Assembly: GCA_021802645.1 (NCBI GenBank)
Contig: JAJZRO010000013.1
Coordinates: forward strand, 5,941-68,598
Reading direction: 5' to 3'
Origin: Deltaproteobacteria bacterium
GTDB lineage: Bacteria; Desulfobacterota; Desulfobulbia; Desulfobulbales; Desulfurivibrionaceae
DNA: 62,658 nucleotides
The position numbers and the translations under genes are program-made. Numbering within the stretch: position 1 is the first letter of the stretch; each line of letters starts with the position of its first letter. Of the stretch, positions 1 to 62,658 are shown in pieces. A model generated the notes under the pieces. The model was not told the origin of the DNA and did not search any database. It worked only from the letters and a program-made list of their open reading frames with translations.

Positions 1-2
1 AC

Positions 3-1628
3 GGTCTTCTCACGGGCGCGGTGGTGGCCTTCCGGGACATCACCGTCCGCAAGGAGGCCCTGGAGGCGCTGGCGGAAAGCGAGGCGGGCTATCGCGCCAT
101 CACCGATACGGCGCAGGATGCCATCCTGCTGATGGACGCGGAGGGCAAGGTAGCCTTCTGGAATCCGGCGGCCGAAAAGATTTTCGGCTATCGGGCCGAC
201 GAGATTCTCGGGCAGGAACTGCACGAGATTCTGGCCGTGCCGGAGTTCCGCGAGCCGTATCGCCAAGGGTTTGCCCATTTCCGCAGCAGCGGCAAGGGAG
301 AGGCGGTGGGCAAAACCTTGACCCTACAGGCATTGCGCAAAAACGGCGAAGAGTTTCCCATCGAACTCTCCCTCTCCGCTCTGCCACATCACGGCGGCTG
401 GTGGTCGGTGGGGGTGGTGCGCGATATCTCCGAGCGGGTGGCCGCGGAAAAGGAACGGGAGAATCTTCAGGCCCAGATCCGTCAGGCCCAGAAGATGGAG
501 GCCATCGGCACCCTGGCCGGCGGCATCGCGCATGATTTCAACAACATCCTCGGCGCCATCATCGGCTATACCGAATTGGCACTGCTTGATGGCGGCCAGG
601 GGCGACCGGTGAGCGGTTATCTTACGGAGATCAGGCGGGCCAGCGACCGCGCCAAGGATTTGGTGGCCCATATCCTCACCTTCAGCCGGCAGGGCGAGGT
701 GCGCCAGCAGCCGGTGAACGTGGTGCCGGTCATCAAGGAGGCTTTGAAGCTGCTGCGCGCCTCCTTGCCCGCCGAGATCGAGATTCGGTCGCAGATTGAC
801 CAGGAGGTCGGCAAGATCATGGCCGATCCGGTCCAGATCCAGCAGTGTTTCATGAACCTCTGCGCCAATGCCGCTCAGTCCATGCGGGAAAAAGGCGGGG
901 TGCTGGAGGTGGGGCTGACGGAAGAGGAGTTCCGTGCCGAGACGGTGCCGCCGGAATCCAGGCTGGCGCCAGGCCGATATCTCCGGCTCATTGTGGCCGA
1001 CACCGGCCATGGCATGTCTGCCGAGGTCAGCAGCCGGATTTTCGAACCCTTCTTTTCCACCCGGGAACGGTGGGAGAGCACCGGCCTCGGCCTGGCGGTG
1101 GTCCACGGCATCGTCACGAGTCATGGCGGCGGGATCACGGTGGCGAGTCAACCGGGGCAGGGCACCACCTTCAACCTCTATTTCCCGCTGCTGGCCCCGG
1201 TTGCTGCGAAACCGGCAGGAGCCGCGGTCGTCGCGGCTCCCCCCGTTGCCGGCGGCGGCGAATGCGTCCTGCTGGTTGACGATGAACCGCAACTGGTGGC
1301 ACTGGGGCAGCGTATCCTGGAATACCTCGGCTATGCGGTGACCACCACGACGAGCAGTACCGAGGCGCTGGCGCTCTTTACGGCAGAGCCGGCGGCCTTC
1401 GATCTCGTCATCACCGACCAGAGCATGCCCGCCATGACCGGGGTGGAGTTGGCCCGGCAGCTGCTCGCCATCCGGCCTGGAGTGCCGATCATTCTCTGCA
1501 CGGGGTTCAGTGAGACGGTGGGCGAACAGCAGGCCAAGGCCCTGGGGATCCGTGGCTTTGTGATGAAACCCCTCTCCGTCAACGACCTCGCCGTTGCCTG
1601 CCGGAACGCCCTGGGCCAGCGGGGGTAA
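3..1628 (+). CDS. Hybrid sensor histidine kinase (PAS-HisKA-HATPase-REC), 5' truncated
   Basis: The reading frame is already open at the window edge; the first visible residues look like the end of a PAS domain (AVVAFRDIT). Counting from the GTG at 21, a second PAS domain spans about 25-140, then a HisKA phosphoacceptor (GGIAHDFNN, His171), an HATPase domain with a GLGLAVV G2 box, and a C-terminal receiver (LLVDDEP, phospho-acceptor Asp466, Lys516). No output domain follows the receiver, so it either passes phosphate to a separate regulator or feeds back on the kinase. No transmembrane segment is visible in the part present. The input signal and cognate regulator are unknown. Confidence 0.9.
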   Translation, partial: GLLTGAVVAFRDITVRKEALEALAESEAGYRAITDTAQDAILLMDAEGKVAFWNPAAEKIFGYRADEILGQELHEILAVPEFREPYRQGFAHFRSSGKGEAVGKTLTLQALRKNGEEFPIELSLSALPHHGGWWSVGVVRDISERVAAEKERENLQAQIRQAQKMEAIGTLAGGIAHDFNNILGAIIGYTELALLDGGQGRPVSGYLTEIRRASDRAKDLVAHILTFSRQGEVRQQPVNVVPVIKEALKLLRASLPAEIEIRSQIDQEVGKIMADPVQIQQCFMNLCANAAQSMREKGGVLEVGLTEEEFRAETVPPESRLAPGRYLRLIVADTGHGMSAEVSSRIFEPFFSTRERWESTGLGLAVVHGIVTSHGGGITVASQPGQGTTFNLYFPLLAPVAAKPAGAAVVAAPPVAGGGECVLLVDDEPQLVALGQRILEYLGYAVTTTTSSTEALALFTAEPAAFDLVITDQSMPAMTGVELARQLLAIRPGVPIILCTGFSETVGEQQAKALGIRGFVMKPLSVNDLAVACRNALGQRG

Positions 1629-1632
1629 CGGG

Positions 1633-2040
1633 TTAAGGGGCGATCGGCAGGCGGACCATGGCCCCGCTGGTCGGGTCGTTGTACACCAATTCGCCGCCGA
1701 TTTGGCCGCTCTGCACCGCCTTGCTGAGCGTCATGGTAATGACCATGGTGCCAGGGCCGCTTCCCGTGATGAGGCATTTGACCTCGCCCGGGCGCTGGCT
1801 GAATTTTTTGACCGGCGGGGTGGTGCTGACCACGGTGACGTCCGGCGGCAGCGACTGAGTGATGATGAGGGTGGCCGGCGGTGGGGCGCCGATCGTCACC
1901 TCCACTTCGATCCGGGTGCCGCTGGCAACGAGGTAGCGGCCGCCGACCAGTCCTTTGGCCAGGATCGGGGTCGCGATCCCCCAGCAGCACAGGAACACCA
2001 AGGCGGCCAGGAGGGTGGGGAAGCGGGATGTACGTTTCAT
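1633..2040 (-). CDS. Secreted beta-domain protein paired with the upstream XRE regulator
   Basis: Predicted 135-aa protein with a signal peptide (KR, then a hydrophobic stretch ending PILA) and no recognised catalytic motif. The ATG at 2040 is preferred over one nine codons upstream because an AAGGAGG Shine-Dalgarno sits 8 nt before it. The mature part resembles the periplasmic beta domain of the XRE protein encoded just upstream: both carry a pattern like LI-x-[TE]-x-[LV]-[AP]-P followed by a [ST]V-I/V stretch and PP. The two genes are 23 nt apart on one strand, so they are probably co-transcribed. Role unknown; it may be a ligand, partner or decoy for the membrane regulator. Confidence 0.7.
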   Translation of the reverse strand: MKRTSRFPTLLAALVFLCCWGIATPILAKGLVGGRYLVASGTRIEVEVTIGAPPPATLIITQSLPPDVTVVSTTPPVKKFSQRPGEVKCLITGSGPGTMVITMTLSKAVQSGQIGGELVYNDPTSGAMVRLPIAP

Positions 2041-2063
2041 ATCATTATCCTCCTTGCAGGGGG

Positions 2064-3014
2064 TCACGGAAGCACCACCAACTGGTGGCGGGTGGCGTCC
2101 CAGCGGTAGCCGTGGCCGGACCAGATATCTTCAAGTTTTGATGCCTCCAGGTTGAGTCCGGCCGCGCCGAAGGTATCGTACACCGCCAGGATCTCCTCGT
2201 CGTCGATCTTGAAGTCGCGGTTGCGATCGGCCCAGTGGTACGGGGCGACCGGGACGTTGTCCGCCCCGCCGATGGGGGTCATTACCCCGCTTCTGCCGCG
2301 CATGGTAATCTCGCCGTGGAAGGGTAGCTGCGGCACCAGGGGGTGGTGCGGCTTGATAACGGCCAGATAGAAGAGGGTGGTCGGCCCTTCGGGCTTGGTG
2401 ATCCATCGGAAGGTGCGGGTCGCGGTATTGACCGCGCTGAAGGGGGGAACACTGGCGATGACCGAGCATTCCGGGGCCACGGTCTCGCTGACGATCAGGG
2501 GGATGGCCTCGTTGGTGGCGGGCGTGACCGTGATGGCCACCGGGAAGGGGAGGCCGACGGGTGCCTGTGGCGGCAGGATGCGGGTGGCGGTCACCCGTAA
2601 GGGTTTCTGGTTATCGAACCACCAGGCCAGGAAGACCGCGAGGATGGTGATGGCCAGGAAGATGGCCAGCCCGATGCCGAGCCGTCGATTGCGGGGCAGC
2701 GGCGGGGGAGGTAGGGGCTGTTCCGGCGGGAGTTCCAGCGTTTCGACCGGTGGGGCGGCAGGGGTGGCGTGGTCGAGTATCTCTTCCAGCGCCACGCCGA
2801 GCGCCTCGGCGAGTTTTTTCGCATTCTCCGGCTTGATCGAGGGATAGCGGCGGTGTTCCCAGCGCGAGATGGTATCCGTGGTTACGCCGACCACCGTGGC
2901 GACGTAGAGTTGGGTCAACCCTTTTTCTTCCCGCAACCGGCGGATGGTCTCGCCATTGATTTTGGGGGCGATCACGTTGTTCAGGGTGGTTATGGTGCGC
3001 GGTTCGTCGGCCAT
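2064..3014 (-). CDS. Membrane-spanning XRE-family regulator with periplasmic EF-hand loop
   Basis: A 316-aa protein from the ATG at 3014. Residues 20-80 form an XRE helix-turn-helix (RRLREEKGLTQ, then ISRWEHRRYP). A proline-rich linker (84-107) leads to RNRR and one transmembrane helix (111-133), placing the HTH in the cytoplasm. Residues 138-240 look like a beta-sandwich related to the neighbouring secreted protein. Residues 263-274 (DRNRDFKIDDEE) match a canonical EF-hand calcium loop at positions 1, 3, 5, 7, 9 and 12. The architecture suggests a one-component transmembrane sensor. The start is uncertain because no strong ribosome site is seen; the frame stays open to 3227 but that part lacks protein-like character. 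Confidence 0.75.
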   Translation of the reverse strand: MADEPRTITTLNNVIAPKINGETIRRLREEKGLTQLYVATVVGVTTDTISRWEHRRYPSIKPENAKKLAEALGVALEEILDHATPAAPPVETLELPPEQPLPPPPLPRNRRLGIGLAIFLAITILAVFLAWWFDNQKPLRVTATRILPPQAPVGLPFPVAITVTPATNEAIPLIVSETVAPECSVIASVPPFSAVNTATRTFRWITKPEGPTTLFYLAVIKPHHPLVPQLPFHGEITMRGRSGVMTPIGGADNVPVAPYHWADRNRDFKIDDEEILAVYDTFGAAGLNLEASKLEDIWSGHGYRWDATRHQLVVLP

Positions 3015-3044
3015 GGTTTCTGTATCGTGGGAGATGTTTTCCCA

Positions 3045-3053
3045 ATAGTAGCA
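3045..3053 (-). promoter_or_regulatory. Candidate extended -10 for the XRE/secreted-protein pair
   Basis: On the minus strand the motif TGCTACTAT forms an extended -10 about 31 bp before the proposed start at 3014. No convincing -35 was found, so this is tentative. Confidence 0.3.
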
Positions 3054-3155
3054 GATCGTTACCCCGAACAGAAGGATCATTGCGGGGGCAACAGCGGTTT
3101 TTGTGTCGAAAGGTACCATGGGTACAGGGTATCCGAAAAAAACAGCCCGCCGCAC

Positions 3156-3208
3156 CCGATGTCGGCCGATATCCGACCCGACATCGGGTCCATATCGACC
3201 GATGTCGG
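3156..3208. promoter_or_regulatory. Operator array: phased CCGAYRTCGG near-palindromes
   Basis: Three copies of CCGATGTCGG or its reverse complement CCGACATCGG lie at 3156-3165, 3178-3187 and 3199-3208, spaced 22 and 21 bp (two helical turns). A degenerate copy CCGATATCCG is at 3166-3175, and 3190-3199 holds a partial match. The last copy sits where a -35 element would be expected for the plus-strand gene at 3306. The neighbouring transmembrane XRE protein is the obvious candidate binder, but this is inferred from position only. Confidence 0.65.
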
Positions 3209-3225
3209 CTATTTTTTGGCGCGGC

Positions 3226-3305
3226 AATGCCGTACCGTAGGGTCAGAAAGACGGCATCGAAAACCGGCCGTCGAAAAAAAATGTAGATCAAAAAACGGAG
3301 GAATC
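3226..3305 (+). promoter_or_regulatory. Structured leader, copy 1
   Basis: This stretch is closely similar to 3644-3720 and lies before a paralogous gene. Both start AATGCCGTACCGTAGGG and hold a hairpin with an 11-nt loop ending GAAAACCG. Here the stem is GACGGC (3250-3255) with GCCGTC (3267-3272); the second copy changes both partners of one pair (A-T to G-C). An alternative stem ATGCCGT/ACGGCAT (3227-3233 with 3251-3257) is possible only in this copy. It ends with a GGAGG ribosome site at 3297. It does not match any riboswitch core I know. Confidence 0.55.
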
Positions 3306-3527
3306 ATGATGAACAAGAAGATGATGGTTTGGGCCTTGGCTATGGGTTGTCTTATTGGTGCCACCGGCGTGGCGTTGGCCGGCGCGGGCGAGAAGCCTGC
3401 AACCGAGGCGAGCAAGCCTGCCGTGACGGCGCCCGCCAAACCGGAGGCCACGACCACGGCCCCCAAGACCGCCGAAACGGCCACCCCGGTCAAGCACAAG
3501 GCAAAGAAGAAGATCGAAGGCTGCTAA
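3306..3527 (+). CDS. Small secreted Ala/Pro/Lys-rich protein ending KKIEGC (paralogue 1)
   Basis: A 73-aa product starting MMNKKMMVW with a clear signal peptide (cleavage near ALA-GA). The mature part is low complexity (Ala, Thr, Pro, Lys, Glu) and ends in a basic tail HKAKKKIEGC with a C-terminal cysteine. Two adjacent ATGs (3306, 3309) follow GGAGG; the second has the better spacing. The start region, leader and C-terminal tail are shared with the gene at 3721, so the pair arose by duplication. Function unknown; a terminal cysteine after a lysine-rich tail could bind metal or form a disulfide-linked dimer. Confidence 0.7.
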   Translation: MMNKKMMVWALAMGCLIGATGVALAGAGEKPATEASKPAVTAPAKPEATTTAPKTAETATPVKHKAKKKIEGC

Positions 3528-3637
3528 ATCCTTCGCTGAGGCAGGGAAAGGGCCGGGGAAGCTAGCCCCCCTCTGCCAACGGAGCGCCTTGACGGGCGCG
3601 AGCCGAAGTGACAGGAGTCGCTGGTGGCTGTTTCTCA

Positions 3638-3646
3638 TGATATAAT
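3638..3646 (+). promoter_or_regulatory. Extended -10 promoter before paralogue 2
   Basis: TGATATAAT is a perfect extended -10 (TG at 3638-3639, TATAAT 3641-3646), placing the transcript start near 3653 inside the shared leader. The equivalent position of copy 1 reads GGCAAT, a poor -10, so the two copies are likely driven differently. Confidence 0.6.
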
Positions 3647-3720
3647 GCCGTACCGTAGGGCAAAAAAGGGCGGCTTGGAAAACCGGCCGCCGGAAAGCGT
3701 ACAAAAAACACGGAGGAATC
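3644..3720 (+). promoter_or_regulatory. Structured leader, copy 2
   Basis: This is the second copy of the leader at 3226-3305. The hairpin stem is GGCGGC (3669-3674) with GCCGCC (3686-3691) around the loop TTGGAAAACCG. Relative to copy 1 the second stem pair changed from A-T to G-C on both sides, which keeps pairing. The GGAGG ribosome site lies just downstream, and the copy 1 operator array is absent upstream. Confidence 0.55.
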
Positions 3721-4071
3721 ATGATGAACAAGAAGATGATGGTCTGGGCATTGGCGTTGGGTTGTCTTGTCACCGTCACCGGCGTGGCTGGGGCGGCCTC
3801 CAAGAAGGCGGCTTCGGCACCGGAGTGCAAGGTGGAGTCGGTGGAGGGTAGCAAGGTGGTACTGGACTGCGCTGCAACCGGAAAGAATCTTGTGGCCGGT
3901 GCCACGGTGACGCTCAAAGTCAAGGCGGCTGCCGCTGCCAAGCCTGCTGTTGCCCCGGCCAAACCGGCGGCCGAAGCGACCCCGCCGGCGGCCACAACCC
4001 CGGCCACCCCGGCCGAACCTGCTACTCCGGCCAAACCCGTGCACAAGAAGAAAAAGATCGAGGGTTGTTGA
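3721..4071 (+). CDS. Small secreted Ala/Pro/Lys-rich protein ending KKIEGC (paralogue 2)
   Basis: A 116-aa product with the same start and signal peptide as the gene at 3306 (MMNKKMMVWALA). It carries an inserted globular stretch with two cysteines (PECKVESVEG to VVLDCAATGK) before an Ala/Pro-rich linker and the tail HKKKKIEGC. Ribosome site GGAGG precedes the two ATGs. It is the last gene before a strong terminator. The paralogue lacks the two-cysteine segment, so the conserved parts are the export signal and the basic cysteine-ended tail. Function unknown. Confidence 0.7.
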   Translation: MMNKKMMVWALALGCLVTVTGVAGAASKKAASAPECKVESVEGSKVVLDCAATGKNLVAGATVTLKVKAAAAAKPAVAPAKPAAEATPPAATTPATPAEPATPAKPVHKKKKIEGC

Positions 4072-4109
4072 TTTTTCTCTCTTGCCGTAGGGAAGAGAGT
4101 GACGGTTCA

Positions 4110-4141
4110 GGGGCCGGTGGCGTTGCCAGCGGCCCCTTTTT
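4110..4141 (+). terminator. Rho-independent terminator after paralogue 2
   Basis: GGGGCC (4110-4115) pairs with GGCCCC (4131-4136), with an inner TGGC/GCCA stem, followed by five T. Confidence 0.85.
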
Positions 4142-4159
4142 CGTGGACGCGGGAGTGCT

Positions 4160-5047
4160 TCAGATTGCCAGCAGTCGTCGGTTGATTTCGATGGCGGCCT
4201 GGCAGCCTTGGCCAGCGGCGATGATCGCTTGAGGATTGCCGGGCTTGAGCGCGCCCACGGCAAAGAGATTCCGCACCGAAGTCTCGTGCACCCCACTGGT
4301 CACGATCTCGGCCCGGTTGCCGTCCCTTGCGACATCGAGCCCGGCGAGATAGCTGTCGTTTATGGTGTAGCCGTAGCTGAGCATGGCCACTTCACAAAAG
4401 ATCTCCTCCCCGGAGTGAAGCCGGACGCCGGTCAGTATCGGGTCGCCGAGAAACTCCTGCGGGGTTCCGGCCCGCACGATGATCCCCTCTTCCGTGAGCA
4501 GCTCGACCAGATCCGGCGGCAGGAGGCCTCCGGGCAGGACCAGGGTAATGGTCTGGGTGAACATCTGCTGCATGGCGAGGGCCAGCCGGGCGCTTTCCAG
4601 GGAGTCACCGAGGATGGCGAGTTTCTTCCCAACGGTATGGTAGCCGTCGCAATCGACACAGGTGAAAACACTCCGGCCGAAGAAGCGATTCATGCGGGCG
4701 ATGGGCGGGATTTTTTCCGTCACGCCGGTCGAGGCGATGACAAATGGCGCGCGATAGCGCCCTTGGTCGGTGGCGATGAGAAAACCGTCCGCCACCATGA
4801 CGGTCTCCACGTGTTCCCGCCGGAATTCCCCGCCGAACTGCCTCAGTTGCCCGAGGCCGATGTCCACGAGGTTCTTGCCGGAGATGGCCGGAATGCCGAG
4901 ATAGTTTTCGATGTGCAGGGCATGGCGGGTGCGGCCGGCGCCGTGGTCGAGCATGAGCGCGCGTCGACGATAGCGGCCTAGATGGATGGCGGCCTGCAAG
5001 CCGCCGGGGCCGGCACCGATGATGATGCAGTCGTAGGTGGCAGCCAT
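4160..5047 (-). CDS. Thioredoxin-reductase-like FAD/NAD(P) oxidoreductase
   Basis: A 295-aa pyridine-nucleotide disulfide oxidoreductase. An N-terminal FAD motif GAGPGG (11-16) and a redox pair C130-V-D-C133 followed by DG match the CxxCDG site of thioredoxin-reductase-fold enzymes. The second nucleotide-binding segment (LAILGDSLES) is weaker than the usual GGGxSA. The C-terminal FAVGALKPG resembles the FAD-binding FAaGD segment. The gene follows a cyclic-nucleotide-binding-domain gene by 3 nt, so expression is coupled. Substrate not known; thioredoxin or another dithiol carrier is plausible. Confidence 0.8.
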   Translation of the reverse strand: MAATYDCIIIGAGPGGLQAAIHLGRYRRRALMLDHGAGRTRHALHIENYLGIPAISGKNLVDIGLGQLRQFGGEFRREHVETVMVADGFLIATDQGRYRAPFVIASTGVTEKIPPIARMNRFFGRSVFTCVDCDGYHTVGKKLAILGDSLESARLALAMQQMFTQTITLVLPGGLLPPDLVELLTEEGIIVRAGTPQEFLGDPILTGVRLHSGEEIFCEVAMLSYGYTINDSYLAGLDVARDGNRAEIVTSGVHETSVRNLFAVGALKPGNPQAIIAAGQGCQAAIEINRRLLAI

Positions 5048-5050
5048 GGG

Positions 5051-5554
5051 TCACTGTTTCTCGCGTTTCAACCGGTCGATTTCCTGGCGCAAAGCGACCA
5101 TCTCCTCGTTGGCAAGGCGGAGGCGCTGGGCCAGGATCTCGGCAACTATGCGGTAGAAGACGGAGAAGAAGACCGTGCGCTCATGGGAGTCTTGGGAGCG
5201 GTCGAAGAAGACGGCGTCGATGGCCAGGCACAGCGTTTCTTCGGTAGCCTCCACCGAGGCGGAGCGACGTTGGCCATCGATCACCGCGAGCTCGCCAAAG
5301 GATTCGCCCAACTGATTCAACCTGGCAATTTCCTGGCCATGCTTAACCACCCGCACCGCGCCGCCGAGCAGGATGTAGACCCAGGAATCGTAGGTACCCT
5401 CTGCGGTGATGACCTCGCCAGGGGTGTACTTGCGGAGTTTGCTGAGCTTGAGAACCTTTTCGACATACTTGGGGTCAAGGTTTTCCAGGAAGGGCAGGCG
5501 CTGGAACTTGTCGATCAGATCTTCGCGTCCTTCCAGGTAGGGTGATTCCTGCAT
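5051..5554 (-). CDS. Cyclic-nucleotide-binding-domain protein
   Basis: A 167-aa protein: a single CRP-type cyclic nucleotide-binding fold (about 20-140, with GESFGELAVIDGQRR resembling the phosphate-binding cassette) and a charged helical C-terminus likely to form a coiled coil. There is no helix-turn-helix, so it is not a CRP-like DNA binder. The start has AAGGAG 6 nt upstream. Only 3 nt separate it from the flavoprotein downstream, suggesting it modulates or docks on that enzyme. It could equally be a stand-alone second-messenger sensor. Confidence 0.8.
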   Translation of the reverse strand: MQESPYLEGREDLIDKFQRLPFLENLDPKYVEKVLKLSKLRKYTPGEVITAEGTYDSWVYILLGGAVRVVKHGQEIARLNQLGESFGELAVIDGQRRSASVEATEETLCLAIDAVFFDRSQDSHERTVFFSVFYRIVAEILAQRLRLANEEMVALRQEIDRLKREKQ

Positions 5555-5602
5555 GATTATCTCCTTGGCCGCTTGGGCGAACCGAACTGGGGGGTCGGGA
5601 GC

Positions 5603-5611
5603 ATTCTAGCA
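5603..5611 (-). promoter_or_regulatory. Extended -10 for the cNMP-domain/flavoprotein pair
   Basis: Minus-strand TGCTAGAAT (extended -10, five of six matches to TATAAT) lies about 49 bp before the start at 5554. No clear -35 is visible. Confidence 0.45.
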
Positions 5612-5750
5612 GATTCTTCGGAGGCGGAGATTTTTTTCGGAGAGAATGAGTGTTATCGGTTGACTTTCCGGGAGGGAATCGCGCTAAATAAGAAAAGGCG
5701 TGGCATTGCCGCGCCCTGCTGTGATCAAACCCCCGTCCTACAGGTCGTGC

Positions 5751-6230
5751 ATGAAAGTCGAATACCTGAACCCCTTTATTCTTGCCACCAAAAACGTATT
5801 GGCAACCATGGCTCAGACCACGGTGGAGCCGCAGAAGCCGCATTTGAAGGAGAACAAGGACACCTTCGGCGAAGTCACCGGCATTATCGGCATGGCCTCG
5901 GAAACCGTGGAGGGCAGCATGGTCATCAGCTTTAGCGAGTCGTGCATCCTGCATATTGTGGCCAAGATGCTGATGGAACCCGTCAAGCCGACCATCGATC
6001 ACGATGTTATCGATGCCGTGGGCGAGTTGACCAATATCATCTGCGGCGGCGCCAAGGCCACCCTGGCGAAGATGGGCCTCAACTTCAACCTCGCCACCCC
6101 GACCATGGTGCATGGCAAAGGGGCGGAGGTCCATTATCCGCACAGTGCCCCTATCGTGGTGATCCCCTTCAAAACCGCCAGCGGCGATTTTGTCCTGGAG
6201 GCCAGCCTCGCCGACCGCCACCGTCGCTGA
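5751..6230 (+). CDS. cheX: CheX-family chemotaxis phosphatase
   Basis: A 159-aa CheX-like protein that probably dephosphorylates CheY-P. The hallmark segments are present: EYLNPFILAT near the start, EVTGIIGMA, and GELTNIICGGAK, which carries the conserved E...N pair of the CheC/CheX/FliY active-site helix. ATG 5751 is chosen because the family typically begins at MKVEYLNPF; the open frame upstream does not look like protein. It sits alone between divergent and convergent genes, outside a che cluster, so it may act on another receiver. Confidence 0.85.
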   Translation: MKVEYLNPFILATKNVLATMAQTTVEPQKPHLKENKDTFGEVTGIIGMASETVEGSMVISFSESCILHIVAKMLMEPVKPTIDHDVIDAVGELTNIICGGAKATLAKMGLNFNLATPTMVHGKGAEVHYPHSAPIVVIPFKTASGDFVLEASLADRHRR

Positions 6231-6232
6231 AC

Positions 6233-7084
6233 TCAGCGGTATTGTTCCAATACCCGCTGGAATGCCGCGCGGGAGACCTCCTGCCGGTAAAGCGGCCCTT
6301 GTCTCAGAACCTCGAAGTGTTCCTCGAAAAGCGGTTTATCGTGCCGGTAGAGGACGCCCAGCGGAATGCGTTCCCCGAATTCGGCCGCGGTTTTTTGCGC
6401 CACCGCATGATCGGTCGGATCATAATCGGCTGGCAGCTGGTAACAGCGCTCCTTGTACCAGGCGTAGGTGTTGACCGGGTTGAAGGAGACGCAGGGCTGG
6501 AGGATGTCGACCAAGGCCGTGCCCCGGTGGCGGATGGCCTGGGCGATGAGATCGGCCAGGTGATCCGGCATGCCGGCAAAGCCGCGGGCGACAAAGGAGG
6601 TATCCATGGCCACGGCCACGGCCACCGGATTGAACGGGGCGGATGGCGCGCCATGGGGCTGGGTTTTGGTGACGAAACCCTGGTCCGAGGTGGGGCTGGC
6701 CTGGCCTTTGGTGAGGCCGTAAACCTGGTTGTCGTGCACCAGGATGGTGAGGTCGAGATTGCGGCGCAGCGCGGCAAGGAAGTGGTTGCCGCCCTCGCCG
6801 TACATGCAGCCGTCGCCGCTTTCCGCAATGACCACCAGTTCCGGATTGGCGAGTTTGGCGCCGGTCGCCACCGGCAGACTGCGGCCATGCAGTCCGTTGA
6901 AGACATTGGCGTTGAGGTAGTGGGGGGCCTTGGCCGCCTGGCCAATGCCCGAGACGAGCAACACCTGGTGCGGGGCCAGGTCGCAGGCCACCAGCGCCTG
7001 TTTCAGGGCCTTGAGGATGCCGAAGTTGCCACAGCCGGGGCACCAGGCGGTTTCGAACTGTCCGTATTGCGCAAGGGTGGTCAT
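6233..7084 (-). CDS. 2-oxoacid:ferredoxin oxidoreductase, beta (TPP) subunit
   Basis: A 283-aa thiamine-diphosphate subunit that oxidatively decarboxylates a 2-oxoacid to acyl-CoA with ferredoxin. WCPGCGN (C15, C18), GDGCMYGEGGN for TPP/Mg binding and C198 fit the OFOR beta family. The usual third iron-sulfur ligand in GIGC is glutamine here (GIGQAAK, Q49). It overlaps the alpha subunit gene by 4 nt, so the two are translationally coupled. The substrate (2-oxoglutarate, branched-chain or other) cannot be set from sequence alone. Confidence 0.85.
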   Translation of the reverse strand: MTTLAQYGQFETAWCPGCGNFGILKALKQALVACDLAPHQVLLVSGIGQAAKAPHYLNANVFNGLHGRSLPVATGAKLANPELVVIAESGDGCMYGEGGNHFLAALRRNLDLTILVHDNQVYGLTKGQASPTSDQGFVTKTQPHGAPSAPFNPVAVAVAMDTSFVARGFAGMPDHLADLIAQAIRHRGTALVDILQPCVSFNPVNTYAWYKERCYQLPADYDPTDHAVAQKTAAEFGERIPLGVLYRHDKPLFEEHFEVLRQGPLYRQEVSRAAFQRVLEQYR

Positions 7085-8787
7085 TGTTTCCCTCCTTCCT
7101 CCCGGAGTTTTTCCAGGCGATCGACAATATAGCCGGCGGTAAAGGGCAGGCCGTCGTATCGCAGTATCTGGTGCGGAACGACAAAACCGCTCTCCCGTGC
7201 CAGGAGCCGGGCGAACTGGCCGGTGGCATTCGCCTCGACGCAGACCACCTTCTTGGCCGAGCGGAGCAGGTCGAGAAACTGCGTCGGCACCAGCGGCCAG
7301 ACCTGCGCGAAATGGAGAGTGGCCACCTTGTTCCCTTGTTCGCCCAGGATTGCCGCCGCCTCTTGTACCGGCCCCTTGGTCGATCCCCAGCTGACGATGA
7401 GTAGTTCGGCATCGGTGGCGCCCTCATGCTGTGGCGCCACCACCTCCTTCTTGATGCCATCGAGTTTGCGGAGCCGCTTGTCCACCATGGCGATGCGAAC
7501 CGGCTGCTCCTCGGTGATGTGACCGTCTTCGTAGTGTTCATCGCTGTCCGCCACCACCAGCTGCTCCGACCCCCCGGGCAGCAGTCGCGGCGAGATGCCG
7601 TTCGTGGTGTCAGCATAACGGCGATAGGGCGTTGGCACCGAGGCAGGGTCGGCCCCGGCCTTGACCGGTTCGATTCGCTCCGGGTCAAACGGGGTGATGG
7701 CGCGAGAAGAATCGGCCAGGAACTGGTCGGTGAGCAGGAAGACCGGGGTCTGGTATCGCTCGGTCAGGGCGAGTGCCCGCTGGGTCAGCTGGTAGCATGA
7801 TTCCAGATCGCCGGGCGCGAAGATTGCCCGGGCAAACTCGCCGTGGCCGCTGTGGAGCACGAAGTCGAGATCAGCCTGTTCGGTGCGGGTCGGCAGCCCG
7901 GTGGCCGGCCCTGGCCGTTGGGCGATCACCCCCAGGAGCGGGGTTTCGGTCATGGCGGCAAGGCTGACGCCTTCGGTCATCAGGGCAAAACCGCCGCCCG
8001 AGGTTGCCACCATGCTCGGCGCCCCGGCAAAGGCGGCGCCAATGGCCATGTTGATGGCGGCGATCTCGTCCTCGGCCTGCTCGACCACGCAGCCCATGGT
8101 ATCGGCGTGGGCAATGAGGTTGAGCACGATGGAGGTGGAGGGCGTCATCGGGTAGAAGGCGCAGAATTTGAGGCCGCCGGCCAGGGCGCCCAGGGCGATG
8201 GCCTCGTTGCCATTGAGCATCAGGCGATCTTCACCGCTGGTGCCGCCGGCAAGGGCGAAGTGGGGGGCCTCGATCTGCGCGGCTGCCCATTGCCAACTGC
8301 GGTCGAGCACCTCGCGGTTTGCCGTCAGTGTCTCCGGGTGCTTTTTGCCGAGGGTGGCCTCGATCCCGGCGAAGAGCAGATCGGCCGGCAGGCCGAGCAG
8401 ATGGCCGACAAGCCCCAGCGCCGCGGTATTCCAGAATTTTTCCGGTCCCAGCTCATGGAACGGTATCGAGACGGTGGCGGCGTCGGCCGGGGCAAAAGCG
8501 GCATCGGCAATGATCAACCCTTGGGCACTGAGGGCGTCGCGGTGCAGGGTCACGGTTTCGGCATTGAGGGCCACCAGCAGGTCGATGGTGTCGCGGGGGC
8601 CGTGCAACCGAATCGTACTGGTGCGGATGGCAAAGGTATTATGGCCGCCGCGAATGCGCGAGTGGTAGCTCTGGGTGATCAGAACCTCATAGCCGGCGCG
8701 GACCAGCGCCTTGCTAAGCAACTGGCCGATGGTGACCAACCCCTGACCCGCCTCGCCGCCGATAACGATATTGATCTCCTGTGACAT
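7081..8787 (-). CDS. 2-oxoacid:acceptor oxidoreductase, fused gamma-alpha subunit
   Basis: A 568-aa protein with an N-terminal gamma domain (1-185; GGEAGQGL, then SYHSRIRGGHNTF) fused to the alpha pyrimidine-binding domain (about 200-568; AFYPMTPSTSI). This gamma-alpha fusion with a separate beta gene is the usual layout of two-subunit KorAB-type enzymes. A G-rich ribosome site precedes ATG 8787. It overlaps the beta gene by 4 nt. In an anaerobe it would supply acyl-CoA and reduced ferredoxin. Confidence 0.9.
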   Translation of the reverse strand: MSQEINIVIGGEAGQGLVTIGQLLSKALVRAGYEVLITQSYHSRIRGGHNTFAIRTSTIRLHGPRDTIDLLVALNAETVTLHRDALSAQGLIIADAAFAPADAATVSIPFHELGPEKFWNTAALGLVGHLLGLPADLLFAGIEATLGKKHPETLTANREVLDRSWQWAAAQIEAPHFALAGGTSGEDRLMLNGNEAIALGALAGGLKFCAFYPMTPSTSIVLNLIAHADTMGCVVEQAEDEIAAINMAIGAAFAGAPSMVATSGGGFALMTEGVSLAAMTETPLLGVIAQRPGPATGLPTRTEQADLDFVLHSGHGEFARAIFAPGDLESCYQLTQRALALTERYQTPVFLLTDQFLADSSRAITPFDPERIEPVKAGADPASVPTPYRRYADTTNGISPRLLPGGSEQLVVADSDEHYEDGHITEEQPVRIAMVDKRLRKLDGIKKEVVAPQHEGATDAELLIVSWGSTKGPVQEAAAILGEQGNKVATLHFAQVWPLVPTQFLDLLRSAKKVVCVEANATGQFARLLARESGFVVPHQILRYDGLPFTAGYIVDRLEKLREEGGKQ

Positions 8788-8817
8788 GGCTTTTTCCCCC
8801 CCTTTGGTTATGAGGTG

Positions 8818-9726
8818 TCATGGACGCAGCAGTTCCCGTAAAGCAGGCTCCAGTTCGGGATAGCGGAAGGGAAAGCCATGTTTCTGCAGAACGGCGGGAA
8901 CCATGCAGGGGCCTTCCAGTACCACGGCGCCGAGTTCGCCCAGCACCAGCCGGACCGCCCAGGCGGGCACCGGCAGGATGGTGGGACGGTGGAGGAGCCG
9001 GCCAAGGGTCTTGGTGAATTCGAGATTGCGTACCGGTCGCGGCGCGCCGCAGTTGATGGCCCCGGCAATTTCAGGGTGATCCAGACAGAAGGGAAAGATG
9101 GCGACGAGATCGTCGATGTGGATCCACGGAAACCACTGGCGGCCGTGGCCGAGCCGGCCTGCCACCCCGAGCCGGAAGGCGGGCAGCATCTGGGTCAGCG
9201 CCCCGCCATCATTGCCCAGCACGATCCCGATGCGGGCGGTGATTACCCGGGTGCCCTTGTGGCACGCCTTGAAGGCCTCCTTTTCCCACTCGACGCAGAC
9301 CCTGGCCAGAAAATCGTCACCAGCCGGGGCGTCCTCGGTCTTGTCGGTGCCGTCGTCAAAGCCGTAATACCCCACCGCGCTGGCGTTGATCAGGGTTTGC
9401 GCCGGGACGCTATCGGCGGTAATGGCCTCAACGATGTTGCGGGTCGAGTGAATCCGGCTCTCCAGAATCAGCCGTTTGTTCTTGGAAGTCCACCGGGCAA
9501 AGATATTGAAGCCGGCAAGGTTGATGATCGCCTCGGCCTGCCGCACCTCTTCCTGCCAGGGGCCAGGCACGGAGGGGTCGCCCAATACCGTCGCCGTCCC
9601 CTTCGGCAGATGGCTGGCTTTGTGCGGTGAGCGGATCAGTACCCTGACCGTGTGGCCGTCTTGGAGCAGGCGCGGGATGAGATGGGAACCGATGAAGCCG
9701 GTGCCGCCGACGATGAAGAGGCGCAT
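8818..9726 (-). CDS. TIGR01777-family NAD-dependent epimerase (YfcH/SDR39U1-like)
   Basis: A 302-aa extended SDR protein. The N-terminal nucleotide motif is GGTGFIGSHL. The sequence then shows INLAG, a SAVGYYG segment where the family active site lies, and the C-terminal DUF1731 tail (PAWAVRLVLGELGAVVLEG). Ribosome site AAGGAG precedes ATG 9726. It lies between the ydcF-like gene and the oxidoreductase pair on the same strand, with gaps of 39 and 30 nt. The substrate of this family is not established. Confidence 0.88.
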   Translation of the reverse strand: MRLFIVGGTGFIGSHLIPRLLQDGHTVRVLIRSPHKASHLPKGTATVLGDPSVPGPWQEEVRQAEAIINLAGFNIFARWTSKNKRLILESRIHSTRNIVEAITADSVPAQTLINASAVGYYGFDDGTDKTEDAPAGDDFLARVCVEWEKEAFKACHKGTRVITARIGIVLGNDGGALTQMLPAFRLGVAGRLGHGRQWFPWIHIDDLVAIFPFCLDHPEIAGAINCGAPRPVRNLEFTKTLGRLLHRPTILPVPAWAVRLVLGELGAVVLEGPCMVPAVLQKHGFPFRYPELEPALRELLRP

Positions 9727-9765
9727 GGCGATTCTCCTTTTGGGCGTGCGGATCAGAGCACGTAT

Positions 9766-10527
9766 TTATTCGAACCTGAAGCGAAGCCAAACCCAAGCAA
9801 GGCCCAGATATTCGTGGAGGGCGGTTTCGGTTTTGCGCAGGGAGATGGCCCCAGGCAGGTAGCTGCCGGGGCCGTGCTTGGGGCCGTATTTTATCCGATA
9901 GTCGGTCGGCGCGGCAATCGGAGTCAAGCCCTGTCTGCGAAAGAGGGCCATGGCGCGTGGCAGGTGGGCGGCGGAGGTAACCAGCAGGAAGCGTTTGCCG
10001 CGGAGCAGCGGCGCCAGGTTCGTTGCCTCCTCCGCCGTGTCCAGCGAGGTATCCTCAATCGTGATGGTTTGAGCCGCAACGCCTAACTCTAGGGCCGCGG
10101 CCTGCATGGTGGCAGCCTCCGCCTTGGGGCTGAAGACCGCTCCGCCGGAAAACACCAGCCTGCTGCCGGGGTGAAGGCGGTAGAGGCGAATGCCTTCAAC
10201 CAGCCGGAAGAGGGAGACCCGGTCGAGTTCGCTGCTGGCGGGCAGTCCCTCCTCCGCGACCTGGCCGCCGCCCAGCACCACGACATAGGCGATGGCCGGT
10301 TGACGGGTGAGGATCGGCGGATACTGCCGCTCAAGGGGGCCGAGGAAGTGGTTGGCGACCCAGGGCGAACTGGCCGCGGCGAGAAGAAAAATCGCCAGGC
10401 CGACCAACGCCTTGCCGGTGTGCTGGCGCCGGGAGAACCACAGGAGCATGAGCCCGGCCAGAGCCAAGAGCAGCAGCAGGGGCAGCGGCATGATGAGCAG
10501 GGTGACGATTTTTTTGGCGAGAAACAC
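9766..10527 (-). CDS. YdcF/ElyC/SanA-family membrane protein (DUF218)
   Basis: A 253-aa protein with two N-terminal hydrophobic helices (about 5-29 and 40-56) and a DUF218 domain: YVVVLGGGQ, FSGGAV, then TSAAHLPRAMALF. Relatives are implicated in envelope or vancomycin-barrier functions, but the activity is not settled. The ribosome site is AAGGA with long spacing. It follows the cyclopropane synthase gene by 18 nt, which places both in one transcript and supports an envelope-lipid context. Confidence 0.85.
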   Translation of the reverse strand: MFLAKKIVTLLIMPLPLLLLLALAGLMLLWFSRRQHTGKALVGLAIFLLAAASSPWVANHFLGPLERQYPPILTRQPAIAYVVVLGGGQVAEEGLPASSELDRVSLFRLVEGIRLYRLHPGSRLVFSGGAVFSPKAEAATMQAAALELGVAAQTITIEDTSLDTAEEATNLAPLLRGKRFLLVTSAAHLPRAMALFRRQGLTPIAAPTDYRIKYGPKHGPGSYLPGAISLRKTETALHEYLGLAWVWLRFRFE

Positions 10528-10545
10528 GCTGGGCGTCCTTGCTGT

Positions 10546-11664
10546 TTAGTGGGGCGCGGTGTAGCCCCCCGGTATTCCTTGCGGAGAGAGGACGAGTTGC
10601 CAGACCTGGTTCTCCCTGGCGCGGAAGGAACCAGCGCAGGCCAGGAGATAGTAGCGCCACATGCGGCGGAAACGTTCGCCGTATTTTGCCTCGAATCGTG
10701 GCCAGTGGTCGATGAAGTTGGCGTACCAGGCCATGAGCGTAGGGTCGTAGTCGGAACCGAAGTTATGCCAGTCTTCGATGACGAAGAGGTTTTCGCAGGC
10801 CGTGGTGATCTGCCGCGGCGAAGGGAGCATGGCGTTGGGAAAGATGTAGCGGTCGATCCAGGGGTCAATGGCGCAGGTCGAGGTATTGCCGCCGATGGAG
10901 TGAAGGAGGAAGAGGCCGTCCGTCCAGAGGAGCCGTTGGCAGACCTTCATGAAAGTCCGGTAGTTCTTGTAGCCGACATGTTCGAACATGCCGATGGAGA
11001 CGAGGCGGTCGAAGGTGCCGGTAACGCTCCGGTAGTCCTCAAGGAGAATGGTCACCGGCAGCCCTTGGCAGCGTTGCCGGGCGAAGGCAGCCTGCTCTTG
11101 GGAAACCGTCACGCCGGTGACGCTGACGCCATAGCGTTCCGCGGCGAACTGCGCCAGCCCGCCCCAGCCGCAGCCGATATCGAGGAGCCGCATTCCCGGC
11201 TCCAGGCGGAGTTTGCGGCAAACCAAGTCGAGCTTTGCCTCCTGGGCCGCGTCGAGGGAAGAAGCATTTTTCCAGTAAGCGCAACTGTAGATCATGCGAC
11301 GGTCGAGCATGGCCTCATAGAGATCATTGCCGATGTCGTAATGGTGGATGCCGACCTGATAGGCGCGAGAAACCTTCTGGCGGTTGGTGAACCGGGCGGT
11401 GAGGTGGCAGAGGGCGCGGCAGAGCGGGCGGCAGGTCCTGGCAAGGTCGGCCCGGAAGGCCCGATGAATCATCTCATCGATGGCTTCGCATTCCCACCAG
11501 CCGTCCATGTATGATTCGCCGAGACCCAACGTGCCCTGGGCGGCGAGTCGGGAATAAAAGCCGGATTGCGAAACCTGGAGGTCCCATGGCCGGTCGCCGT
11601 TGATGCGGATATCGGCCTGTTCAAGAAGCTGATGGAATCTCCGATAAGAGCTGGTCTTTGACAT
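10546..11664 (-). CDS. cfa: Cyclopropane-fatty-acyl-phospholipid synthase
   Basis: A 372-aa SAM-dependent enzyme that adds a methylene bridge to unsaturated acyl chains of membrane phospholipids. Visible: the N-terminal Cfa region, HHYDIGNDLY, MIYSCAYW with the conserved cysteine, the SAM motif LLDIGCGWGG and SIGMFEHVG. ATG 11664 (MSKTSSYRR) is preferred over one 13 codons upstream. It heads a minus-strand run with the ydcF-like and epimerase genes. The product would stiffen membranes under stress. Confidence 0.92.
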   Translation of the reverse strand: MSKTSSYRRFHQLLEQADIRINGDRPWDLQVSQSGFYSRLAAQGTLGLGESYMDGWWECEAIDEMIHRAFRADLARTCRPLCRALCHLTARFTNRQKVSRAYQVGIHHYDIGNDLYEAMLDRRMIYSCAYWKNASSLDAAQEAKLDLVCRKLRLEPGMRLLDIGCGWGGLAQFAAERYGVSVTGVTVSQEQAAFARQRCQGLPVTILLEDYRSVTGTFDRLVSIGMFEHVGYKNYRTFMKVCQRLLWTDGLFLLHSIGGNTSTCAIDPWIDRYIFPNAMLPSPRQITTACENLFVIEDWHNFGSDYDPTLMAWYANFIDHWPRFEAKYGERFRRMWRYYLLACAGSFRARENQVWQLVLSPQGIPGGYTAPH

Positions 11665-11781
11665 CGGTCCCCCCCCCATCCACGCTTGCCCCGGACGGGA
11701 CAAGGCCTGATATCGTTGAGCCGCGATGAAAGAATCTCCCCTTTAGTTTACACGAAACCCCTCAAAAAATGGTGCGCGGTG

Positions 11782-12600
11782 TTACTTCTGCTGCGGTTGC
11801 TGGCTCCTCGGCGACCGGGCTTTGCCGTCCGTTTCTTCCGAATACAGGCGCAGGCTGATCCGGCGATTGCGCGGATCATATGGATTTTCCTTGATGAGCG
11901 GCTGGGTGGCGGCATAGCCGGAAACGCGGATGAGCCGGTTGGGATCCAGACCGTCTTTTTCCAGCGCCACGCGGGCGGCCGAGGCCCGGGCGGTGGAGAG
12001 CTCCCAGTTGCCATACTGGCGCGTCGAATAGGTGACCGCGTCGGTGTGTCCCTCGATCTCCACCTTGTACTTTGTGTTCTTGATGTTTTCGTTGATGAGG
12101 GCGAGAAGTTTTTGGCCGTCCGCGGTCAGTTCGGTGCTGCCAAGCGCGAACATCGGGGTACCCACCTTGTCCATGATGTCCACCTTGATCCCGCCCTGGA
12201 TAAAGGTGATGGCCACCTGGTCCTTCAGGTTCTGCAAGCGTTCGGCGATTTCCTTTTCCGTCTGTTCCTTAAATTCCTCGGCTTGCTGCAGATCGCCATC
12301 CGTGGCCGGGCCACTGGGCGGGGCGGGTTCGATATTGATCTGCGAACTCGGCTGGGTGCTGATGGCCTGCGGGTTGGTGCCGGAGCCCTCCTTGAACAGG
12401 CTGAAGTGCTTGAAGTAGTAAGCGATCTCCTCTTTCTTTTGCTGGGGCGTCATGCTGAGCAGCCACATGAGCAGGAAGAAGGCCATCATGGCGGTGACGA
12501 AGTCGGCATAGGCCACCTTCCAGCTGCCGCCATGATGGCCGCCAACTCCGCCCTTCTTCTTTTTTTTGATGATGACGGTCAGCTTTTTGTTGCTTTCCAT
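11782..12600 (-). CDS. motB: Flagellar motor stator protein MotB
   Basis: A 272-aa stator subunit. Residues 26-50 form the single transmembrane helix with the proton-carrying Asp33 (YADFVTAMMAFFLLMWLL). The C-terminal OmpA-like domain (EGHTDAVTY, NWELSTARA, NRRISLRLY) anchors the stator to peptidoglycan. The N-terminus is strongly basic (IIKKKKKGG). It overlaps the end of motA by 22 nt, so both are translated from one message. Whether H+ or Na+ is used cannot be decided by eye. Confidence 0.93.
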   Translation of the reverse strand: MESNKKLTVIIKKKKKGGVGGHHGGSWKVAYADFVTAMMAFFLLMWLLSMTPQQKKEEIAYYFKHFSLFKEGSGTNPQAISTQPSSQINIEPAPPSGPATDGDLQQAEEFKEQTEKEIAERLQNLKDQVAITFIQGGIKVDIMDKVGTPMFALGSTELTADGQKLLALINENIKNTKYKVEIEGHTDAVTYSTRQYGNWELSTARASAARVALEKDGLDPNRLIRVSGYAATQPLIKENPYDPRNRRISLRLYSEETDGKARSPRSQQPQQK

Positions 12601-13448
12601 TTCTTCAGCGCTTCTTCAACTTCCAGGAAAGAGGGCCGGTCTTCGCCAGGGATGGCGCGGCGACCGGATTCGATGGCAAAATGGATCATGAAATCGGTGG
12701 AGTAGGCGGCCATCAGCGAGGTCTTGATGACGTTCATGTAGGCGGCCCGTTCGTTGGCCTTGTGCTCCAGGTTGGTGGCAATGGGACCGATGAAGCCGTA
12801 GCAGGAGAGAACGCCGAGGAAGGTGCCGACCAGGGCAGCGCCGATGTGGTGGCCCAGGACCTCGGGTGGCTCACTGATCATGCCCATGGTGAGGACAACG
12901 CCCAGGACCGCCGCCACGATGCCGAGGCCGGGCAGCGCATCGCCCATCTTGGTGATGCTGTGGGAGGGGATCATCCGCTCATGGTTATTGATTTCAAGGT
13001 CGATGTCCATGAGATTTTCCATCTCATGGGGTGGGTAGTTGGCGGTGATCATGACGCGGATGGTGTCGCAGATGAATTCCGCCACATTGTGGTCACTCAT
13101 GATCGCCGTGTGCTTCTGGAAGAGGGCGCTCTTTTCGGGGGTCTCCACGTCCGCCTCGATGGCGATCAACCCCTCCTTCTTGATCTTGGCGTAGATGGCG
13201 TTCAGGAGGAGGAGGAGTTGGATGTAGTGCTCCTTGTTAAGCTTGGAGTCGGCAAAGATATGGCCGAGGTCGTGGATGATCGCCTTGAGGATTTTGCCCG
13301 GCGAGGAGAGGATGAGGGAGCCGGTGGCCGCGCCTAAGATGATGAGGAACTCCGCCGGCTGGAAGAGGACGCTGAAGTTGCCATTTTCCATGGCGTAGCC
13401 GCCGATGACCGAGCATAATACGACGGCGATACCGATAAGAGCTGTCAT
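12579..13448 (-). CDS. motA: Flagellar motor stator protein MotA
   Basis: A 289-aa four-helix stator subunit that conducts ions with MotB to turn the flagellar rotor. The N-terminal helix (ALIGIAVVLCSVIGGYAM), the cytoplasmic loop and the paired helices with GDALPGLGIVAAVLGVV and the conserved proline are all present. The length matches the long MotA class. The gene starts 63 nt after the PilZ gene and overlaps motB, giving the order pilZ-motA-motB. Confidence 0.93.
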   Translation of the reverse strand: MTALIGIAVVLCSVIGGYAMENGNFSVLFQPAEFLIILGAATGSLILSSPGKILKAIIHDLGHIFADSKLNKEHYIQLLLLLNAIYAKIKKEGLIAIEADVETPEKSALFQKHTAIMSDHNVAEFICDTIRVMITANYPPHEMENLMDIDLEINNHERMIPSHSITKMGDALPGLGIVAAVLGVVLTMGMISEPPEVLGHHIGAALVGTFLGVLSCYGFIGPIATNLEHKANERAAYMNVIKTSLMAAYSTDFMIHFAIESGRRAIPGEDRPSFLEVEEALKKWKATKS

Positions 13449-13511
13449 GAGGGCCTCTGGGCTTGATTCACGATTACGTGCTTCTGGCCGGCGGTCTTTA
13501 TTACATCCGGC

Positions 13512-14162
13512 TTAAAGTTCCTCGAAGCGTTCTGCCCGCAACACTTCTTTTTGTTTTTTGAGGGCGTAGGTGGTGATGGTATTCCTGACCGGATCCGCCA
13601 TCGGGAGAAAGTTGATCGCCACCACGCGGTCGCCTTCCGGCTCCACCGTAACCCGGACAACGGAGCCGCCCACCAGCACCCACACCGGCTGGCCGGTGTT
13701 GAGTAGCATCCGCACCTCTACCACGTCACCAACCGAGACATTGCTTATGGTGTTGAGCTTGATCCCGTTGGCGCTCAGGCTCACCTCGCCGACCCGGATC
13801 GCGTCTTCCGGCCGTTCGATATGATGGCGAGCGAGCAGTTGGTCGGTTTTGGCACTGGCCTGATAGAGCAGCTGGTTGAGCGAGACCCGCGGCAGGCGTT
13901 TGCCGGCTGGCTGCTCCTTGCCGGCGGTTTCGCCGAGGAGGATGTCCAGCTTGGTGTTGATCTCGATGAGGATCAGGGCAAAGGAGGTATTGATCTCCTC
14001 GCTGCTGGCCATGAGTTCGGAGGCCCAGGTGGTCGAATCGGTGAGGGTGACCGGGACGATTTTCGCTTCCAGCGGTGCGCCTGACGGAACCTTGCGGATC
14101 GAGGTCGGAATAATCGTGTCGATGCGGAAACTCGCGCGGCGGTTCAAAGAGTCGGAGTCCAT
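13512..14162 (-). CDS. PilZ-domain protein with long helical insert, upstream of motAB
   Basis: A 216-aa likely c-di-GMP effector. The RxxxR motif is R9-ASF-R13 at the extreme N-terminus; the second PilZ motif appears only at 128-133 (SLSANG, with Ser instead of Asp/Asn at its first position), so about 115 residues, mostly helical, lie between the two halves. The remaining beta strands run to about 187. Being first in the pilZ-motA-motB order suggests it links c-di-GMP to stator function. Binding is inferred, not shown. Confidence 0.75.
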   Translation of the reverse strand: MDSDSLNRRASFRIDTIIPTSIRKVPSGAPLEAKIVPVTLTDSTTWASELMASSEEINTSFALILIEINTKLDILLGETAGKEQPAGKRLPRVSLNQLLYQASAKTDQLLARHHIERPEDAIRVGEVSLSANGIKLNTISNVSVGDVVEVRMLLNTGQPVWVLVGGSVVRVTVEPEGDRVVAINFLPMADPVRNTITTYALKKQKEVLRAERFEEL

Positions 14163-14313
14163 GACTTCTCGTGTGTCTCAATAAGGATCGTTCGCGACAA
14201 ATCTGCACCATTGTAGCGAGGTTTTCGCGGGAGTGATACAGAAATTTTGTAAAATTCCCTTTGGATGTCTACTGGCACGCGGGCCCCGGCGCGAGGTGGC
14301 TCCGAGGCAGGAA

Positions 14314-14351
14314 CCCCAAAGGCGCCGGCCATCGGGTCGATGCCTTTGGGG
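14314..14351 (-). terminator. Stem-loop after the small Rho-N gene
   Basis: A perfect 10-bp stem CCCCAAAGGC/GCCTTTGGGG (14342-14351 with 14314-14323) follows the minus-strand gene at 14374. It lacks a T run, so termination is uncertain. Confidence 0.4.
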
Positions 14352-14373
14352 GATGCGTTGCGGATGGGGTTGA

Positions 14374-14742
14374 TTACGCGGCGACGGCTTGCGGTTTGCG
14401 GGTCTGTTTCTTCAGGCGGTTGATGCGGCGTCGCAACATTTCGATCTTGCCCTTGTCCTTGGCGGCCAGGGCGCTTTCCTTGGCCTGGCGCAGCTCGCCG
14501 AGCAGCGACTTGATTTCCCCCTTGGTGAGCGGTTTTTTTTCGGCCTGGGGCTGCTTGGCCTTTTTCGGGGATGCCGTGAGTTTGGAAGCGGTATCGCCGC
14601 TGCTTTTGCCGGAGCTGAGGAGGGTAACCAGTTCGTCTTTCTTCATGGCATGGATGCCGGTTGTGCCGGGTAGCTCCTTGGCGAGTTCGCGCAGTTCCTT
14701 CACCGTCATGTGTTGCAATTCTTCCGCCGTATGCGCTGTCAT
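14374..14742 (-). CDS. Small Rho-N-domain protein
   Basis: A 122-aa protein. The N-terminal 10-45 region (MTVKELRELAKEL, then MKKDELVTLL) matches the Rho termination factor N-terminal (SAP-like) fold. The C-terminal third is a basic helix resembling the ribosomal protein L29 helix (LLGELRQAKESALAAKDKGK). It has no ATPase domain, so it is not Rho itself. ATG 14742 is chosen because GAGG sits 8 nt upstream. Probably a nucleic-acid-binding accessory; exact role unknown. Confidence 0.7.
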   Translation of the reverse strand: MTAHTAEELQHMTVKELRELAKELPGTTGIHAMKKDELVTLLSSGKSSGDTASKLTASPKKAKQPQAEKKPLTKGEIKSLLGELRQAKESALAAKDKGKIEMLRRRINRLKKQTRKPQAVAA

Positions 14743-14824
14743 GTGGATCACCTCGTTATCGCGTACTGAGTTGTGAGGCCTTGGCCTGGTGGCCGCCTGC
14801 CTCGGAGGGGGGCTTCTGCCCGTC

Positions 14825-14833
14825 AGTATAGCA
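14825..14833 (-). promoter_or_regulatory. Extended -10 for the small Rho-N gene
   Basis: On the minus strand TGCTATACT (extended -10, five of six matches) lies about 83 bp before the start at 14742. Confidence 0.45.
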
Positions 14834-14951
14834 TACGCCGCTTGGCAAAAGGCAACATGTTTTGGCGTGGCTCCGCGTCAAAAAAACAACCGGGACGCGG
14901 GAGCGGAAAGGCACGCCATTCCTGGGCCGGCGCGGTGTCCGGAAAAATCGC

Positions 14952-14996
14952 TTGACAGGGGGAGCCGGCGATTGTTATGTGAATACACATTCACAT
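14952..14996 (+). promoter_or_regulatory. tetR operon promoter with perfect palindromic operator
   Basis: A consensus TTGACA (14952-14957) is followed 17 bp later by a weak -10 (TTATGT, 14975-14980). An 8-bp perfect inverted repeat ATGTGAAT-ACAC-ATTCACAT spans 14977-14996 and overlaps that -10 and the likely transcript start. The next gene codes a TetR regulator (ATG 15011). This fits autorepression of the whole exporter operon. Confidence 0.8.
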
Positions 14997-15010
14997 CAAA
15001 TGGTCCAGCC

Positions 15011-15637
15011 ATGCAACCGCGAAAAAGTACCCACATCCGCAGAAAAGAGATTGTCCAGGCGGCCCTTGCGGTTATCGCCGAAAAGGGGGTGCATGGGCTC
15101 ACCATCGCCGAGATCGCCGGCCGGGCCGGGATGAGCGATGCCAATATCTATCGCCATTTCCGCGGCAAACAGGAGATCCTGACGGCGGTCGGGGACTTCA
15201 TCGGCGAGGCGGTGATGGGCAGGGCCGCTCGGATTGCGGCCGGCAAGAAGAAGGCGCTGGCCAGGCTCGACACGATTTTTCGCTCCCATGTGGCACTCAT
15301 TGCCGCCAATCCCGGTTTGCCCCGGTTCATCTTCTCCGAGGAGCTCCAGGTGGGTGATCGACAGTTGGCAGTGAATGTCGCCGGCCGGATGGCGCAGTAT
15401 ATCGAGACGATGAGCGCGATCGTGGCGCAAGGATGTCGGGCCGGGGAATTCCGGCCGGACCTTGCTCCCCGGGAGACGGCAGTCACCCTGCTCGGCATGA
15501 TCCAGTTCACCGCGCTGCGTTGGTCTATCACCCATGAGGCCTTTGCGTTGGAGGCCGAGACCGCGCGGCTGTGGGAGAATTTTCGGCGGCTCCTTCTGGC
15601 GCCAGCGGATACGACACGACCGAAACAGACGAGGTAA
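15011..15637 (+). CDS. TetR-family transcriptional repressor of the export operon
   Basis: A 208-aa regulator. Residues about 10-56 carry the TetR HTH (LTIAEIAGRAGMSDANIYRHFRG); the rest is a helical ligand-binding domain. It ends 3 nt before the TolC-like gene and heads a five-gene run of efflux components. The ATG at 15011 follows directly after the palindromic operator; the open frame upstream is not protein-like. Likely it represses its own operon until an exported compound binds. The inducer is unknown. Confidence 0.9.
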   Translation: MQPRKSTHIRRKEIVQAALAVIAEKGVHGLTIAEIAGRAGMSDANIYRHFRGKQEILTAVGDFIGEAVMGRAARIAAGKKKALARLDTIFRSHVALIAANPGLPRFIFSEELQVGDRQLAVNVAGRMAQYIETMSAIVAQGCRAGEFRPDLAPRETAVTLLGMIQFTALRWSITHEAFALEAETARLWENFRRLLLAPADTTRPKQTR

Positions 15638-15640
15638 GAT

Positions 15641-16918
15641 GTGTTGGCGCAGCGGATGACCACAAGGGTGTTGCTGGTAATATTCCTTCTCAGCCTTCCG
15701 GTTTGGGCGCGGGCGGCGGAGCCGTTGACCATGGCAGAGGCCCTGGCGGTCGCCACCAAGAATCATCCCCAGATCGAGGCGGCGGCCGCCGCGTTCACCG
15801 CCGCCGAGGCCAGGGTCGGCCAGGCAACCGCCAACTATTGGCCGCAGGTGAGTCTGGGCGCCGACTGGAGCAAGGGAGACATCTATCTCACTGCCCTGGG
15901 GGCTATCAAGGAGACGGAGTTTGCCTCGACCGCGGTGACGGTCCGGCAGAACATCTATGATTTTGGCCGGACCGCCGGTGCCACGGCCGCGGCCCGCGGC
16001 GCCAAGGAGGCGGCGCGCGAAGGAGTGGGGGTCAGTCGTCAGGATGTCGTCTTTCGGCTAAAAGCCGCCTGGTATCTCGCCCTGGCCGCGGCAAAGCAGG
16101 TCGAGGCCAGCCGGCAAACTGTGGTCGCCCGGGAAAAATTGGCCCATCAGGCGGCAGAATTCTTCGCCCACGGGGTTCGCTCCAAGGTGGAGGTGGCCCG
16201 GACCGAGGCCGCCCTCTTTGCGGGCAAAAGTCTGCTGATCCGGGCGGAGAGTAACCGGGACATCGCGCGGCTCGAATTGGCGAACGCCATGGGGCTGGAA
16301 ACCTTGGGGGATCGGCCGTTGGCCGAGTCGGCAACCGTGGCCGCGACTGTGCCGACGGAGTTGGCGCCCCTGCGGGAAGAGGCGCTGGCCGCGCGCAAGG
16401 AACTGAAGCGGATTGCCGCCCTCAGGGATTCGGCCACCGGTTCCTTACAGTCCGCGCGCAGCGGCTACCTTCCCACCCTCTCCGGCGTGGCCAGCTATGG
16501 CAATGCCGGACCGACCATACTGCCCGACGGCGAGGTGTGGTCGCTGGGGGTCAGTGTCTCGCTGCCGATTTTTTCCGGTTTTGCCACCCAGTCGCAGGTG
16601 CGGGAGGCGCAGGCCAATCTGGAGGGGTTGGACGCCCAACAGCGGGACTTGCGCAACCAGATCGTCAAAGAGGTGGAGGCTGCCTGGTTGGGGGTGCGGG
16701 AGGCCGAGGCACGGCTTGCAGCCAGCGCCAAAGAATCGGTGGCGGCGGCGGAAAGCCAACGGCTGGCTATGGAGCGGTATCGGGAGGGGGTCGGTACCAT
16801 TATCGATGCGGTGGATGCTCAGGCCCAGGCGTTAAGTGCGGAAACCAGCAAGATTCAGGCGGAATACGACCGCGCGATTGCCGTGGCCAAGCTGGATCGG
16901 GCTCTGGGGCGACAGTGA
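15641..16918 (+). CDS. TolC-family outer-membrane efflux protein
   Basis: A 425-aa outer-membrane channel subunit. It has a signal peptide (VLLVIFLLSLPVWARAAE) and two OEP repeats rich in long helices, as in TolC trimers. The start is GTG 15641 with GAGG 6 nt upstream, itself embedded at the end of tetR; ATG 15656 is an alternative. Together with the following fusion protein, permease and ATPase it forms a tripartite exporter spanning both membranes. Confidence 0.9.
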   Translation: MLAQRMTTRVLLVIFLLSLPVWARAAEPLTMAEALAVATKNHPQIEAAAAAFTAAEARVGQATANYWPQVSLGADWSKGDIYLTALGAIKETEFASTAVTVRQNIYDFGRTAGATAAARGAKEAAREGVGVSRQDVVFRLKAAWYLALAAAKQVEASRQTVVAREKLAHQAAEFFAHGVRSKVEVARTEAALFAGKSLLIRAESNRDIARLELANAMGLETLGDRPLAESATVAATVPTELAPLREEALAARKELKRIAALRDSATGSLQSARSGYLPTLSGVASYGNAGPTILPDGEVWSLGVSVSLPIFSGFATQSQVREAQANLEGLDAQQRDLRNQIVKEVEAAWLGVREAEARLAASAKESVAAAESQRLAMERYREGVGTIIDAVDAQAQALSAETSKIQAEYDRAIAVAKLDRALGRQ

Positions 16919-16937
16919 ACGCGACAGGAGAGGTGTG

Positions 16938-17987
16938 ATGCAACCTTTGGCAGTGCTGCGGAACAGAAAAAAACAGCTCCTGGGGGCGGCCGGTGTGTTG
17001 GCCGTCTCCATGGTGCTGTGGCGGTTGGTGTTGGGGCCGGTGGCGGTGCAGGGCGTGCGGCTCGCCAGACACGATCTCGTGGCCCAGGTGTATGGCAATG
17101 GCACGGTGGAGGCCAAGGTGGTGGTCAACATCGCCAGCAAGATCACCGGCCGGATCGTCGAGGTCGATGCCGACCAGGGCGATACGGTGCAACGGGGGCA
17201 GATCCTGGCCAAACTGGATCTCAGTGAACTCGCGGCCCAGGACCGGCAGGCCCGGGCAACCCTGGCCTTGGCGACAAAGGATGCCGCGCGTTACCGGGCC
17301 TTGGCCGCCAAGGAGTTGGTCTCGGCGCAGGAGGCGGAACAGTATGAAACCGCCTTCGTGGTAGCGAGGGAGGCGGCGGTCGCCAGCCGCTCCCGGTTGG
17401 ACGACGCGGTCATCGTGGCGCCGGGGGATGGCGTCGTCATCCGGCGCGACCTGGAACCGGGCGCCACGGTGACCGCGGGGCTGCCGATCTTCTTCCTTGC
17501 CAACCCCCAGACCGTGTGGGTCAAGGCCAATGTCGACGAATCGCGGCTCAAGGGCGTGGCGCCGGGGCAGCCGGCCACCATCAGCCTCCGTTCGGCGCCG
17601 GGCGAGAAGTTCCCCGGCCAGGTGGCGCGGCTTGGCCGGGAAAGCGATCGGGTGACCGAGGAATTGGAGGTGGATGTGGCCTTCACGCCGCCGCTAGCCA
17701 ATTTCCGCCTCGGCGAGCAGGCCGAAGTGTGGATCGTTCCTGGGGCCAAACAACAGGCCCCCTCGTTGCCCAGGGCGGCCGTGGTCGTCCGGGATGGTCG
17801 GCGCGGCGTCTGGCGCATCGAGAAAGGGAGGCTCCATTTCCGGCAGATCACCACCGGGCTTGAGGATCAGCAGGCCGGCATGGTGGAGGTGGTGGGCGGG
17901 ATCACCGAACAGGATATGGTCGCCCTGGCTCCGGCAGAAAAGATGCAACAGTTCACCGAAGGCCGGCGGGTGCGGGTGGGGCGATGA
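16938..17987 (+). CDS. HlyD/DevB-type membrane-fusion protein
   Basis: A 349-aa periplasmic adaptor with an N-terminal membrane anchor (about 14-34), a split biotinyl-lipoyl-like domain (VVVNIASKITGRIVEVDADQ and later APGDGVVIRRDLEPG), a short helical hairpin and beta-barrel regions. ATG 16938 follows an AGGAGAGG ribosome site. It overlaps the permease gene by 4 nt. The adaptor links the inner-membrane ABC unit to the TolC-like channel. Confidence 0.9.
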   Translation: MQPLAVLRNRKKQLLGAAGVLAVSMVLWRLVLGPVAVQGVRLARHDLVAQVYGNGTVEAKVVVNIASKITGRIVEVDADQGDTVQRGQILAKLDLSELAAQDRQARATLALATKDAARYRALAAKELVSAQEAEQYETAFVVAREAAVASRSRLDDAVIVAPGDGVVIRRDLEPGATVTAGLPIFFLANPQTVWVKANVDESRLKGVAPGQPATISLRSAPGEKFPGQVARLGRESDRVTEELEVDVAFTPPLANFRLGEQAEVWIVPGAKQQAPSLPRAAVVVRDGRRGVWRIEKGRLHFRQITTGLEDQQAGMVEVVGGITEQDMVALAPAEKMQQFTEGRRVRVGR

Positions 17988-19186
17988 ATCTGGCGTTGCG
18001 CGACATCCGCCATCACCGGAGCCGTTTCATCCAGACCTGTCTTGGGCTCGGACTCCTGCTCGGCGTGGTCATGAGCATGAGCGGCATCTATCGGGGCCTG
18101 TTTACCGATGCCACCGCGATCCTGACCGCCACGGCGGCGGACCTGTGGGTGGTGCAGCAGGACACCAGCGGTCCCTTTGCCGCCACCTCCCGCCTGCCGG
18201 AGGACGTCAAGTACCGGATTCGGGCGGTGCCTGGCGTGGCGCAGGCCTCGGCCCTTTCCTTCCAGAATATCCAGAGCGACCGCAACGGCAAGCCCTTTCG
18301 TTTTTTCCTGGTGGGCTATGAATTGGGGGGGCTGGGTGGACCGCCGGTGATCGTGGCTGGCCGCCCTATCCGGCAGAAGCATTACGAGATGGTGGTGGAC
18401 CGCGCCATGCGTCTGCCGCTGGGCGCCAAGCTCCGCCTGGCGGACGACGACTACACCGTGGTCGGCCATACCGCCAAGATGGTCTCCTCGGCCGGCGATC
18501 CGGTGGCCTATGTGACCCTGGCCGATGCCCAGAAGATCCAGTTTCAGGATGACGACAACGCCATCCGCAACAACCGGGCCCGGCTTGCCGAACAGATCAG
18601 CCGTCTGCCCTTTCTTGCGCCGGCCCAGGCCGGGCAGCTGGCCCCGCAGGTCGCGGCCATTGTCGGCTCCACCCATATCGTCAATACGGTGGTGGCGCGG
18701 CTCGCCCCCGGCGCCGATCTTGCCGAGGTGCAGGCCCGCATCAATCGCTGGAACCACTTTCGGCCCCTCGCCGTCCAGGATCAGGAGCGGATTCTCACCG
18801 AGGGCATGATCAAGAAGGCCAAGATGCAGCTCGGCCTTTTCCGGGCGATTTTGCTGGTCATCTCCGGGGTCATCATCTCGCTCATCATCTACACCATGAC
18901 CCTGGATAAGCTGAGGGTCATCGCCACCCTCAAGCTGATCGGCACCAGGAATCGGGTGATCGTCGGGCTCATTCTTGAACAGTCGCTGCTCATGGGGCTC
19001 ATTGCCTACGCGGTGGGATATACGCTCATCGGGCTCACCCACGACAAGTTCCCGCGCCGGGTGGATCTGGTGCCGGTCGATCTGGTGAGCCTCTTTGTCA
19101 TCGTGTTGGTGATCTGTGTCGCCGCCAGCCTGGTGGGCATCCGCAAAGCGATGCGGGTCGAGCCGGCCGAGGCCCTGGGGAACTGA
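17984..19186 (+). CDS. FtsX/MacB-type ABC transporter permease (DevC-like)
   Basis: A 400-aa permease with one N-terminal helix (about 14-34), a large periplasmic domain (35-280) and three C-terminal helices (LFRAILLVISG, LILEQSLLMGLIAYAVG, LVSLFVIVLVICVAAS). This is the MacB/DevC topology used by type VII ABC exporters. The ATGA overlap with the adaptor gene and the 2-nt gap to the ATPase gene indicate one transcript. The substrate is unknown. Confidence 0.9.
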   Translation: MNLALRDIRHHRSRFIQTCLGLGLLLGVVMSMSGIYRGLFTDATAILTATAADLWVVQQDTSGPFAATSRLPEDVKYRIRAVPGVAQASALSFQNIQSDRNGKPFRFFLVGYELGGLGGPPVIVAGRPIRQKHYEMVVDRAMRLPLGAKLRLADDDYTVVGHTAKMVSSAGDPVAYVTLADAQKIQFQDDDNAIRNNRARLAEQISRLPFLAPAQAGQLAPQVAAIVGSTHIVNTVVARLAPGADLAEVQARINRWNHFRPLAVQDQERILTEGMIKKAKMQLGLFRAILLVISGVIISLIIYTMTLDKLRVIATLKLIGTRNRVIVGLILEQSLLMGLIAYAVGYTLIGLTHDKFPRRVDLVPVDLVSLFVIVLVICVAASLVGIRKAMRVEPAEALGN

Positions 19187-19188
19187 CG

Positions 19189-19896
19189 ATGTACGCCGTC
19201 CAGATTGAAAGACTGACCAAGATCTACGGCAGCGGCGCCACTGAGGTGGTGGCCCTGGCCGACGCCACCTTCGACGTGGCGCCCGGCGAACTGGTGGCCA
19301 TCCTCGGCCCCTCCGGTTCCGGCAAGACCACGCTGCTCACCACCATCGGCCTGGTGACCGAACCAACCCGGGGCCGGGTGGTGTTGGACGGCGAGCTGAT
19401 CGTCGACAACGGCTGGCCCCCTGGCCTCGATCTGAAAAGGGTGCGCCGGGAAAAGCTCGGCTTCATCTTCCAGCACCACAACCTGATCCCCTTCCTCACC
19501 ACGGTGGAGAATGTGATGATCGCCCTCGAGAATAATGGCGTGAGTACCAAGGAGGCGCGGGCCCGGAGCATGGAATTGCTTGAAAGTCTGGGCTTAAGCC
19601 AGCGACTCGACCACTATCCCTCCCTGCTTTCCGGCGGCGAATCGCAGCGGACCGCCATTGCCAGGGCGCTGGCCAACCGGCCGCGGATCATCCTGGCCGA
19701 TGAACCCACGGCGGCGCTGGATACCGAGAACGGCAAGAACGTCATGCGGCTGCTGAAGGCGCTGGCGGTGGAGAATGATTCCGCCATTCTGGTGGTGACC
19801 CACGACCATCGGATGGTGGAAGGGTTTGACCGGATCTTCGAGGTGAGCGACGGCCGCATCGTCGGCGAACGGCGCAACGGCAGCGACAACGCGTGA
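19189..19896 (+). CDS. ABC transporter ATP-binding protein (DevA/LolD-like)
   Basis: A 235-aa ATPase. Walker A is GPSGSGKTT, the Q-loop lies in FIFQHHNLIPF, the ABC signature is LLSGGESQR, Walker B is RIILADEPTAALD and the switch histidine is in VVTHDHR. It energises the MacB-type permease upstream. It is the last gene of the tetR-tolC-hlyD-permease-ATPase operon. Confidence 0.92.
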   Translation: MYAVQIERLTKIYGSGATEVVALADATFDVAPGELVAILGPSGSGKTTLLTTIGLVTEPTRGRVVLDGELIVDNGWPPGLDLKRVRREKLGFIFQHHNLIPFLTTVENVMIALENNGVSTKEARARSMELLESLGLSQRLDHYPSLLSGGESQRTAIARALANRPRIILADEPTAALDTENGKNVMRLLKALAVENDSAILVVTHDHRMVEGFDRIFEVSDGRIVGERRNGSDNA

Positions 19897-19959
19897 GGCC
19901 GATGGCAGCCTGTTGTCTTCTCTGCTTGTTCGGGAAGAGCGGAAGGGGGAAAGGAAGAA

Positions 19960-20033
19960 TGGCTGGGGGACAGGGATTCGAACCCCGACAGGCAGAGTCA
20001 GAGTCTGCAGTCCTACCGTTAGACGATCCCCCA
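19960..20033 (-). tRNA. tRNA-Gln (CTG)
   Basis: The minus strand reads a complete cloverleaf: acceptor TGGGGGA/TCCCCCA, anticodon stem GCAGA/TCTGC around the loop CTCTGAC with anticodon CTG, and a TTCGAAT T-loop. The discriminator is G and CCA is encoded (19960-19962). The T1-A72 closing pair is typical of bacterial glutamine tRNAs. Confidence 0.93.
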
Positions 20034-20107
20034 GCAGGGTGGGTCAAGGTGGCCCAAAAATAGTGAACCGGGCCGCTTCTGTCAAGCAAATTATCAGGGT
20101 TTCCGCC

Positions 20108-20911
20108 TCACGACACCACAAACCCCGCATAGCCCACCACCTGGTCGGTGTCGCCGCTCGCCTCGCCCGAGTCGGTGTAGCGAACGAGTTCCGCCTTGGT
20201 GGCGCCGAGGGCCATGGCCGCAATGAGGGCGATGGTGGTCGGCATGATGCCGCACATGGTGATGCGGTTGCCGATGACCGTGTTGTAGAGGCCGGCCGGG
20301 TCGAGGGCCAGCACCCGTTCGATGGCCTTCTTGTCCTTGGCCGAGGCGGAAGCGCGGCTTTCGTAGTGGGTCATGTCGGTGCTCGCCACCATGAGCACCG
20401 GTTTGGCGTAGGCACGGATCGCCCTGGCAAGCGCTAGGCCCACCTCCTGGCAGGTGGCAAAGGCCAGGTGGGAGATCACCAGCGGGGTGAGGCGCAGCCT
20501 GGGCTGTTGGCGCTGGAGAAAGGGGACCTGCACCTCCAGCGAGTGCTCGAAACGGTGGGCCGTGGTGTCCGCCTCGATCTGGGCGGACTCGGCGAGCACG
20601 AGTTTTGCCAGCCCGGTGTTGATCGGCACCGTGCCCAGTGGCATCTCCCATTCCCCTTCCGTCATCAGGGCCACCTCGGCCCCCATGCCGTGGTGATTCG
20701 GTCCCAGGATAATCACATCCTCGGGAACCTCCACCCGGGCGATGGTCTCGCCCGCCACCTTCCCCGAGTAGATATAGCCGGCATGGGGACAGACCACGGC
20801 GATGGCGCGCTGTGTTCTGCCGCCAGCCGGCATGAGTTCCGCCAGCATGCGGGTCAGGGTCTTGGCATCACCGGGATAGAATTGATCGGCAACGGCAGGG
20901 GTTCTCCGCAT
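20108..20911 (-). CDS. MEMO-family protein (AmmeMemoRadiSam system protein B)
   Basis: A 267-aa MEMO-like protein with the conserved metal-site histidines in PHAGYIYSG and GPNHHG, plus STDMTHY and a cysteine in ITMCGIMP. ATG 20911 follows GGAGG at 6-7 nt spacing; the frame continues further upstream but without such a site. In other genomes this family sits beside AMMECR1 and radical-SAM genes; none is present here. It follows the hotdog thioesterase gene by 17 nt. Its enzymatic role is not settled. Confidence 0.88.
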   Translation of the reverse strand: MRRTPAVADQFYPGDAKTLTRMLAELMPAGGRTQRAIAVVCPHAGYIYSGKVAGETIARVEVPEDVIILGPNHHGMGAEVALMTEGEWEMPLGTVPINTGLAKLVLAESAQIEADTTAHRFEHSLEVQVPFLQRQQPRLRLTPLVISHLAFATCQEVGLALARAIRAYAKPVLMVASTDMTHYESRASASAKDKKAIERVLALDPAGLYNTVIGNRITMCGIMPTTIALIAAMALGATKAELVRYTDSGEASGDTDQVVGYAGFVVS

Positions 20912-20928
20912 GGCACACCTCCCTTTGT

Positions 20929-21351
20929 TCAGCCATCTGTTTTTTGAACGTACCACTCAGAGGTGCCGGTCAGGGTGATGGTGCCTTCCTGATCCGTCAA
21001 TTCCACCGGCACCACGATGGTGGCGCGTCCCTTCCTGTTGAGCTGACTTTCGAAGGCCTCTCTGCTGGCCGCATCGACTTGCGCCCTGGCCCGCAGGGTC
21101 GATTGCGCCGGGCGCTTGAATTTGACCTCGGATTTCCGCAGCACCGGCACTACGGCGTCGGCCAGATGAGGGAAATGGCGCTGGAGTGCCAGCCCGCTGC
21201 ACGCCTCGGCCAGGGCGAATTGCGCACTGGCGTGCAGGGTGCCCAGGTGGTTCCGCATGCGGTCGGTGAAGGCCAGTTCCAGGGCGTACTCCGCGGCGCT
21301 GGCATGGGTGATCTCGATGAACTTGTTGAAGGGAATCTGGGTGACGTCCAT
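20929..21351 (-). CDS. Hotdog-fold thioesterase-like protein (DUF4442)
   Basis: A 140-aa single-domain hotdog protein. NHLGTLHASAQFALAEACSG forms the central helix region of the family and the remaining residues make the beta sheet. ATG 21351 (MDVTQIPFNKF) has AGGGA about 8 nt upstream. It is co-directional with cysS (93 nt upstream) and MEMO. It may hydrolyse an acyl-CoA, but no catalytic residue can be assigned with confidence. Confidence 0.75.
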   Translation of the reverse strand: MDVTQIPFNKFIEITHASAAEYALELAFTDRMRNHLGTLHASAQFALAEACSGLALQRHFPHLADAVVPVLRKSEVKFKRPAQSTLRARAQVDAASREAFESQLNRKGRATIVVPVELTDQEGTITLTGTSEWYVQKTDG

Positions 21352-21444
21352 AGCGTTTCCCTGAGGTAGAGAGGTGAAGGGTAACACTATTATAGCGCAC
21401 CGTGGCAGGAGGTGGCGGGATTTCTGCGTGGGCTGGCCGTGATC

Positions 21445-22914
<1,470 letters not shown>

Positions 22915-22960
22915 GGTGGGTATCCGCAATTCAGCGTTCGTTTCCGTCAAAGAAATATGG

Positions 22961-22989
22961 TATATACCCGGTTCACGCCAACAGGGCAA
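22961..22989 (-). promoter_or_regulatory. Sigma-70 promoter for cysS
   Basis: On the minus strand TTGCCC (22984-22989) is followed by a 17-bp spacer and TATATA (22961-22966), about 47 bp before the cysS start. Confidence 0.6.
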
Positions 22990-23055
22990 CCCTTGTTGCG
23001 TGCATATGTCAATATGGCGGCCGAGAAAAGGCCGCCAGTCGGATATGGTGAGCCC

Positions 23056-23514
23056 ATGGAATTGATTGAACGGATAGAACCGGCGGACGGCATGGTGGTG
23101 ACGATCCACGACGAATCGAAGCGGGTGGCGGGTGACCGGTGGCTGGTCAAGATCCGGTGCGAGGCCACAATGCCGTTGCCGCGGTCGTGTGTCGAGGCGC
23201 TGGTCGAAGAGGATGGCGCGCTCAAGGCGGCGGTGCTGGCCCGTCTTGGCGACAGGCTCACCTTTGCGGTGGTCAAGGAGCGCAATTTCATCGATGCCCG
23301 GGAGAAGGAGGCGGTGCTGACAGGGCTCGTTGACAACGTGCGGCAGAACGTGCTGGGCTATCTGGCCAGCCCGAATTTTCCGGGCCGGCTTTTTGCCAAC
23401 CGTTATGCGAAATTGCGGGAAAGTTGCCTGCTCGAACGTCATTATCAGGGGCTGCCGAAAGCGGACGAGGAAGAGCCGGGACCGGCTGATTTTTCTGCCC
23501 TGTTCCGGAAGTGA
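23056..23514 (+). CDS. Conserved protein of unknown function
   Basis: A 152-aa soluble protein (MELIERIEPADG) with no motif I can name. The N-terminal half is predicted beta-rich (GMVVTIHDESKRVAGDRWLV), the middle is helical, and the end is acidic and proline-containing. The start ATG 23056 is weakly supported (GGTGAG with short spacing); ATG 23014 is an in-frame alternative. It lies between cysS and serA. A GC-rich 7-bp hairpin (23016-23036) lies in its upstream region. Confidence 0.55.
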   Translation: MELIERIEPADGMVVTIHDESKRVAGDRWLVKIRCEATMPLPRSCVEALVEEDGALKAAVLARLGDRLTFAVVKERNFIDAREKEAVLTGLVDNVRQNVLGYLASPNFPGRLFANRYAKLRESCLLERHYQGLPKADEEEPGPADFSALFRK

Positions 23515-23531
23515 GTCGGCTGGAATTCTCC

Positions 23532-23672
23532 TTGACAAACCACGCAGATGGCAGCATATTCGTTCATTTCAAGGCAGTTTCTGGGCATGTTCATGGGGTT
23601 CCCCCATGTGTGACAGGGTGTGCCGCCGATCCGGCGGTCCGTTCCGGGTGAAATCGACTTTAGGTGAAGACA
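23532..23672 (+). promoter_or_regulatory. serA promoter and leader with two hairpins
   Basis: TTGACA (23532-23537), a 17-bp spacer and CATATT (23555-23560) make a good sigma-70 promoter. The leader of about 105 nt holds a perfect 7-bp hairpin CATGGGG/CCCCATG (23592-23608) and a 5-bp CCGCC/GGCGG hairpin (23623-23637). No known regulatory RNA was recognised. Confidence 0.5.
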
Positions 23673-25271
23673 ATGAAGGTATTGGTCAGTGACAATCTGG
23701 CGCCGATTGGGGTGAAGATTCTCCAGGATGCCGGTTTGGAGGTGGATGTCAAGACCGGGTTGGCACCGGAGGAGCTGAAGAAGATCATCGGCGAGTACGA
23801 CGGCTTGGTGATCCGCAGCGCCACCAAGGTGACCGCCGAGATCATCGAGGCGGGCGAGAAACTCCGGGTGGTGGGTCGCGCCGGCATCGGCCTCGACAAC
23901 GTCGATATCCCCACGGCCAGCAAGAAGGGCATCATCGTCATGAACGCCCCGGACGGCAACGCCACCACCGCGGCCGAACACGCCATCGCCATGATGATGG
24001 CCGCCACCCGCAATATTCCGCAGGCCACCGCCTCCATGAAGGCAGGCAAGTGGGAGAAGAAAAAGTTTCAGGGCCGTGAGGTGACCGGCAAGACCGTGGG
24101 GATCATCGGCATCGGCCGCATCGGCCGCATCTTTGCCGATCGGGCCCAGGGGCTGCGCATGAAGGTCATTGCCTTTGATCCGCACATGACCAAGGAGCAG
24201 GTGGAGAAGCTCGGCATCGAGCTGGTCAGCCTGAACGAACTCTGCGAGCGGGCCGACTTCATCTCGGTCCATGTGCCGCTCACCCCCGAAACCAAGCACC
24301 TGGTGGGTGCCGAGCAGTTCAAGCGGATGAAGAAGGAGATGATCTTCGTCGACTGCGCCCGCGGCGGCGTGGTGGAGGAGACGGCCCTGGCCGAGGCCTT
24401 AAAGAGCGGCCAGATCCGCGGGGCGGCCCTCGACGTCTTCGAGGTCGAGCCCACCACCCACGAGAACTGCCCGTTGCTGGCGCTGGACAACTTCATCTGC
24501 ACCCCGCACCTGGGCGCCTCCACCGCCGAGGCCCAGGAAAACGTGGCGGTGGCCATTGCCGAGCAGGTGGCCGCCTACCTCAATTATGGCACCGTGACCA
24601 ATGCGGTGAACGTACCGTCGGTGAGCGCCGAGGTGCTCTCCCAGGTCGGGCCGTTCGTCACCCTGGCCGAGATGCTGGGCTCGCTGCATATGCAGATCGC
24701 CAAAGGCGGGGTCCAGGAGATCAATATCGAGTACTGCGGGGACCTGGCCGAGATGATCACCACCCCGGTGACGGTGGCCTTTCTGAAGGGCCTCTTCACC
24801 CCGATCTTGAAGGATGCGGTTAACTATGTGAATGCGCCGATCATCGCCAAAGAACGCGGCATCCGGGTGATCGAATCAAAGACCACCAAGTCGGACGACT
24901 TTTTGAACCTCCTTGCCATCCGGGTGAAGACCAGCGAAGGCGAGAATGTTCTGGCCGGCACCGTCTTCGGCCGCAAGGAACCGCGGCTGGTGCGCCTCAA
25001 TACCTTCCGTCTGGAGGCGTTGCCCAGCGGGCCGATGCTCTTCGTGCACAACAACGACGTGCCGGGAGTGATCGGCCGCCTCGGCATCACCCTGGGCGAG
25101 GGCGGGGTCAACATCTCCCGCATGACCGTCGGCCGCGAGCAGGCCTCGGGCCGCAACGTCATCCTGCTCAATACCGATACCCTGGTCAGCAAGGAGCAAT
25201 TGCAGAAGGTGCGGGCGCTGGAGAACATCCACGAGGCCATGGTGCTCGACCTGCCCGACTTCGGAGCATAA
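23673..25271 (+). CDS. serA: D-3-phosphoglycerate dehydrogenase
   Basis: A 532-aa enzyme for the first step of serine synthesis (3-phosphoglycerate to 3-phosphohydroxypyruvate with NAD). The N-terminal catalytic part shows RAGIGLDNVD, the NAD-binding GIGRIGRIFADR and the HLGAST active-site histidine. An intervening allosteric substrate-binding domain and a C-terminal ACT domain (NNDVPGVIGRLG) give the long SerA form, typically feedback-controlled by serine. AGGTG lies 5-6 nt before the ATG; a GTG nine bases upstream is an alternative. Confidence 0.95.
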   Translation: MKVLVSDNLAPIGVKILQDAGLEVDVKTGLAPEELKKIIGEYDGLVIRSATKVTAEIIEAGEKLRVVGRAGIGLDNVDIPTASKKGIIVMNAPDGNATTAAEHAIAMMMAATRNIPQATASMKAGKWEKKKFQGREVTGKTVGIIGIGRIGRIFADRAQGLRMKVIAFDPHMTKEQVEKLGIELVSLNELCERADFISVHVPLTPETKHLVGAEQFKRMKKEMIFVDCARGGVVEETALAEALKSGQIRGAALDVFEVEPTTHENCPLLALDNFICTPHLGASTAEAQENVAVAIAEQVAAYLNYGTVTNAVNVPSVSAEVLSQVGPFVTLAEMLGSLHMQIAKGGVQEINIEYCGDLAEMITTPVTVAFLKGLFTPILKDAVNYVNAPIIAKERGIRVIESKTTKSDDFLNLLAIRVKTSEGENVLAGTVFGRKEPRLVRLNTFRLEALPSGPMLFVHNNDVPGVIGRLGITLGEGGVNISRMTVGREQASGRNVILLNTDTLVSKEQLQKVRALENIHEAMVLDLPDFGA

Positions 25272-25300
25272 GAGGCGAACATCCCGCAGGGAGGAGAGGA

Positions 25301-25621
25301 ATGATGGGCGACGAGGCTGGCAGCAAGTGCAAAGAATGCCCGCCGGGGCAGATCAGGCAGGGCGACCGCTGTGTGTTGCCCGAGCCGACTTTTACCACCT
25401 TCATCATGTCGCTCAACACCTCGGCCCTCTTCCACCTCGGCGAGTTGGTCGATCCGGAGACCGGACTGAAAGGTACGGACCTGGTGCTGGCCAAGCACAC
25501 CATCGACACCTTGCAGCTGTTGAAGGCCAAAACCGCCGGCAACCTGACTGAAAAGGAAAAAGAGTTGCTGGAGAATGTCCTCTACGACCTGCAGATGCGG
25601 TACGTCAAGGCCACCCAGTAA
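25301..25621 (+). CDS. DUF1844 protein
   Basis: A 106-aa protein. The hallmark of the family, TFTTFIMSLNTSALFHLGE, fills the centre, followed by the helical TLQLLKAKTAGNLTEKEKELL. The N-terminus has three cysteines (KCKECPPGQIRQGDRC) not shared by all members. A strong ribosome site (GGAGGAGAGG) precedes the two ATGs. It lies 29 nt after serA and ends in a terminator, so it is probably co-transcribed with serA. Function unknown. Confidence 0.85.
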   Translation: MMGDEAGSKCKECPPGQIRQGDRCVLPEPTFTTFIMSLNTSALFHLGELVDPETGLKGTDLVLAKHTIDTLQLLKAKTAGNLTEKEKELLENVLYDLQMRYVKATQ

Positions 25622-25649
25622 GTGACGAAAGACGTTGGGAACGATTCAA

Positions 25650-25678
25650 TGCCTGGCTGCCCCGCGGCCGGGCATTTT
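25650..25678 (+). terminator. Terminator after DUF1844
   Basis: TGCCTGGC (25650-25657) pairs with GCCGGGCA (25667-25674), one G-T wobble, then TTTT. Confidence 0.7.
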
Positions 25679-25710
25679 CATTTGGGGCGTGGTTGCAGGA
25701 TGAGGGGGAG

Positions 25711-26583
25711 ATGATGCAGGAACTGACGATCGCGGCACCGGCCAAGGTCAATCTCCAGTTGGCCATCCTCGACCGGCGGCCGGACGGCTACCACGAGCTG
25801 GAATCCTTTATGCTCAAGCTGGCCCTGGCCGACCATCTGACCCTGGTTCGCCAGCCGGGTGGGATCACCCTTTCCTGTCCGGACAGTTCGCTGCCGGTGG
25901 GGGCTGATAACCTGGTCTGTCGGGCCGCCCAGGCCTTTTTTATCCACACCGGCATCAGCGAGGGGGTGGCGATGACGCTGCGGAAGCGGATTCCCATTGC
26001 TGCCGGGCTCGGTGGTGGCAGCAGCGATGCGGCCGCTACCCTGCTCGGGCTCAACCGGCTCTTTGTCGCCGGACTCAGCGAGCGCACCCTGATGGAGCTC
26101 GCCAAACCGCTGGGGGCCGATGTCCCTTTCTTCGTCTCCGCCGCCCCGGCGGCCTGGGCCCGCGGCATTGGCGAGCGGCTGACCTCGGCACCGGTGCCGG
26201 CGGTCGGTTGGATTCTCTTGGTGAATCCAGGATTCCCGGTCTCGACAAAATGGGTCTACGAGAATTTTGCATTGACAAGGGGGGGCAATCCATATATTTT
26301 AGGCCGCGGGTTGGCTTCGGCCAACTCCGCCGAGTCACGCGACAATACCAGGATGTTGCCCCTGTTCAATGATCTGGAGGCAGTAACGATCGGCCGGTAT
26401 CCGGAGGTGGCCGCGCTCAAGGCGGCCCTGATGGCGGGCGGCGCCGATGATGCCTTGATGTCCGGCAGCGGCCCCACCGTCTTTGGTCTCTTTGCCGACC
26501 GCGAGGCGGCGGAACGCTGTGCTGCCTTGCTCAAACCCCGGTATGGCGACAAGGTGATTCTCACGCAGCCGTTGCGCGACTGA
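25711..26583 (+). CDS. ispE: 4-diphosphocytidyl-2-C-methyl-D-erythritol kinase
   Basis: A 290-aa GHMP kinase of the MEP isoprenoid pathway. AAPAKVNLQL is the substrate-binding start, PIAAGLGGGSSDAAATL is the GHMP ATP loop, and MSGSGPTVFGLF is the C-terminal GHMP motif. The first of two ATGs (25711, 25714) follows AGGGGGAG. It is directly followed by tRNA-Gln and prs, a neighbourhood common in bacteria. Confidence 0.93.
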   Translation: MMQELTIAAPAKVNLQLAILDRRPDGYHELESFMLKLALADHLTLVRQPGGITLSCPDSSLPVGADNLVCRAAQAFFIHTGISEGVAMTLRKRIPIAAGLGGGSSDAAATLLGLNRLFVAGLSERTLMELAKPLGADVPFFVSAAPAAWARGIGERLTSAPVPAVGWILLVNPGFPVSTKWVYENFALTRGGNPYILGRGLASANSAESRDNTRMLPLFNDLEAVTIGRYPEVAALKAALMAGGADDALMSGSGPTVFGLFADREAAERCAALLKPRYGDKVILTQPLRD

Positions 26584-26595
26584 CACGATTTGGGG

Positions 26596-26670
26596 TGGGG
26601 CGTCGTCAAGCGGTAAGACACAAGACTTTGACTCTTGCATTCGCAGGTTCGAATCCTGCCGCCCCAGCCA
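26596..26670 (+). tRNA. tRNA-Gln (TTG)
   Basis: Acceptor TGGGGCG/CGCCCCA, anticodon stem CAAGA/TCTTG around the loop CTTTGAC (anticodon TTG), T-loop TTCGAAT, discriminator G and encoded CCA. It sits 12 nt after the ispE stop. With the Gln-CTG gene 6.6 kb away it completes the glutamine set. Confidence 0.95.
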
Positions 26671-26773
26671 TTGTTCGGTGTAATAGGAAAGGCGATGCGG
26701 CAATGCCGTGGGGCCTTTTTGTTTTTCGAGCGAAAACGTCGCAGCACGTGCGGCACCAAGATAAGGCGCGAAC

Positions 26774-27718
26774 ATGTTCAAGGACGAGATAAAGATATTC
26801 GCTGGCAATGCCAATCTGCCCTTGGCTGACGAGATCTGCAGCTATATCGGCGTGCCGCGTTCCAGCGCCGAGGTGCGGCGCTTCAGCGATGGCGAGATCT
26901 TTGTCGAACTGGGCGAGAACGTCCGCGGCCGCGATATCTACCTCATCCAGCCGACCTGCCCGCCGGTCAACGATCACCTGATGGAACTGGTCATCATGGT
27001 CGATGCCATGCGGCGTGCCTCGGCCCGGCGGATCACGGCGGTGCTGCCCTATTACGGCTATGCCCGCCAGGATCGCAAGGTGGCCCCCCGAGTACCGATT
27101 ACGGCCAAAGTGGTGGCGGAGATGCTCATGGTGGTCGGGGTGCGCCGGGTGCTGACCATGGACCTCCATGCCGGCCAGATTCAGGGCTTCTTCAATATCC
27201 CGGTGGACAATCTTTACGCAGCGCCGGTGCTGCTCGACTATATCGCCAAGACCTTCCAGAACCATGTGGTCATGGTTTCGCCGGATGCCGGCGGCGTCGA
27301 GCGGACCCGCGCCTTTGCCAAGCGGCTCAATGCCGATCTGGCCATCGTCGATAAGCGGCGGGCGCGCGCCAACGAGTGCGAGGCGATGAACGTCATCGGT
27401 GACGTCAAGGGCAAGATCGCCATCCTCCTCGACGATATGGTCGATACCGCCGGCACCCTTTGCTCCGCCGCCAACGTTCTGGTGGATTCCGGAGCAACCG
27501 AGGTCCATGCCTGCTGTTCGCACGGCGTGCTCTCCGGTCCGGCCATCGAGCGGCTGGAAAAGTCGCAGATCAAGAGCCTGGTCATCACCAACAGCATCCC
27601 GCTTTCGGAGAAGGCCAAGGTCTGCAAGAAGATTAAGGTGCTGTCGGTGTCCGCCCTGCTGGGCGAGGCGATCAAGCGGATTCACTCCGAGGATTCCGTC
27701 AGTTCGTTGTTTGTTTAG
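26774..27718 (+). CDS. prs: Ribose-phosphate pyrophosphokinase
   Basis: A 314-aa PRPP synthetase (ribose-5-phosphate plus ATP to PRPP), feeding purine, pyrimidine, histidine and tryptophan synthesis. Seen: [27 protein letters not shown] (flexible ATP loop), [11 protein letters not shown] and the PRPP-binding loop [10 protein letters not shown]. Length matches the family. It lies between tRNA-Gln and rplY; an rplY or pth gene next to prs is a common arrangement. Confidence 0.95.
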
Positions 27719-27779
27719 AAACGTCTACCATGCGGACCGGGATATAATCCGGGCCGGGATTTCAGTGAGGAGGTTAGCT

Positions 27780-28355
27780 ATGTTGCAGGTTGAAGTGGCC
27801 GCCCAAGTGCGGACGAAGTTCGGAAAGGGTGCGGCGCGGACCTTGCGCCGGGCAGGGCAGACTCCTGCCGTGGTCTACGGCAAGCAGGATTCCATAGCGT
27901 TGGAGCTGGACACCCATGCCTTTACCAAGGCCCTGTTGTCCATTCACCGCAAGAACGCGGTGATCAATCTGACGATCACCGATGGCAAGAAGCAGAACGT
28001 CAAGCATGTGGTGACCAAGGAGATCCAGACGGATCCGTTGCTCAATTCGGTGGTGCATGCCGATTTCTACGAGATTTCGCTTGACGCCCTCATGGTGTTT
28101 GTGGTGCCGATCCGCTACACCGGCAAGGCCAAGGGCGTGGACATGGGCGGCGACATGATGATCGCCAAGGAGAAACTGACCCTGAAAGGCAAGGCCCTTG
28201 AGATCCCGGATGCGGTGGAGGTCAATGTCTCTGCCCTGGGCATCGGCGAGAAGATGTGCTTTGCCGATATCCAGCTGCCGGCCGGGGTTTCGATGCTCGA
28301 CGCGCCCGAGACGGTCTGTGTTTCGGTGGGCACGGCCGTGGCGCAGCAGGGCTAA
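27780..28355 (+). CDS. rplY: Ribosomal protein bL25 (Ctc/TL5 form)
   Basis: A 191-aa 5S-rRNA-binding protein of the long L25/Ctc class, with the N-terminal L25 domain (RTKFGKGAARTLRRAG, then PAVVYG) and the C-terminal TL5 beta domain (VVPIRYTGKAKGV to VEVNVSALGIGEKM). A GAGGAGG ribosome site precedes ATG 27780. A TATAAT at 27743-27748 may serve as a -10. A strong terminator follows before pth. Confidence 0.92.
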   Translation: MLQVEVAAQVRTKFGKGAARTLRRAGQTPAVVYGKQDSIALELDTHAFTKALLSIHRKNAVINLTITDGKKQNVKHVVTKEIQTDPLLNSVVHADFYEISLDALMVFVVPIRYTGKAKGVDMGGDMMIAKEKLTLKGKALEIPDAVEVNVSALGIGEKMCFADIQLPAGVSMLDAPETVCVSVGTAVAQQG

Positions 28356-28380
28356 ACCGCCGCGTATCATAGTCTCTTCA

Positions 28381-28412
28381 AAGCCGGAAAGGTGGTCCTT
28401 TTCGGCTTTTTT
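28381..28412 (+). terminator. Terminator after rplY
   Basis: A 12-bp stem (28381-28392 with 28397-28408; AAGCCGG... paired to ...CGGCTT, one G-T) with loop TGGT and a T run to 28412. Confidence 0.88.
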
Positions 28413-28451
28413 ATTGGGTGAGCGGCGTCTGGTTCATGAGGGAGGGGAATC

Positions 28452-29021
28452 GTGTTTCTGCTTGTCGGTTTGGGGAATCCGGGACCGGAATATGCCATGA
28501 CCCGGCATAACATCGGCTTTCTCTTTCTCGACCATCTGGCCGACCGGCACGGGCTCTCCCTGAAGGGTTCCAAGTGGCAGGCCGCCACTGCCAAGGGGGT
28601 TCTCTGGGAGGCGCCGGTGCTGCTCTGCAAACCCATGACCTACATGAATCGCAGCGGCAGCGCGGTGGGGCAGGTGGTCCGTTTCTACGATCTGGAGCCC
28701 AGTCGGGTGGTGGTGATCCACGACGATCTCGACTTGCCTTTCGGCCGGCTCAAGCTGGTGGCCAATCGCGGCGCCGGGGGGCACAACGGCATCAAATCCC
28801 TCATTGACCACCTCGGCACCAAGGATTTCCCCCGCATCCGGGTCGGAGTGGGCCGCCCGCCCGGAGAGGCGACGGCGAGCGATTACGTCCTGGCCCGCTT
28901 CGCCAGCGACGAGCAGCGGGAACTGCCGGGCCTGTTTGCGCGTATCGAAGAGGCGGTCGAACGGATCATCGTCGACGGTTTGCCTGCCGCCATGAACGTT
29001 GTCAACGCCGAGCCCCGCTGA
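28452..29021 (+). CDS. pth: Peptidyl-tRNA hydrolase
   Basis: A 189-aa enzyme that releases peptides from stalled peptidyl-tRNA. Catalytic His19 lies in MTRHNIGF, with LGNPGPEY, PMTYMNRSG, VIHDDLDLPFG and GAGGHNGIKS of the family. The start is GTG 28452, supported by GGAGGGG and by the family length. Confidence 0.95.
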   Translation: MFLLVGLGNPGPEYAMTRHNIGFLFLDHLADRHGLSLKGSKWQAATAKGVLWEAPVLLCKPMTYMNRSGSAVGQVVRFYDLEPSRVVVIHDDLDLPFGRLKLVANRGAGGHNGIKSLIDHLGTKDFPRIRVGVGRPPGEATASDYVLARFASDEQRELPGLFARIEEAVERIIVDGLPAAMNVVNAEPR

Positions 29022-29108
29022 CCCCCTGCCAGATTTCGTTCCGCTGCTTTGTCCGGGGACGCAAGAACCCCGGTATTTCCGCATGATTCCCCCTGTTTAC
29101 GACGCTAT

Positions 29109-29136
29109 TTGATAAAAATGAAAAATGTGGTATATT
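29109..29136 (+). promoter_or_regulatory. Sigma-70 promoter for carD
   Basis: TTGATA (29109-29114), a 16-bp spacer and TATATT (29131-29136), 63 bp before the carD start. Confidence 0.7.
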
Positions 29137-29198
29137 GCGACTTCTTTTTTCCCTTGTTTGTCTCCTTGCGCAGACAGACGCCAGTGGAGGATGGGTAC

Positions 29199-29699
29199 AT
29201 GGCTAAGAAGACCGCGAAGAATTTCAGTGTCGGCGATATGGCCGTTTATCCGGCCCATGGTGTTGGTCAGATCGAGGCCATTGAGCAGCGTCAGGTCGGG
29301 GAGCGGGAACAGTCGTTTTATGTCATGCGCATCCTCGACTCCAACATGACGATCATGATCCCCACCGCCTCCTCGCGTAACGTCGGGCTCCGCAGCATCA
29401 TTACCGCCCGCGAGGTCAAGAAGGTCTACGATATCCTGGGTGACCGCGAGATCGCCATCGAGTCGCAGCCGTGGAACCAGCGCTACCGCGAATACATGGA
29501 GAAGATCAAGACCGGCTCGGTCTACGAGATTGCCGCCGTGCTTCGCGACCTGTTCCTGCTGCGGGTCGATAAGGACCTTTCCTTTGGCGAACGCAAGATG
29601 ATGGACACGGCGAAGAGCCTCTTGATCAAGGAGATCGCTTTGGCCAAGGACGTGGAAGAGAAGCAGGTGGAACAGCACATCGAGCGGATATTTGCCTGA
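29199..29699 (+). CDS. carD: CarD-family transcription regulator
   Basis: A 166-aa CarD/CdnL-like RNA-polymerase-binding protein. The N-terminal RNAP-interaction domain (NFSVGDMAVYPAHGVGQIEAIEQ) is followed by a C-terminal helical DNA-binding domain (YREYMEKIKTGSVYEIAAVLRDL). The start is set by GGAGG 8 nt upstream. CarD proteins stabilise open complexes, mostly at rRNA and housekeeping promoters. It has its own promoter and is followed by a pseudouridine synthase gene. Confidence 0.93.
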   Translation: MAKKTAKNFSVGDMAVYPAHGVGQIEAIEQRQVGEREQSFYVMRILDSNMTIMIPTASSRNVGLRSIITAREVKKVYDILGDREIAIESQPWNQRYREYMEKIKTGSVYEIAAVLRDLFLLRVDKDLSFGERKMMDTAKSLLIKEIALAKDVEEKQVEQHIERIFA

Positions 29700-29812
29700 G
29701 CCGCCCTTGGCTGCTCGTCGCGATCCTGGTCGGATGCCGGCCAACTCCGGTTGCCCCATGTTAGACCGCCCGTCGCGAGACGTGGCAGGCCCCCCTTCCC
29801 TAGACAAGCGCC

Positions 29813-30787
29813 ATGGATTCCACCGCCTCCGATCGGCAGTTCACGTTTCCGGTGACCAGCGAGGCTGCGGGGCAACGGCTCGATCGTTTCCTGGCCGAGG
29901 CCCTGGCCCCGGAGGAGATCACCCGCACCCGCCTCCAGGGCCTGATTCGCGATGGCCTGGTGTTGGTTGATCGCACCAGCCGCAAGGCGGGTTATCTGGT
30001 GCACGACGGCGAGGAGGTGACGGTCCTTCTGCCGGCGGCCAAAGCGGCGGTGTTGGTCGGCCAGGAGGTGCCTTTCCTGGTGCTTTACGAAGATGCGGCC
30101 ATTGTGGTGCTGTCGAAGCCGCCCGGGGTGGTGGTGCATCCGGCCTGCGGGCACGCCGAGGGCACATTGGTCCACGGGCTGCTCCACCGTTGCGGTGATG
30201 ATCTCGCCGGCATCGGCGGGGAACTGCGGCCGGGCATCGTCCACCGCCTTGATAAGGACACCTCCGGTTGCATGGTGGTGGCCAAGAACGACCTGGCCCA
30301 CCATCGACTGGTGGCGCAGTTCAAGAGCAAGGAGATCACCAAGATCTACCATGCGTTGCTGGTCGGAATTCCGAGTCAGGCGGCCGGCACCGTAGATTTG
30401 CCCATCGGCCGCCATCCGGTGCACCGCAAGAAGATGGCGGTGCGGCAGGAGGGCGGGCGGTCGGCGGTGACCCACTGGCAGATACTTGAGCGTTTTGCCG
30501 CGGGCTTCAGTCTGGCGCAGTTGCGTTTGGAGACCGGGCGCACCCATCAGATTCGGGTGCACATGGCAGCCCTCGGCCACCCGGTGGCAGGGGATCCGGT
30601 TTATGGCGGCAAATCCCGCCTGGCGGCCAGCCTCGGTATCAGCCGCCAATGCCTCCATGCCTCGCGTCTCGGGTTCCGCCACCCCGTGACCGGCGATCCC
30701 ATGGAGTTTACCGCCCCGCTCTGGCCCGACATCGAAATGGTGTTGGCCCGGTTGCGGCGCGGCACAATGGAAGGTGACGGCGCATGA
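29813..30787 (+). CDS. RluD-family 23S rRNA pseudouridine synthase
   Basis: A 324-aa enzyme. The N-terminal S4 RNA-binding domain (GQRLDRFLAEAL) precedes the catalytic domain with the nucleophile motif HRLDKDTSG and the family box GRTHQIRVHM. It most resembles RluD-type synthases, but the target uridines are not assignable by eye. It overlaps coaE by 4 nt (ATGA). Confidence 0.92.
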   Translation: MDSTASDRQFTFPVTSEAAGQRLDRFLAEALAPEEITRTRLQGLIRDGLVLVDRTSRKAGYLVHDGEEVTVLLPAAKAAVLVGQEVPFLVLYEDAAIVVLSKPPGVVVHPACGHAEGTLVHGLLHRCGDDLAGIGGELRPGIVHRLDKDTSGCMVVAKNDLAHHRLVAQFKSKEITKIYHALLVGIPSQAAGTVDLPIGRHPVHRKKMAVRQEGGRSAVTHWQILERFAAGFSLAQLRLETGRTHQIRVHMAALGHPVAGDPVYGGKSRLAASLGISRQCLHASRLGFRHPVTGDPMEFTAPLWPDIEMVLARLRRGTMEGDGA

Positions 30788-31425
30788 TGGTTTCGCCCTT
30801 GGTGCGAGAGGCCTCGGTGGCGGTTACCGGCGGCATTGCCACGGGGAAAAGTCGGGTCGCGGCCTGCCTGGCGGAGTTGGGCGGCGCCGGCCGGCTGGAT
30901 GCGGACGCGGTCTGTCGTGAACTTCTGCACCCGGGGCAGCCGGGTTGGCTTGCCCTGCGGGAGGGGATTGGACCCGCCTTTTTCCGGCCGGATGGAGAAT
31001 TGGACCGTCCGCTGCTGCGCGAGCGCCTTTTTGCCGAGCCCGCGTTGCGGGCCCGAGTGGATGAGCTGCTCCATCCCTTGGCGCGGGCGGCCATGCACCG
31101 GCAGGCCGAGGCGTGGCTCTTGGCCGGGCGGTACCATCGGCTGGTGGCCGAGGTGCCCTTGCTTTTCGAGGCGGGCTGGCAGGCGGATTACCGGCAGGTG
31201 GTGGTGGTTATGGCCGCACCCGAGGTGTGTATCGCACGACTGATGCAGCGCGACGGGGTGAGCCGGCAGGCGGCCGTCCAGTCCATGGCCGCCCAGATGC
31301 CGCTTGCCGAGAAGGTCCGGTTGGCGGATTACGTCCTCGACAACAGCGGCGACTGGGAGGCCACCCGTCGACAGATCGGGGAATTGCTGCCGCTTCTCTG
31401 GCTGTCGTCGGAAAAAAACTCTTGA
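30784..31425 (+). CDS. coaE: Dephospho-CoA kinase
   Basis: A 213-aa kinase for the last step of CoA synthesis. The P-loop is GGIATGKS, DADAVCREL holds the substrate-site aspartate, VAEVPLLFEAG the lid region, and ARLMQRDG the ADP-binding end. Two adjacent ATGs at the start overlap the preceding pseudouridine synthase by 4 nt. The rho promoter begins inside its last codons. Confidence 0.92.
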   Translation: MMVSPLVREASVAVTGGIATGKSRVAACLAELGGAGRLDADAVCRELLHPGQPGWLALREGIGPAFFRPDGELDRPLLRERLFAEPALRARVDELLHPLARAAMHRQAEAWLLAGRYHRLVAEVPLLFEAGWQADYRQVVVVMAAPEVCIARLMQRDGVSRQAAVQSMAAQMPLAEKVRLADYVLDNSGDWEATRRQIGELLPLLWLSSEKNS

Positions 31426-31450
31426 CACGCCTTTGTCATGCCAATAGTAT
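31422..31450 (+). promoter_or_regulatory. Strong sigma-70 promoter for rho
   Basis: Consensus TTGACA (31422-31427), 17-bp spacer, TAGTAT (31445-31450). The -35 lies over the coaE stop codon. The transcript would start near 31457. Confidence 0.8.
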
Positions 31451-31456
31451 GGTGGG

Positions 31457-31914
31457 CAATTCCGGTCACAGCGGAATAATGATGACCGCGTAACAACGAA
31501 TTCCGCCAGGTCCCCCACAAAAAAAATCAACAGGTACTACATCAGCACTGTCGGCGGATTTCCTTTTTTCTGCATGGTCGGCAGGTCGTTTTTCCCCGGG
31601 CGCATATTCAGAGAACAAACCGCAGCACACCACATCTGACGACACCCCTGAGACCATACAAGGATTATTGCAGTAAGCATTGTTCGAACTCGAGAACATG
31701 AGGCGCGGCGGCCTCTGGCATGATGCCTTTCTGCCGCATTGCTCCCTGATTCGTAACTCTTCGCCATGTGCCGCTGCCGGCGGGCATGGCGATGGAATCG
31801 GCCCCTGTCGGGCCAATTCCGGTTGAGGGTCTTTCCCCATGCCGCTTTGGGCGGCCCGCTGGGGCGGATGTCCGTTCCGGCCGAAACGCCACTTGTGAAG
31901 GAGAAGGCTGTTGC
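31457..31914 (+). promoter_or_regulatory. Long rho leader (about 460 nt, no gene)
   Basis: There is no convincing gene between the promoter and the rho start at 31915. The leader holds several C-rich, weakly structured segments (for example around 31620-31660) and only very short ORFs. The rho genes of several bacteria are autoregulated in a long leader by Rho itself; a C-rich leader of this length fits that model but is not proof. No attenuator hairpin was identified. Confidence 0.5.
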
Positions 31915-33174
31915 ATGAACCTGGCTGAATTGAAACAGATGAAGATTGCGGAGCTGACCCGGCTCGCGCAGCAGTTTAACATCGAGGGCTACAGCGCCAT
32001 GCGCAAGCAGGAGTTGATTTTCTCCCTCCTGCAGGCGCAACAGACCGTTTCCGAGCGAAACGGTGAAAACTTCGGCAGCGGCGTGCTGGAGGTGTTGCCC
32101 GACGGTTTCGGCTTCCTGCGCGCACCTGACTACAACTACCTGCCCGGCCCCGATGACATCTATGTTTCGCCCTCCCAGATCCGGCGCCTGAACCTTCGAA
32201 CCGGTGATACCATTGAGGGGCCGGTGCGGGCTCCGAAGGAGGGCGAACGCTACTTTGCGCTCCTCAAGGTTGATCGCGTCAACTTCGACCCGCCCGAGAA
32301 ATGCCGCGACAAGACGCTGTTCAGCAACCTCACCCCCCTCCATCCCAACGAACGTATCCGCCTGGAACGCGAGCCCGATAACTACTCCATGCGCATCATG
32401 GACATGATGGCGCCCATCGGCAAGGGGCAGCGCGGCCTCATCGTCGCCCCGCCCCGCACCGGCAAGACCGTGCTCATCAAGGACATCGCCAACTCCATTC
32501 TGAAGAACCACAAGGAGATCATCCTCATCGTGCTGCTCATTGACGAACGGCCCGAGGAGGTGACCGACATGGCCCGCAGCGTCAACGCCGAGGTGATCAG
32601 TTCCACCTTCGACGAACCGCCGCAGCGCCATATTCAGGTGGCGGAGATGGTCATCGACAAGGCCCGCCGGCTGGTTGAGCATCAGAAGGACGTGGTGATC
32701 CTGCTCGACAGTATCACCCGCCTAGCCCGCGCCTACAACACCGTGGTGCCGCCCAGCGGCAAGATCCTCTCCGGCGGTGTCGACTCCAATGCCCTGCACC
32801 GGCCCAAACGCTTTTTCGGCGCGGCCCGCAACATCGAAGAGGGCGGTAGCCTTACCATTATCGCCTCCGCCCTTATCGAGACCGGCAGCCGTATGGACGA
32901 GGTGATCTTCGAGGAGTTCAAGGGCACCGGCAACATGGAAATCGTGCTGGAGCGCAAACTCGCCGACCGCCGCATCTTCCCGGCCATGGACATGGCCAAG
33001 TCCGGCACCCGCAAGGAGGACCTGCTCCTGCCGCAGGACGAACTGAACAAGGTCTGGATTCTGCGCAAACTGCTCGCCTCCATGAATCCGGTGGATGCCA
33101 TGGAATTCCTGCTCGACAAGATGAAAGGCACCAAATCCAACGCCGACTTCTTTGCCTCGATGATGCACGGTTGA
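31915..33174 (+). CDS. rho: Transcription termination factor Rho
   Basis: A 419-aa hexameric RNA helicase. It shows the N-terminal Rho-N domain ([19 protein letters not shown]), the primary RNA-binding OSB fold ([13 protein letters not shown]), Walker A ([12 protein letters not shown]), the arginine and Q-loop regions ([20 protein letters not shown]) and the R-loop end. Start ATG 31915 follows GAAGGAGAAGG. No large insert is seen. Confidence 0.96.
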
Positions 33175-33188
33175 TTCGGTCTTAGGAC

Positions 33189-33217
33189 TTGAAAAAAAAC
33201 CAAAAGCGGTTTATATA
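33189..33217 (+). promoter_or_regulatory. Sigma-70 promoter for rpmE
   Basis: TTGAAA (33189-33194), 17-bp spacer, TATATA (33212-33217), about 76 bp before the rpmE start. Confidence 0.72.
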
Positions 33218-33293
33218 CCGCGCTTTGATGAACTTTTGTCCCGGTTCGGCAGCGCCCGGCCGCGGATGCATGATGCCATTGGAGGACATGAAC

Positions 33294-33503
33294 ATGAAGC
33301 AGGACATCCATCCCGAGTACCATAAGATCAAGGCCAGCTGCGCCTGCGGCAACGAGGTGGAGTTGGGCTCGGTTATGCCGGAGATGAAGGTGGAAATCTG
33401 TTCCGCCTGCCATCCTTACTTCACCGGCAAGCAGAAGCTCATCGACTCCGCCGGCCGGGTCGAGAAATTCCTCAAGAAGTACGGCAAGAAGCTGGAGAAG
33501 TAG
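33294..33503 (+). CDS. rpmE: Ribosomal protein bL31 (zinc-binding form)
   Basis: A 69-aa large-subunit protein with the cysteine set CACG and [13 protein letters not shown] of the zinc-containing bL31 type. ATG 33294 has GGAGG at 8 nt; the ATG at 33288 is too close to it. It has its own promoter and a downstream terminator before prfA. Confidence 0.93.
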
Positions 33504-33527
33504 TTCGCTCCATTGCTGTCTTTGCGT

Positions 33528-33580
33528 ACGCCCTGCGGTCGCCTGTTGTCAGGTTTCTGCCCGTAGGGCGTTCTTTTTTT
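33528..33580 (+). terminator. Terminator after rpmE
   Basis: ACGCCCTGCGG (33528-33538) pairs with CCGTAGGGCGT (33561-33571), one G-T, followed by a T-rich tract to 33580. Confidence 0.8.
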
Positions 33581-33605
33581 CCGTTTCCTGAGGGCGAGAT
33601 CATCC

Positions 33606-34673
<1,068 letters not shown>

Positions 34674-34688
34674 CCCAGACGCCACGCC

Positions 34689-35552
34689 ATGCGGATTGGT
34701 GAGTTCCTCAAGAGCGCCGCAACCCGTCTTGCCGCTGCCGGCGTGGCAGAAGCCGAATGGGAAGCGACCCTCCTGCTTGGCCATTTTCTCCGGCAGAACC
34801 GGGCGGCCCTCCTGCTGCACGCGGCGGATGCAATCCCCGCGCCTCAGTTGACCGCCGCCGAGGCCGCCCTGGCCCGCCGCCTTACCCGCGAACCCTTGGC
34901 CTATATCCTGGGCGAGCAGGAGTTCTGGTCCCGCTCCTTTGCCGTCAACCCGGCGGTGCTCATCCCGCGGCCCGAGACCGAGCGGATCATTGAATTGGCC
35001 CTGGACCTCCACCCTGACCGCCATCAGCCCTATCGCTTCCTCGATCTCGGCACCGGCAGCGGCATCCTCGCCACTGTCCTGGCCTGTGAATTTCCCGCCG
35101 CCCAGGTGGTGGCGGTGGATCGGTCGCTGGCGGCGCTGACGACCGCCGCCGAAAATGCCCGGCGCCACGGGGTGGCCGGGCGGGTGCACTTCGTGCAGGC
35201 CGACTGGACGAGTGCCTGTCTGCCTGCGCCCTCCTTCGATCTGGTGGTGGCCAATCCGCCCTATATCGCCGAGGCGGTGATGGGAACTCTCATGCCGGAG
35301 GTGAGGGATTTTGAACCCCATACCGCGCTCGATGGCGGCGAGGCCGGCATGCGGGACATCTGCGTGCTGGCCGGTGCGGTGGCAACCGTCTTGCGGCCGG
35401 CCGGCTGGCTGCTCATGGAAATCGGCGCCGACCAGCGGGACGCCGCATGGAAGTGCTTTGTTTCGCCTGGCAAATATGATAGGGTGGAGGTCCAGCCCGA
35501 CTATGCCGGCTTGCCCCGGGTGCTCATGGCCCGGCGCCGTGCGAACGATTAA
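34689..35552 (+). CDS. prmC: Release-factor glutamine methyltransferase
   Basis: A 287-aa SAM enzyme that N5-methylates the GGQ glutamine of release factors. FLDLGTGSG is the SAM motif and VVANPPYI the catalytic NPPY motif; the N-terminal helical domain is typical. It directly follows prfA and is followed by murA after 14 nt. Confidence 0.94.
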
Positions 35553-35566
35553 CTCCTCAGGTGTCT

Positions 35567-36826
35567 ATGGACAAGATTGTCATTGAAGGCGGCCACCCCC
35601 TCTGTGGGGAGATCGCCATCAGCGGCGCCAAAAATGCCGCCCTGCCCCTCATCACCGCCACCATCCTCGCCCCTGGCCCCCATGTGCTCCATAACGTGCC
35701 CGATCTGCGCGACACCCGCACCATGCTGGCGCTGCTGGAATCCTTCGGCATTACCTGGAAGCGGGAAGGAGAGACGCTGACCATCGATGCGTCGAACCTC
35801 GACAATGTCGAGGCCTCCTACGAACTGGTCAAGACCATGCGGGCCTCGGTTTTGGTGCTGGGGCCTTTGCTGGCGCGGGCCGGCAGCGCGCGGGTGTCGC
35901 TGCCCGGCGGCTGTGCCATCGGCGCGCGGCCGATCAATTTCCATCTGCAGGGGCTTGCACAACTCGGCATCCAGTATGAACTGGATCAGGGGTATGTGGA
36001 TGCCAGTGTCAAAGGGCGGCTCCAGGGCAACACCGTCTATTTCGACATCCCCTCGGTCACCGGCACCGAAAACCTCATCATGGCCGCCACCCTGGCCAAC
36101 GGCACCACGGTGATCAAGAATGCCGCCAGGGAGCCGGAGGTGGGCAACCTCATCGACATGCTGGCGAGCATGGGGGCCAGGATCAAGGGCCGCGACACCG
36201 ACACCATCGTGGTGGAAGGGGTCAAGAGGCTGAAAGGCGCCGAGGCAACCATTATCCCGGACCGGATCGAGACCGGTACCTTCCTCATCGCGGCAGGCGC
36301 CGCCGGCGGCGAGCTGACCCTCACCCATTGCGACCCCAAGCTGTTGCCGGCCCTGCCAGAGAAGTTGCGGGCCGCCGGGCTCACCATCAAGGAAGAGAAG
36401 AACCGCTTCCACGTGCTCCGCAAGAAGGGGGCGTTGCGCAGCGTGGATGTCAAGACCATGCCCTATCCGGGGTTTGCCACCGACCTCCAGGCCCAGATCA
36501 TGGCGCTCATGACCATGGCCGAAGGACTAAGCGTCATCACCGAGACCATCTTCGAGAACCGCTTCATGCATGTGGCCGAGCTGCGGCGCATGGGCGCCGA
36601 CATCCGCATCGACGGCCACAGCGCCATCGTCACCGGCACCGGTAGGCTTTCCGGTGCGCCGGTGATGGCCACCGATCTGCGGGCCAGCGCCTCGCTGGTG
36701 GTGGCCGGGTTGGCTGCCGAAGGGACGACCGAGATCTCGCGGGTCTATCATCTTGATCGCGGCTACGACGACCTGGTGGGCAAGCTCTCCCGGGTTGGCG
36801 CCCGCATCCGGCGCGAAAAGGAATAA
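35567..36826 (+). CDS. murA: UDP-N-acetylglucosamine 1-carboxyvinyltransferase
   Basis: A 419-aa enzyme starting peptidoglycan synthesis (enolpyruvyl transfer to UDP-GlcNAc). SGAKNAALP is the N-terminal box and [11 protein letters not shown] holds the catalytic cysteine (C116), the residue modified by fosfomycin in relatives. ATG 35567 is preferred over GTG 35561 because only the former follows an AGGTG ribosome site. Confidence 0.95.
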
Positions 36827-36861
36827 CCCCTCCCGTCCCGACCGGGGCGTGCTGTTCCCTC

Positions 36862-38679
36862 TTACCCCACCGGCAAGGTGAGCGTCACGGTGGTGCCTTC
36901 CCCAACGCGGCTTGCCACCTGAACCCCGCCGCCGTGCTCATCCATGATCTTGTGGACCATCGCCAGCCCCAGGCCGCTGCCCTGCGGTTTGGTGGTGAAG
37001 TAGGGGTCCATGATGCGGTCGAGGATCTCCGCCGGGATGCCGCTGGCGCTGTCCTGCACCACGATCTGGACCGTTCCCTCGTTGTTCCCCTTCCGGGCCG
37101 TTACCGTCAGGGTACCACCTTGCGTCATCGCCTGCAGGCTGTTGAGGTAGAGGTTGAGCAGCACTTGGTTGAGGCGGTCGCGGTCGCCGGGCACGGGGGG
37201 GATATCGCCTTCCACGCGATGGTGGGTGGTAACACCCAGCGCCGCGGCATCGCTGGCGATCAGCGTGAGCGAATTGGCCGTCAACGCCTCTAGGTCAAGG
37301 GGTTCCTTGTTGAGGGGCAGGGGCTTGGCAAAGTTGAGCAATTCGGTGATGGCGCGATTCAACCGTTCCACCTCCTGGATGAGCAGGGTGGCGGAGTGGC
37401 GTTCCTCGCTTTCTTCGGCAAAACGGGAGCCGAGGAGGGCGGCAAGTCCCTTGATGGAGCTCAAGGGGTTGCGCACCTCATGGGCAACGCCGGCCGCCAT
37501 CTTGCCGAGCGAGACCAGTCGTTCGTGTTTCTGGATCTGCCGTTCCAGGGTCTTGAGCCGGGTCAGGTCGTGGAGCAGTAGGACCCTGCCCATGGGCCTG
37601 GCATGGGCGTCGGAGACGGGTACCGAGCTGGCGTGGAGGGTCAGCTGCCGGTCGGCGACAGGGGCGTCGAGTTCGCGGTCGAGAATTTCCTCCTCTGGCC
37701 TGGCAGGGCGGAAGAAGGGAGTCAAAGCGGGCGGCAGCACCTCGGTTGCCTTGCGGTTGAGCACGGTCGCGGCGGCAATACCCGTCAGCTCCGTGGCCTG
37801 GGCGTTGAAGGTTTTGATCAGGCCACGCTGATCGGTGGCGATGATTCCCACCGGCAGCCGTGAGATGAGAAGCCCCGTGAAGGCCTGGATATACTGGATG
37901 GTCTGCTGGGCGGTCCGGTAGCCTTGCGCCGCCAGCAACCCCAGCCAGCTGCCGATGCCGACCAGCAACATGGCGAGCGCGATGAAGAGGATATGGTAGA
38001 GATCCTGGCGGATCATCTTTTCCTCCTCGCCCATGTCGAGCCCAACGAGAATGAAGCGGGTTTTCCCTTCACCGAATTCGCAGTTCGATGGAACGCCGTT
38101 GGGGGGTTGACGCCGGCACCAATTGCCAGGAGCGGCAGGGCCCACGGAACTTCCCGGAGGCATGGGGGGCATCATGCGCATGAATCGCCCAAAGCCTGGG
38201 CCATGGCCCTGGAAAGGCCGGAAGAAGCTGGCCACCTCGAAGATTTTGTGAGGGGCGCTGGCTTGTTTCAGGATTTGGTAACGACCATGCAGGGGCATGG
38301 TAGCCAGTTCTGTCCGCGGCCGCGCAAGGATGGTGCCGACCCGTTGGCGATCGTTGTGGGCCAGGATGCGACCCTCTTCATCCACCACGGCGATATACAG
38401 GATGCCCGATTCGCCCGCCGCCTGCTCCACCAGATGCTGCAACCGGTCGATGGTGGGGGTGGCGCCCATCATCATTGAGGCGCGGGTGCCGGCGCCGACA
38501 AAACGGATGATGGACATCCCGCGGTTGAAGAGACTTTCGGTGATGAGCCGCCGCTCCCGTTGGAGATTGTTGACGGTGAAAAAGATGACGATGCCGAGCA
38601 GGATGCCGATTGCCGCGGTCAATAGCCAGGGCGAGGCGAACAGGAAAGGCTGACGCAGTGTTTTTGGGCGATGGCTCAT
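36862..38679 (-). CDS. ZraS-like sensor histidine kinase
   Basis: A 605-aa membrane kinase with two transmembrane helices (about 17-37 and 232-256), a periplasmic sensor domain, a PAS domain (about 275-385), a HisKA site (AAGVAHEVRNPLSS) and an HATPase domain (GLGLAMVHKI). The periplasmic part has a Met/Pro/Gly-rich loop and two cysteines (NWCRR, SNCEF), suggestive of metal sensing. It is divergent from a ZraP-like gene. No ZraR regulator is next to it in this window, unlike the usual zraPSR arrangement. Metal specificity is inferred. Confidence 0.8.
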   Translation of the reverse strand: MSHRPKTLRQPFLFASPWLLTAAIGILLGIVIFFTVNNLQRERRLITESLFNRGMSIIRFVGAGTRASMMMGATPTIDRLQHLVEQAAGESGILYIAVVDEEGRILAHNDRQRVGTILARPRTELATMPLHGRYQILKQASAPHKIFEVASFFRPFQGHGPGFGRFMRMMPPMPPGSSVGPAAPGNWCRRQPPNGVPSNCEFGEGKTRFILVGLDMGEEEKMIRQDLYHILFIALAMLLVGIGSWLGLLAAQGYRTAQQTIQYIQAFTGLLISRLPVGIIATDQRGLIKTFNAQATELTGIAAATVLNRKATEVLPPALTPFFRPARPEEEILDRELDAPVADRQLTLHASSVPVSDAHARPMGRVLLLHDLTRLKTLERQIQKHERLVSLGKMAAGVAHEVRNPLSSIKGLAALLGSRFAEESEERHSATLLIQEVERLNRAITELLNFAKPLPLNKEPLDLEALTANSLTLIASDAAALGVTTHHRVEGDIPPVPGDRDRLNQVLLNLYLNSLQAMTQGGTLTVTARKGNNEGTVQIVVQDSASGIPAEILDRIMDPYFTTKPQGSGLGLAMVHKIMDEHGGGVQVASRVGEGTTVTLTLPVG

Positions 38680-38718
38680 GGGCAATCCCGATAGTAGGCG
38701 CTTCGTTGCATTATTACT

Positions 38719-38735
38719 TACAATAAATGTGCCGG
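38719..38735 (-). promoter_or_regulatory. Near-consensus sigma-54 promoter for the zraS-like gene
   Basis: On the minus strand CCGGCACATTTATTGTA keeps the GG of -24 and TTG of -12 at the right spacing; the usual C after TTG is T. It lies 40 bp before the kinase start. Confidence 0.4.
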
Positions 38736-38842
38736 CAAGCGTATGGCTCTTTTTTATGGGGACCGGGAACCGATAGTTGCTGAAGGGGGCGGTGCGGGCT
38801 GGATTCTGAGGCGGTGGTCAACGGCAGAAGGTGGGTAAAAAA

Positions 38843-38884
38843 GAGGCACGTCCTTTGGGACCATGGATAAAAAGGATGCACCTC
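38843..38884. promoter_or_regulatory. Inverted repeat, candidate enhancer site between zraS and zraP
   Basis: The left arm GAGGCACGTCCTTT (38843-38856) and right arm AAAGGATGCACCTC (38871-38884) are inverted with 11 of 14 matches and a 14-nt spacer. It lies about 100 bp from the plus-strand and 128 bp from the minus-strand sigma-54-like sites, where NtrC-type activators usually bind. Confidence 0.5.
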
Positions 38885-38964
38885 TCCTGTCATTCGCGGC
38901 CGGGGCGGTGGACGTGATTGCGGTAATTACTTTGATTTCACCAGATTACGAGATTATTTCGTGG

Positions 38965-38981
38965 TTGGCATGGATGTTGAT
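38965..38981 (+). promoter_or_regulatory. Near-consensus sigma-54 promoter for the zraP-like gene
   Basis: TTGGCATGGATGTTGAT matches TTGGCACG-N4-TTGCT except one C to T in the -24 element and the C of GC in the -12 element, which is A. It lies 71 bp before ATG 39052. Confidence 0.45.
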
Positions 38982-39051
38982 ACGTGGAGAGAGCAGCAGA
39001 ATTGCAGGGTAGTATCCAATGCATCAACATTATCCAGAAGGAGGTTTGGTT

Positions 39052-39486
39052 ATGAAGAAGATGCTCTTGACAGGACTCGCAGTAGCGACCATCGGTCTGG
39101 CCACCTACCAGGTGGCGGACGCACGTTCCGCCATGGGGCCCGGCATGGGGCCGGGTTATGCCCAGCAGGCCGTGGATCCGGCCACGCAGAAGGCCCAGGA
39201 AAAGTTTTTCAAGGAGACCACGGAACTCCGCCGGCAGATGGCAGGTAAGCGGGCGGAGATGCATGCCCTCATGAATGGCACGAATCCGGACAGCCAGAAG
39301 GCGGCCAAGCTCGCCGAGGAAATGTTCGATCTGCGCGAACAACTGCGGGCTAAAGCCCTAGCCGCCGGACTTCCCGCTGGCATGGGCATGGGTGGCGGGA
39401 TGTGCGGCGGTGGCGGCATGGGTGGCGGCATGGGTGGCGGCATGATGGGGATGGGTGGAGGCCCGCATCACCACCGCGGCTGGTAA
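39052..39486 (+). CDS. ZraP-like periplasmic metal-binding protein
   Basis: A 144-aa secreted protein. A signal peptide (LTGLAVATIGLATYQVADA) is followed by a helical core (ETTELRRQMAGKRAEMHALM, then AEEMFDLREQL) of the ZraP/Spy/CpxP type and a Gly/Met/His-rich tail (MGGGMCGGGG, GPHHHRGW) able to bind metal. A strong AGAAGGAGG ribosome site precedes it. It is divergent from a ZraS-like kinase, as in zinc-resistance systems. Confidence 0.8.
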   Translation: MKKMLLTGLAVATIGLATYQVADARSAMGPGMGPGYAQQAVDPATQKAQEKFFKETTELRRQMAGKRAEMHALMNGTNPDSQKAAKLAEEMFDLREQLRAKALAAGLPAGMGMGGGMCGGGGMGGGMGGGMMGMGGGPHHHRGW

Positions 39487-39510
39487 CTCGATTTTCCCCC
39501 CTTTTTTCCT

Positions 39511-39549
39511 GGCAGGTGCCCTCACGAGGGGACATCTGCCTTTTTTTTT
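39511..39549 (+). terminator. Terminator after the zraP-like gene
   Basis: GGCAGGTGCCCTC pairs with GAGGGGACATCTGCC (39511-39523 with 39526-39540), then nine T. It overlaps the end of the convergent gene. Confidence 0.85.
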
Positions 39550-40175
39550 GCCTGGAGCGCCCTGGCAAGGGCGGCGTGGTGGACATGACCGGCATAGTGG
39601 ACCGCGCTCTTGCCCGAGATCGGATCAAACGCGCTGGGGTCGGCGTGGCAGAGATATTGGACCTCCCTGGGGTAGGCCACCAGGGCCTCGTCGGGGGGCA
39701 GGCCGATGACCGGCGGGATCGCCTCCCAGGTCGCCCCGCAGGAGGCGCCGCGGAGCACGATAATCTCAGCGATCCTGCCTTGTTGATCAAGACGGACGGT
39801 AATCTCCGGAAAACCGAATTGCTCGCCGTAGTGACCTAAGCCCTGATGGCGACCGAGCCCGCAACAGGTGAAAGGGGTGTAGCCGTAACGGCATTTGCGG
39901 CCCGAGGCAACCAGCGGAATCTGCTGTTTTTCGCAGAGGGCGGCGAGATAGTCGAGCAGATCGGGATGTTTGAGGAAACTGAGGACGAGGTCGCCGGCAA
40001 AGCGCGCCGGCAGATATGCCTCAGGGTCGTCCACCAGTGGCGGCAGGCCGGTGGGCACCGTGATGATCTCGACGAGTTCGAGATGATGGCCGTAAGTTTT
40101 GAGACCGCTGATTTTCCGGGCGCCGGCGTCCCCTTCCTGGACGACGCTGATGCGGGTCGGGCGTTCGCTCTCCAT
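39522..40175 (-). CDS. DUF166-like protein
   Basis: A 217-aa protein resembling the DUF166 family (sometimes called thymidylate-synthase-like). Cysteines dominate the core: CRYGYTPFTCCGLGRH and later GASCGATWEAIP. The N-terminus is alpha/beta (SVVQEGDAG, then LVEIITVPTGLPPLVDDP). No catalytic function is established for the family. It ends inside the terminator of the zraP-like gene and lies downstream of the small unknown gene on the same strand. Confidence 0.6.
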   Translation of the reverse strand: MESERPTRISVVQEGDAGARKISGLKTYGHHLELVEIITVPTGLPPLVDDPEAYLPARFAGDLVLSFLKHPDLLDYLAALCEKQQIPLVASGRKCRYGYTPFTCCGLGRHQGLGHYGEQFGFPEITVRLDQQGRIAEIIVLRGASCGATWEAIPPVIGLPPDEALVAYPREVQYLCHADPSAFDPISGKSAVHYAGHVHHAALARALQAKKKADVPS

Positions 40176-40227
40176 GGGTTTTCCTCGGTTGGAGAGAGAA
40201 AGATAGGCGGTTCTGAGGCTACCGTAA

Positions 40228-40268
40228 AGAAAAAAACGCGGACAGGGTTGGGTTGCCCTGTCCGCGTT
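40228..40268 (-). terminator. Terminator after the small gene at 40303
   Basis: A perfect 13-bp stem AACGCGGACAGGG/CCCTGTCCGCGTT (40256-40268 with 40235-40247) is followed on the minus strand by a run of T. It separates the 40303 gene from the DUF166-like gene. Confidence 0.88.
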
Positions 40269-40302
40269 CCCACTGCCTCTTAAGAGAGGGCGAAAAAGAG
40301 AT

Positions 40303-40668
40303 TCAGTGGGTCATCATGCTGACCATGGGGGCATGGGCGGATGCCGTTGCCGTGGCGGCCCGGTTGATTTCATGCAGCAGGCTGGTCACGGCTGTTTCGA
40401 GTCGATCCTGGGAGAGGCCGAGGGTGAAGGCGAGGTTCTCGAGGGAGGTGCCGTTGCCGAGATGCTCTTCGGCCACGATGATTTTGAGATAATCATCGCT
40501 GATGAACGCCTTGGCGCGCGCAGGTAGCCCATGGAGATTCTTGCAGGCCTGGTCATAGGTATGGCCGCTGGCCAGGGCCGTGCGGATTTGCTGCGTGGCC
40601 TTTTCATACATTCTATATCCTTCCGGTGTGAACCCTGGCCATTCTGGTGCGGTTGCGATTAACGACAT
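40303..40668 (-). CDS. Small protein of unknown function
   Basis: A 121-aa mostly helical soluble protein (RMYEKATQQIRTALASGHTYDQACKNL, read as separate helices). The middle (SDDYLKIIVAEEHLGNGTSLENLAFTLGLS) looks like a small helical domain that could hold an HTH-like turn. It ends in a Met/His tail (APMVSMMTH). GGGGAG upstream could be the ribosome site. A strong terminator follows. I do not recognise the family. Confidence 0.6.
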   Translation of the reverse strand: MSLIATAPEWPGFTPEGYRMYEKATQQIRTALASGHTYDQACKNLHGLPARAKAFISDDYLKIIVAEEHLGNGTSLENLAFTLGLSQDRLETAVTSLLHEINRAATATASAHAPMVSMMTH

Positions 40669-40842
40669 TGCCTCTGCTCCCCTGGTGGTTGATGCCCCTG
40701 GTGGTTCCGTGGAGGAACCCCTCCCCTGATGTTTCTCTGCGAAATAATTTAGGGAGATTTTCTGACATATTTCTTACAATCAGGACACTATCCTGGATTT
40801 GTGGGGAAAAACGCTTTTTTTCTTGTAACCTATTGGAATACA

Positions 40843-41784
40843 ATGAAAAAAAATAAAACGACAGCTGGGCACGTTACGAGGCGACCGGGCGTTAGGGCGG
40901 GAAAGGCAAGAAAATTGTGGGTAACGTTGATCCTGGCGTTGCTGGCCGCGCCGGCAGCGGCCTTCACCCCGCCGGATCCGGCGCTATTGGCCTCGGCCTA
41001 TCAGGGGGGAGAGACCTTCAAATACGCCATTTCCTGGCTCGGGATCCCGGCGGGCGAGCTGGACATGAGCATTGAGAAAAGTCCGGACCAGCCGGGTCGG
41101 TTCCTCCTGCGGGTGACGGCCAAGACGACCGGCGTGCTTGATGCCGTCTATCCGGTGGAGGATCGGTATCTTATCGTGGTGGAGGGGGAGCGTCGTTTGC
41201 CGCTCCGTTGCTTCCAGGATCAGCAGGAACGGGGCCGGCTCAATAAGCGGCTGACCATCTACGACCAGCAGCACCATCTGGTCACCTTCATGAAGAATGA
41301 CAATCCGCCCGAGGTCTCCCTGGTGGACGGGCCGGTGCACAACGAATTTTCCGCCTTTTTCTATATGCGAAGCCTGCGTTTCGCTGTCGACGAGGCGCCG
41401 GTGGTGGTGCCCACCTTTGCCGATAAAAAACGGCATGAGGTCGAGGTGTTCCTCGATAACCGCGAAACGATCCCTTCACTCATGGGAGAAAAGGCCACCC
41501 TGCATGTGCGGCCCCATCTGACGTTCAAAGGATATTACGAAAAGGTCGGCGACCCGCAGGTCTGGCTGACCGACGACCAGTATCGCATCCCGCTGCTGAT
41601 CAAGGCGAAGATCATTATCGGCGCCCTCACCGGCCGGCTGGTGGAGTATCATGGCCCCATGGGCTCGTTCAAGGAGGCGCCCCCGCCGCCCCAGCCGCAA
41701 TCGCAGGCACTCCCGCCCGGCACCTCCATCACCACCCCGGATGTCACCATTACGATCCGGGATAACAAGCAGCCACCGCCTTGA
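40843..41784 (+). CDS. DUF3108 secreted protein
   Basis: A 313-aa exported protein with a signal or anchor helix (LWVTLILALLAAPAAA) and a beta-rich domain typical of DUF3108 (GGETFKYAISWLGIPAGELDM). The Pro/Gln-rich end is low complexity. ATG 40843 (MKKNKTTAG) is the likely start; the frame is open upstream. The last 35 nt overlap convergent rsmA. Role in the envelope is not established. Confidence 0.8.
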   Translation: MKKNKTTAGHVTRRPGVRAGKARKLWVTLILALLAAPAAAFTPPDPALLASAYQGGETFKYAISWLGIPAGELDMSIEKSPDQPGRFLLRVTAKTTGVLDAVYPVEDRYLIVVEGERRLPLRCFQDQQERGRLNKRLTIYDQQHHLVTFMKNDNPPEVSLVDGPVHNEFSAFFYMRSLRFAVDEAPVVVPTFADKKRHEVEVFLDNRETIPSLMGEKATLHVRPHLTFKGYYEKVGDPQVWLTDDQYRIPLLIKAKIIIGALTGRLVEYHGPMGSFKEAPPPPQPQSQALPPGTSITTPDVTITIRDNKQPPP

Positions 41785-42631
41785 GATTGGCGGCCAGGCG
41801 GGCAAAATCCGCGGCGGTGAGGTTTTCGGCCCGCAGGGTTGGGGAGATCCGGCTGGCTGCCAGGGCACGGTCCAGCACTTCCCGCGGGTAGCCGTAGCGC
41901 TCCATAGCGCTGAGGCTGTTGCGCAGGGTCTTGCGCCGTTGCTGGAAGGCGGACTCCACCAGGCGGGTAAAGAGTGGGAAGTCAAAGGGCGGCGCGCCGG
42001 CAAACTCCTCCGGCGGCTGGCTGAAAGACAGGCGAATCACCACCGAATCCACCTTGGGCCGCGGGTAGAAGTTGCCCGGCCCCACCTCCATCAGCTTTTC
42101 GATGCGGGCACAGGCGCCGAACAATACCGTCAACACCCCGTATTCCTTGGTGCCTGGGCTGGCCACCAGTCGTTGGCCCACCTCCTTCTGCACCATGAGC
42201 GTTGCCGATTCCACCACTGTCCGATGCGCCAGGAGTTGGAAGAGCAGGGGATTGGTGATGGAATAGGGCAGGTTGGCCACGATTTTGAGCCGGCCGCCAC
42301 ATTCTGCGGCCAGGGCCGGGTAGTCGGCAGTCAGCAGATCCTGATGGCGCAAGCTCACGTTGGCGGGCAGATCGCCGGTCTCGCGGTGATATTCGACGAT
42401 GCCACGGTCGATCTCAAGCCCGATGACCCGTTGCACGCGGGCCGCCAACGGCAGGGTAAGCGAACCAAGACCCACGCCCAGTTCGACGACAACATCCTCG
42501 GGTTGTACCCCCGACTTCTCCACGATCCGGCTGGTCACATGTTCGTGGATGAGAAAGTTCTGGCCACGCTGTTTGCTGGGCGCCAGGCGGTGACGGGTGA
42601 GGGCCTGCTTGATCTGGCTTTCGTCAGCCAT
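41750..42631 (-). CDS. rsmA: 16S rRNA dimethyladenosine transferase
   Basis: A 293-aa KsgA/RsmA enzyme that dimethylates two adjacent adenosines near the 3' end of 16S rRNA. QRGQNFLIH is the N-terminal box, VVELGVGLGSLT the SAM motif, and IVANLPYSITNPLLF the catalytic NLPY motif. It is downstream of the DUF2062 and tsaD genes on the same strand with a 5-nt gap. Confidence 0.94.
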   Translation of the reverse strand: MADESQIKQALTRHRLAPSKQRGQNFLIHEHVTSRIVEKSGVQPEDVVVELGVGLGSLTLPLAARVQRVIGLEIDRGIVEYHRETGDLPANVSLRHQDLLTADYPALAAECGGRLKIVANLPYSITNPLLFQLLAHRTVVESATLMVQKEVGQRLVASPGTKEYGVLTVLFGACARIEKLMEVGPGNFYPRPKVDSVVIRLSFSQPPEEFAGAPPFDFPLFTRLVESAFQQRRKTLRNSLSAMERYGYPREVLDRALAASRISPTLRAENLTAADFARLAANLKAVAACYPGS

Positions 42632-42636
42632 GGCGG

Positions 42637-43143
42637 TCAGTCGAGCACATGCTTCTGGTTCCGTTTTGTGCGGATAGCGGTAAAGAGCCGGCGAGAGAGC
42701 GGGTAGGCAATGATCGCCGTCGGTAGGGCCAGAATGACACCGCCGAGCAGGAGCACGGTGACGGCCTCGGTGCTGAGGCGGCCCAGCGACCGCAGGCTCT
42801 CGGAAAAACCGAGGTCCGAGTGGACCACCGCCATCACCATCCGGATCTTGTGCCAGGAAAGATGGCCTGGCAACACCCAGTTGCCGACCTTCCAGCAGAG
42901 GTAATACTGCGGGACCAGGGTGAAGGGATTGCTGATTGTTGCCGCGGCCAGCAAAGCAGCGAGGGGGTTGCCGCCCAAGAGATAGGAGAAAAGCAGGGCC
43001 AGCACGGTATGCAGTGGCAGGGTCGGCGTGATGCCGACGAAGACGCCGATGGCGACGCCGCGCGCGAGTGTTTCGGGATCGCCTTGCAGGCGCAGGAGTT
43101 TGAGATAGTAGTAGCGGGCGGCACGACGCGGCTTTTTCAGCAT
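42637..43143 (-). CDS. DUF2062 membrane protein
   Basis: A 168-aa protein with hydrophobic stretches (VAIGVFVGITPTLPLHTVLALLFSYLLGG read as helices, and VTVLLLGGVILALPTAIIAY) and the family feature SNPFTLVPQYY. ATG 43143 overlaps the tsaD stop by 7 nt, so it is translated after tsaD. Function unknown. Confidence 0.85.
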   Translation of the reverse strand: MLKKPRRAARYYYLKLLRLQGDPETLARGVAIGVFVGITPTLPLHTVLALLFSYLLGGNPLAALLAAATISNPFTLVPQYYLCWKVGNWVLPGHLSWHKIRMVMAVVHSDLGFSESLRSLGRLSTEAVTVLLLGGVILALPTAIIAYPLSRRLFTAIRTKRNQKHVLD

Positions 43144-44207
43144 GGCCGGTGCCTGTCGACGGAATTGGGCCCGCCGTAGCTGTGTTTGCCGGTCTTTGGT
43201 TGCGGCCGGCCGAGATGGGAGCGGGAATAGACGTCGGTATCGAGGGCGCGGGTGGCCTCCTGAAAGCAATGATAGCCGGCCAGGGCGATCATCGCCGCGT
43301 TGTCGGTACAGTATGCCGGCGAGGGGAGGTAAACCCGGATGCCCCGGCTTGCCCCCAGTTCCTGGAGGTACTCGCGCAGGCGTGGATTGGCGCCGACGCC
43401 GCCGGCCAACGCGACGTCGCGAATCTTGGCCGAATGCGCGGCGGCGATGGTCTTTTCCGCCAGCACCTCCACCACCGCCTCCTGGAATGAGGCGCAGATA
43501 TCGGCGACCGGGAGTTCGTCTCCCTGTTGCCGCTTTAGTCTGACGTAGTTGGCGACCGCGGTCTTGACCCCGCTGAAGCTGAAATCATGGCTGTCGCCAT
43601 CGAGCCAGGCCCGGGGAAAGTCGATGGCCTGCCGGTTGCCCTGGCGCGCCAGTTCGCTGATGGCCGGCCCGCCAGGGTAGGGGAGGCCGAGGAGTTTGGC
43701 GACCTTGTCAAAGGCCTCGCCCGCCGCATCGTCCTTGGTACGGCCGAGCAGTTCGTAGGCAGCGTAATCGGCAACGCGGCAGATGCTGGAGTGCCCCCCC
43801 GAGACCACCAGGGCGATGTACGGAAAGGCCGGCTGTTCCTCTTCGAGGAAGATCGAGAGGAGGTGGCCCACGATGTGGTCCACGCAGACGTAGGGGATGC
43901 CTTTTGCCAGCGAGAGCGCCTTGGCGAAAGAGAGGCCGACCAGCAGCGAGCCCACCAACCCCGGTCCCTGGGTCACGGCCAGGCCGTCTATCTCGTCCAG
44001 GGTAATGCCGGCTTGGGTGAGCGCGGCCGCCACCACCGGCTCGATGTTGGTAAGATGCTGGCGGGAGGCCAGTTCCGGCACCACGCCGCCGTAAGGACTG
44101 TGCACCGCAATCTGGGAATTGACCACGCTGGCCAGTACCTCGCGGCCGTCGCGCAGGACAGCGGCAGCGGTTTCGTCGCACGAACTTTCGATTCCCAGGA
44201 GCAGCAT
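43137..44207 (-). CDS. tsaD: tRNA threonylcarbamoyladenosine transferase subunit
   Basis: A 356-aa ASKHA-fold protein that, with partner proteins, installs t6A37 on ANN-decoding tRNAs. LLGIESSCDETAAAV is the start box, DHIVGHLLS contains the metal-binding histidine pair, and VSGGHSSI and GGVGANPRLR are family boxes. It heads tsaD-DUF2062-rsmA and is divergent from moaA. Confidence 0.94.
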   Translation of the reverse strand: MLLLGIESSCDETAAAVLRDGREVLASVVNSQIAVHSPYGGVVPELASRQHLTNIEPVVAAALTQAGITLDEIDGLAVTQGPGLVGSLLVGLSFAKALSLAKGIPYVCVDHIVGHLLSIFLEEEQPAFPYIALVVSGGHSSICRVADYAAYELLGRTKDDAAGEAFDKVAKLLGLPYPGGPAISELARQGNRQAIDFPRAWLDGDSHDFSFSGVKTAVANYVRLKRQQGDELPVADICASFQEAVVEVLAEKTIAAAHSAKIRDVALAGGVGANPRLREYLQELGASRGIRVYLPSPAYCTDNAAMIALAGYHCFQEATRALDTDVYSRSHLGRPQPKTGKHSYGGPNSVDRHRPC

Positions 44208-44300
44208 GGTGGTTTAAGGTGTAAGGGGAATGATGATTTTGCTCTTGCAAGAGGCGATGATTTTAGGTTTTCTAGACGTTCTTTCCGAACCAAGCATCCG

Positions 44301-44320
44301 GAAGGAACGATATTTCCTTC
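44301..44320. promoter_or_regulatory. Palindrome in the tsaD-moaA spacer
   Basis: GAAGGAA-CGATAT-TTCCTTC is a perfect 7-bp inverted repeat with a 6-nt centre in the 149-bp divergent spacer, 37 bp before moaA. It could be an operator for either gene. The binder is unknown. Confidence 0.4.
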
Positions 44321-44356
44321 TATTTAGCACACCTTGCCACGGGACGCGAATATTTC

Positions 44357-45379
44357 ATGCAAGCGATCAAGGACGCCAGCCAGTTGGCCGCGGGAACAGG
44401 ACTCATTGACTCCTTTGCCCGTTCGATTACCTATCTTCGTCTTTCTCTCACCGACCAGTGCAACCTTCGGTGCCGTTACTGCACGCCGGGCGCGGGGCAG
44501 AAGCTCCGGCGCGCTGCGCTGCTGCGTTACGAGGAATTGCTTCGCTTCGTCCGGATCGCCGTGGATTTGGGCGTCCGCAAGGTGCGGCTCACCGGCGGCG
44601 AACCGCTGCTCCGCCACGAGGTGCTGCCGTTCGTCACCGATCTGGCGGCGGTGCCAGGGCTGGCGGATATCCGAATCACCACCAACGGCGTGCTGCTGGA
44701 ACAATGCGCCGAAGGGTTGTACGCCGCCGGCATCAGGAAACTCAACATCAGCCTCGACACCCTGCAGCCGGAACGCTATCGCGAGATCACCGGCGCCGAC
44801 CTCTTCAGCCAGGTGTGGCGGGGGATCGAACGGGCGCAGGAACTCGGCTTCGAGAAGATCAAGCTCAACGTAGTCGCCCTGCGCGGGGTGAACGACGACG
44901 AATTCATCGATCTGGCCCGCTTGACCCTGACCAGGCCCTGGCAGGTGCGCTTCATCGAATTCATGCCGGTGGGTGGCGCGGCGGTCTGGGATCGCAGCCG
45001 CTACATTTCCTCGGCCGAGATCATGGAGCGCCTCGGCGCGTTGGGTGAGCTGGTACCGGCTGCCGACAGCGGCATCAACGGTCCGGCCCGGCTCTATCGG
45101 TTGCCGGGTAGCCTCGGCAGCCTCGGTTTCATCAGTCCGATCAGCAACCACTTTTGTGACCGCTGCAACCGTCTGCGCCTCACGGCGGAAGGCATGCTTC
45201 GTTCCTGTCTGTTGTCGGATCAACAGACCGATTTAAAGACGATTCTCCGGGACGGCGGCGATGACGAGGCGATCAGGAGGGCGATTCTTGAGGCCATCCG
45301 CCATAAGCCCAAAGGGCATGCCCTCAAGCCCGGCGAGGTTGGCGATTGTCACGGCCGGATGTCGCGAATCGGCGGCTGA
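44357..45379 (+). CDS. moaA: GTP 3',8-cyclase (molybdenum cofactor synthesis)
   Basis: A 340-aa radical-SAM enzyme. The first cluster motif is CNLRCRYC, the second C-terminal cluster cysteines lie in HFCDRCNRLRL and LRSCLL, and KVRLTGGEPLL and KLNISLDTL are family boxes. It ends with the GG dipeptide important for MoaA activity. The ribosome site is weak. No other moa or moe gene is next to it. Confidence 0.93.
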   Translation: MQAIKDASQLAAGTGLIDSFARSITYLRLSLTDQCNLRCRYCTPGAGQKLRRAALLRYEELLRFVRIAVDLGVRKVRLTGGEPLLRHEVLPFVTDLAAVPGLADIRITTNGVLLEQCAEGLYAAGIRKLNISLDTLQPERYREITGADLFSQVWRGIERAQELGFEKIKLNVVALRGVNDDEFIDLARLTLTRPWQVRFIEFMPVGGAAVWDRSRYISSAEIMERLGALGELVPAADSGINGPARLYRLPGSLGSLGFISPISNHFCDRCNRLRLTAEGMLRSCLLSDQQTDLKTILRDGGDDEAIRRAILEAIRHKPKGHALKPGEVGDCHGRMSRIGG

Positions 45380-45398
45380 CCGGTAAAGTCGGTCTGAA

Positions 45399-46481
45399 TC
45401 AGTCCTGCGCCTGCGGGTAGGAGCCCAGCCACTCGTAGTAGGAGCAGATCTTGCGCAGCTTTTCGCACCCCTCGGTGATGGTCTCGTCCTCGATGTGGCC
45501 CAGCAGGTCGATGAAGAAAAGGTAACGGCCTGGTTCGTCCTTCACCGGCCGCGATTCGATGCGGGTCAGGTTGATGGAGCGCTTGGCCAGGATGGCCAGC
45601 GCGTGGTTCAGGGCGCCCGGCCGGTCGAGGAGGCCGACCAGGAGGGAGGTCTTGTCCTTGCCGCTTCTGCCCGGCGATTCCTTGCCGATCAAGAGGAAGC
45701 GCGTCGTGTTGCCGCGGTAATCTTCAATGCCCCTGACTACAATCTGCAACTGGTAGGTCTTGATTGCCAGGGCACTGGCGATGGCGGCCACGGTCGGGTC
45801 TTCCGCCGCCATCTTCGCGGCGATGCCGGTGCTGAAGACATCCTGGATGGTGACGTTGGGCAGATGCTTTTTCAGCCATTGCCGGCACTGGGCAATGGGC
45901 TGCGGGTTGGAAACGACCAGCTTGATATCCTTGATGTCGCCCGACTGGTTCACCAGATTGTGGGTGATGGGCAGGTTCAACTCGCCGCAGATCGTGACGT
46001 CGTATTTGATGAAGGCGTCGAGGGTTGGGGTGACCGCCCCTTCGGTGGAGTTTTCCACCGGCACCATGGCGTATTGGGTGCGGCCGCGCTCCACCTCGAT
46101 GAAGGCATCCTCGATGGTCTCCATGGGCCGGAAGGTGGCGGACTGGCCGAAATACTTGACTCCGGCCAGATGGGAGAAGGTCGCCTCCGGGCCGAGATAG
46201 GCTACCTCGACCCTTTTCTGGGAAAGGCGACAGGTGGTGATGATCTCGTGCATGATGCTCAGGAGCGACTGCTCCGGGAAGACCCCGGCGTTTTGAGCCA
46301 GCAGCCGTTCAAGGATCTGGCGTTCCCGCAGCGGGTCCCACTTTGCCTTGTTTTCGAGAGACTTGATCCGGCCGATTGCCTTGGCATAGCCGAGCCGCTT
46401 GCGCAACAGGGCAACGAACTTGTCATCGATCGCGTCGATCTTCGTGCGGATTTCGGACAGCGTTGCCTGTTTTTTTGCCAT
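45399..46481 (-). CDS. pheA: Bifunctional chorismate mutase / prephenate dehydratase
   Basis: A 360-aa P-protein for phenylalanine synthesis: an N-terminal chorismate mutase (IRTKIDAIDDKFVALLRKRLGYA), the prephenate dehydratase domain (VEVAYLGPEATFSHLAG, with ENSTEGAV and TTRFLLIG) and a C-terminal ACT domain (LDRPGALNHALAILAK, ESRPVKDEPGRY) for feedback by phenylalanine. ATG 46481 has GGAG close upstream; the open frame before it is not protein-like. Confidence 0.94.
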   Translation of the reverse strand: MAKKQATLSEIRTKIDAIDDKFVALLRKRLGYAKAIGRIKSLENKAKWDPLRERQILERLLAQNAGVFPEQSLLSIMHEIITTCRLSQKRVEVAYLGPEATFSHLAGVKYFGQSATFRPMETIEDAFIEVERGRTQYAMVPVENSTEGAVTPTLDAFIKYDVTICGELNLPITHNLVNQSGDIKDIKLVVSNPQPIAQCRQWLKKHLPNVTIQDVFSTGIAAKMAAEDPTVAAIASALAIKTYQLQIVVRGIEDYRGNTTRFLLIGKESPGRSGKDKTSLLVGLLDRPGALNHALAILAKRSINLTRIESRPVKDEPGRYLFFIDLLGHIEDETITEGCEKLRKICSYYEWLGSYPQAQD

Positions 46482-46784
46482 GCGCTCCAGCTCCTTCGAA
46501 ATTCCGTGGGTTTGGTGGCTCCCGCCGCCCGGGGCGGCAATCGGAGAAAATCTATAGGAATTTGGCCGGGAAGGGAAGGGGAAAGTTGCCATCCCGCGGA
46601 AAACGCCGCGGAGCGCCTGACCTATGCAACGATTTTTCCGCTTTCTCGGCCGGCGTGGGGCAATGGATGTACTTGCAATAATTTGCTGGATATTCTAGGG
46701 TTCTTGCAGGGCATAGGCTGGCAGCAGGGACGACTTCCCGGCCGATGCGGCTGGACGCGAAAAGTACCTCGGGAAAAGGACGGC

Positions 46785-47384
46785 ATGAAAGTAAAGCACT
46801 GCATGACCAAGGAAGTAGTGACCATTGGCAAGAGTGCGTTGTTGCAGGAAGCCGGTATCCTCATGAAGCACCACGCCATCCGCCACCTGCCGGTGGTGGA
46901 GGAGGACCAGATGGTCGGCTTCATCACCGAAAGCGACATCCGCCACTACGCCTTTCCCTCCCTGGAAAAGAATATTTACGTGCATGAGGTGATGGTGCGC
47001 AACCCCATCACCATCAACGTGAACGCCAGCATCGAGACCGCGGCCCGCCTTATCCACCAGTACAAGATCGGTGGGCTGCCGGTGCTGGACAAGAAGAAGC
47101 TGGTCGGTATCATCACCGCGCTCGACCTGCTCACCGCGCTCATTAACCTCATGGGGCTGCTCAAGGCCTCTTCGCGCCTCGATGTGTTGGCGAGCAAGGA
47201 GGGTGGCGTCGAGGAGGTGACCAAGATCATCAAGGCGCACGGCTGCGAGATCATCAGCGTGGCAACAGAGCAGCATTCGTCCCGCAAGAAGCTGTATTGC
47301 TTCCGGCTTGAGGAGTGCGATCTCGATGCGGTGATCGATGCCCTGACCGAGGCTGGCCACAAGGTGGTGTCGGTGGTCGATTGA
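46785..47384 (+). CDS. CBS-CBS-ACT protein upstream of DUF39
   Basis: A 199-aa protein with two CBS motifs (about 1-60, AIRHLPVVEEDQMVGFITESD; 68-125, GGLPVLDKKKLVGIITALD) and a C-terminal ACT-like region (LDVLASKEGGVEEVTKII and the rest). It binds nucleotides or small regulators in relatives. AAAGGA precedes the ATG. It lies 19 nt before the DUF39 gene, so it may be a regulatory partner. In the archaeal DUF39 enzymes I know of, CBS domains are fused to DUF39. Confidence 0.8.
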   Translation: MKVKHCMTKEVVTIGKSALLQEAGILMKHHAIRHLPVVEEDQMVGFITESDIRHYAFPSLEKNIYVHEVMVRNPITINVNASIETAARLIHQYKIGGLPVLDKKKLVGIITALDLLTALINLMGLLKASSRLDVLASKEGGVEEVTKIIKAHGCEIISVATEQHSSRKKLYCFRLEECDLDAVIDALTEAGHKVVSVVD

Positions 47385-47403
47385 ACGAGATGAGGGATTT
47401 GGC

Positions 47404-48576
47404 ATGAAGGAATACAAGGTCCAGAAAACCTACGATGAGATCAATGCCCGGATCAGAGCGGGCGAGGCCGTGGTGGTGACCGCCGAGGAGATGGTGCCTA
47501 TCGTCAAGAAGCACGGCCCGGTCGAGGCGGCCCGCCGGGTGGACGTGGTGACCACCGGCACCTTTTCGCCCATGTGCTCCTCCGGCGCCATCATCAATTT
47601 CGGCCACAGCAACCCGACCATCAAAGGCCACCGGGTCTGGTTCAACAACGTGCCGGCCTATGCCGGGATCGCGGCGGTGGATGTCTATCTCGGCGCCACC
47701 GAGCCGACGGAAGATGATCCACTCAACAAGGTGTTTCCCGGCGAGTTCCGTTACGGCGGCGGCCATGTCATCGAGGATCTGGTGGCGGGCAAGCGGGTGC
47801 ATCTCAAGGTGATCGGCTACGGCACCGACTGCTATCCGGCCAAGCTGCTGGAAAAAGAGGTGACGCTGGCGGAGTTGCCCTATGCGCTGCTCCTCAATCC
47901 GCGCAACTGTTACCAGAACTATAACTGCGCCATCAATTTGTCCGACCGTACGGTCCACTGCTACATGGGCACCCTCAAGCCCAAGGGCCGCAACGCCACT
48001 TATTGCAGCGCCGGGGAGCTGAGCCCGCTGATGAACGATCCGTATTATCTCACCATCGGCATGGGCACCAAGATCTTCCTCGGCGGCGGCATCGGGTATG
48101 TCACCTGGCACGGCACCCAGCACAACCCCAATGCTCTGCGTGCGGAGAACGGCACCACCCGACGGGCGGCCGGCACCCTCATGGTGCAGGGTGATCTCAA
48201 GCAGATGTCGTCCCGCTGGCTCAAGGGGGTGAGCATGCAGGGGTACGGCTCTTCCATGGCGGTCGGCATCGGGATTCCGATCCCCGTTTTGAACGAAGAG
48301 ATTGCCGGCTACACCGGGGTCTCCGACGCGGAGATCTTCACCCAGATCGTCGATTACTCCTACGACTACTCCCATGCGGTGGCCCGCAACTACGGCGAGG
48401 TGAGCTACGCCCAGCTCAAAAGCGGCGAGATCGAGGTCAATGGCCAGACGGTGCCGACCGCGCCGCTTTCCAGCGTGGTGCGGGCCCGCGAGATTGCCGA
48501 GACCCTCAAGGAGTGGATCTGCCGGCGGGAATTCACCTTGGAGAAACCGATCAAACTCCTCCCTGGTGTTTCGTGA
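47404..48576 (+). CDS. DUF39 (COG1900) protein for homocysteine biosynthesis
   Basis: A 390-aa protein of the DUF39 family, whose methanogen and sulfate-reducer members convert aspartate semialdehyde to homocysteine. Two cysteines stand out: C58 in FSPMCSSGAI and C143 in GYGTDCYPAK, at spacing similar to cysteines reported essential in archaeal relatives. Other boxes are HSNPTIKGH, NPRNCYQNYN and LGGGIGYVTWHGTQHNP. The operon-like order is CBS-ACT, DUF39, LarE, with 19- and 3-nt gaps. Confidence 0.88.
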   Translation: MKEYKVQKTYDEINARIRAGEAVVVTAEEMVPIVKKHGPVEAARRVDVVTTGTFSPMCSSGAIINFGHSNPTIKGHRVWFNNVPAYAGIAAVDVYLGATEPTEDDPLNKVFPGEFRYGGGHVIEDLVAGKRVHLKVIGYGTDCYPAKLLEKEVTLAELPYALLLNPRNCYQNYNCAINLSDRTVHCYMGTLKPKGRNATYCSAGELSPLMNDPYYLTIGMGTKIFLGGGIGYVTWHGTQHNPNALRAENGTTRRAAGTLMVQGDLKQMSSRWLKGVSMQGYGSSMAVGIGIPIPVLNEEIAGYTGVSDAEIFTQIVDYSYDYSHAVARNYGEVSYAQLKSGEIEVNGQTVPTAPLSSVVRAREIAETLKEWICRREFTLEKPIKLLPGVS

Positions 48577-48579
48577 GCA

Positions 48580-49371
48580 TTGGCTGTACCTAACGTCTAT
48601 CGTCGGCAGTATCAAACGCTCTGCGAGGTCATTGCGTCCTGGGAGAGCGCCGCGGTGGCCTTCTCCGGCGGGATCGACAGCACGTTGCTCCTCCATGCGG
48701 CACACGCGGCATTGGGGGAACGGGTAGTCGCCTTCCATGCCGTTACCCCCTTGCAAACCGTGGCGGAGCAGCAGCGGGCCACGCAATTGGCCGCAGGGTG
48801 TGGCTGCCGTCTGGTGCGGTTCGCGATCGATCCTCTTGCCTGGCCCGAATTCGTGGCCAATCCCCCGGAACGTTGCTATCTCTGCAAGAAGAAGATGTAC
48901 TCCAGGCTGGTGGCGGCCTTGCCGGAATATGGCTGTAGGGTTCTGTTGGACGGCACCAATGCCGATGATCTGCGCGACGACCGCCCAGGGCTGAAAGCGC
49001 TCCGGGAGTTGGAGGTCCAGACCCCCCTTGCGGCAATCGGCCTTCATAAAGGGGATGTCCGGCGGTGTGCAGAGGCGGTCGGCATCCCCACCTGGAATGC
49101 CCCCTCTTCCTCTTGTCTGGCAACGCGCATTCCCCATGGGCAGCCCATTACCCCAGAAAATACAGGCTTTGTCGCCAGGTTGGAAGAGTATCTGAACTGC
49201 CAGGGTTTTCCGGGCTGCCGGGTACGTTGGGGGGCGGAAAACCTTGTCATTGAGGTGCGTGAAGAGGATATTCCCCGCCTTATTGCCCTCTCGGGAACCC
49301 CCCTCTTTCAGAAAATGGCCTACCAAAAGGGGTTTAAGTCGTTTTTGGTGGCGCAACGGATTGATAGATAA
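48580..49371 (+). CDS. LarE-type ATP-dependent sacrificial sulfur transferase
   Basis: A 263-aa PP-loop protein. The ATP pyrophosphatase motif is SGGIDSTLL, and the family boxes PERCYLCKKK and SSSCLATRIPHG (the latter at the sulfur-donating cysteine of LarE) are both present. The start is TTG 48580; no ATG or GTG is usable near the DUF39 stop 3 nt upstream, so translation is probably coupled. In the lar system LarE modifies the nickel-pincer cofactor; no larB or larC is seen here, so its partner may be the DUF39 pathway. Confidence 0.88.
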   Translation: MAVPNVYRRQYQTLCEVIASWESAAVAFSGGIDSTLLLHAAHAALGERVVAFHAVTPLQTVAEQQRATQLAAGCGCRLVRFAIDPLAWPEFVANPPERCYLCKKKMYSRLVAALPEYGCRVLLDGTNADDLRDDRPGLKALRELEVQTPLAAIGLHKGDVRRCAEAVGIPTWNAPSSSCLATRIPHGQPITPENTGFVARLEEYLNCQGFPGCRVRWGAENLVIEVREEDIPRLIALSGTPLFQKMAYQKGFKSFLVAQRIDR

Positions 49372-49461
49372 TTTTTCAATGATATTAATAAGTTGTTATG
49401 GTGGCTGTGCTGTATCTCAACGGCTGTGCGGAAAAAAATGCACTTTGCCTCTTTTTTTTGT

Positions 49462-49490
49462 TTGACATGGGAATATTTTTCATTGACAAT
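49462..49490 (+). promoter_or_regulatory. Sigma-70 promoter for the HU gene
   Basis: TTGACA (49462-49467), 17-bp spacer, GACAAT (49485-49490). A second TTGACA at 49483 has no good -10 partner. The transcript would have a leader of about 80 nt. Confidence 0.6.
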
Positions 49491-49577
49491 CGGTAGGCAT
49501 AGGAATGAAGCCTTTTTATGCCCGGTCACGACCCGGGAAAGGCAACAGATCATTAAAAACAGTATGAGGAGGAAGGA

Positions 49578-49850
49578 ATGAACAAGAGTGAGTTGGTAGA
49601 GCAGATGGCTAAGGCTGGTGGTGTAAGCAAGGCTGCGGCTGAGAAGGCACTGGGTGGTGCTCTTTCCGCGGTCAGCAAGGCCCTCAAGAAGGGTGACAAG
49701 GTAACCCTGGTTGGTTTCGGTACCTTCTCCGTTGTAAAGCGCGCCGCCCGTCAGGGTCGCAATCCGCAGACCGGCAAGCCGATCACCATCAAAGCCCGCA
49801 AGGTTGCCCGCTTCAAGGCCGGCAGCAAGCTCGCCGACGCTGTAAAGTAA
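49578..49850 (+). CDS. hup: DNA-binding protein HU
   Basis: A 90-aa histone-like protein. MNKSELVEQMAK begins the HU fold, and GRNPQTGKPITI is the DNA-binding arm. GAGGAGG precedes the ATG. It has its own promoter and terminator and uses common codons as expected for an abundant protein. Confidence 0.95.
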   Translation: MNKSELVEQMAKAGGVSKAAAEKALGGALSAVSKALKKGDKVTLVGFGTFSVVKRAARQGRNPQTGKPITIKARKVARFKAGSKLADAVK

Positions 49851-49883
49851 GTTCTTTTCGTTTCAGGTTGGAATATTTATGAA

Positions 49884-49915
49884 CAGGCACCCCTGCGTGG
49901 GGTGCCTGTTTTTTT
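49884..49915 (+). terminator. Terminator after the HU gene
   Basis: A perfect 10-bp stem CAGGCACCCC/GGGGTGCCTG (49884-49893 with 49899-49908), 5-nt loop, then seven T. Confidence 0.92.
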
Positions 49916-50023
49916 GTCTGCGCTTGTCGGGGGCCGTGTTATTTTTGTTGCAATCTGGGATAATTTTTAGCATTATGCCGCACCATCACGGCACCGGGCA
50001 ACCGGCGCCGCCTCAAACAGCGT

Positions 50024-50100
50024 CGGGATGTGGCTCAGCCTGGTAGAGCACATGCTTCGGGAGCATGGGGTCGGAGGTTCGAATCCTCTCATCCCGACCA
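50024..50100 (+). tRNA. tRNA-Pro (CGG)
   Basis: Acceptor CGGGATG/CATCCCG, anticodon stem CATGC/GCATG around the loop TTCGGGA (anticodon CGG), T-loop TTCGAAT, discriminator A and encoded CCA at 50098-50100. Confidence 0.95.
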
Positions 50101-50108
50101 GGAATACC

Positions 50109-50142
50109 AAGGGTTTGCGGGTTCTCTCGCAAACCCTTTTTT
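50109..50142 (+). terminator. Terminator after tRNA-Pro
   Basis: AAGGGTTTGCG (50109-50119) pairs with CGCAAACCCTT (50128-50138), then T to 50142. Confidence 0.88.
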
Positions 50143-50165
50143 CTTGGAAATTTAGCGGCAGTTAT

Positions 50166-51380
50166 CTACTTGTAGGGATGTGCATCGTCTTCAAAATTGA
50201 TGAGCCGTCCATCGTGCTCTATCAAAATTTGCTTGGCCTGAATACCTTCCCGCTTCATTTCGTCAACGATGTCCTTTGCCCGCCATTGCGTCGGGATAAT
50301 AATCACTGATACGGGATCACCTTTCAGCGCATCTCGAAATTGGATCAGTTGCCCCGTACGGGCAACATAGGTGCCAACCTTGTCAGGGTCTGAGTCCACC
50401 ACAAGCGGGAAGGATATCGCATCCGCGGCAAACTGATGGATGAATGCCGCCGCCTTGCCCGTTCCTCCCCAGATTGCTATACGTTTTCCCGATGCGAGAA
50501 GGCTCGCGAGTTGATCCTGAATGGTTTTTTTGCTTTTTTCCGCCTGTTCGGAAAAAAGCATGGCCGTGGTGGCGGTTGCCTCATAATTGCTTGGCACCCC
50601 AAGCCGGACAAGGGCGTAGACAACTTCGGCGTCGTACCCATGGTCAAACGTCAAGATTTCCCCAGCTTTTTCCATCAGCGTCCGAAATGATCTCGTTGTG
50701 AATTGCGAGGGGTGCTCGTAATAGAAATCTACGAGCCGCTTTGAGGTGAGAACTCTGTCGATGCAGGGCATTTCGGCGAAGAAGAGAACCTGCTTCCGGA
50801 GCAGAACCGCTCCCCATGCCAGTTGCTCAACAAAGGCCGCAGGATCGGTCAAGTGTTCCAAGACATGCCGCATGACCAGCAGGTCAGGAGCAAAAGTTGG
50901 CATGTCGTTGAATGGTTCAAAATAGCGGCCATGAAATTCCACGTCACGATTGCTCTCCTGGGTCGTGTTCGGGTCAAAACCGACAAAACGACCAGTCTGG
51001 AGCGCCTCTGCAAGCCCCCGAACAAAATGCCCTTCACCGCACCCAATATCCATGACGGTTGGGGAGGGGGGCAGGTGCGCAATTACCAGATTTCTGGTCT
51101 TGGCCAAGTGCCCTTCCCAGATTGTCCCCCGGTTGTACATGCGATTTGGATTTTTCTGGTAGGGGATGGTTTCGTAGGTAAAGGAACGGTTCCAGACATG
51201 GCTGCATCTCGGGCATTGTACATAGTCCAGGGGATAGCAGGCCATGTGGTGTGCTTCCTCGGCCGAGGTCGCCCATCCGAGGGTGGCTAACGGTTGCTCG
51301 CCGCCGTCAAAAAAGGGCAAGGCCACCGAATGGTAACAGATGGGGCAGAGGGTCGCGACCAGCCGGTGCGCGGCGCTCAT
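50166..51380 (-). CDS. SAM-dependent C-methyltransferase (sugar C-methyltransferase type)
   Basis: A 404-aa three-part enzyme: an N-terminal zinc-binding segment (CPICYHS, CPRCSHVW), a central SAM domain (VMDIGCGEGHFV, RHVLEHLTDP) and a C-terminal Rossmann-like domain (IAIWGGTGKAAAFIH). This layout is typical of sugar C-methyltransferases that act on nucleotide-linked keto sugars. It is the downstream partner of the TPR glycosyltransferase gene (73 nt gap), suggesting modification of the attached glycan. The acceptor sugar is unknown. Confidence 0.82.
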   Translation of the reverse strand: MSAAHRLVATLCPICYHSVALPFFDGGEQPLATLGWATSAEEAHHMACYPLDYVQCPRCSHVWNRSFTYETIPYQKNPNRMYNRGTIWEGHLAKTRNLVIAHLPPSPTVMDIGCGEGHFVRGLAEALQTGRFVGFDPNTTQESNRDVEFHGRYFEPFNDMPTFAPDLLVMRHVLEHLTDPAAFVEQLAWGAVLLRKQVLFFAEMPCIDRVLTSKRLVDFYYEHPSQFTTRSFRTLMEKAGEILTFDHGYDAEVVYALVRLGVPSNYEATATTAMLFSEQAEKSKKTIQDQLASLLASGKRIAIWGGTGKAAAFIHQFAADAISFPLVVDSDPDKVGTYVARTGQLIQFRDALKGDPVSVIIIPTQWRAKDIVDEMKREGIQAKQILIEHDGRLINFEDDAHPYK

Positions 51381-51453
51381 GGCGTTACATCCAGGCGGTC
51401 GGCGTAAGAGGTAGCAAAACCGTCAGCGTCGCTTGTACCGAAGGATGGTCGAT

Positions 51454-54087
51454 TCAAAGTGAATGCTCCTTGTTGGGGGTGGGCTGCCACTTTGGCGGTA
51501 GCTTTTCGTTGTTGGCCGCTGCCTGAACAGCCGCAGTGCAGAATTCTTCGAATTCCCGGATTGCCGTCGCGTCCGAAAATAAAGCACCACCGGCCTGGAG
51601 TATCTCTTCTCTTAGTCTTCTGCGGCGCTCTTCGTTGCGGCCCAATTCAAGCGCCAAAGGGACATAGTCTTTAAGTGCCTTGGCGACAGGCGGGTCGGGG
51701 ATACCCATTTGTTTATAGGCCCCGGCCACAATCCTGCCCCGCATGAAGCGCCCCGCCCATGTGATCGTCGGTGTTCCATAGACCTTGGCTTCGTACATGG
51801 TATTCCCTGAGCCGAAGTGGATTGGGTCAAGGAGCACATCAAAGTGAGCCATGAGTGCCATGAAGCGGTCCTGGGGTTGCCTTGGCAGGATGGTCACCCG
51901 CTTGGTGAGAATCGGGTAATTTTGCTGCCAGCGCGTTCTGAGCAGTTCGGTCCACTCCGGCACACTCCCTTCGATCAAAAGAATATGTCCCGTTGGGTCG
52001 CCTTCGGCTATTTGAGAGAGTATTTCGTCAAAATCGGGGTGAAACTTAAATAGGGCCTGGGGACAACCATAGAGCGTTCCCGTTGCCGGGAGCCCCATGG
52101 CAACGCGATCTGGTATCTGAGAGGGGGCACAAAGGGGGTCGTAAAAACAAGGGAGCCGGCGCATGCGGATTAGTCGTTCGCAATAGTGCTCTTCCGCGTC
52201 CTCTGGCTCAATCGTCTCCGCGGAAATAAAATAATCGAGCGTCTCAATGCCCGTTGTGTCAGGGTGGCCCCAGCTTACCACCTGGATGGGAGCGAGTCGG
52301 GCGTAGGCAAGAAAATAGGTGGCAGACGACATGCCGATATCCGGATAAAAAAGAATGTCGAGTTGTTGGCTGGCGACAGCTTTTTGTTGTGAGGGCAAGG
52401 ATAACGGCAGATGCATGGAGTGGTCGGCCAAACGATCCAGCATCGTACTCAAATTGTCCAGCTTGGCTTGGGGGGTGTGGAGCAGAATTATTTCGAATTT
52501 TGCGCGATCCAGATGGCGGATGAGTCCCTGGTAGAGTTTCCCAATGGTATGATTGACAAGAAATTGCGAACAGATGCCGATCCGGATTCGCCGATTGTTG
52601 GGGGGCTGCCAGGAAGAAAGGTGGGGGGAGGTGAAATGCAGCGAAGGTGCCTTGGATCGGAAGAGGGCGGACAGCTCCCGCATGATGTCGCGGTCGTTTC
52701 GGTTGTGAAAGGCGAGATCAAAGGTAATCCCGGAGATGGTTTTCTCGGGATGATCGAGGGTCTGTCCCAGACTTCTCAATCTGTCGATTCCGGCTTGATA
52801 GTGTTTGCGCCATGTTGTTATGGAGGCGACGGAGGACGTAATTCGTGGAAGCATCAGTTCCGCGAGGAAAAGATACTCGGGGGCCGATGGCTTTAATGCA
52901 AAGGCCCGTCGGTAGCCTTGCTCGGCTTCTTCCGGGCGGCTCATGGTTTTCAGCGCGTTGCCCAGGTTGGCGTGAGCCTCGGCAAGGTCGGGCTTGAGCG
53001 CAATGGCGTGACGGTGGCACGCCTCAGCCTCGGCAAGTCGACCGAGATTGTAGAGCGTGACGCCCAGGTTACTCTGTGCCTCGGCGTAATCGGGTTTCAG
53101 GGCAAGGGCTGCACGTAAGCACGCTTCGGCCTCGGCAAATCGACCGAGATTGTGGAGCGTGACGCCCAGGTTGCTCTGTGCCTCGGCGTAATCGGGTTTC
53201 AGGGCGATAGCCTTGCGGAAGCACGTTTCCGCCTCGGCGAACCGCCCGGCATGCTGGAGTGTCGCTCCCAGATTGCGTTGGGTTTCGGCGGAATCGGGGT
53301 TAAGGGCAAGGGCTTTGCGGAAATATGATTCCGCCTCTGCGAAGCGGCCGAGCTTTTGCAATGTTGCCCCGAGATTGTTTTGTGCCTCTGTATCGTTTGG
53401 CATAAGCGCCGCAGCCTTCTCCATGGGCATCAAGGCGTCCAGTGCCCTGCCAGGTTGGTTCAAAATGGCAGCTCCCAACGCCTTCCAGCCGAAGGCATCC
53501 TTCGGGTAGGCCCGGGTCATTTCCAAGGCCATTCTTTCCGCCTCGGCATAGAACCCCTTGTGAAAAGAGTCGATCAGCGCATCCATCGCCGTTTGTCTCG
53601 GGCCTTGGGGGTGTTGCGGGAAGGGTTTCGCGGCTTTTCGCTGTTGCTTTTTGCTGGCTGGTTTTAGGCGTTTTGGAGCCGTTGCCACCTTTTTCTGGGC
53701 AAGCGGCTCGGCCTGCCCAGGGGGGGGTACTGGCGGCGCGAGCTGCTGGGCGAGCTGATCCACCGTTTCTCCCGCAAGTCCGGCCTGTTGTCCTAGTTGG
53801 AGGATCGCCCGGGCGGTATCGGGGCGTTTCGCCTTGATGAGGGCCGTGATATAGCTGAGCCAGAATTGCCTTTGCGTAGGGTCTGACTCCAGGGCGGTTT
53901 GGAAGAAAGGCAGGGCAGCTTCATGGTTGCCTTGCGAGCCAACGAGGATTCCCAGATTATGATTTGCATCGGGGTGGGTGGGCTGCGTTTGCAGGATGGC
54001 GCGATAAAGGCGTTCCGCGTCGTGAAGGTTGCCGGAGTGATGCGCCTCAACGGCCTGGAGTAAGGCCTGATCAACGGTGGGTGCCAT
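51454..54087 (-). CDS. TPR-repeat GT41-like glycosyltransferase (O-GlcNAc-transferase-like)
   Basis: An 877-aa protein: an N-terminal TPR region (about 1-75), a basic Ala/Lys/Pro linker (about 117-160), a second TPR array (about 170-420; repeated AEAQSNLGVTLHNLGRFAEAEA units) and a C-terminal GT41 domain (IRIGICSQFLVNHTIGKLYQG, SWGHPDTTG, LLDPIHFGSGNTMYEA). Enzymes like this glycosylate proteins on Ser/Thr/Asn in the cytoplasm. In bacteria some act on flagellins or adhesins. The target is not evident here. Confidence 0.85.
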   Translation of the reverse strand: MAPTVDQALLQAVEAHHSGNLHDAERLYRAILQTQPTHPDANHNLGILVGSQGNHEAALPFFQTALESDPTQRQFWLSYITALIKAKRPDTARAILQLGQQAGLAGETVDQLAQQLAPPVPPPGQAEPLAQKKVATAPKRLKPASKKQQRKAAKPFPQHPQGPRQTAMDALIDSFHKGFYAEAERMALEMTRAYPKDAFGWKALGAAILNQPGRALDALMPMEKAAALMPNDTEAQNNLGATLQKLGRFAEAESYFRKALALNPDSAETQRNLGATLQHAGRFAEAETCFRKAIALKPDYAEAQSNLGVTLHNLGRFAEAEACLRAALALKPDYAEAQSNLGVTLYNLGRLAEAEACHRHAIALKPDLAEAHANLGNALKTMSRPEEAEQGYRRAFALKPSAPEYLFLAELMLPRITSSVASITTWRKHYQAGIDRLRSLGQTLDHPEKTISGITFDLAFHNRNDRDIMRELSALFRSKAPSLHFTSPHLSSWQPPNNRRIRIGICSQFLVNHTIGKLYQGLIRHLDRAKFEIILLHTPQAKLDNLSTMLDRLADHSMHLPLSLPSQQKAVASQQLDILFYPDIGMSSATYFLAYARLAPIQVVSWGHPDTTGIETLDYFISAETIEPEDAEEHYCERLIRMRRLPCFYDPLCAPSQIPDRVAMGLPATGTLYGCPQALFKFHPDFDEILSQIAEGDPTGHILLIEGSVPEWTELLRTRWQQNYPILTKRVTILPRQPQDRFMALMAHFDVLLDPIHFGSGNTMYEAKVYGTPTITWAGRFMRGRIVAGAYKQMGIPDPPVAKALKDYVPLALELGRNEERRRRLREEILQAGGALFSDATAIREFEEFCTAAVQAAANNEKLPPKWQPTPNKEHSL
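52925..53434. repeat. Five 102-bp tandem repeats coding TPR units
   Basis: Five 102-bp units (34 codons each) repeat within the glycosyltransferase gene; landmark GCCCAGG-type positions fall near 52960, 53062, 53164, 53266 and 53368. The second and third units are nearly identical, suggesting recent duplication or gene conversion. Confidence 0.85.
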
Positions 54088-54235
54088 GGTTTTTCCCGTC
54101 AGTTCAAAACGCCACGTCTGCCGAGCAAGAGTTCCTGCCCTTTGCGCAGTACGGGCGGTGGCGAGAACGAGGTGCTTTTTCCCAGAGAGCGTGCTGTTTG
54201 CCGGTGTTGTCCCGGATCGGGTGTCTCGTCTCTCT

Positions 54236-54265
54236 TGAATACCTCGCCCAAAGGCCGGACGTCAA
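54236..54265 (-). promoter_or_regulatory. Possible promoter for the glycosyltransferase gene
   Basis: On the minus strand TTGACG (54260-54265), an 18-bp spacer and TATTCA (54236-54241). It overlaps the xseA stop. The -10 is weak. Confidence 0.35.
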
Positions 54266-55701
54266 GAATCGAATGGGAGGTGAGGCGTTGCGTTGCTGGC
54301 GGTTACGTTGTTGTTGCCTCCTTGTTGCCGTTGATCTCCAGGTTGTCCCGGGAGGCCGGCACCCTCGTCGACCATGGTGACTGTGCAGTCGATGGAACCT
54401 TGGTGGAGAGTGACCTGCACGGTATCGCCAACCGTCGTCTGGCGGGCCGAGCGGATGATGGTGCCCGTGGCGGTGTTGCGCACCAAGGCATAGCCGCGGC
54501 CGAGAACAGCGAGCGGGCTTACCGCATCGAGACGACCCGCCCCCTGGGCCAGCAGCGCCTCTTTGCGCTCCAGTTGATGGCGGATGAGCAGGTTGAGGCG
54601 CTCCCGGTATTCCCTGGTGAGCAGTCGGGCGTTTGCCAACCGTTGTCGCGGATCGTTGCGCAGCAAGCGGGCGAGAAGATCCCTGGTGGCTGCCTGATCA
54701 TGCTGGAGTCGGTGCAGGGTGGCGCGGCCCAGGGTGTCGCGGGCATGATCGAGTCGCAGGAGAAAATGGGCGACCGTGAGCGTCGGATCCCCCATCAGCC
54801 GTTGACTGGTCTCGACTTGGCGGCGGTAGCCGGCAAGGTGCCGGCGCATGGCGTTCAGCAGTCGGGTGTTATAGTCGGCGATCTTTCGTTTGAGGTTTCG
54901 GCCATCGGGCAGCACCAGTTCCGCTGCCGCCGTCGGCGTGGCGGCCCGGGCATCGGCAACGAGATCGGCGATGGTGACGTCCACCTCATGGCCGACGGCC
55001 GAGACCACCGGGAGCGCGGACCGGGCGATGGCCTGTGCCACCACTTCCTCGTTGAAAGCCCAGAGGTCCTCGCTGGAGCCACCGCCCCGGCAGAGGACAA
55101 TCACCTCGCTGGTGCGGCGGCGATTCGCCTCATCGATGGCGGCGGCGATTTCGCCGGCTGCCCCCTCGCCCTGCACCCGGACCGGGTAGATTTCGATGGG
55201 CACCGCCGGGAACCGTTGTTGGGCCATGCGGAGAAAATCGACCACCGCCGCACCCTGCGGCGAGGTGACGAGGGCAATTCTTTCGGGCAGGAAAGGCAGA
55301 GGTTTTTTGCGAGCGGGGTCGAACAGCCCCTCGCTGGCGAGCTTGGCCTTGAGCCGATCGAAGGCGATGCGGAGCGCGCCGGCCCCCTTGGTGTCGAGGT
55401 AGTCCACGATGAGCTGGTACTCGCCCCGTGGTTCGTAGACCGAAAGCCGGCCGCGGCAGAGTACCTCGAGGCCGTCGCTCGGAATACAGGCGAGATAGCG
55501 CTGCTGCGGTTTGAAGAGGACCGCCTTGATCTGGGCATTGCTATCCTTGAGCGTAAAATAGAGATGTCCCGAAACGGGCTGCCGCAGGTTCGAGATCTCG
55601 CCGGTCACGGTCACAAACGGGAAGGTGGTTTCGAGCAGCCCGCGGATGGAATGGGTCAGTTCGCTGACGGTCTGGATGCGGTCGTCAAAAGGGGGCGTCA
55701 T
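54262..55701 (-). CDS. xseA: Exodeoxyribonuclease VII large subunit
   Basis: A 479-aa large subunit. Visible: the N-terminal OB-fold (VTGEISNLRQPVSGHLYFTLKDSNAQI), the catalytic segment (ALVTSPQGAAVVDFL, RGGGSSEDLWAFN, SAVGHEVDVTIADLVAD) and a long coiled-coil C-terminal part. ATG 55701 is the likely start, although no good ribosome site is seen. A xseB gene is not adjacent in the window. Confidence 0.93.
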   Translation of the reverse strand: MTPPFDDRIQTVSELTHSIRGLLETTFPFVTVTGEISNLRQPVSGHLYFTLKDSNAQIKAVLFKPQQRYLACIPSDGLEVLCRGRLSVYEPRGEYQLIVDYLDTKGAGALRIAFDRLKAKLASEGLFDPARKKPLPFLPERIALVTSPQGAAVVDFLRMAQQRFPAVPIEIYPVRVQGEGAAGEIAAAIDEANRRRTSEVIVLCRGGGSSEDLWAFNEEVVAQAIARSALPVVSAVGHEVDVTIADLVADARAATPTAAAELVLPDGRNLKRKIADYNTRLLNAMRRHLAGYRRQVETSQRLMGDPTLTVAHFLLRLDHARDTLGRATLHRLQHDQAATRDLLARLLRNDPRQRLANARLLTREYRERLNLLIRHQLERKEALLAQGAGRLDAVSPLAVLGRGYALVRNTATGTIIRSARQTTVGDTVQVTLHQGSIDCTVTMVDEGAGLPGQPGDQRQQGGNNNVTASNATPHLPFDS

Positions 55702-55862
55702 AGGGGCAGAGGTAGCATGCAGTCTGGCGGGGCACAAGACATTTTTGCCTCCCATCCCGTTGCTGGCCCACCATCCTTAGTAAAATTGGTGCTTTTTTCA
55801 GGCGTTATGAGTATATTTTAAGGTTCTAAGAACAATTCCATCGGTGGGGAAGGGAGAAACCT

Positions 55863-56537
55863 ATGGCTGAGAAGAGTGCCTTCGATTCGGAAAACATCCT
55901 GGCCGCCACGGCCGCCAAGCGTGGCCTTTTGGAAGAGTTGCATCTGCCGCCGCATATCATTTCGTTGATCCGCCAGAACCGGCGCCTGCTGCTGGTCGCG
56001 CTGGTGGTGGCGGTGATCGCCATTCTGGGGTGGAACTGGTACTCCGATCATGCTGTCAAGCAGGAGGACCAGGCGGCGGCATTGCTGGCCAAGGCGATGC
56101 AGACGCAGGAGCCGGCCCAACGGCGGGCCCTTCTTGCCGAGGTGCGCCAGAAGTTCGGCCGGACCGATGCCGCCTTGTTGAGTGGTATCGAGGAGGCCCA
56201 TCTTGCCTACGGGGCCGGCGACCTCGCCGCAGCGATCAGCGGTTATGAAGGGGCACTCAAGGCCATGAGCGCGAAAGACCCCTTGCAACCGCTGGTACAG
56301 CTGGATCTGGCCCAGGCCTATGCCGATCAGAAGGCCTATGACAAGGCCACCGCCTTGCTGGAAAAACTCAAGGATACCCCTGGGTTTGCGGGGGTTGCCA
56401 ATCTTACCCTGGGCCGGGTGTATGCCCTTGCCGGCAACCCTGCCAAGGCGCGGGAGGCCCTGCAAAAGGTGATCGCGCTGGAGAACGTCTATCCGCCGCT
56501 GCGCGAGGCGGCCCAGGCGCAGCTTGCCGGGCTGTAA
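55863..56537 (+). CDS. YfgM-like membrane-anchored TPR protein
   Basis: A 224-aa protein with one transmembrane helix (LLLVALVVAVIAILGWNWY, about 42-60) and a C-terminal TPR region (LVQLDLAQAYADQKAYDKATALLEKLK). This resembles YfgM-type periplasmic-chaperone-linked proteins, but the assignment is from topology and TPRs only. A TATATT at 55812-55817 may be the -10. It ends 7 nt before panC. Confidence 0.75.
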   Translation: MAEKSAFDSENILAATAAKRGLLEELHLPPHIISLIRQNRRLLLVALVVAVIAILGWNWYSDHAVKQEDQAAALLAKAMQTQEPAQRRALLAEVRQKFGRTDAALLSGIEEAHLAYGAGDLAAAISGYEGALKAMSAKDPLQPLVQLDLAQAYADQKAYDKATALLEKLKDTPGFAGVANLTLGRVYALAGNPAKAREALQKVIALENVYPPLREAAQAQLAGL

Positions 56538-56544
56538 CCGCCCC

Positions 56545-57402
56545 ATGGAGATTATCCGGACGCCGGCCGCCATGACTGCCTGGGCCAACAGGATGATCGC
56601 GGCTGGCGACGCCATTGTCCTGGTGCCGACCATGGGCTATTTCCATGCGGGGCACCTGTGCCTCATGCGACGCGCCAAGGGGTTGGCCAAGCGGGTGGTG
56701 GTGAGCCTCTTTGTGAATCCCATCCAGTTCGGCCCGCAGGAAGACCTCTCGCGGTATCCGCGGGATTTCGAGCGGGATGCGGCCCTGGCCGACCAGGAAG
56801 GAGTGGATGTGCTCTTTGCCCCCGAGGCGGCGGCCATGTACCCGGAGGGGAGTCGGACGCGGGTGACGGTCTCCGGGTTGACCGATGGTCTCTGTGGCCG
56901 CTCGCGGCCCGGCCATTTTGAAGGGGTCACGACGGTGGTGGCCAAGCTCTTTCATCTGGTCAAGCCGCAGGTCGCGATCTTCGGCCAGAAGGATTTCCAG
57001 CAGCTGGCAGTGATCCGCCGGATGACCGCCGACCTGAACTGGGATATCGAGATCGTGGGTCATCCCATTGTCCGCGAGGCGGACGGGTTGGCGATGAGTT
57101 CACGCAATGTCTATCTCTCCGCCGACGAACGGCAGGCGGCGCTGGGGTTGTCCCGCGCCTTGCGCCATGCCCGGCAGCGGGTACGCGAGGGGTTGACCGA
57201 TGCCGCCGGGCTGGTCCGCGAGGTCTGCGAAATACTGACCTCGGCGACCGGGGTCACGGTGGAATATGTCGAGTGCGTTGACGAGGCCTCGCTGCTTCCG
57301 TGTGCGCGGCTTGCACCCGGCGTGGTGCTGGCCATTGCGGCGCGGGTGGGCGCCACCCGGCTGATCGACAACGACAATCTTTTTGCCGAAGAGGTGCAAT
57401 AG
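56545..57402 (+). CDS. panC: Pantothenate synthetase
   Basis: A 285-aa enzyme joining pantoate and beta-alanine with ATP. The HIGH-type motif is [33 protein letters not shown] is the pantoate site, and SSRNVYLS is the KMSKS-like loop. The start MEIIRTP is chosen from family comparison; no good ribosome site precedes it. It is directly followed by panD. Confidence 0.94.
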
Positions 57403-57406
57403 AACC

Positions 57407-57787
57407 ATGCTGCGTTCCATGCTGAAATCCAAGATCCACCGGGCGACGGTCACCGACGCCAACCTGAACTACGAGGGAAGTCTCACCATCGACCGGGCCT
57501 TGATGGACGAGGTGGGGTTGCTGCCTTTCGAGCAGATCATGGTCTACAATGTCAACAACGGCGAGCGGTTCGAGACCTATGCCATCGAAGGGCCAGCCGA
57601 TTCCGGGATGATCGGCCTCAATGGAGCGGCGGCCCGCAAGGGCATGATCGGCGACCTCCTCATCATCGTGACCTACGGCCTCTATGCCCCGGAGGAGATG
57701 GAACATTACGCGCCGAAGATCATCGTCCTCGACAAGGACAACCTCATCAAGAAGCGGGTCCATACCGGCCACGCCCCCTCATTGTAA
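57407..57787 (+). CDS. panD: Aspartate 1-decarboxylase
   Basis: A 126-aa pyruvoyl enzyme making beta-alanine for pantothenate. The self-cleavage site is YEGS, with G24-S25 at the usual positions when counted from ATG 57407, which supports this start. GAGGTG lies about 10 nt upstream. It forms panCD with the preceding gene. Confidence 0.94.
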
Positions 57788-57817
57788 CCTCCAATCAGAT
57801 CGTCAAGGGAAAGGCTG

Positions 57818-58462
57818 ATGATCCTCGTCGTTGCCGCCACCGAGATGGAGATGGAACCGGTGCGTGAGCGTCTCGGCGCGCAGGCGCGATGTGATTTCCT
57901 GGTCTGTGGCATCGGGCCGGTGGAGACGGCGGTCCGGCTCAGTGCCTTGCTTGCCGCGCATCCCCGGCGCTATGCTCTGATTCTCCACTGCGGGGTGGCT
58001 GGGGCCTATATCGGGGCCGGGGTGGAGGTGCTGGATGTCTGCCTGGCCACGCGCGAGGTGCTGGGTGACCTTGGCATCGAGGGCAACGGCCGGGTTATCC
58101 CCTTTCCAAGTAATTTGGCCGTGGCAATCGAGTTCCCGCTCGATACCGCCTTGTGCCGGCAGGTCGCCGCACTCCTGCCTGGCTGCCGCGTCGGCACCTT
58201 TGTCACCGTCAATACCGCCTCGGCGACCGCCCGCCGCGGCGCGGCCCTGCGGCAACGCTTTGACGGCCTCTGCGAGAATATGGAGGGGGCCGCGGTGGCC
58301 CGGGTCTGTCAGGAGTTTGCCTTGCCATGCCTGGAGGTGCGGGTGGTGAGCAATCTGGTGGAAGACCGTGATCCCTCCCGCTGGCGTTTGGCTGAGGCCT
58401 GCCAAAAAAATGCCGACGCGGTGGCGCAACTGGCGCCGGCCCTGCTTGCCACCCTGGCGTGA
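57818..58462 (+). CDS. mqnB: Futalosine hydrolase
   Basis: A 214-aa nucleosidase of the futalosine menaquinone pathway, cleaving futalosine to dehypoxanthine futalosine. CGIGPVETAVR, CGVAGAYIGAGVEVLDV and GLCENMEGAAVARVC (the catalytic ENMEGAA) match the nucleoside phosphorylase/hydrolase fold. It is followed by mqnD with overlapping ends. The presence of this pathway is typical of many anaerobic Desulfobacterota. Confidence 0.93.
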   Translation: MILVVAATEMEMEPVRERLGAQARCDFLVCGIGPVETAVRLSALLAAHPRRYALILHCGVAGAYIGAGVEVLDVCLATREVLGDLGIEGNGRVIPFPSNLAVAIEFPLDTALCRQVAALLPGCRVGTFVTVNTASATARRGAALRQRFDGLCENMEGAAVARVCQEFALPCLEVRVVSNLVEDRDPSRWRLAEACQKNADAVAQLAPALLATLA

Positions 58463-58467
58463 TTTCC

Positions 58468-59331
58468 ATGGCGCCTTCTGCTCCCGCATATTCCCTGGGC
58501 TTTTCCCCCTGTCCCAACGACACCTTCATTTTTCACGCCCTGGTACATGGGTTATTGGGCGCTGAGTGCCCGCGCTTCGCGGCGCCCGAACTGGCGGACG
58601 TCGAGACCTTGAACGAGTGGGCGTTTACCGGCCGACTCGATGTCACCAAGCTCTCCTTCCATGCCTATGGCCAGGTGATGGATCGCTATGTCCTGCTCTC
58701 GGCCGGCAGCGCCCTGGGGCGGGGGTGCGGTCCCTTGCTGGTGGCGAAGCGACCGCTGGACTTCGCGGCGTTGGCCGGCCTCACCATCGCCATTCCGGGC
58801 CGTTATACCACCGCCGCCCTGCTGCTGCGGCTTTTTGCCCCTGCCTGTACCCAGCTGGTGGCCATGCGGTTCGACCAGATCATGCCGGCGGTTGCGAGCG
58901 GGGCGGTGGATGCCGGGGTGATCATCCACGAGAGCCGCTTTACCTATCCGCAGTATGGACTGACACTCATTCAGGACCTTGGGCAGTGGTGGGAGGAGGT
59001 GGTCGGGCTGCCGATTCCCCTGGGTGGGATCGCGGCCAAGAGGTCCCTGGGGGAGGCGGCCATCCGCGCCATCGACCGGGCGGTGCGGGCCAGCGTGCGT
59101 CTAGCCTTCAGTGCGCCGCAGACAGCCATGCCCTATATCCGCCAGCATGCCCAGGAGCTTGACGAGGCTGTGATTGCGAGCCATATTGGCCTCTACGTCA
59201 ACGACTATTCGGAAAACCTTGGCCCCGAGGGGTTGGCGGCGGTGGGTGAGTTTCTGCGGCGGGGAGTCGAGGCCGGCGTCCTGCCGCCGTTGCCGGAGCT
59301 GCGGCTGGTGATTCAGCCAACGGGCGAGTGA
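58468..59331 (+). CDS. mqnD: 1,4-dihydroxy-6-naphthoate synthase
   Basis: A 287-aa enzyme converting cyclic dehypoxanthine futalosine to 1,4-dihydroxy-6-naphthoate. YSLGFSPCPNDTFIFHAL is the N-terminal family box, followed by KLSFHAYGQV and VIIHESRFTYPQYGL. ATG 58468 is taken as the start; GTG 58459, overlapping the mqnB stop, is possible. It closes the mqnBD pair. Confidence 0.93.
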   Translation: MAPSAPAYSLGFSPCPNDTFIFHALVHGLLGAECPRFAAPELADVETLNEWAFTGRLDVTKLSFHAYGQVMDRYVLLSAGSALGRGCGPLLVAKRPLDFAALAGLTIAIPGRYTTAALLLRLFAPACTQLVAMRFDQIMPAVASGAVDAGVIIHESRFTYPQYGLTLIQDLGQWWEEVVGLPIPLGGIAAKRSLGEAAIRAIDRAVRASVRLAFSAPQTAMPYIRQHAQELDEAVIASHIGLYVNDYSENLGPEGLAAVGEFLRRGVEAGVLPPLPELRLVIQPTGE

Positions 59332-59377
59332 AGAGCTAACGGCCCGATCTGCCATCCGAAAAGAATAACAATCCTGC

Positions 59378-59405
59378 TTGACAAGCAAGTCATACATACT
59401 ATATT
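59378..59405 (+). promoter_or_regulatory. Sigma-70 promoter for ilvB
   Basis: TTGACA (59378-59383), a 16-bp spacer and TATATT (59400-59405). A leader of about 130 nt follows; I see no clear attenuator hairpin or leucine/valine-rich leader peptide in it. Confidence 0.72.
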
Positions 59406-59544
59406 CCAAAATTTCCTGCTGTATTCGTGCCGGTTCGCCTAGTTTTTCGCGGCGGCCTTGCCGGCATCAGCTAGCGTATGTTAGAGAGAACGCATCGCGT
59501 TTTGCAGGTTTTTTTCGGTCAATCCAAACGCAGGGAAGAGACGT

Positions 59545-61245
59545 ATGAAGATGAAAGGAGCGCAGGCATTTGTCAAATGCCTCGAAGAGCAGGGCGTTGA
59601 AGTCATTTTTGGCTTTCCGGGCGGCGCGGTCATCGACCTTTACGATGAACTGATGCGGACGAAGACGATCAAGCATGTCTTGGTTCGCCACGAGCAAGCC
59701 GCGATCCACGCGGCCGATGCCTACGGCCGGGTTAAGGGCGATGTCGGCGTGGCCCTGGTTACCTCCGGGCCTGGCGCCACCAACACCGTTACCGGCATTG
59801 CCTCGGCCTACTGCGACTCCATCCCGATGGTGGTCTTCACCGGCCAGGTGCCGACCATGCTCATCGGCAACGATGCCTTTCAGGAGGTCGACATCGTCGG
59901 CATCACCCGGCCGGTGACCAAGCACAACTATCTGGTCAAGAACGCGGAGGATCTGGTGCCGACCATTCGCGAGGCCTTCCACCTCGCCCGTACCGGCCGG
60001 CCCGGCCCGGTCCTCGTTGACCTGCCGAAGGACGTGGTCAACGCCATGGTCAAGTTCGAGGAGGCGGAGCCGATCCGGATGCGGACCTACAGGCCGACCT
60101 ACGAGCCGCACCCCGGCCAGATCGAGAAGGCGTGCCAGGCGATCCTCAAGGCCGCCAGGCCGGTTCTTTACGCCGGTGGCGGCGTGATCCATTCGAACGC
60201 CAACGAGGAACTGACCGAGCTGGCCAAGAAGCTCGACATCCCGGTCACCATGACCCTCATGGGCCTCGGCGGCTTCCCCGGCACCGACCCGCTCTCCATG
60301 GGCATGCTCGGCATGCACGGCACCTACTTCGCCAACATGGCGGTGGCGAACTGCGACGTGCTCATCGCCGTGGGCGCCCGCTTCGACGACCGGGTCACCG
60401 GCCGCATCGATGCCTTTGCCCCGCACGCCAAGATCATCCACATCGACATCGACCCCAGTTCCATCAGCAAGAACGTCAAGGTCGATATCCCCATCGTGGC
60501 CGACTGCAAGCACGCGCTCACCGCCATGAACGCCTGGTTCGACCGCGCCAAGGAATTCGACAAGAAGCAGGCCAAGGAACAGCACAAGGCGTGGCACAAG
60601 CAGATCGCCGAGTGGCGGAAGAAGCACCCCCTTGGCTATGTCGAGGAGAAGAACGTCATCAAGCCGCAGTTCGTGGTGCAGAAGCTCCATGAGTTGACCA
60701 AGGGCGAGGCGATCATCTCCACCGAGGTGGGCCAGAATCAGATGTGGGCCGCCCAGTTCTACCACTTCAACAAGCCGCGTGCCTTCCTCACCTCCGGCGG
60801 CCTGGGCGTCATGGGTTACGGCTTCCCGGCGGCCATCGGCGCGCAGATGGCCGCGCCGGACCGCATCGTCATCGACGTGGCCGGCGACGGTTCCATCCAG
60901 ATGAACATCCAGGAGCTGGCCACGGCCCGGCAGTACGGCTGCCCGGTCAAGATCGCCATCCTCAACAACAACTACCTCGGCATGGTGCGGCAGTGGCAGG
61001 AACTCTTCTACGACAAGCGCTACTCCCACACCACCCTCGATGTGGCCCCCGATTTCGTCGCCCTGGCCAAGGCCTATGGCGCCGTGGGCCTGCGGGCCAC
61101 CAAGCCGAGCGAGGTGGAGCCGGTGATTAAAGAAGCGCTCAAGACCAAGAACACGGTCATCATGGACTTTGTCATCTCCCGCGAGGAGGGTGTCTACCCC
61201 ATGGTGCCGGCCGGCAAGGCCACCACCGAGATGCTGCTCGTGTAA
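59545..61245 (+). CDS. ilvB: Acetolactate synthase large subunit
   Basis: A 566-aa thiamine-diphosphate enzyme, the first step of branched-chain amino-acid synthesis. GFPGGAVIDLYDEL, the catalytic glutamate in RHEQAAIHAADAYGR, and the TPP motif GDGSIQMN...NNNYLGM are clear. AGGGA precedes ATG 59545. The regulatory subunit gene follows 31 nt downstream. Confidence 0.95.
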   Translation: MKMKGAQAFVKCLEEQGVEVIFGFPGGAVIDLYDELMRTKTIKHVLVRHEQAAIHAADAYGRVKGDVGVALVTSGPGATNTVTGIASAYCDSIPMVVFTGQVPTMLIGNDAFQEVDIVGITRPVTKHNYLVKNAEDLVPTIREAFHLARTGRPGPVLVDLPKDVVNAMVKFEEAEPIRMRTYRPTYEPHPGQIEKACQAILKAARPVLYAGGGVIHSNANEELTELAKKLDIPVTMTLMGLGGFPGTDPLSMGMLGMHGTYFANMAVANCDVLIAVGARFDDRVTGRIDAFAPHAKIIHIDIDPSSISKNVKVDIPIVADCKHALTAMNAWFDRAKEFDKKQAKEQHKAWHKQIAEWRKKHPLGYVEEKNVIKPQFVVQKLHELTKGEAIISTEVGQNQMWAAQFYHFNKPRAFLTSGGLGVMGYGFPAAIGAQMAAPDRIVIDVAGDGSIQMNIQELATARQYGCPVKIAILNNNYLGMVRQWQELFYDKRYSHTTLDVAPDFVALAKAYGAVGLRATKPSEVEPVIKEALKTKNTVIMDFVISREEGVYPMVPAGKATTEMLLV

Positions 61246-61276
61246 ACAACTTGAGGAAGAGAAGGATAGAGAACCA

Positions 61277-61759
61277 ATGAGACACACTATTTCCGTACTG
61301 CTGCAGAACAAACCAGGGGTGCTGTCGCGGGTTACCGGCCTGTTCAGCGGCCGTGGCTTCAATATCGACAGCCTTTCCGTGGGCGAGACCCTGGACAAGG
61401 AGACCTCCTGCCTCACCCTGGAAACCCATGGCGACGACTCCATCATCGAGCAGATCACCAAGCAGCTCCACAAGCTGATCGACGTCATCAAGGTCACCGA
61501 CATGAGCGAACACGACCATGTCGAACGGGAGATGGTGCTGATCCGCGTCAAGGCCGAGGCCCATACCCGGGCCGAGGTGCTGCGGATCGTCGATATCTTC
61601 CGCGGCAAGGTGGTGGACGTCGGTCCCAAGAGTTACGTGGTGGAGCTGACCGGCGACAAGAACAAGATCCAGGCGGTGATCGACATCCTGCGCCCCATCG
61701 GCATCCAGGAGATCGTGCGCACCGGCACCATCGCCATCACCCGGGCCAAGAAGAGTTGA
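61277..61759 (+). CDS. ilvN: Acetolactate synthase small (regulatory) subunit
   Basis: A 160-aa ACT-domain subunit (HTISVLLQNKPGVLSRVTGLFSGRGFNIDSL read as the ACT start) giving valine feedback control and full activity to IlvB. The C-terminal half ends IAITRAKKS. It forms ilvBN with the preceding gene. Confidence 0.94.
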   Translation: MRHTISVLLQNKPGVLSRVTGLFSGRGFNIDSLSVGETLDKETSCLTLETHGDDSIIEQITKQLHKLIDVIKVTDMSEHDHVEREMVLIRVKAEAHTRAEVLRIVDIFRGKVVDVGPKSYVVELTGDKNKIQAVIDILRPIGIQEIVRTGTIAITRAKKS

Positions 61760-61874
61760 GGCAGCCGGCGAGCCGGATGCGCCAGCGAGGCCGGCGGGCC
61801 GCCCAAATACGGGTGGCCGCCGGTTTGCGCCGTGGGCCCCAGCCTCATCCCTCCCCCTTTCGGAACCCTGCCCT

Positions 61875-62519
61875 ATGAAAAGCCCCCGCGTACCGGTCGC
61901 CCAGGAGGGATATCCCTTCATCGGCCTGGCCGGATTCGTCACCCTGGTCTGCGCCCTGCTCGACTACGATTTCCTCGCCCTGCTCGGTCTGGCGCTCACC
62001 ACCTATGTGCTCTATTTCTTCCGCGACCCCGAGCGGGTCACCCCCTCGGACGCGGACGTGATCGTCTCGCCGGCCGACGGCAAGGTCATCGTGGTGGAGC
62101 GCGTCTTCGACGAGCGCCATCTCCGCGACCACGCCTACAAGGTGAGCATCTTCATGAACCTCTTCAACGTCCATGTGAATCGCGCCCCCTACGCGGGGCA
62201 GGTCGAACGTGTCCACTACCTGCCGGGCATGTTCTATTCCGCCGATACCGAACAGGGGGCACTCAGCAACGAGGCGTGCGCCATGACCATGACCACCGGC
62301 AGGGGGGCGCGGCTCGCCGTGGTGCAGGTAGCCGGCCTCATCGCCCGCCGCATCGTCTGCTGGGCCGAGCCGGGTGATGCCCTCGTCAAGGGCGAGCGCT
62401 TCGGACTCATCCGCTTCGGCTCCCGGGTCGATCTCTATCTGCCCCTTTCCGCCCAGATCGAGGTGGCGGTGGGCCAGAAGGTCCGGGCCGGCGAAACGGT
62501 GCTCGGCTACCTCCCCTGA
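61875..62519 (+). CDS. psd: Phosphatidylserine decarboxylase
   Basis: A 214-aa short-form decarboxylase making phosphatidylethanolamine. Helices near the N-terminus (IGLAGFVTLVCALL, LGLALTTYVLYF) anchor it to the membrane. The self-cleavage site is RFGSRVD (G182-S183), giving the pyruvoyl-bearing small chain. Short Psd of this type is common in anaerobic and archaeal lineages. The partial gene downstream may be its usual partner, pssA. Confidence 0.92.
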   Translation: MKSPRVPVAQEGYPFIGLAGFVTLVCALLDYDFLALLGLALTTYVLYFFRDPERVTPSDADVIVSPADGKVIVVERVFDERHLRDHAYKVSIFMNLFNVHVNRAPYAGQVERVHYLPGMFYSADTEQGALSNEACAMTMTTGRGARLAVVQVAGLIARRIVCWAEPGDALVKGERFGLIRFGSRVDLYLPLSAQIEVAVGQKVRAGETVLGYLP

Positions 62520-62578
62520 GGGGCGGAGACGCCGGTGCCGCACCATTCTTTGTCCTCCCCATTGTTGCTTTCTTTTTG

Positions 62579-62584
62579 TATAAT
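62579..62584 (+). promoter_or_regulatory. Candidate -10 for the downstream gene
   Basis: TATAAT (62579-62584) preceded directly by TG. No convincing -35. Confidence 0.35.
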
Positions 62585-62600
62585 AAAAAAATATGGTTCC

Positions 62601-62658
62601 ATGAAAAGGTCGCCGGAAAACGGCACGGAGGAACGAACGGACGATGAAGCATCGGCAT
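62601..62658 (+). CDS. Partial gene at the window end (possibly pssA)
   Basis: Reading from ATG 62601 the frame is open to the window end (MKRSPENGTEERTDD...). A second possible start is ATG 62644, out of frame with the first and preceded by GGAGG at 62627-62631. pssA (phosphatidylserine synthase) often follows psd, but the part present is too short to tell. Confidence 0.3.
   Translation, partial: MKRSPENGTEERTDDEASA

Follow-up and report, generated by a model that had tools for sequence, protein, structure and literature searches.

P0001, encoded on the minus strand of the 62,658-nucleotide stretch of DNA analyzed here (the window), is probably a membrane-anchored activator of periplasmic cytochrome and envelope genes that, judging from comparisons of sequence and gene order, would act together with the secreted protein P0002 as a co-component system.

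2064..3014, minus strand: coding sequence of the transmembrane XRE regulator P0001, 316 aa, with full-length homologues in 43/58 relatives

The open reading frame at 2064-3014 is real and lies on the minus strand; the first-pass annotation had left its strand unstated. The gene was present as a single copy in its own 2.55 Mb genome, and its frame was unbroken in the first-aligned relatives (n = 20; approximately 37 to 47% identity), which excludes the misassigned frame in the C-terminal half that had been raised as a possibility. The calcium-ligand positions were filled in all 70 aligned relatives, and thus both the frame and the EF-hand loop that it encodes are real. An Rfam scan of the window detected tRNAs only. 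A search of genome contigs returned 0 matches with the single protein as the query and 153 relatives with an alignment as the query. Full-length relatives were found in 43 of 58 genomes of the order Desulfobulbales and, in a phylum-wide sample of 395 genomes, in 36 (approximately 9%), so that a search for the same helix-turn-helix (HTH), transmembrane and EF-hand architecture elsewhere, as had been proposed, was successful at both levels. The regulator was present in at least 80 named loci, mostly from Desulfobulbaceae, Desulfurivibrionaceae, Desulfocapsaceae and Desulfopila, and no regulator of this kind was found described in the open-access literature. Among its cultured carriers are Desulfopila aestuarii DSM 18488, Desulfosediminicola flagellatus and Desulfobulbus alkaliphilus.

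The domain architecture of P0001 was examined with Pfam, hydropathy analysis and an AlphaFold2 model built from an alignment of 70 relatives (mean pLDDT 88.7).

2778..2954, minus strand: XRE/Cro-CI helix-turn-helix, residues 21-79 (PF01381, model helices, structural matches)
2613..2687, minus strand: single transmembrane helix, residues 110-134 (hydropathy, AlphaFold2 helix)
2241..2600, minus strand: periplasmic Ig-like beta domain, residues 139-258 (AlphaFold2 strands and fold comparison)
2193..2228, minus strand: EF-hand calcium loop DRNRDFKIDDEE, residues 263-274 (ligand positions kept in 70/70 relatives)
2073..2201, minus strand: exiting helix, second helix and beta hairpin, residues 272-314 (invariant W298 and Y303)

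Residues 24-79 matched HTH_3 (PF01381; E = 4e-14, 52.7 bits against a cut-off of 23), placing P0001 among the XRE/Cro-CI proteins above the Pfam cut-off, and the model helices spanned residues 21-79, in agreement with the XRE HTH originally placed at residues 20-80. Pfam detected nothing in P0001 outside residues 24-79; the families above cut-off were of the XRE-type HTH only, and an OmpR-type winged helix (Trans_reg_C) was not found. The structural matches of this domain were P22 C2, SinR and the N-terminal domain of CapH, and the residues of its recognition helix were near invariant among relatives. The order of parts in P0001, with an N-terminal XRE-like HTH, one transmembrane helix and a periplasmic beta domain, is also that of RodZ, and a structural role in the cell-shape machinery was considered on this account. 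However, the HTH of P0001 is HTH_3 rather than HTH_25, no RodZ C-terminal family was matched in Pfam, and a separate HTH_25 gene is located elsewhere in the genome (at C24; E = 2.5e-21). Since the HTH family differs and the HTH_25 gene lies elsewhere, P0001 is not RodZ; it also adds an EF-hand module, a conserved operator and a regulon. Given the near invariance of the recognition helix and the co-occurring operator described below, a RodZ-like function is very improbable.

A 19-residue window with hydropathy above 1.6 was detected in 69 of 70 relatives, with lysine or arginine on the N-terminal, HTH-bearing side, and the positive residues 108-111 of P0001 indicated an N-in topology. Together with the AlphaFold2 helix at residues 110-134, these results bear out the single transmembrane helix with a basic cytoplasmic flank that had been noticed in the sequence. 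With the basic residues on the HTH side of the helix, the C-terminal part of the protein should therefore be periplasmic. Residues 85-105, between the HTH and the transmembrane helix, were modelled as a disordered proline-rich linker (pLDDT <50). A long linker in this position would suit regulated proteolysis, by which the HTH would be freed from the membrane before acting, but neither a protease site nor a protease gene nearby was conserved, and we regard this route as improbable.

The structure prediction also upheld the beta domain of the original reading, giving strands that span residues 141-256 in an Ig-like fold. Integrin, complement, pilin and cohesin domains resembled this domain about equally, and a cohesin-dockerin interpretation was dropped. 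Of the 70 relatives, 36 have a lone cysteine at residue 183, within this domain (window region 2466), which might form an intermolecular disulfide.

The loop DRNRDFKIDDEE follows the 12-residue EF-hand pattern, with ligands at positions 1, 3, 5, 9 and 12 and a hydrophobic residue at position 8. Position 1 was D, position 3 was N or D, position 8 was I, L or V, position 9 was D and position 12 was E in 70/70 relatives, and position 5 was D in 68/70 and N in the other 2. The pattern appeared in 10 of 20,000 shuffles of P0001. When a profile of the C-terminal module was compared with the PDB, almost only EF-hand proteins were recovered, with weak E-values; EF-hand models matched up to 25 of 65 members, and the window's own copy alone was without a score. 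Thus, the canonical loop of the first-pass annotation stood, its ligand positions being filled in 70/70 relatives. A full EF-hand did not: P0001 carries a single loop rather than a paired helix-loop-helix, and in the model residues 257-271 are coil, with an exiting helix at 272-285 and no entering helix. No fold match was obtained for the isolated C-terminal module, a result that is not evidence of a new fold.

From its sequence, the loop likely binds Ca2+. The conservation of every ligand position and the matches to EF-hand profiles would also fit a one-component calcium sensor in which periplasmic Ca2+ is itself the signal. However, a single, unvarying loop beside the invariant residues W261, W298 and Y303 looks structural, the conserved partner P0002 suggests another input, and calcium-related genes were not seen among the targets; we therefore consider a calcium sensor unlikely. 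Because the loop is so invariant and is single, calcium is no less likely to have a structural role here than a sensing one.

The gene directly downstream of the regulator encodes the candidate partner.

1633..2040, minus strand: coding sequence of the secreted Ig/DUF11-like partner P0002, 135 aa, directly downstream of P0001

In 59 of 80 regulator loci the regulator gene was followed on its own strand, after a median gap of 5 nt, by a gene for a secreted protein of approximately 135 aa; a membrane-bound transcription factor and an adjoining periplasmic partner gene are thus joined in one operon in these loci, which is the arrangement of a co-component system. A profile built solely from the partner family matched the Ig domain of regulator proteins in 63 stretches (best E = 1.8e-9) and gave 0 matches against reversed sequences; by sequence, the partner and the sensor domain are therefore homologs. 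The only Pfam lead for P0002 was a weak match to DUF11 (E = 0.028), and P0002, with its kinship to the regulator's own Ig domain, is not a VtrC-like lipocalin partner. In many loci (window 2064-2067 and relatives), the regulator stop codon overlapped or nearly abutted the start of the partner open reading frame, which suggests translational coupling. Gene adjacency and the shared fold point to an interaction between the Ig domain and P0002, and the two proteins probably form a co-component system like ToxR/ToxS.

The region between the regulator and the divergent genes contained a repeated motif.

3155..3209, no strand assigned: tandem operator array, with CCGAYRTCGG at 3156-3165, 3178-3187 and 3199-3208 (R1 model match, E = 1.7e-6)
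3199..3206, plus strand: proximal half-site CCGATGTC; the -10 box of the divergent gene follows 26 nt downstream
3233..3238, plus strand: TACCGT, the -10 element predicted for the divergent promoter (TANNNT spacing in 38 promoters)

The k-mers common to the regions upstream of the regulator reduced to GACATCGG/CCGATGTC, giving GAYRTCGG as the half-site of the operator. The motif was concentrated upstream of the regulator, at 28-fold its density in other parts of these loci, and apart from the array in the window the 2.55 Mb genome had no paired copies. Exact half-sites were detected in 27 of 45 loci with a divergent c3-type cytochrome or EGC-ending gene, leaving about 18 of the 45 without one, and in 2 of 27 loci that lacked such a gene (p = 6e-6). 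Because the half-sites track these divergent genes, the array is assigned to the divergent promoter. Other families repeated the arrangement, with the operator flanked by the regulator and by a divergent three-haem cytochrome.

Exact operator pairs were uninformative as a genome-wide test, since most pairs in trans in regulator-less genomes lay within coding sequence, and a 66-nt sequence model, built from 15 divergent promoters, was therefore run on 58 relatives. At E<0.05 this model identified 25 distinct places (2 of them training loci of the model), of which 23 were upstream of the regulator, c3-type cytochromes, EGC-tailed genes or glycine-zipper proteins; the remaining 2 were inside coding sequence. 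Promoters of c3-type cytochromes and glycine-zipper proteins were also found in trans, beyond the training set; these cytochromes matched PF02085, and the glycine-zipper proteins matched PF13488/PF05433. A match at E<0.1 was present in 27 of 43 genomes with the regulator and in 0 of 15 without it (p = 1e-5, relatedness ignored). Across the phylum, a match at E<=0.02 was present in 15 of 36 regulator genomes and in 11 of 359 others (p approximately 5e-11, relatedness ignored). As the compared genomes are related, these p-values overstate independence. Some genomes with the regulator (for example, G001, G013, G030 and G037) yielded no operator with the 66-nt model. From this co-occurrence we infer that the HTH of P0001 binds the operator motif.

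The spacing of the promoter elements was nearly fixed: counted from the proximal half-site, TANNNT began at exactly 26 nt in 29 promoters and at 25 to 27 nt in the full set of 38. The operator model excludes the -10 box, and this spacing is thus independent of the choice of sites. In the -35 slot, the operator promoters had CTCTAT or GGCTAT, and TTGACA was absent. A half-site centered near -42, combined with a missing -35 element, corresponds to class II activator placement. The site from which lambda CI activates PRM also lies near -42. Lambda CI and P22 C2 resemble P0001 in their HTH fold and in having an operator array near divergent promoters; unlike P0001, they are soluble and have no periplasmic sensor. 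Most classical XRE proteins, like P22 C2, act as repressors, and with the array so close to the promoter, bound P0001 could instead block the divergent promoters until released by a periplasmic signal. However, the array ends at approximately -39 and leaves the -10 element and the downstream region free, the -35 slot makes the promoter look activator dependent, and the distance from half-site to -10 element hardly varies. Repression is accordingly an unlikely account, and activation by P0001, a sign of regulation read from promoter geometry only, is preferred.

Two small secreted proteins are encoded divergently from the regulator in the window.

3306..3527, plus strand: first divergent target P0003, a secreted 73-aa protein with a C-terminal KKKIEGC tail, in a position homologous to c3 cytochrome/ExtJ genes in relatives
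3721..4071, plus strand: second divergent gene P0004, an ExtJ-like secreted 116-aa protein with a KKKKIEGC tail (NF040942 ExtJ match)

P0004 matched NF040942 (ExtJ) with E = 1.8e-7, below the family cut-off, and divergent small secreted proteins in several regulator loci belong to the ExtJ family. In Geobacter, ExtJ is part of the ext cluster extHIJKLMNOPQS (PMC5877670), whereas here it is a candidate target adjoining the regulator. P0003 and P0004 have promoter-proximal and leader regions (3226-3328 and 3644-3743) that are an 83% identical duplication, and the copy upstream of P0004 is without an operator. A C-terminal KKx(I/V)EGC tail was also observed on otherwise unrelated secreted proteins, namely ExtJ-like proteins, c3-type cytochromes and a BON-domain lipoprotein, as well as on two copies of the Ig/DUF11-like partner (window 3306-3527 and 3721-4071; loci L046, L059, L066, L100, L105, L145, L154 and L155). 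The tail resembles a tag for sorting or modification. A signal specific to the regulator was considered, since regulator targets carry the tail, but many regulator-less genomes among the 395 have it too, and we assert no such tie.

Sequence support for the operator sites and the target genes is strong. Collectively, these data are consistent with a mechanism in which the cytoplasmic XRE head of P0001 would bind the tandem GAYRTCGG array and, from the proximal half-site of sigma70-type promoters that have no -35 box, would recruit RNA polymerase, as the geometry suggests. The targets, divergent or remote, would be small periplasmic multihaem cytochromes, ExtJ-like proteins and glycine-zipper envelope proteins, as indicated by the positions of the operators. 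The Ig-like domain, with one bound Ca2+ stabilizing or gating it, may sense the state of the periplasm together with P0002, the pair working as a ToxR/ToxS-type co-component system. The earlier proposal of a one-component sensor was thus retained in part. Conservation and structure prediction give good support to a membrane-bound XRE regulator whose periplasmic domain is sensor-like and whose EF-hand loop is genuine, and the conserved operator and target set support the proposed direction of signalling from the periplasm to the cytoplasmic HTH. The first-pass annotation had not noticed the secreted protein encoded with the regulator, nor the operator array or the divergent targets, and these make a two-protein co-component system likelier than a pure one-component sensor.

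ToxR/ToxS and VtrA/VtrC are co-component systems with a membrane-tethered transcription factor, and their regulators are presumed activators (Kinch et al. 2022, PMC9214523). Like them, P0001 has one transmembrane helix, a periplasmic domain and an adjoining, often overlapping gene for a small periplasmic partner. In contrast, P0001 has an XRE head where theirs is a winged helix, its sensor is Ig-like with an EF-hand loop, its partner is a secreted Ig/DUF11-like protein homologous to the sensor domain rather than lipocalin-like, and the system is found in Desulfobacterota rather than in enteric bacteria. Since the HTH class and the partner fold differ, the P0001 system is not a member of the ToxR/ToxS-VtrA/VtrC group, and by analogy it would work in the same way. 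CadC, a one-component membrane-integrated activator, likewise joins a cytoplasmic HTH, a single transmembrane helix and a periplasmic sensor in one chain, but its HTH class and periplasmic fold are others, and it has no such partner.

The control of periplasmic cytochrome amounts in sulfate-reducing and related bacteria is poorly known. The present analysis provides a named regulator conserved in the phylum, an operator with fixed promoter geometry, predicted targets and a candidate sensor partner. More tentatively, across Desulfobacterota P0001 and its Ig-like secreted paralogue may act as a Ca2+-dependent pair that monitors the periplasm, such as how loaded or how mature its own multihaem cytochrome clients are, and sets how strongly periplasmic cytochromes and glycine-zipper envelope proteins are expressed. 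The P0001 system also shows that the winged-helix proteins of enteric bacteria are not the only membrane-anchored transcription factors to be encoded together with a periplasmic partner.
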